18,295 bases of DNA from Chloroflexota bacterium. GTDB lineage: Bacteria > Chloroflexota > Dormibacteria > Dormibacterales > Dormibacteraceae. The position numbers and the translations under genes were made by a program. The stretch spans positions 4,911-23,205 of the forward strand of contig VBJR01000158.1 in NCBI GenBank assembly GCA_005880175.1. Reading direction: 5' to 3'. The notes under the pieces were generated by a model, which saw only the letters and a program-made list of their open reading frames with translations, was not told the origin of the DNA and made no database searches. Shown piece by piece: positions 1-18,295 of this stretch (its first letter is position 1; each line of letters opens with the position of its first letter).

Positions 1-820
1 CTATGGTCCGTTCCATCCTGCGCAGCGTGGGGTTGAGTTCCTGGAGGCGGTAAGGGATCCGCCACCACAGTGGGAAACGGGAAAACGCGACCAGTTCGCT
101 CGGTCTGTATTCCTTGACCAGTTCGAGCTTCGGCTCGAGCTGCTCGATGTCCTGGGGATCATCGAGGCCCCATTTGTAGGTCGCACCCGTGCCCCCGACG
201 TTCGAGCCCGCTCGTTTCACAATGAAGGTATTGCAGATGTCGAAGATCATCTGGCCGCTCGGGAAGTGCGCTACCACCGCACCCAGGAGCGCCTTCACCT
301 CCGCTTCGCTCAGGTAGTGCAGCACCCCCTCGGCGAGAAGGAGTCCGGGCCGGTCCCGTGGCACCTCTTCCAACCAGCGCAGGTCCGAGAGCGGTGCACC
401 GACCAGGTGGCAGGAGCTGCGTTCGGGGAACAGCTGGCGGCGCAGGTCGATCACATCGGGGTAGTCCACGTCGAACCACTGGACGGCGGCTGGCGGATCG
501 ATTCGGAACACACGGCTGTCCATGCCGCAGCCGACCTGGAGCACGGTCGCGTCCGGGTGATCTGCCAGGTAGCGGTTCGTGAGCAGATCGAAGGTCGCGG
601 CTCGCGTGGCGACGATGGTGGGTCCGATCCTGTTCCAGATGCCCCAAGAGCTCACTCCTTTGAGTGTCCTGCTGATGTCGTAGTCGATATGCCGCATCGC
701 TTCCTCTGCCCAGGGGTCGCGCAAGATGGGATCCTTCCACTGGCTCTGGACAGCTCGACCGTTCAACGTCATGAGCATCGTCTCTTTCTCTTCGGTAAGG
801 TGGATCTTGTCTGCTGTCAT
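1..820 (-). CDS. SAM-dependent methyltransferase, TcmP/leucine carboxyl methyltransferase family (3' end outside window)
   Basis: Continuous reading frame of 273 codons from the ATG at 820 to the left edge with no stop, so the last few residues are missing. The SAM-binding motif LQVGCGMDSR is at residues 94-103 and the second family signature DVDYPDVIDLR at 117-127, followed by an LLLAEGVLHYL segment; together these are the pattern of the PF04072 family (TcmP-type O-methyltransferases of polyketide pathways and leucine carboxyl methyltransferases). Family members are usually about 270-300 residues, so little is lost. The start is fixed by GAAAGGAG about 6 bases upstream. The gene stands alone, transcribed away from the transporter operon, so the acceptor substrate cannot be deduced. 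Its codons use more A/T in third positions than the neighbours, which could mean a separate origin. Family assignment is firm; substrate unknown. Confidence 0.85.
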   Translation of the reverse strand, partial: MTADKIHLTEEKETMLMTLNGRAVQSQWKDPILRDPWAEEAMRHIDYDISRTLKGVSSWGIWNRIGPTIVATRAATFDLLTNRYLADHPDATVLQVGCGMDSRVFRIDPPAAVQWFDVDYPDVIDLRRQLFPERSSCHLVGAPLSDLRWLEEVPRDRPGLLLAEGVLHYLSEAEVKALLGAVVAHFPSGQMIFDICNTFIVKRAGSNVGGTGATYKWGLDDPQDIEQLEPKLELVKEYRPSELVAFSRFPLWWRIPYRLQELNPTLRRMERTI

Positions 821-833
821 CGGTTGCTCCTTT

Positions 834-854
834 CAGTCGACTGTACGTGCGTAC
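834..854. promoter_or_regulatory. Overlapping palindromes upstream of the methyltransferase; operator candidate
   Basis: Two perfect palindromes abut: CAGTCGACTG (834-843) and GTACGTGCGTAC (843-854). They lie just upstream of the Shine-Dalgarno sequence of the leftward methyltransferase gene, where a repressor would block its promoter or early transcript. No regulator gene is adjacent in the window. Function is inferred only from symmetry and position. Confidence 0.35.
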
Positions 855-1069
855 CAGCTCGTCGAACGATGGTTGGTCGGCCTGTGCATCGGCAGGTCGC
901 CGCCCGAGCCGGGAGCGGGGTTGGACGGCGTCGCCGATGACCGTCCCCGGGGTGGTGCGCTCCAGGCCGGCATCGGCGCCCCGGTTCGGTCCGCTCGTGC
1001 AGCGGTGCCGGACCCGGACCGGCGCCGCCACCGCCGTCGCGGATCGTTCCGCTCGGCGGGAAGGCGTCG
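855..1069. other. Intergenic stretch between divergent genes, no gene seen
   Basis: The long open frames crossing this stretch have no credible start or family motif and read as low-complexity Arg/Ala/Gly/Pro-rich products, as expected of random frames in GC-rich DNA. It separates the leftward methyltransferase from the rightward transporter operon and probably holds 5' leader or spacer DNA. I see no RNA gene or repeat in it. Confidence 0.5.
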
Positions 1070-1090
1070 TTGACATTCGTCTCTGAATGT
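1070..1090 (+). promoter_or_regulatory. Putative -35 element overlapped by inverted repeat ACATTC-N6-GAATGT
   Basis: A consensus-like TTGACA at 1070-1075 overlaps a perfect inverted repeat, ACATTC (1073-1078) and GAATGT (1085-1090) separated by six bases. It lies about 65-80 bases before the start of the transporter operon. No convincing -10 hexamer follows at 16-18 bases, so the promoter itself is uncertain; the dyad is the stronger signal and would suit a dimeric repressor or activator. Confidence 0.4.
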
Positions 1091-1152
1091 GCCGACACTC
1101 GATCGACGCCCCGCGCTTGCGGACGACCGGGAGAGAGACCGAGGAGGGGACG

Positions 1153-2675
1153 ATGGCACCAGCAGGGCCAATCGGCTCGTTGCGGCGGCTCGCGGTGGCG
1201 ACCGCCACCCTGGCACTGCTCGTCGCGGCCTGCGGAGGCGGCACGTCGAGCTCCACCGGCGCGACCCAGGCGGGGCCGCCGCAGCGAGGCGGGTCGCTGA
1301 ACTACCTGGTGAGCGGTCCTCTCGCGAACTGGGATCGTGGACTCGACACCGCGTCCGGCGGCGCCGCCCCCTCGATCTTCGAGGACGCCATCTACGGCCA
1401 GCTGTTCCGGCTGAACGCGACGGGCGACGTCGAGCCCGTGCTGGCCAGCGCCTACGAGTTCTCCGACGGCGGCAAGACCGTCACCCTGTCGCTGCACCAG
1501 GGGATCACGTTCCAGGACGGCACGCCGCTCGACGCAGCCGCCGTCGCCTGGAACATCAACCGGGACCTCGCCACCACCTGCGTGTGCAGCCCGATCACGT
1601 CCTGGCCGAAGCTCGGCCCGGACGGCATCACGACGCCTGACGACCACACTGTCGTCATCCACTTCACCCGCTCCTACGGCGCCGCGATCAGCGCGCTCAT
1701 CACCTCCAGCGTCAACCACGTCGCCTCACCGGCGGCGGTCCAGAAGCTCGGAGACCAGTTCAAGCTGAAGCCGGTCGGAGCCGGTCCCTTCGAGGTGGTC
1801 AGCAACGTCGTCAGCTCGCAGCTGGTGCTCAAGCGCTACGACGGCTACTTCAAGAAGGGACAGCCGTACCTGGACCGACTGACGTTCACGACGATCGGCG
1901 GCGACCAGCCCGCGTACCAGGCGGTCCTGACCGGGCAGGCGCAGGCCGTGGGGCTGACGACGCCCGCGCTCATCCAGCAGGCCAGGCAGAACCAGAGCCT
2001 GACGGTCGCGCTGACGCCCTCCACCGCGCCGTGGGTGATCCAGCTCAACACGGCCATCCCGCCGTTCAACGACAAGCGGGCGCGCGAGGCGATCTACTAC
2101 GCGACCGACCCGGACGCGATGCGCGTCCACCTCTTCGGCAACCTGTTCGCCGCGACGCAGTCGTTCACCGGTCCCGCGGGCCTCTTCTTCCAGGCGAAGG
2201 TCCCCGGCTACCGGACCCACGACCTCGCCAAGGCGAAGCAGCTGGTCGACCAGCTCGGCGGTCTCACCGTCGACCTCTTCGCCGGGAACGACAACATCAG
2301 CACGACCACGCTGCAGGCGCTGCAGACCCAGTGGGCCCAGGCGGGCATCCACACCACGATCCGGACCCGGCCGTCGGCGCCGGACTGCCCTTCCGCTACC
2401 TCTCGACCGCCGTCTACAGCGGCGTCCACGACACGGTCCTGGACCAGATGCTGGACGATGCCGCGTCCTCCACGGACAAGGGCAAGCGGGCCCAGCGCTA
2501 CGCGGACATCGCGAAGTACATCAGCGACCAGGCGTACTCGCCCTACCTCTTCGGCGCGGTGACGGGGGCGGTGGCCCTGAAGTCCGTCCACGGACCAGGC
2601 CTGACCAGCAGCATCCCGCTGCCCGGCGGCTTCCCCGCGCCCGACTGGGACGAGGCCTGGATCGCGAAGGGGTGA
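1153..2675 (+). pseudogene. Family 5 (peptide/nickel-type) ABC solute-binding lipoprotein, frameshifted with apparent internal deletion
   Basis: The ATG at 1153 follows GAGGAGGGG. The product starts with a lipoprotein signal: Arg-Arg, hydrophobic core, then LVAAC with Cys27 as lipidation site, and continues as a typical SBP_bac_5 domain (EPVLASAYEFSDGG, VTLSLHQGITFQDGTPLDAAAVAWNI split over residues about 95-140). Up to about 2357 the frame is good; from GAT at 2358 the homologous sequence (DPDPAVGAGLPFRYLST, later LDQMLDDAAS and DWDEAWIAKG) continues in another frame to the TGA at 2673. If the first frame is read on, it ends at 2562 with 68 aberrant residues. About 25-30 residues normally found between the QWAQAGI segment and the DPD motif also seem absent, so this looks like an out-of-frame deletion rather than a single-base slip. 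It would have been the extracytoplasmic receptor of the importer encoded next. A sequencing or assembly error remains possible. Confidence 0.8.
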
Positions 2676-3703
2676 CCGCGACCGCGGCCCCGGCCGTCTC
2701 CGCCGACCGGCTGATCGGGCGCGTGGCCGCACTGGCCACGTCGCCCAGCCTGCGCCTGGCGGCGCGCCGGCTCGTGATCGCGGTGCCCGTGCTCTGGGGC
2801 GTGAGCGCCCTGACGTTCATCGTGATGAGCGTCCTGCCCGGGAACGCCGCCCAGCAGATCCTGGGCGTCCAGGCCACGCCGGCCCAGGTCCACCAGCTGG
2901 AGCTGGAGCTCGGCCTGGACAAGCCGGCGTGGTTGCGGTACGCGAGCTGGATCGGCGGGGTGCTGACCGGCAACCTCGGCCGCTCGCTGGCCAGTGGGCA
3001 GCCGGTGACCGCGATCATCGGGCAGCGCCTGCCCATCACCGTCGAGCTGGTGGTGTACGCGCTCGCCGTCTCGGTGGCCCTGGCCGTGCCCGTCGCGCTG
3101 CTGGCGGCCCGCCGCCCCGGGGGGCTGGCCGATCGGTTGAGCATGGGGATCAGCATGGCCGGCCTGTCGATGGCCAACTACGTGCTCGCCCTCCTGCTGG
3201 TGATCGCCCTGGCCGTCTACCTCCCGGTCTTTCCCGCGATCGGGTTCGTCCCGCTGACGGAGAGCGTGGGCGCCAACCTGCGCTCGCTGACGCTGCCCGC
3301 GCTGGCGATCGGGCTGCCCCTGGCCTGCTTCTACACGCGCCTGCTGCGCGCCGACATCGCCGACCAGATGCAGGAGGACTACGTGGTGACGGCGAGGGCC
3401 AAGGGCGTCGGGCCCTGGCAGGTCCTCGTGCGCCACGCCCTTCGCAACTCGCTGTTCGGCCTGCTCACGATCGTGGGCCTGAACCTGGGCACGCTGATCG
3501 GGGCGACCGTGATCATCGAGCAGATCTTCTCCCTGCCTGGAATCGGTCAGGCGTTCCTCCAGGCCATCAACAACCGCGACGTGCCCCTGATCGAGGCCAT
3601 CGTGCTGGTGCTGGCGACGGCCGTGGTCCTGGCCAACCTCCTGACCGACATCCTGTACGCCGTCCTCGACCCCAGGATCCGGTATGGCCAACGTCCCGAC
3701 TGA
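2672..3703 (+). CDS. ABC importer permease, DppB/OppB type
   Basis: GTG start at 2672 sharing GTGA with the stop of the binding-protein gene, with AAGGGG just upstream. The 343-residue product has the usual DppB length and layout: a first membrane helix (about residues 28-50, RLVIAVPVLWGVSALTFIVM), a periplasmic section with LGLDKPAWLRYASWIGGVLTGNLGRSL in pieces, then five further hydrophobic segments. The ATPase-contact loop is visible as DYVVTARAKGVGPWQVLVRH (about residues 235-254), and the family ending DPRIRYG is present. It forms half of the inner-membrane channel with the next gene product. Substrate of family members ranges over peptides, nickel and other small molecules; the neighbouring oxygenase hints at an organic compound rather than a peptide, but that is inference. 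Confidence 0.9.
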   Translation: MTATAAPAVSADRLIGRVAALATSPSLRLAARRLVIAVPVLWGVSALTFIVMSVLPGNAAQQILGVQATPAQVHQLELELGLDKPAWLRYASWIGGVLTGNLGRSLASGQPVTAIIGQRLPITVELVVYALAVSVALAVPVALLAARRPGGLADRLSMGISMAGLSMANYVLALLLVIALAVYLPVFPAIGFVPLTESVGANLRSLTLPALAIGLPLACFYTRLLRADIADQMQEDYVVTARAKGVGPWQVLVRHALRNSLFGLLTIVGLNLGTLIGATVIIEQIFSLPGIGQAFLQAINNRDVPLIEAIVLVLATAVVLANLLTDILYAVLDPRIRYGQRPD

Positions 3704-4574
3704 CGAGCGCCTCCCGCTCGGCCTGGAGGCGCTCGCCGGTGCCCCGGCGCCCGCGCGAACCGGCCGGTGGGCGGGCCACCTGGACGTCGGCGTCCCGGCC
3801 GCGGCCATCGTCCTGCTGTTCGCGGCCTGCTTCGTCTGGCCGACCCTGCTCCCGCTGGCGAAGCCGGTGGGGGGGAACATCTTCGAGGCGAACCTCGGGC
3901 CGCTGTCGCCCGGGCACCTGCTCGGCACCGACACGGTCGGGAACGACGTGCTCTCCCGCCTCCTGTACGGCGGCCGCACCTCGCTGGAGACCGCGCTGGC
4001 CGTGAACCTGATCGGCCTCTTCCTCGGCGGCACGATCGGCGCCCTCGCCGCATACCTGGGCGGGGCCGTGGACGCCGTCGCCATGCGCGGGCTCGACGTG
4101 TTGATCGCGTTCCCGGCCCTGGTGCTGGCGCTGGCCATCGCCGACAGCCTGGGCCCCGGCCAGGGCCACACCATCCTGGCCCTCTCCTTCTTCGCCGTCC
4201 CCGTCTTCGCCCGCAACGCCCGCGCCGCCACGCTCCGGCTCCGCGAGCTGACGTTCATGACCGCGGCCCGGCTGTGCGGGACGCGCACGTGGCGCATGCT
4301 GCTGCGCCACATCGCGCCCAACATCCTCCCGCAGCTGCTCACGTTCGGGCTGCTGAGCATGGGCGCGATCATGGTCATCGAGGGCGCCCTCAGCTTCCTC
4401 GGCCTCGGCATCGCCCTGCCCGACCCGAGCTGGGGAAACATGATCTTCCAGGGTCAGCAGAGCATCTCGGCCACGCCGCTGCTCGTCCTGTTCCCCAGCG
4501 CGTTCCTGTTCGTCGCCGTGCTGGCCTTCAACCTGCTCGGCGACGCGCTGCGGGCGCGATGGAACGTCAGGTGA
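3684..4574 (+). CDS. ABC importer permease, DppC/OppC type
   Basis: ATG at 3684 lies inside the end of the preceding permease gene (20-base overlap), indicating translational coupling. The 296-residue product shows the DppC hallmarks: an N-terminal helix after a short cytoplasmic tail (about residues 35-55), the conserved HLLGTDTVGNDVLSRLLYGG stretch (about 80-98), later helices, and the ATPase-contact loop LTFMTAARLCGTRTWRMLLRH (in parts, about 190-210). It ends with the family pattern [12 protein letters not shown]. It pairs with the 2672-3703 product to form the channel. Nothing in the sequence is broken here, unlike the binding-protein gene. Confidence 0.9.
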   Translation: MANVPTDERLPLGLEALAGAPAPARTGRWAGHLDVGVPAAAIVLLFAACFVWPTLLPLAKPVGGNIFEANLGPLSPGHLLGTDTVGNDVLSRLLYGGRTSLETALAVNLIGLFLGGTIGALAAYLGGAVDAVAMRGLDVLIAFPALVLALAIADSLGPGQGHTILALSFFAVPVFARNARAATLRLRELTFMTAARLCGTRTWRMLLRHIAPNILPQLLTFGLLSMGAIMVIEGALSFLGLGIALPDPSWGNMIFQGQQSISATPLLVLFPSAFLFVAVLAFNLLGDALRARWNVR

Positions 4575-5563
4575 CCCGGGAGCCGGGGCTCCTGCTGGAG
4601 GTCGACGACCTGCACGTCCGGCTGCGCCGCGGCGACCGCGAGATCCGGGCGGTGCGCGGCCTCACCTACCGCGTGTCCGTGGGCAGGACGCTCGCCATCG
4701 TCGGCGAGTCCGGCTCGGGCAAGACCGTCAGCTGCCGCGCCGTGATGGGACTGCTTCCCCCGACCGCGGTCGTGACCGGCTCCGCGCGGCTCGAGGGGAA
4801 GGAGCTGCTCGGGCTGCCGGACGCGGAGATGCGCGAGCACCTGGGCGCGGACCTGGCGATGGTCTTCCAGGACCCGGTCCGCTCGCTCAACCCGACGATG
4901 CGGATCGGGGCCCAGATCACCGAGGCGATCCAGGAGCACCTGCCCCTGAGCCGGGGCGAGGCCGGCCGGCGCGCGGTCGAGCTGCTGGAGCGGGTCCGGA
5001 TCCCGCTGGCCGGGCGGCGCTTCCACGAGTACCCGCATCAGCTGTCCGGCGGCATGCGCCAGCGCGTCATGATCGCGATCGCGCTCGCCTGCCATCCCCG
5101 GCTGCTGATCGCCGACGAGGCGACGACGGCGCTCGACGTCACCACGCAGGCCCAGATCATGGAGCTCCTCCTCGAGCTGCAGCGCGAGCTGGGCATGGCC
5201 CTCGTCTTCATCAGCCACGACCTGAGCCTGGCCGCGTCCTACGCGGACGAGGTGATGGTGATGTACGCCGGCCGTGCGGTCGAGCGCGCCCCGACCCGCA
5301 CGCTGTTCGCGCAGGTCCGGATGCCGTACACCCGGGCCCTCCTGGAGGCGATCCCGAGGCTGGACCGTCCCGCGCACTCGCTGCTGCCGGTGGTGCCGGG
5401 TCAGCCGCCTGACCCCTCGGCGCAGCACGTCGGGTGCTCGTTCGCCGAGCGGTGCCCGAACGTCCGGCCCGCATGCCGCGAGACCGCGCCGCCCCTGGAG
5501 CAGCACGAGCCGGACCACTTCTGGGCGTGCTGGAACCCGTGCCAGGTGGGCTGGGCCGGATGA
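4559..5563 (+). CDS. ABC importer ATPase, DppD/OppD type
   Basis: Complete nucleotide-binding protein of about 334 residues: Walker A GESGSGKT (49-56), Q-loop [11 protein letters not shown], signature LSGGMRQRV, Walker [13 protein letters not shown] and switch ISHDLSLA. The C-terminal oligopeptide-type extension is present with VPGQPPDP and a four-cysteine pattern C-x5-RC-x6-C ... C ([10 protein letters not shown] to ACW); in a mycobacterial DppD this kind of motif is reported to hold a [4Fe-4S] cluster. The ATG at 4559 overlaps the permease gene by 16 bases; a GTG at 4571 giving a GTGA overlap is an equally reasonable start, as neither has a clear ribosome site. It powers the importer with the next ATPase. 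Confidence 0.9.
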
Positions 5564-6558
5564 GCTCCCCGACGGGACCGCTGCTGGCCGTCCGGGACCT
5601 GGTGCAGGAGTTCGAGGTCCGCGGCCGCGGCGGCTCCAGGGGCGGCGTCGTGCGGGCGGTGTCCGGCGTCTCCTTCGACGTCCGGCCGGGGGAGACGCTC
5701 GGCATCGTCGGCGAGACCGGCTCCGGCAAGTCCACGCTGGCCCGGGCGATCGTCCAGGCGCCGCGCCCTCGGTCCGGGTCCGTGGTCTTTCGCGGCGCCG
5801 ACCTGGCCAGGCTGCGGGGCCGGAGGCTGCTCGAGGCGCGCCGCCAGCTCCAGATGGTGTTCCAGGACCCGTACGCCTCGCTCGACCCCACGTGGCGTGT
5901 CGAGGAGATCGTGAGCGAGCCGCTGGTGGCGCACCGGGTGGGGGACGGCGCCTCCCGCCGGAGCCGTGTCGCCGAGCTGCTGGACCTGGTCCGGCTCGAC
6001 CCGCGCAGGTACAGCGGCCGCCGGCCCCGCGAGCTCTCGGGCGGCGAGTGCCAGCGCGTGGCCATCGCCCGGGCCCTGGCGCTCTCGCCGGCCCTGATCA
6101 TCTGCGACGAGGCGGTCTCCTCGTTCGACGTCCTCATCCAGGCCCAGGTGCTGAACCTGTTCGAGCGACTGCGCGTCGAGCTCGGCCTGTCCTACCTGTT
6201 CATCGCCCACGACCTCGCCATCGTCAAGCAGGTCAGCGACCGCGTCGCCGTCATGTACCTGGGGAGGCTCTGTGAGGTGGGGCCCCCGGACGCGATGTAC
6301 CGGCGCCCGCTCCATCCCTACACCCTCGCGCTGCTGGCGTCCATCCCCGAGCCCGACCCGAACCGGGAGCGGAGGCTCCACCGCACCATCGCGGGCGAGC
6401 CGCCGTCCCCGATCGACCCGCCCAGCGGCTGCCGGTTCCGCACCCGCTGCCCCCGTGCCGAGGGCCGCTGCGCGGAGGAGGTGCCGCCGCTCCGGGTCGT
6501 CGCCGGCGACCGGCAGGTGGCGTGCCACTTCCCACTCGAACAGGAGGCGAGCCCATGA
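5560..6558 (+). CDS. ABC importer ATPase, DppF/OppF type
   Basis: ATG at 5560 shares ATGA with the previous stop. The 332-residue product has Walker A GETGSGKST (about residues 47-55), Q-loop VFQDPYASLDP, signature LSGGECQRVAIARAL, a Walker B region ALIICDEAVSSFD, switch FIAHDLAIV and the C-terminal extension with PPSGCRFRTRCP and two more cysteines. The Walker B/D-loop departs from the common family form DEPVSALDVSIQAQ (here DEAVSSFDVLIQAQ): the catalytic Glu and D-loop Asp remain, but the Pro and Ala-Leu are replaced. This is the second ATPase half of the heterodimeric importer. Typical length and complete domains suggest it is functional. Confidence 0.9.
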   Translation: MSSPTGPLLAVRDLVQEFEVRGRGGSRGGVVRAVSGVSFDVRPGETLGIVGETGSGKSTLARAIVQAPRPRSGSVVFRGADLARLRGRRLLEARRQLQMVFQDPYASLDPTWRVEEIVSEPLVAHRVGDGASRRSRVAELLDLVRLDPRRYSGRRPRELSGGECQRVAIARALALSPALIICDEAVSSFDVLIQAQVLNLFERLRVELGLSYLFIAHDLAIVKQVSDRVAVMYLGRLCEVGPPDAMYRRPLHPYTLALLASIPEPDPNRERRLHRTIAGEPPSPIDPPSGCRFRTRCPRAEGRCAEEVPPLRVVAGDRQVACHFPLEQEASP

Positions 6559-6812
6559 ACGACCGCGACGGGACGTCGCTGCGGTTGGCGATCGTCGTGG
6601 ACGAGGCGTGCGCCAGGGTCTACGAGGCGTGGGAGGGCCGCGCTCGGGTCACCGCGCTGCGCGTCAACCCGGCCGTGTACGAGGCCGTCGCCGTGGCGAG
6701 ACCCGGCGAGGTCCGCCGGGGCTACCCGCTGATGCTCCTCGGCATGGAGCTGGTCCCCGACGAGGGAGTGGCCACGTACGAGCCAGCCGTCGTGAAGGAG
6801 GAAGCATGCTGA
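6555..6812 (+). CDS. Unrecognised 85-residue protein between transporter and Rieske oxygenase genes
   Basis: ATG at 6555 shares ATGA with the upstream ATPase gene and follows AGGAGG at a good distance; the stop overlaps the start of the oxygenase gene by 7 bases. This tight packing is the main evidence that it is translated. The product has no signal peptide, membrane helix or cysteine cluster (one Cys near residue 20, one at the end). It has an apparent beta strand (LRLAIVVDEA), a conserved-looking centre VNPAVYEAVAVARPGEVRRG and a hydrophobic PLMLLGMELVPDE stretch, suggesting a small folded cytoplasmic protein. I do not recognise the family. Its location suggests a role tied to the oxygenase, such as an accessory or assembly factor, but nothing in the sequence proves that. 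Confidence 0.75.
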   Translation: MNDRDGTSLRLAIVVDEACARVYEAWEGRARVTALRVNPAVYEAVAVARPGEVRRGYPLMLLGMELVPDEGVATYEPAVVKEEAC

Positions 6813-8149
6813 CCGCAGAGGAGAACGAGAGGCTGTGCCGGGTCGGGCCGGACACGCCGATGGGCAAGGTGCTCCGGCGGTACTGGACCCCGGCCTTCCA
6901 GCTCGGCGACCTGCCCGAGCCCGACTGCCCGCCGATCCAGGTGCCGCTCCTGGGCGAGACGTTCGTCGCCTTCCGGGACACCAACGGCACGCTCGGGTTC
7001 CTCGACGACCTGTGCCTGCACCGCGGCGCGTCGCTCGCCCTCGGGCGCGTCGAGGCGTGCGGCATCCGCTGCCTGTACCACGGCTGGAAGTTCGCCGCGG
7101 ACGGGACCATCCTGGAGACCCCGAACTTCCCGGGCTCGACGTTCAAGGACCGCGTGAAGCAGGGGAGCTACCCCGTGCGCGAGAGCGGCGGCCTGGGCTG
7201 GGTGTACCTGGGGCCGCCGGGGACGGAGCCGCCGTTTCCGAGCTTCCGCTGGGCGGCCGCGTCGCCCGATCAGATCGCCGTGAGCGAGATGATCATGGAC
7301 TGCAACTGGATGCAGGTGCAGGAGGGCTCGATCGACTCGTCCCACGTCGGCATCCTCCACCTGGACACGCTGGCGGTGACGGATCCGCGGCCCCGCGCGG
7401 TGGGCTCGTTCGAGTTCGCCGGGCAGCCGTGGGACACCGGGATCGCCCCCCAGTGGCGCAGGCAGGGCCTGGGCTGGCCCAGCCACGACAACGGACCCAA
7501 GATCGAGGTCGAGCACACCCCGTTCGGCTTCCACTACGCGGCGCTGCGGGACGCCAGCGAGCCGGGCAAGCAGTACGTCCGGGTCACGGCCTTCGTCATT
7601 CCCTATACGGCGTTCATCGCCGGCACGACGGGCTCGGTCATCGTCGTTCCCAGGGACGACACCAGCTGCTCGCTGTACCTCGCCGCGAACGTGCCCGCGG
7701 GCGCCAACGGCCGCTCCGGCGGTGGGGGCATGAACCAGGGCATCGACCCCTCCGTCTGGGGCCCGGAGCGGGGCAACCGGCGCCTCCGGATCCCCTCCCA
7801 GGACCGGGAGGCGATGGCCTCCGGCAGGAGCTACGCCGGGTATCGGGGCGGCAACCGGATCCAGGACGCCGCCGTGCAGATGTCCGAGGGCACGATCTAC
7901 GACCGGCGCAGGGAGCACCTGGTCCCGGCCGACCTGGCCATCATCCGGATGCGGCGCCTGCTGACCGACTCCATGAAGCTGGTGGAGGAGGGCAAGCCGC
8001 CGCTCGGGCTCGGCGAGGGGTACGACTTCTCGCTGGTCAGCGGCGCGGCCGCCGTCGTGGACGCCGGCACCCGCTGGCAGGACCTGGTGCCCGGCAACCT
8101 CGGGGTGCCGGCCGGGACGGCGGTCGCGGACGACAGCCCGGAGCCGTGA
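6806..8149 (+). CDS. Rieske non-haem iron oxygenase, alpha subunit (phthalate 4,5-dioxygenase-like ring-hydroxylating family)
   Basis: ATG at 6806 follows GAAGGAGGAAGC. The 447-residue product has the Rieske [2Fe-2S] ligands Cys70-x-His72 (CLHRGASL) and Cys89-x2-His92 (CLYHGWKF), then the mononuclear iron region NWMQVQEGSIDSSHVGILH (about residues 167-185) with Asp177, His180 and His185. Near the C terminus MSEGTIYDRRREHL and IIRMRRLL match the family pattern of phthalate-type oxygenases, which hydroxylate or demethylate aromatic and related substrates using O2 and electrons from a separate reductase. No ferredoxin or reductase gene is in the window, so electrons must come from elsewhere. It is the last gene of the transporter operon, which suggests that the imported compound is its substrate; that link is inference. 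Confidence 0.9.
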   Translation: MLTAEENERLCRVGPDTPMGKVLRRYWTPAFQLGDLPEPDCPPIQVPLLGETFVAFRDTNGTLGFLDDLCLHRGASLALGRVEACGIRCLYHGWKFAADGTILETPNFPGSTFKDRVKQGSYPVRESGGLGWVYLGPPGTEPPFPSFRWAAASPDQIAVSEMIMDCNWMQVQEGSIDSSHVGILHLDTLAVTDPRPRAVGSFEFAGQPWDTGIAPQWRRQGLGWPSHDNGPKIEVEHTPFGFHYAALRDASEPGKQYVRVTAFVIPYTAFIAGTTGSVIVVPRDDTSCSLYLAANVPAGANGRSGGGGMNQGIDPSVWGPERGNRRLRIPSQDREAMASGRSYAGYRGGNRIQDAAVQMSEGTIYDRRREHLVPADLAIIRMRRLLTDSMKLVEEGKPPLGLGEGYDFSLVSGAAAVVDAGTRWQDLVPGNLGVPAGTAVADDSPEP

Positions 8150-8156
8150 GGTTCGC

Positions 8157-8184
8157 GGCGGGGGCCGGCGCACCGGCCCCCGCC
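8157..8184. terminator. Strong GC hairpin between convergent genes
   Basis: A perfect 12-base stem, GGCGGGGGCCGG (8157-8168) and its complement (8173-8184), encloses a four-base loop CGCA, with one further C-G pair outside. It starts 8 bases after the oxygenase stop and 11 bases from the stop of the leftward ligase-like gene. There is no T-tract, as is common for high-GC actinobacterial terminators. It probably ends transcription from both sides. Confidence 0.75.
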
Positions 8185-8194
8185 GACGCGCGGC

Positions 8195-9022
8195 TCACGA
8201 GCGCGCGAAGTCTTTGGCCTTGATCTTGGCCCGGCGGCCGTCCGGGTGGTGGAACACGATCCCCTCCGCGTGGTGGCCGGGCGAGTACAGGCTGTCGGCC
8301 CCGAGCAGGAAGTCGCGCAGGCCCTCGTACGTGCGGGGGACGGTCGTCAGGACGGGGGCGCTCATGTCGAACGGCACGCACACGTTCGCCGTCAGGCCCA
8401 GCGGGTTGCCCTGGATGCTCGGGCCCAGCGCCTCGCACGGGTGCTCGCCGTCCGGCCAGCCGGCCACGTCCGTGCCGCGCACCGCCTCGTAGATCCAGCG
8501 GTCCTCGCGGCCGTACTCGTCCGCGTCCACGTACCAGCCGTCCACGATCCCCTGCTGCTTCTGGACCTTGCTCGGGTTGCGCCGCTTCTCGACGCGCACG
8601 ACCTGGCCCTGCCGGACCGTCAGCCGGACGTTCATGCCGTCCAGCTTTTCGGTCGGCGTGCCCTCGCCCTCCAGCACCCACAGGCACTCGGCCCGGGGCC
8701 GGTCCAGGACGCGGAAGTCGGGGCCACGCTCGAACAGCGTCGGGATCTTCTCCATGGCGCTCGCTCCTCTCTTCACCTGCTGCAGCAGCTCCTCGCGGGT
8801 GATGACACCCGACGCGAGCCCGCTGGCCAGGGCGCGGATCAGGTCGGCCACCGAGGTGTCCGCCTCGACCGCGAACCGCTTGAGCGCCAGCCGTTCCTCC
8901 GGCGAGAGCCAGGCGACGACGCGCTTCCACCCCGGCGGTGGCACCCACGTCGCGAGCGCCTCCGGGTCCTTGCGAGGCCTTCCCCTCTGTGGACTCAATC
9001 CGAGGGCAGAGTGTGGCAGCAA
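8195..9022 (-). CDS. Fusion of a ribbon-helix-helix-like segment to a small RNA-ligase-like nucleotidyltransferase
   Basis: One uninterrupted 275-codon frame from a TTG at 9022. Residues 13-20 (RGRPRKDP) resemble an AT-hook; residues 33-70 (KRVVAWLS, then PEERLALKRFAVEADTS and VADLIRALAS) have the strand-helix-helix pattern of ribbon-helix-helix DNA-binding proteins. From Met90 the product resembles small RNA ligases: motif I K126-L-D-G129 with Lys126 as the likely AMP-accepting residue, EALGPSIQGNP (197-207), motif IV EGIVF (253-257) and motif V KIKAKDF (266-272). RNA ligases of this superfamily seal RNA ends using ATP. Met90 (ATG at 8755) is preceded by AGAGGAG at good spacing, so a 186-residue ligase alone may also be made. 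The upstream start is uncertain; other TTG codons exist nearby. It could instead be two functional units that became joined by loss of a stop. Exact ligase family not established (DUF5565-like is possible). Confidence 0.75.
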   Translation of the reverse strand: MLPHSALGLSPQRGRPRKDPEALATWVPPPGWKRVVAWLSPEERLALKRFAVEADTSVADLIRALASGLASGVITREELLQQVKRGASAMEKIPTLFERGPDFRVLDRPRAECLWVLEGEGTPTEKLDGMNVRLTVRQGQVVRVEKRRNPSKVQKQQGIVDGWYVDADEYGREDRWIYEAVRGTDVAGWPDGEHPCEALGPSIQGNPLGLTANVCVPFDMSAPVLTTVPRTYEGLRDFLLGADSLYSPGHHAEGIVFHHPDGRRAKIKAKDFARS

Positions 9023-9071
9023 TTTTCTGTTATGTCAACAGATACAACAGAAAAGTTTCAGGGTCTGCCCT
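9003..9071. promoter_or_regulatory. AT-rich divergent control region with nested inverted repeats
   Basis: Outer arms AGGGCAGA (9003-9010) and TCTGCCCT (9064-9071) and inner arms TTTTCTGTT (9023-9031) and AACAGAAAA (9046-9054) share almost the same centre near 9038. Inside, CTGTTA (9027), CAACAG (9036) and CAACAG (9045) recur exactly every 9 bases, the first in opposite orientation. The block is an AT-rich island in very GC-rich DNA, sits immediately upstream of the leftward gene start and about 80-130 bases before the rightward gene at 9151. Such spaced short repeats suit ribbon-helix-helix operators, and the leftward product has such a segment; autoregulation is inference. Promoter hexamers could not be fixed. 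Confidence 0.55.
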
Positions 9072-9150
9072 GATGTGCCGCCCCGCCGCCCGGGGCTAGC
9101 TTCGAGCGGACCTTACGGAGGGCGTTCACCGCAGGAACGGAGGTACTCGC

Positions 9151-10116
9151 ATGACGCACGTGCTCGTGTTCGACAGCAGCTGCGCGGCCTGCTCCCGGGC
9201 GGCCCGCGCGGTCGCCGAGATGGGCATCGCCGGCCTCGAGGTCCGGGGCCTGTCCGATCCCGACGTCCTGGGCCGGCTGCGCGAGGCCGGGCTCGAGCCG
9301 CCCGACCGTCCGGCGCTGCTGTCCGGCGACGGGACCGAGGCCCGGCTGGCGACCGGGTGGACCATGCGCCGGCGCCTGGCCGGGCTGGTCGGCTGGCGGC
9401 GGGCCCGGCTCATCGTGCGCCTGGTCTCGATCGAGACCAGGGCGCGCACGGAGCGGTCGGGCTCCGTCTCCCGGCGGCGAGTCATCGGCGCCGGTGTCGC
9501 GATGGCGGCGGGAGCCGTCGCGTCGGGCCTGCTGCCCGAGGCCGCGGCGGCGGCCGCGTCCCCGGCCACCGGCCGGCTGGTGCCCGCGAGCAACGCCGAG
9601 GCGAGCCGGGCGCTCGGCAGCACCGCCGTCCAGGCCGCCGTCCGCACGTGGGGCGCCGCCCAGCCGGTCGGCGTGACCAGCGACGGCACCACCAGCGTCC
9701 TCGTGCTCGGCTTCGCGAACGCGCCCGACGTGGCGCTGCTGGTGGACAACGCGGACGGCAAGACGGCGCTGGCCGTCCGCAAGGACCCGAGGGGCGGAGC
9801 GCTCCAGTTCTTCGGCGTGGACGGCACCGCGTTCGGGACCGTGAGCGTCAAGGGCGGCAAGGTGGTCGCGACGCAGGCGTCCGGCGCGTCAGCCGCCGCG
9901 TCGTCGGCCGGCGCCGCCGTCCCCGCCGTCCACATCCCCACGGCGAAGATCCGCTGCTTCATCCACTGCCTCGGGGCGCACCTGCAGGCGTCCTGCATCC
10001 TGACCTGTCACACCTGCGTGACCACCCCGAACCCGTTCAGCCGGGTCGTCGCCTGCGCGCACTGCCTCGTCTGCGCCGGGCCCGAAGCGATCCGCTGCGC
10101 CAGGCACTGCTTCTGA
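9151..10116 (+). CDS. Composite protein: CxxC thioredoxin-like N terminus, internal twin-arginine-like segment, ten-cysteine C-terminal tail
   Basis: ATG at 9151 follows CGGAGGT. The 321-residue product opens like a DCC/thioredoxin-type thiol protein: VLVFDSSCAACSRA with Cys11 and Cys14. Residues 107-113 (SRRRVIG) and the following hydrophobic, alanine-rich stretch to about 137 look like a twin-arginine export signal, oddly placed after a 100-residue N-terminal domain. A middle domain (about 141-240, including VLVLGFANAPDVALLVDN) is unrecognised. The tail from 266 holds ten cysteines in 52 residues (269, 273, 282, 286, 289, 302, 305, 308, 316, 320) mixed with hydrophobic residues. The layout recalls precursors of Cys-rich secreted peptides such as the archaeal bacteriocin halocin C8, whose TAT-exported precursor also carries its immunity domain; no direct sequence match is claimed. 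A metal- or cluster-binding tail is the alternative. Confidence 0.75.
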   Translation: MTHVLVFDSSCAACSRAARAVAEMGIAGLEVRGLSDPDVLGRLREAGLEPPDRPALLSGDGTEARLATGWTMRRRLAGLVGWRRARLIVRLVSIETRARTERSGSVSRRRVIGAGVAMAAGAVASGLLPEAAAAAASPATGRLVPASNAEASRALGSTAVQAAVRTWGAAQPVGVTSDGTTSVLVLGFANAPDVALLVDNADGKTALAVRKDPRGGALQFFGVDGTAFGTVSVKGGKVVATQASGASAAASSAGAAVPAVHIPTAKIRCFIHCLGAHLQASCILTCHTCVTTPNPFSRVVACAHCLVCAGPEAIRCARHCF

Positions 10117-10139
10117 TCCTCTGATCCCCGGCGTTCCCC

Positions 10140-10173
10140 GGCGACCCCCCCTCCTCCTCGAGGGGGAGTCGCC
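10140..10173. terminator. Bidirectional hairpin terminator
   Basis: A 14-position stem with one C-A mismatch: GGCGAC then a C-run on the left (10140-10153) pairs with GAGGGGGA and GTCGCC on the right (10160-10173), with a six-base loop. It begins 24 bases after the Cys-rich gene stop and ends just before the stop of the convergent small membrane protein gene, so it probably serves both. Confidence 0.75.
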
Positions 10174-10174
10174 C

Positions 10175-10423
10175 TTAGGAGTCGCGGCGGGCGGTCCGGC
10201 CCCCCAGCCGGCCGCCCACCCGGCTGACCAGCCACACGGCGACCGTGAGCACCGCGACCACGTTGCCGACGTTGTTCACCCACTGCCAGAGCAGCGAGCG
10301 CCCGTCCACCGTCTGGAGGAGCACCGCCACCACCGCGGAGGGCCGAGCCACCCCGGTGACCAGCAGCCCCGCCGACGCGCTCACCACGACCGTTGCGCCG
10401 GCAAGCGTCGCGGCGAGCGGCAT
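10175..10423 (-). CDS. Small two-helix membrane protein
   Basis: ATG at 10423 with AGGCGGG upstream, 82 residues, TAA stop. Two hydrophobic segments are clear: about residues 3-36 (LAATLAGATVVVSASAGLL and the following VARPSAVVAVLL, together one long or two short helices) and about 50-66 (NNVGNVVAVLTVAVWLVSRV), followed by a basic tail RVGGRLGGRTARRDS that should face the cytoplasm. I do not recognise the family. It is convergent with the Cys-rich protein gene and shares its terminator; small basic-tailed membrane proteins often serve as immunity proteins beside bacteriocin genes, which is a guess here. It is divergent from the sugar importer operon. Confidence 0.65.
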   Translation of the reverse strand: MPLAATLAGATVVVSASAGLLVTGVARPSAVVAVLLQTVDGRSLLWQWVNNVGNVVAVLTVAVWLVSRVGGRLGGRTARRDS

Positions 10424-10439
10424 CCGGGCCCGCCTCTAC

Positions 10440-10457
10440 TTGACATGTGTCATGTCA
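10440..10457. promoter_or_regulatory. Palindromic operator candidate overlapping a TTGACA -35 element
   Basis: TGACAT (10441-10446) and ATGTCA (10452-10457) form a perfect dyad with a five-base centre GTGTC; a shorter palindrome TGACA-N2-TGTCA overlaps it. TTGACA (10440-10445) could be the -35 element of the sugar importer operon, 77 bases before its start codon, so a bound repressor would cover it. The expected -10 region (around 10463) is weak. No regulator gene lies beside it. Confidence 0.5.
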
Positions 10458-10521
10458 TAGTGCATACCAGTTAAGTGATCCGGTAATCGGCAGTTCTCGA
10501 TGTGGGGAAAGGAGAGAACGC

Positions 10522-11760
10522 ATGCGGAGGATCCCGATGCTCGCCGCGGCCCTCGCACTGGTCGCTGCGGGATGCGGCGGGAGCGGCGGCGGCAGCACCG
10601 CCACGACCTTCGACCCGGCGAAGGTGAGCGGCACGGTCGTCCTGTCCGGCTGGCAGGCCAGTCCCGAGGAGGGCGCCGCCCTCAAGCAGACCCTCGACGG
10701 GTTCGCGGCGAAGTACCCGAAGATCAAGGTGGACTACCAGCCCGTCCAGGGCGACTACCCGACCGTGATGGTGGCCAAGTTCAGCGCCCACCAGCCGCCC
10801 GACGTCTTCTACGTGGACTCGTCGGTGGCGCCCGACTGGATCAAGCAGGGCGCGCTGGAGTCGCTCAACGGGTACCTGAGCGACCAGCACTTCGACACGA
10901 GCAAGTTCTTCCCCGGCTATCTGGGCGCGTTCAAGAGTCCCGACGGCAGCACCACCTACGGCCTGCCCAAGGACGGCAACACCCTCGCGCTGGCCTACGA
11001 CAACCAGATGCTCAGCAGCGCCGGCGTGCAGCCGCCGACCACGTGGGACGAGATGATCTCGGCCGGCCAGAAGCTGAAGGCGGCGGGCGTCAGCACCCCG
11101 TACTGCCTGGCGGACGACCTGGCCCGGGTCGGCGCGTTCATCTACCAGAACGGCGGCGGCATCATCGACGTCAAGAACCGCAGGGACCTGATCGACAGCC
11201 CGGCCACGAGGCAGGCCGTGACCTGGTACCTCGACCTGTACAAGCAGGGCCTGGCCAGGTCGGACAAGGACCTGGGCGTGGCGTGGTGCGGCGAGGCGCT
11301 GGGCCGGCAGAAGGCCGCCATGATCTTCGAGGGCGGCTGGCTGGACTCCTTCATGCAGGGGAGCTACCCCAACGTGAAGTACACGTGGGCGCCGATGCCG
11401 AAGGGCAAGCAGCAGGCGACGCTGGGCTTCACCGTCAGCTACTCCATCGGCAAGGAGTCGGCGCACAAGCAGGCGGCCTGGGTCCTGCTCAGCTACCTGA
11501 CCGGCCAGGACGGCATGAAGCTGTGGACGCAGGGCGGCGTGGCCAACCCGACCCGGACGGACGTGCCGCCGGCGGCGGGCAAGGACGTGCTGGTCCAGGG
11601 CGCGAAGTACGCGCACCCGTGGAGCTTCGTCGCCGGGTTCAGCAAGGTGCTGGACGCGTTCAACAACGCGTTCACCGGCGCGGAGCAGGGCAACGGCTCG
11701 GCCGACACGGTCATCAGCGCGGCGAAGACGGCCATCGACCAGCAGCTCAGCGGGCCCTGA
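10522..11760 (+). CDS. Sugar-type ABC solute-binding lipoprotein (family 1)
   Basis: ATG at 10522 follows AAAGGAGAG; an in-frame upstream extension exists but would hide the signal peptide. The 412-residue product begins MRRIPMLAAALALVAAGC with Cys18 as the lipidation site, then a Gly/Ser linker and an SBP_bac_1 domain: GTVVLSGWQASPEE, a FAAKYPKIKVDYQPV stretch, PPDVFYVDSSVAPDWI, YGLPKDGNTLALAYD, PPTTWDEMISAGQKL and AAMIFEGGWL, all familiar positions in CUT1-type sugar receptors. It should bind an oligosaccharide or sugar derivative outside the membrane and deliver it to the permeases encoded next. Length is normal for the family. The sugar itself cannot be read from the sequence. Confidence 0.9.
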   Translation: MRRIPMLAAALALVAAGCGGSGGGSTATTFDPAKVSGTVVLSGWQASPEEGAALKQTLDGFAAKYPKIKVDYQPVQGDYPTVMVAKFSAHQPPDVFYVDSSVAPDWIKQGALESLNGYLSDQHFDTSKFFPGYLGAFKSPDGSTTYGLPKDGNTLALAYDNQMLSSAGVQPPTTWDEMISAGQKLKAAGVSTPYCLADDLARVGAFIYQNGGGIIDVKNRRDLIDSPATRQAVTWYLDLYKQGLARSDKDLGVAWCGEALGRQKAAMIFEGGWLDSFMQGSYPNVKYTWAPMPKGKQQATLGFTVSYSIGKESAHKQAAWVLLSYLTGQDGMKLWTQGGVANPTRTDVPPAAGKDVLVQGAKYAHPWSFVAGFSKVLDAFNNAFTGAEQGNGSADTVISAAKTAIDQQLSGP

Positions 11761-11764
11761 CGGC

Positions 11765-12691
11765 ATGATTCGAGCAGCGCGCAGGGGCCGGACCCAGCGG
11801 TCGCGCGAGGCGATCGCCGGCTACCTGTTCGTCGCCATCCCGCTCACGCTGTACGCCGTCTACCAGTTCGGAGCGCTCGGCTACGCGTTCTTCATCAGCT
11901 TCTGGAGGTGGGAGATCCTGGGCCCGACGGCGTTCGTCGGGCCCCACAACTACCAGGTGCTGCTGGCCGATCCGGCGTTCCACCGCGCCGTGGTCAACTC
12001 CGTCTACTACGCGGTGGTCGTCGTTCCCTGCCAGATGGCGCTCGGGCTGGTGCTGGCCGTCGTCGTGAACCAGATCTGGTTCGGCCGCGGATTCTTCCGG
12101 GCCGCGTTCTACTTCCCGGCCATCGCCAGCTCGGCGGCGATCACCGTGCTCTACATCTACATCATGGCCCCGGACGGCCTGTTCAACCATCTGCTCCAGC
12201 TGCTGGGCGCGAACCCGTCGCTCTTCTGGAACCGCGGCAACTGGCTGGGCAACGGCGCGACGGCGCTCCAGTCGATCATGGTCCTGAACGTCTGGACCAC
12301 GTCCGGCACGATGATGCTGTTCTACCTGGCCGGCCTCCAGGCCATCCCGACCGACCTGTACGAGCAGGCCAGCGTGGACGGCGCCGGCACGTGGCAGCGG
12401 TTCTGGCGGATCACGTTCCCGATGCTGGCCCCCAGCCACTACCTGGTCGCCGTCACGTCCGTGATCGGCGCGCTCCAGCTGTTCGACCAGGCCTACATCG
12501 CCGGCGGCTCCGACGGGAACCCCAATCAGGCGCTGCTGACGATGGTGCTGTACCTGTACGACGTCGCCTTCCGGCAGTTCGAGTTCGGCTACGCGGCGGC
12601 GGTGGGCATCGTCCTGTTCGCCATCATCTTCGCGGCCACGCTGCTCCAGCGCCGGTTCTTCGGCGAGGTCAGCTGGGCGGCCGCCCAGTGA
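11765..12691 (+). CDS. Sugar ABC importer permease, MalF/UgpA type
   Basis: ATG at 11765, four bases after the binding-protein stop. The 308-residue product has six expected hydrophobic segments starting with AIAGYLFVAIPLTLYAVYQF (about residues 17-36), and the conserved ATPase-contact loop EQASVDGAGTWQRFWRITFP (about 201-220). An N-terminal basic patch RRGRTQRSRE precedes the first helix. It forms the channel with the next permease. The operon has no ATPase gene; in actinobacteria such CUT1 systems usually share an MsmK/MalK-type ATPase encoded elsewhere, so that is the expected partner. Confidence 0.9.
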   Translation: MIRAARRGRTQRSREAIAGYLFVAIPLTLYAVYQFGALGYAFFISFWRWEILGPTAFVGPHNYQVLLADPAFHRAVVNSVYYAVVVVPCQMALGLVLAVVVNQIWFGRGFFRAAFYFPAIASSAAITVLYIYIMAPDGLFNHLLQLLGANPSLFWNRGNWLGNGATALQSIMVLNVWTTSGTMMLFYLAGLQAIPTDLYEQASVDGAGTWQRFWRITFPMLAPSHYLVAVTSVIGALQLFDQAYIAGGSDGNPNQALLTMVLYLYDVAFRQFEFGYAAAVGIVLFAIIFAATLLQRRFFGEVSWAAAQ

Positions 12692-13581
12692 GCGCCGTGT
12701 TCGAGCGGGCGGCGCTGCGGCCGGCCGGCCGGGCCACCAGCCCGCGGCCCGTCGCCGCGGCGGCCCGGACCGCCGCGTACGTGCTGCTGGCCGCCTACAC
12801 GCTGCTGGTCTTCGCCCCGTTCGCGTGGTCCGTGATCACGTCGTTCAAGACGCTGCCCGACTCGGTGACGCTGGGCCTGCTCCCGCACCCAGCGAGCACG
12901 TACGGCTACCAGAAGGCCTTCACGCAGCTCAACCCGCCGCTGCCGGTGCTGCTGCTGAACAGCACGCTGATCGCGACCACGGTCACCGTCACCAACGTCC
13001 TGCTGGGCGCGCTGGCCGGCTACGCGTTCGCCCGCCTGCGCTTCCCCGGCCGGGAGGCGATCTTCCTGGCCGTGCTGGGGACGCTGATGATCCCCGACCA
13101 GCTCCGGCTCGTGCCCGTGTACCAGATTCTCGCGGGCGCCGGCCTGATCACGCCCGGGCCCGCCAACTATGCGGGCGTCGTGTCGATCCTCGCGATCCGG
13201 GCGCTGAGCATCTTCATCATGCGCCAGTACTTCCTGACGGTTCCGTACGAGCTGGAGGAGGCGGCCCGGCTGGACGGGGCGGGGACGTTCGGCACGTTCT
13301 GGCGGATCATGCTGCCGGCCGCCCGGCCGGCGCTGGCGGCGGTCGCCATCCTCAGCTTCCAGGACGCCTGGAACAACTTCTTCTGGCCGCTGGTCATCCT
13401 GCAGGCGCCGGCCCACTGGACGCTGCCGCTGGGCCTGGCCCAGTTCCGCTTCCTGTACAGCACGGACTGGCCGCCGCTGATGGCGGTGACCGTGATCGCC
13501 ACCGTGCCCGTCGTCGCGCTGTACCTGTTCTTCCAGCGCCACTTCGTCAGCGGCCTGGTGTCGGCGGCGGTGAAGGGCTGA
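12688..13581 (+). CDS. Sugar ABC importer permease, MalG/UgpE type
   Basis: GTG at 12688 shares GTGA with the preceding permease stop; the open frame extends far upstream but that part is antiparallel to nothing useful and lies in the other permease gene. The 297-residue product has the MalG pattern: first helix AYVLLAAYTLLVFAPFAWSV (about residues 30-49), SFKTLPDSV, NSTLIATTVTVTNVLLGALA, GTLMIPDQLRLVPVYQIL, and the contact loop EEAARLDGAGTFGTFWRIML (about 190-209), ending QRHFVSGLVSAAVKG. It completes the heterodimeric channel with the 11765-12691 product. Confidence 0.9.
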   Translation: MSAVFERAALRPAGRATSPRPVAAAARTAAYVLLAAYTLLVFAPFAWSVITSFKTLPDSVTLGLLPHPASTYGYQKAFTQLNPPLPVLLLNSTLIATTVTVTNVLLGALAGYAFARLRFPGREAIFLAVLGTLMIPDQLRLVPVYQILAGAGLITPGPANYAGVVSILAIRALSIFIMRQYFLTVPYELEEAARLDGAGTFGTFWRIMLPAARPALAAVAILSFQDAWNNFFWPLVILQAPAHWTLPLGLAQFRFLYSTDWPPLMAVTVIATVPVVALYLFFQRHFVSGLVSAAVKG

Positions 13582-13593
13582 CACAATGTCCAT

Positions 13594-14511
13594 GTGACCG
13601 ATGACGGCCGGCTGGCCAGCCTGTTCGCCGGCGCGGGCGTGGACGGGTACCTGCACGCGGTGGACCTCGACACCGGGCGCGAGATGCGGCACCGGGCCGG
13701 CGAGCCGGTCGTCCTCGCCTCCGTGGTCAAGCTCGGCGTGCTGGTCGAGCTGTTCCGCCGCTTCGACGCCGGCGAGATGGCGCCGGAGGGACGGGTCCGG
13801 GTGACGCCCGCCGAGCGGTCGGCGGGGCCGACCGGGCTGTCCGTGATGAAGGACGACGTGGAGCTGTCGTGGCGGGACCTGGCGCAGCTGATGATCGCCG
13901 TCAGCGACAACGCGGCCACCGACGTGATCACGCTCCGCCTCGGCAAGGACCCGATCAACGCCACGCTGCGGGAGCTGGGCCTGGGCCGGACGGTGCTCCG
14001 CGGCACCTGCCGCGAGATCTACGACGGCGTGATGGCCGACCTGGGCCTGACGCTGGAGCAGCTGTCCAGCCCCGGCCGGCGCGCCGACCCGGAGCGGATC
14101 CGCGCCTCCCGCCAGCTGTCGCCGGAGCACGGCAACGCGAGCACGGCCGAGGAGACGACCCGCCTGCTGGGCCTGATCTGGCGGGACGAGGCGGCGTCGC
14201 CGGACGCGTGCGCGGCGATGCGGCGGATCCTGTACACGCAGGTCTGGCCGCACCGCCTGAGCTCCGGCTTCGGCGACGGGGTGCGCATCGGGGCCAAGAC
14301 CGGGACGCTGTTCACGTGGCGCAACGAGGCGGGCGTGGTGGAGCTGCCGGACGGAGGCCGGGTCGCGGTGGCCGTGTTCACGCGCGACCACGACCCGGGG
14401 AAGCGGCACAATCCCGCCGCCGACGCGGTGATCGGGAGCGCCGCCCGGCTGGCGGTGGACGAGCTCAGCCGGATTCCACGGACGGAGGCGGACGTGGCGC
14501 CGAGTCGCTGA
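13594..14511 (+). CDS. Beta-lactamase-fold serine hydrolase (class A-like), no signal peptide
   Basis: GTG at 13594, 12 bases after the permease stop, so probably the last gene of the sugar importer operon; the ribosome site is weak. The 305-residue product carries the three active-site elements of serine beta-lactamase/PBP-fold enzymes in order: S43-V-V-K46 (ASVVK), S104-D-N106 and K235-T-G237 (GAKTGT), plus the STAEETTRLL stretch typical of class A-like sequences. There is no signal peptide or membrane helix, so as read it acts in the cytoplasm, unlike resistance beta-lactamases. An esterase, amidase or peptidase acting on the imported compound is more likely than drug resistance, though the substrate is unknown. 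Confidence 0.85.
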   Translation: MTDDGRLASLFAGAGVDGYLHAVDLDTGREMRHRAGEPVVLASVVKLGVLVELFRRFDAGEMAPEGRVRVTPAERSAGPTGLSVMKDDVELSWRDLAQLMIAVSDNAATDVITLRLGKDPINATLRELGLGRTVLRGTCREIYDGVMADLGLTLEQLSSPGRRADPERIRASRQLSPEHGNASTAEETTRLLGLIWRDEAASPDACAAMRRILYTQVWPHRLSSGFGDGVRIGAKTGTLFTWRNEAGVVELPDGGRVAVAVFTRDHDPGKRHNPAADAVIGSAARLAVDELSRIPRTEADVAPSR

Positions 14512-14531
14512 CTGTTCGGTGGAATCCGGCT
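14467..14531. repeat. 13-base inverted repeat across convergent gene ends
   Basis: AGCCGGATTCCAC (14467-14479) and its exact complement GTGGAATCCGGCT (14519-14531) are separated by 39 bases. The left arm lies in the last codons of the serine hydrolase and the right arm ends at the stop of the leftward DUF6624-like gene. It may act as a two-way terminator with a large loop, or be a remnant of a mobile or repeat element. Confidence 0.6.
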
Positions 14532-15442
14532 CAGGGCAGGCTCTCGGCCACCCGGACGAGGTCCTCGCGAGAGCATCGGCCGGCGACCATCCACCGCTGA
14601 CCGTCGCGGCGGCCGACCAGCAGCACCTCCCAGCCGTCCAGGGCCGATCGGCACGCGATGCCGGTGCTGCCCCGCAGCTCGACGGCCTCGGGCTGGGGCG
14701 GAGGGCCGTCCTCCTCGCGCCAGCCGAGGAGCATCGGCGCCGCCGGCCGGTGCCAGGCGACTCGCAGCTCGCCCGCCTCGTCGACAGCCCCGAAGCCCTG
14801 GGCCTGGCGGACCGGGGTCAGGCCGGGCGGCAGCCAGGCGGGAACCGGGTCGCCGTCCTCGAAGGGGGTCGGGTCCGGCATCTTCGGGGGCGGCTGCGTC
14901 CGCGCCGCGAAGACGAAGACCCCGAGCTCGAGGTCGCCCACCTTCAGGCTCGCGGCCGGCGTCACCGCCGGCTGCCGGATCGGCCACCGGGCCTGCATGT
15001 CCGCCGCCCGCCGCCGGGCCTCAGCCAGCGGGGGCACGTTCCACTCCGCCCGCTCCTCGTCCGTCGTGGCCGGGTCCACCTCGTACAGCTCGTAGCCGTC
15101 GGCGGTGCCCCGGTACTGCGTGCCGTACTTCTGCGGCCGGCCCTGGTGCATCAGCCAGCGGTCGTACGCCGCCGCGGCCAGCCAGCGGCCGCGCCGGTAG
15201 CCGAGGTCGGCGGACCGCAGGGCCAGCTCGTGGGCCCGCAGGTAGTCGGCCAGGTCCTCGCCGTGCTGGAGGACCATCGCGGCGTGGTGGTGGTCCTCGC
15301 CCGTCTCGGCCGCGCCGGCGTCGAGCAGCTCGGTCACCCGCTGGCGCCGGGCGCGGTCGCGCTCCCTGAGATCGGACGGGAGGCCGTCGCCGGTCCGGTC
15401 GGCCTGGTCGGCCTCGTACAGCCGCCGCAGCTCCTCGTTCAC
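14531..15442 (-). CDS. DUF6624-like protein with unrecognised C-terminal half
   Basis: GTG at 15442 gives 303 residues. The N-terminal part matches the DUF6624 pattern: DRARRQRVTELLDAG (about 29-43), AAMVLQHGED (54-63), ELALRSADLGYRRGRWLAAA (72-91), then DRWLMHQGRPQKYGTQY (94-110), where the GRPQ-YGTQ signature is diagnostic. The rest (about 130-303) is rich in Pro and acidic residues, with LELGVFVFAAR and VAWHRPAAPMLLGWREEDG, and ends in a small domain WEVLLVGRRDGQRWMVAGRC; I do not recognise it. No signal peptide or membrane helix. Function of the family is unknown to me. The ribosome site is weak, so the start is less certain than the frame. It is divergent from the GNAT gene 34 bases away. 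Confidence 0.75.
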   Translation of the reverse strand: MNEELRRLYEADQADRTGDGLPSDLRERDRARRQRVTELLDAGAAETGEDHHHAAMVLQHGEDLADYLRAHELALRSADLGYRRGRWLAAAAYDRWLMHQGRPQKYGTQYRGTADGYELYEVDPATTDEERAEWNVPPLAEARRRAADMQARWPIRQPAVTPAASLKVGDLELGVFVFAARTQPPPKMPDPTPFEDGDPVPAWLPPGLTPVRQAQGFGAVDEAGELRVAWHRPAAPMLLGWREEDGPPPQPEAVELRGSTGIACRSALDGWEVLLVGRRDGQRWMVAGRCSREDLVRVAESLP

Positions 15443-15476
15443 GGCGGGGACGCTACGCGAGTGTCATCCTCGACGG

Positions 15477-16082
15477 ATGCCGCGCCGGTCCACCACGAGC
15501 CCGGAGGAGGCGGCCGCCCTGCGCGCGGCCGGCGCCCGGCTCGTCCGCCACGCGCACGACATGGTGCTCGACCTGCCCGCGGCTGGCGCGGCGGAGGCGC
15601 GGTTCCCGGACGGGCTGGCGGTCCGCGCCGGGGTCGAGCCGTCCCCGTCCCTGACCCGCGCCGTGCTCGCCGCCTATCCGCCCGGGCACCCGGACGTCGG
15701 CCCGGCTGGCCGCAGGTACGAAGAGGCCGACCGCGAGCTGGCGGAGCTGCTGGCCGGCCGCTCGGCCGGCCCCGTGCTCCGCGACCCGTCCGCGACCGCC
15801 GCCGACGCGTCGGGCGCGGTGGCCGGCACGGTGATCGTGACGCGCATCGGGCCGGAGCCGTGGGGCTGGCCGGGCGGCGCGTGGGTCGCAATCGTGGCGG
15901 TCGTCCCGGCCTGGCAGGGCCGCGGCCTCGGCCGCGCCCTGCTGGAGCGTGCGATCGTCCGCGGCGCGGCCGCGGGCGAGGCGCACATCGGCCTGACCGT
16001 CACGGAGGGCAACCCGGCCGAGCGCCTCTACCGGGCGCTCGGCTTCGAGCGGTGGCGAACGCTGTACGTGCTGGAGGCGTAG
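15477..16082 (+). CDS. GNAT-family N-acetyltransferase
   Basis: The ATG at 15477 gives a 201-residue protein. The acetyl-CoA site is visible as VAIVAVVPAWQGRGLGRALLE (residues about 137-156 in parts, with Q147-G-R-G150-L-G152), followed by AHIGLTVTEGNPAERLYRALGF and a final beta strand, the usual GNAT motif A and B layout. The N-terminal 100 residues are Ala/Arg-rich and less typical; they include a possible substrate-binding part. Acceptor unknown. It ends 12 bases before the convergent ABC-2 permease gene with no hairpin seen between them. No clear ribosome site precedes the ATG, so the transcript may be leaderless or the true start may lie slightly downstream. Confidence 0.8.
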   Translation: MPRRSTTSPEEAAALRAAGARLVRHAHDMVLDLPAAGAAEARFPDGLAVRAGVEPSPSLTRAVLAAYPPGHPDVGPAGRRYEEADRELAELLAGRSAGPVLRDPSATAADASGAVAGTVIVTRIGPEPWGWPGGAWVAIVAVVPAWQGRGLGRALLERAIVRGAAAGEAHIGLTVTEGNPAERLYRALGFERWRTLYVLEA

Positions 16083-16094
16083 GCCCCCGGCTCG

Positions 16095-16949
16095 TCAGCC
16101 GATGTCGCGGCTGCGGGTGAGCAGCGTCCCGATCGTTCCCGCCGCCACGGCGTACGCGACCAGGATCACCGCGCCCAGCCACTGCGGCGGGTTGCCCGGG
16201 ATGTCGCCTCCGGTGATCATCAGCGACGACGCCACCGACGGGACCAGCACCGCCAGCTTCATCACCCAGTCCGCGTGCGTCAGGAGCGAGACCAGGGAGA
16301 TGATCGCGGCCGCCACCTGGCTGGCGACCAGGTACAGCGCCAGCGCCACGATCACGGCCGCGAGCTGGTTCCGGATCAGCGTCCCGAAGCCGACGCCGAA
16401 CACCGCCCAGATCCCGTACGCCAGCAGGTTGAGCAGCAGCGCCCGGACGACCGCCGGGTCGGTCAGCGCGAACGTCTCGCCGTCGATCTGCAGGAAGATC
16501 ACGCCCGCGATGACGGCGAGCACCGTCAGGCCCACGCAGAGCACCGCCGCCGAGACGATGGTGGCGAGCAGCTTGCCCGCGATGACCCTCGTGCGCTGCG
16601 GGGTGGCCAGGAACGTCGCCGTGGCGGTCTGGTGGAAGTACTCGTTGGTCACCACGAGGATGCCCAGCAGGAGCACGAACAGCAGGCCGAAGTACTGGCC
16701 GGACGTGTACAGGTTGGCGGCCTGGACCGGGAGGTTCTTCCGGGCGTCGTAGGCGGCCCGGATCTGCTGCTGCTGGTCGGGCGAGGTGCCCGGCGGCAGC
16801 GCCGGCTCCGGCGCGTGCAAGATGCTGTGCGCCTGCAGGGCGTTGAACGCGAAGCTCACCGCCGCCAGCACGAGCACGGAGACCAGGAACGCCCACCAGA
16901 TGTTGGTGGTGAAGATCTTGCGGAACTCGCTGCGCACCAGGTTCTTCAC
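16095..16949 (-). CDS. ABC-2 type exporter permease
   Basis: GTG at 16949 shares GTGA with the stop of the ATPase gene and follows GGCGGAG. The 284-residue product starts VKNLVRSEFRKIFTTNIWW, the amphipathic N-terminal part common in ABC-2 permeases (RSE.RK..TT..WW), then has six hydrophobic segments: WAFLVSVLVLAAVSFAFNAL, YFGLLFVLLLGILVVTNEYF, IVSAAVLCVGLTVLAVIAGV, LLNLLAYGIWAVFGVGFGTL, AAVIVALALYLVASQVAAAI and a final AVILVAYAVAAGTIGTLL. A 40-residue extracytoplasmic loop with PPGTSPDQQQQIRAAYDARK follows the first helix. It forms the exporter with the upstream ATPase; the exported compound is not indicated. Confidence 0.9.
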   Translation of the reverse strand: MKNLVRSEFRKIFTTNIWWAFLVSVLVLAAVSFAFNALQAHSILHAPEPALPPGTSPDQQQQIRAAYDARKNLPVQAANLYTSGQYFGLLFVLLLGILVVTNEYFHQTATATFLATPQRTRVIAGKLLATIVSAAVLCVGLTVLAVIAGVIFLQIDGETFALTDPAVVRALLLNLLAYGIWAVFGVGFGTLIRNQLAAVIVALALYLVASQVAAAIISLVSLLTHADWVMKLAVLVPSVASSLMITGGDIPGNPPQWLGAVILVAYAVAAGTIGTLLTRSRDIG

Positions 16950-17848
16950 CGGATCTCCGCCCTCCCGCTCGTCAGCTCCAGGAACACCTGCTCCAGGTCG
17001 GTCCGCTCGTACGTCAGCTCGTGCAGCTCGATCCCGGCGGCGACGGCGGCCCGGAACACCGCCGCCGTGTCCACGCCGGTCACCCGGACCACGCCGTCCT
17101 CGCCGGTCTCCGAGCCGGCGCCGTTCAGCGCCGCCACCAGCTTGTCCGGGTTCGGCGTGCGCGCCAGCACCCGGGCGGTCGTCAGCGCGCCGGTCAGCTC
17201 GCCGACCCCGGCCTGGCGGACGAGCTTGCCGCCAGCGATGATGACCACGTCGTCGGCCAGGTGCTGCACCTCGCCCAGCAGGTGGCTGGACACCAGCACC
17301 GTGCGGCCCTGCTGCGCGAACCCCCGGAGGAGTCCGCGCATCCAGTGGATGCCCTCGGGGTCGAGCCCGTTCGCCGGCTCGTCCAGGATCAGCACCTGGG
17401 GGTCGCCGAGCAGCGCGGCCGCGATGCCCAGGCGCTGCTTCATGCCCAGCGAGTAGCCGCGCACCTTGCGCGTGGCCGCGGTCGTCAGGCCGACCAGCTC
17501 CAGCACCTCGTCGGCCCGCTCGGCCGGCATCCCGGCGGCGTCGCACAGGACCAGCAGGTGGTTGCGGCCGGAGCGGCCCCGGTGGAAGCTCGACGCCTCC
17601 AGCACGGCGCCGACCGTGCGCAGCGGCTCGGCCAGGTCGGCGTACCGCCGGCCGCCGATCGTGGCCGTCCCGCTCGTCGGCCTGACCAGGCCCAGGATCA
17701 TGCGGAGCGTGGTGGTCTTGCCCGCTCCGTTCGGCCCGAGGAAGCCGGTGACCCGGCCCGGTCGCACCGTGAACGACAGGCCGTCCACCGCGCGAACCCG
17801 CCGGAAGTCCTTCGTCAGGCCATCCACGACGATCTCGTTGTCAGGCAC
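16946..17848 (-). CDS. ABC-2 exporter ATPase
   Basis: The GTG at 17848, preceded by GGGAAGGGA, gives a 300-residue protein starting VPDNEIVVDGLTKDF; the open frame reaches 18 codons further up but that part looks non-coding. Walker A GPNGAGKT (38-45), signature YSLGMKQRLG, Walker B VLILDEPANGLDPEG and switch VSSHLLGEV are all present. The C-terminal regulatory part (VLARTPNPDKL ... LTYERTDLEQVFLELT) is that of the NatA/DrrA-like bacitracin and drug exporter group. It couples ATP hydrolysis to the permease encoded by the overlapping downstream gene. Confidence 0.9.
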   Translation of the reverse strand: MPDNEIVVDGLTKDFRRVRAVDGLSFTVRPGRVTGFLGPNGAGKTTTLRMILGLVRPTSGTATIGGRRYADLAEPLRTVGAVLEASSFHRGRSGRNHLLVLCDAAGMPAERADEVLELVGLTTAATRKVRGYSLGMKQRLGIAAALLGDPQVLILDEPANGLDPEGIHWMRGLLRGFAQQGRTVLVSSHLLGEVQHLADDVVIIAGGKLVRQAGVGELTGALTTARVLARTPNPDKLVAALNGAGSETGEDGVVRVTGVDTAAVFRAAVAAGIELHELTYERTDLEQVFLELTSGRAEIR

Positions 17849-17950
17849 GTCCCTTCCCTGTTGATTGCAAGTTGCCGTCGTCCTGCAGCCACCAACGCAC
17901 ACGAGGCGCTCGTTGCTCGCCGGATGATAGGGGGGAGCGCCGCGACGGCG

Positions 17951-18175
17951 TCAGGTGGAGGCGTCGTCCTCGCGCGGTTCGAGGAGGTCGCGCCACGGAT
18001 GCACCGACTCGACGGCGGGGGAGTCCTCCGTGACCCCGGTAGCGTCGAACGCCTCCCTCAGGCGCTCCGCCTCGCGCTCCAGCTCGGGCAGCACCCACTC
18101 GGCCAGCCCGTCTCGCAGCCCGCGCGCCCAGCCGGAGAACAGCTGACGCCGGCTGACGGTCTCGTCGTCGCTCAT
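17951..18175 (-). CDS. Small acidic protein of unknown function
   Basis: Read from the ATG at 18175 this is 74 residues, MSDDETVSRRQLFSGWARG at the start, then a charged helix EWVLPELEREAERLREAFDA and an acidic tail with WRDLLEPREDD. The frame is open up to a GTG at 18247, but that would place the putative promoter/operator at 18224-18238 inside the gene, so I prefer 18175, although its ribosome site is weak. SRRQLF resembles a twin-arginine motif but no hydrophobic segment follows, so it is not an export signal. Not recognised. It lies 102 bases upstream of the exporter ATPase in the same direction and may share its transcript. Confidence 0.55.
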   Translation of the reverse strand: MSDDETVSRRQLFSGWARGLRDGLAEWVLPELEREAERLREAFDATGVTEDSPAVESVHPWRDLLEPREDDAST

Positions 18176-18221
18176 CCCAGGACCGACACCACAGTACACC
18201 GCTCGGGCGAACGTGGCGGTA

Positions 18222-18238
18222 ATCTTACTCACGGTAAG
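18222..18238. promoter_or_regulatory. CTTAC-N5-GTAAG operator candidate in a divergent promoter region
   Basis: CTTAC (18224-18228) and GTAAG (18234-18238) form a perfect dyad around TCACG. The leftward strand reads TAAGAT across 18227-18222, a plausible -10 element, and the rightward strand reads TAAGTT at 18235-18240, also -10-like. The dyad thus sits between divergent promoters for the small acidic protein and the gene beginning at 18273. TetR-family regulators commonly use such sites and often bind beside their own gene. Confidence 0.5.
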
Positions 18239-18272
18239 TTTGTCCACGGCAGCGTCTCCATGGAGGGAGGGA

Positions 18273-18295
18273 ATGGCGGTGCAAGGACGTCTCCG
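18273..18295 (+). CDS. Start of a rightward gene cut by the window edge
   Basis: ATG at 18273 is preceded by GGAGGGAGGG, one of the strongest ribosome sites in the window, and reads MAVQGRLR before the sequence ends. A regulator that binds the adjacent CTTAC-N5-GTAAG dyad would fit the position, but seven codons cannot show the family. Confidence 0.5.

Follow-up and report, generated by a model that had tools for sequence, protein, structure and literature searches.

A conserved protein family joining a thioredoxin-like domain, an internal twin-arginine-type signal and a ten-cysteine tail in a single chain

Genomic setting of the gene

The window, by which we mean the whole stretch of 18,295 nucleotides analysed here, carries on its plus strand an open reading frame (9151–10116; ATG at 9151, stop codon at 10114–10116) for a precursor of 321 amino acids, exactly where a preliminary description of this DNA had placed it. 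A Shine-Dalgarno-like GGAGGT, read from the sequence at 9139–9144 on the same strand, lies 6 nt ahead of the ATG, and the GC3 of the frame (0.969) is in line with that of its neighbours; the high values (0.93–0.98) suggest no more than a bacterium rich in GC, perhaps one of the Actinomycetota. Both flanking reading frames are on the minus strand, at 8195–9022 before the gene and at 10175–10423 after it, and the stop codon is followed by a 14-bp inverted repeat (10140–10173, no strand assigned) that has the form of a hairpin without a T run. Given the opposite orientation of the flanking frames and the repeat after the stop codon, the gene seems to be its own transcription unit, of which the repeat is possibly the end. 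In a simple consensus scan the repeat was not called as terminator-like, and neither a sigma-70-type promoter nor a T-run terminator was found for the gene.

The surroundings hold several further features. The minus-strand frame at 10175–10423, convergent with the gene, encodes 82 amino acids with two hydrophobic segments and has no Pfam match; to assign it an immunity role would be pure guesswork. No bacteriocin-partner-like product was found among the 10 neighbouring reading frames of the window that were scanned. In the divergent intergenic region an inverted repeat at 9023–9054 (TTTTCTGTTATGTC / GATACAACAGAAAA, 86% complementary) abuts the TTG start of the minus-strand frame 8195–9022; next to it, the minus strand carries a terminator-like stem (9073–9058; 0.3 expected by chance). 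The product of 8195–9022 gives below-cut-off matches to an antitoxin-like ribbon-helix-helix and then to an RNA ligase domain, an unusual pair, and the repeat looks like an operator, perhaps for the ribbon-helix-helix part of that same protein. Elsewhere in the window, the gene for an SBP_bac_5 peptide-binding protein (1087–2675) seems to be split near its 3' end over two frames (1087–2562 and 2031–2675) by a frameshift or a sequencing error.

A family built to one plan

The AlphaFold model of the full chain (mean pLDDT 83.3, pTM 0.57) comprises a thioredoxin-like N-terminus, a signal stretch modelled at low confidence, an alpha/beta middle domain and a three-helix cysteine tail. When the middle domain and tail were modelled on their own, the mean pLDDT amounted to 89.7 and the pTM to 0.84.

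Relatives were collected in three rounds of protein searching, for which the full-length protein, a middle-plus-tail profile and a wider middle-plus-tail profile served as queries; these contributed 16, 20 and 15 new sequences, respectively. The family has at least 51 relatives, and with the query these make up the 52 aligned rows of alignment A6. Each search scored the roughly 8000 candidates with the largest number of words shared with the query, within a limited length range, so that 52 is a lower bound and carriers of the tail that are much longer or shorter could have escaped. Two smaller alignments hold fragments: A2 covers 8 of 17 proteins from the whole-protein search, and A5 has 25 of 31 fragments from a comparison run on 33 of 37 rows. 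By source label, P0041 comes from ncbi and the other relatives from jgi, lgn and ena.

The composite precursor layout proposed in the preliminary description finds support in these 52 rows, which follow one plan. Homologues lacking the cysteine tail or the SRRR segment, which had been named as evidence against such a precursor, did not turn up: none of the 52 rows is without the tail and none of the 48 that reach the signal is without the arginine pair, all rows having been found through their likeness to the 321-aa protein itself or to its middle-plus-tail region. Since the CxxC, RR and tail cysteine columns are conserved, the four parts have been inherited together as one chain. The same conservation across the 52 rows rules out a chance fusion or frameshift as the origin of the reading frame.

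The N-terminal segment is present in 45 of the 52 rows. Even the searches made with middle and tail only returned proteins of 302–333 aa, save four short ones of 140–186 aa (P0025, P0031, P0053 and P0054), and among the matches listed there were no signal-middle-tail proteins without the N-terminal domain, which at about 200–230 aa would have fallen inside the allowed length. Besides the four short proteins, the rows without the CxxC segment are P0034 and P0041, which begin at an internal Met, and P0021, in which the N-terminus is swapped for an unrelated stretch (residues 1–28) that may be a piece of a transposase. These seven could be genuine forms without the domain, and they were excluded from the identity and tree counts.

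Over the 45 remaining rows, mean pairwise identity is 0.57 for residues 1–82, 0.62 for residues 83–104, 0.46 for the middle domain and 0.40 for the tail; with the cysteine columns removed, the figure for the tail falls to 0.28. Read from the alignment, the family combines a fixed cysteine scaffold and what would be a variable surface with a strongly kept N-terminal domain.

Scanning genome contigs twice for short peptide patterns gave 172 and 130 matching stretches, and one scan of viral contigs gave 4; none was confirmed as a relative, and these scans are not exhaustive. A tblastn search of plasmids at E ≤ 1 gave zero matches. The family is apparently undescribed, a statement made solely because no such fusion surfaced among the papers listed on halocin C8, on copper storage proteins, on the DCC family (YuxK, DUF393) or on N-terminal thioredoxin bacteriocins.

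The N-terminal CxxC domain

Residues 1–100 (9151–9450, plus strand) probably form a thioredoxin-like, DCC1-like domain together with its C-terminal helix, as judged from the AlphaFold model and from weak Foldseek/VIA matches to thioredoxin, glutaredoxin and GST-like structures. The CxxC motif that had been noted at Cys11 and Cys14 (9181–9192, plus strand) is present in all 45 rows that have the segment; at both columns the alignment holds cysteine in 45 rows, a gap in 7 and no other residue. The two cysteines sit between the strand 3–7 and the first turn of the helix 12–23 in the model, and so have the placement at the first strand-helix junction that is a DCC1-like trait.

Family models were run on part of the family, NCBIfam on 37 of the 52 members and Pfam on the same 37 plus P0047, P0052 and P0055. 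The DCC1-like model PF04134 matches 12 of the 37, all below cut-off: the best score, 23.8 bits for P0010 (also the best E-value among the 37), does not reach the gathering score of 27.8 bits, and the protein of the window itself gives no PF04134 match. The three later members have no Pfam match, and a source labels P0010, P0020 and P0029 as DCC family YuxK. By model and fold likeness the N-terminus is probably a thiol-disulfide oxidoreductase, weakly DCC1-like, and the invariant CxxC supports the thiol-handling role first suggested for it. The domain could reduce rather than oxidise its substrate.

The internal twin-arginine signal

The predicted Tat-type signal occupies residues 105–139 (9463–9567, plus strand) and was delimited with the help of conservation counts. 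SRRRVIG is at residues 107–113, the chain is hydrophobic from there to about residue 128, and an alanine run follows at 131–136, in keeping with the motif and hydrophobic stretch originally reported at about 107–137. The RR columns hold arginine in 48 rows and a gap in 4, so that RR is found in 48 of 48 rows reaching the signal; Ser or Thr precedes it in 47 of the 48, and A-x-A follows in all of them. The hydrophobic region is mild, with a best 15-residue mean of 1.5–2.3 on the Kyte-Doolittle scale. Two signal models pick up few members: Pfam TAT_signal matches 2 of 37 (best E 0.022) and NCBIfam TAT_signal_seq 1 of 37 (E 0.18). With twin arginine, hydrophobic stretch and A-x-A present in 48 of 48 rows, the segment has these traits of a Tat substrate, as had been supposed, and the sequences suggest that the chain uses Tat and is cleaved at A-x-A.

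Twin-arginine signals are normally N-terminal. In this family the median position of RR is 111, behind a folded domain and not at the N-terminus. A rival reading gives the gene two products: besides the full-length chain there would be a shorter one, a Tat precursor starting at Met72 (9364 in the window), and the N-terminal domain would be mostly a separate cytoplasmic partner. Met72 is present in 48 of the 49 rows that reach that position, and RR would then lie 36 residues from the N-terminus, closer to an ordinary Tat leader; however, Met72 is part of a conserved GWxMR stretch of the N-terminal domain, the GGAGGT stands before the upstream ATG, and the fusion is kept in 45 of 52 rows, the other seven being short, internal-Met or provided with a different N-terminus. 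We regard a Met72 start as very improbable.

A second reading takes the segment for a membrane anchor, so that the protein would be an envelope redox protein with the N-terminal domain in the cytoplasm and the middle domain and cysteine tail attached outside, where they would act in a thiol relay or in redox sensing. That all 48 rows carry A-x-A suggests cleavage instead of anchoring, although alanine-rich stretches yield A-x-A easily and the motif is for that reason weak support for cleavage. The signal segment of the window protein has no cysteine, which speaks against a direct relay. Together with the behaviour of the tail cysteines described below, this makes an envelope redox protein rather unlikely.

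The middle domain

Residues 143–243 (9577–9879, plus strand) are modelled by AlphaFold as a cysteine-free domain of two helices and seven strands. The lack of cysteine extends to 36 of 37 earlier rows and to all 15 later ones. The description of this part as unrecognised holds: the 321-aa protein, middle included, has no Pfam match at E ≤ 10, its sole NCBIfam match, to MetQ/NlpA, is at chance level (E 0.1, 12.2 bits versus a cut-off of 228.85), and comparison of the domain with solved structures gave no confident match. One may guess at a pro-domain that serves as a folding aid or a neutraliser; an immunity role for this domain would be speculation.

The ten-cysteine tail

The tail (residues 263–321; 9937–10113, plus strand) was delimited from the AlphaFold model and the alignment, and consists of helices 264–277, 280–291 and 295–320. 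Its cysteines are at positions 269, 273, 282, 286, 289, 302, 305, 308, 316 and 320, and the family pattern reads CxxxC-x8..10-CxxxCxxC-x7..13-CxxCxxC-x7-CxxxC. The preliminary description had counted ten cysteines in the last 52 residues; the ten do span 52 residues, 269–320, and the last 52 proper (270–321) hold nine. The binomial probability of at least ten cysteines in 52 residues is 4.6e-12, against a background of 0.72% cysteine in the 2634 residues of eight further ORF stretches on the plus strand of the window. Conservation of the cysteines is stronger evidence than this enrichment. Eight of them (273, 282, 286, 289, 302, 305, 308 and 316) are present in 52 of 52 rows, whereas C269 and C320 each occur in 50, both being missing from the same two rows. 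Of the ten cysteines and SRRR, whose invariance the preliminary description had proposed to check, eight cysteines and RR (48/48) are invariant, and C269 and C320 (50/52) and the Ser or Thr before RR (47/48) nearly so.

In place of C269 and C320, P0013 has Arg and Tyr and P0052 has Ile and Ala. Midpoint rooting of the tree places these two proteins in separate halves, and the closest relatives of each (P0012 and P0014 for the former, P0055 for the latter) keep both cysteines. If the sites were independent, the chance that two losses at one of them hit exactly the two rows affected at the other would be 1 in 1326 by our own arithmetic. The loss of both cysteines together in two separate clades points to a C269–C320 disulfide. 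The tail holds 10 cysteines in 48 rows, 8 in 2, 11 in 1 and 12 in 1, so that the number is even in 51 of 52 rows, the exception being the one member with 11. The spacings are also close to a mirror image around this outermost pair (4 versus 4; 3 and 4 versus 3 and 3). On the co-loss and this near symmetry, the simplest predicted pairing is a nested ladder of 269–320, 273–316, 282–308, 286–305 and 289–302, and we infer five disulfides in the tail.

Paired loss and even counts fit structural disulfides, and in this respect too they argue against an envelope redox protein. They bear equally on the possibility that the family consists of Tat-exported metal-binding helical proteins, for example for Cu(I), in which the cysteines line the helix core as in copper storage proteins. 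The CxxxC and CxxC motifs are on predicted helices, metalloproteins that are loaded before export usually travel by Tat, and the tail may bear some likeness to Tat-exported copper storage proteins. Against this, C269 and C320 are lost as a pair in two clades and cysteine counts are even in 51 of 52 rows, the 37 members scanned match no cysteine-rich metal-binding Pfam model at E ≤ 10, and a thiol oxidoreductase fused in cis would be without obvious use. A metal-binding role is, in our estimate, improbable, and disulfides remain the preferred state of the tail cysteines.

A possible export mechanism

Starting from the observed architecture, its conservation, the confidently modelled domains and the co-loss of one cysteine pair, we tentatively favour, at a little under an even chance, a one-gene precursor exported by Tat that carries a helical peptide with five disulfides and, in cis, a cytoplasmic thiol-disulfide oxidoreductase. 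The N-terminal domain would remain in the cytoplasm together with the signal, and its CxxC would catalyse oxidation or isomerisation of the tail cysteines in cis. With the disulfides made in the cytoplasm, the middle domain and tail would already be folded by the time the internal signal leads them across the membrane by way of the Tat translocase. Cleavage at A-x-A by signal peptidase would then release the two, and the tail might afterwards be severed from the middle domain. The secreted product would be the tail or the middle domain with the tail, most likely a short-range antagonistic peptide. We favour such a peptide because of the single-gene layout, the variable non-cysteine surface on a fixed cysteine frame and the analogy with halocin C8, and an antimicrobial or antagonistic role of the tail is a guess from that analogy. 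A more far-reaching version, in which a 'self-oxidising' Tat precursor forms five nested disulfides before export and represents a new class of antagonistic peptide unrelated to halocin C8, we consider doubtful.

Tat exports folded proteins, and the cytoplasm is reducing. An scFv whose disulfides do not form in the cytoplasm is reported not to be exported by Tat (PMC6708511), and some Tat cargo, such as hGH, leaves in the reduced state (PMC9995818), so that an oxidase in cis would not be obligatory. A further study describes a secreted precursor that is cut by a serine protease, in passages from which the word cysteine is absent (PMC12893001). How Tat cargo with many disulfides becomes oxidised soon enough for export is a problem that biotechnology solves by adding enzymes. 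If the proposed mechanism is true, a natural chain with a thiol catalyst before its own Tat signal makes that question directly testable, the gene offers a means of exporting disulfide-rich peptides with a single gene as the module, and the tail is a new cysteine scaffold.

Comparison with known systems

The preliminary description had suggested a bacterial analogue of halocin C8 and proposed a profile search, which revealed no kinship: the halocin_C8_dom model (TIGR04449, cut-off 24 bits) matched none of 37 members at E ≤ 10, in a search that filters out the majority of matches above about 0.1. The mature halocin C8 peptide, used as a control, scored 61.5 bits to the same model, which confirms its identity. 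NF040679 of NCBIfam ('halocin C8 precursor-like protein') gave no match among the 37 members scanned. Three haloarchaeal precursors (L003–L005) were reached from the mature halocin C8 peptide, and hhalign of the whole protein, middle, tail and middle plus tail against them returned at most 0.3 on a scale of 0–100, a weak test with three reference sequences. Kinship is not supported, in view of these family-model and profile negatives and of the different cysteine spacing.

The likeness in precursor layout stands. In common with halocin C8, the present family has one gene, a twin-arginine-type leader, a cysteine-poor middle and a C-terminal part of about 60–75 aa with ten cysteines (compare P0038). 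This halocin-type layout, Tat-type leader plus ten-cysteine C-terminal part, is shared by analogy only, and the family may work like halocin C8, yet is not to be filed there. Unlike halocin C8, its tail has the spacing CxxxC-x8..10-CxxxCxxC-x7..13-CxxCxxC-x7-CxxxC, the chain adds an N-terminal thioredoxin-like domain, and the leader is internal.

The DCC1-like oxidoreductases (PF04134, YuxK) are alike in that their thioredoxin-like domain begins with a CxxC; unlike them, this chain goes on with an export signal in its interior, a middle domain and a cysteine tail, and its scores are below cut-off. An internal signal has a precedent in actinobacterial Rieske proteins (Sco2149), in which a twin-arginine motif inside the chain is reported to direct insertion by Tat and to drive the export of what lies C-terminal to it (PMC5449189). 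There, two membrane spans precede the motif and the protein stays anchored, whereas the present family has a soluble domain before the motif and an A-x-A site after it. In CyDisCo (PMC9995818), a cytoplasmic thiol catalyst similarly enables Tat export of a disulfide protein. That system is engineered and acts in trans, with a yeast oxidase and human PDI, whereas the catalyst proposed here would be natural and in cis.
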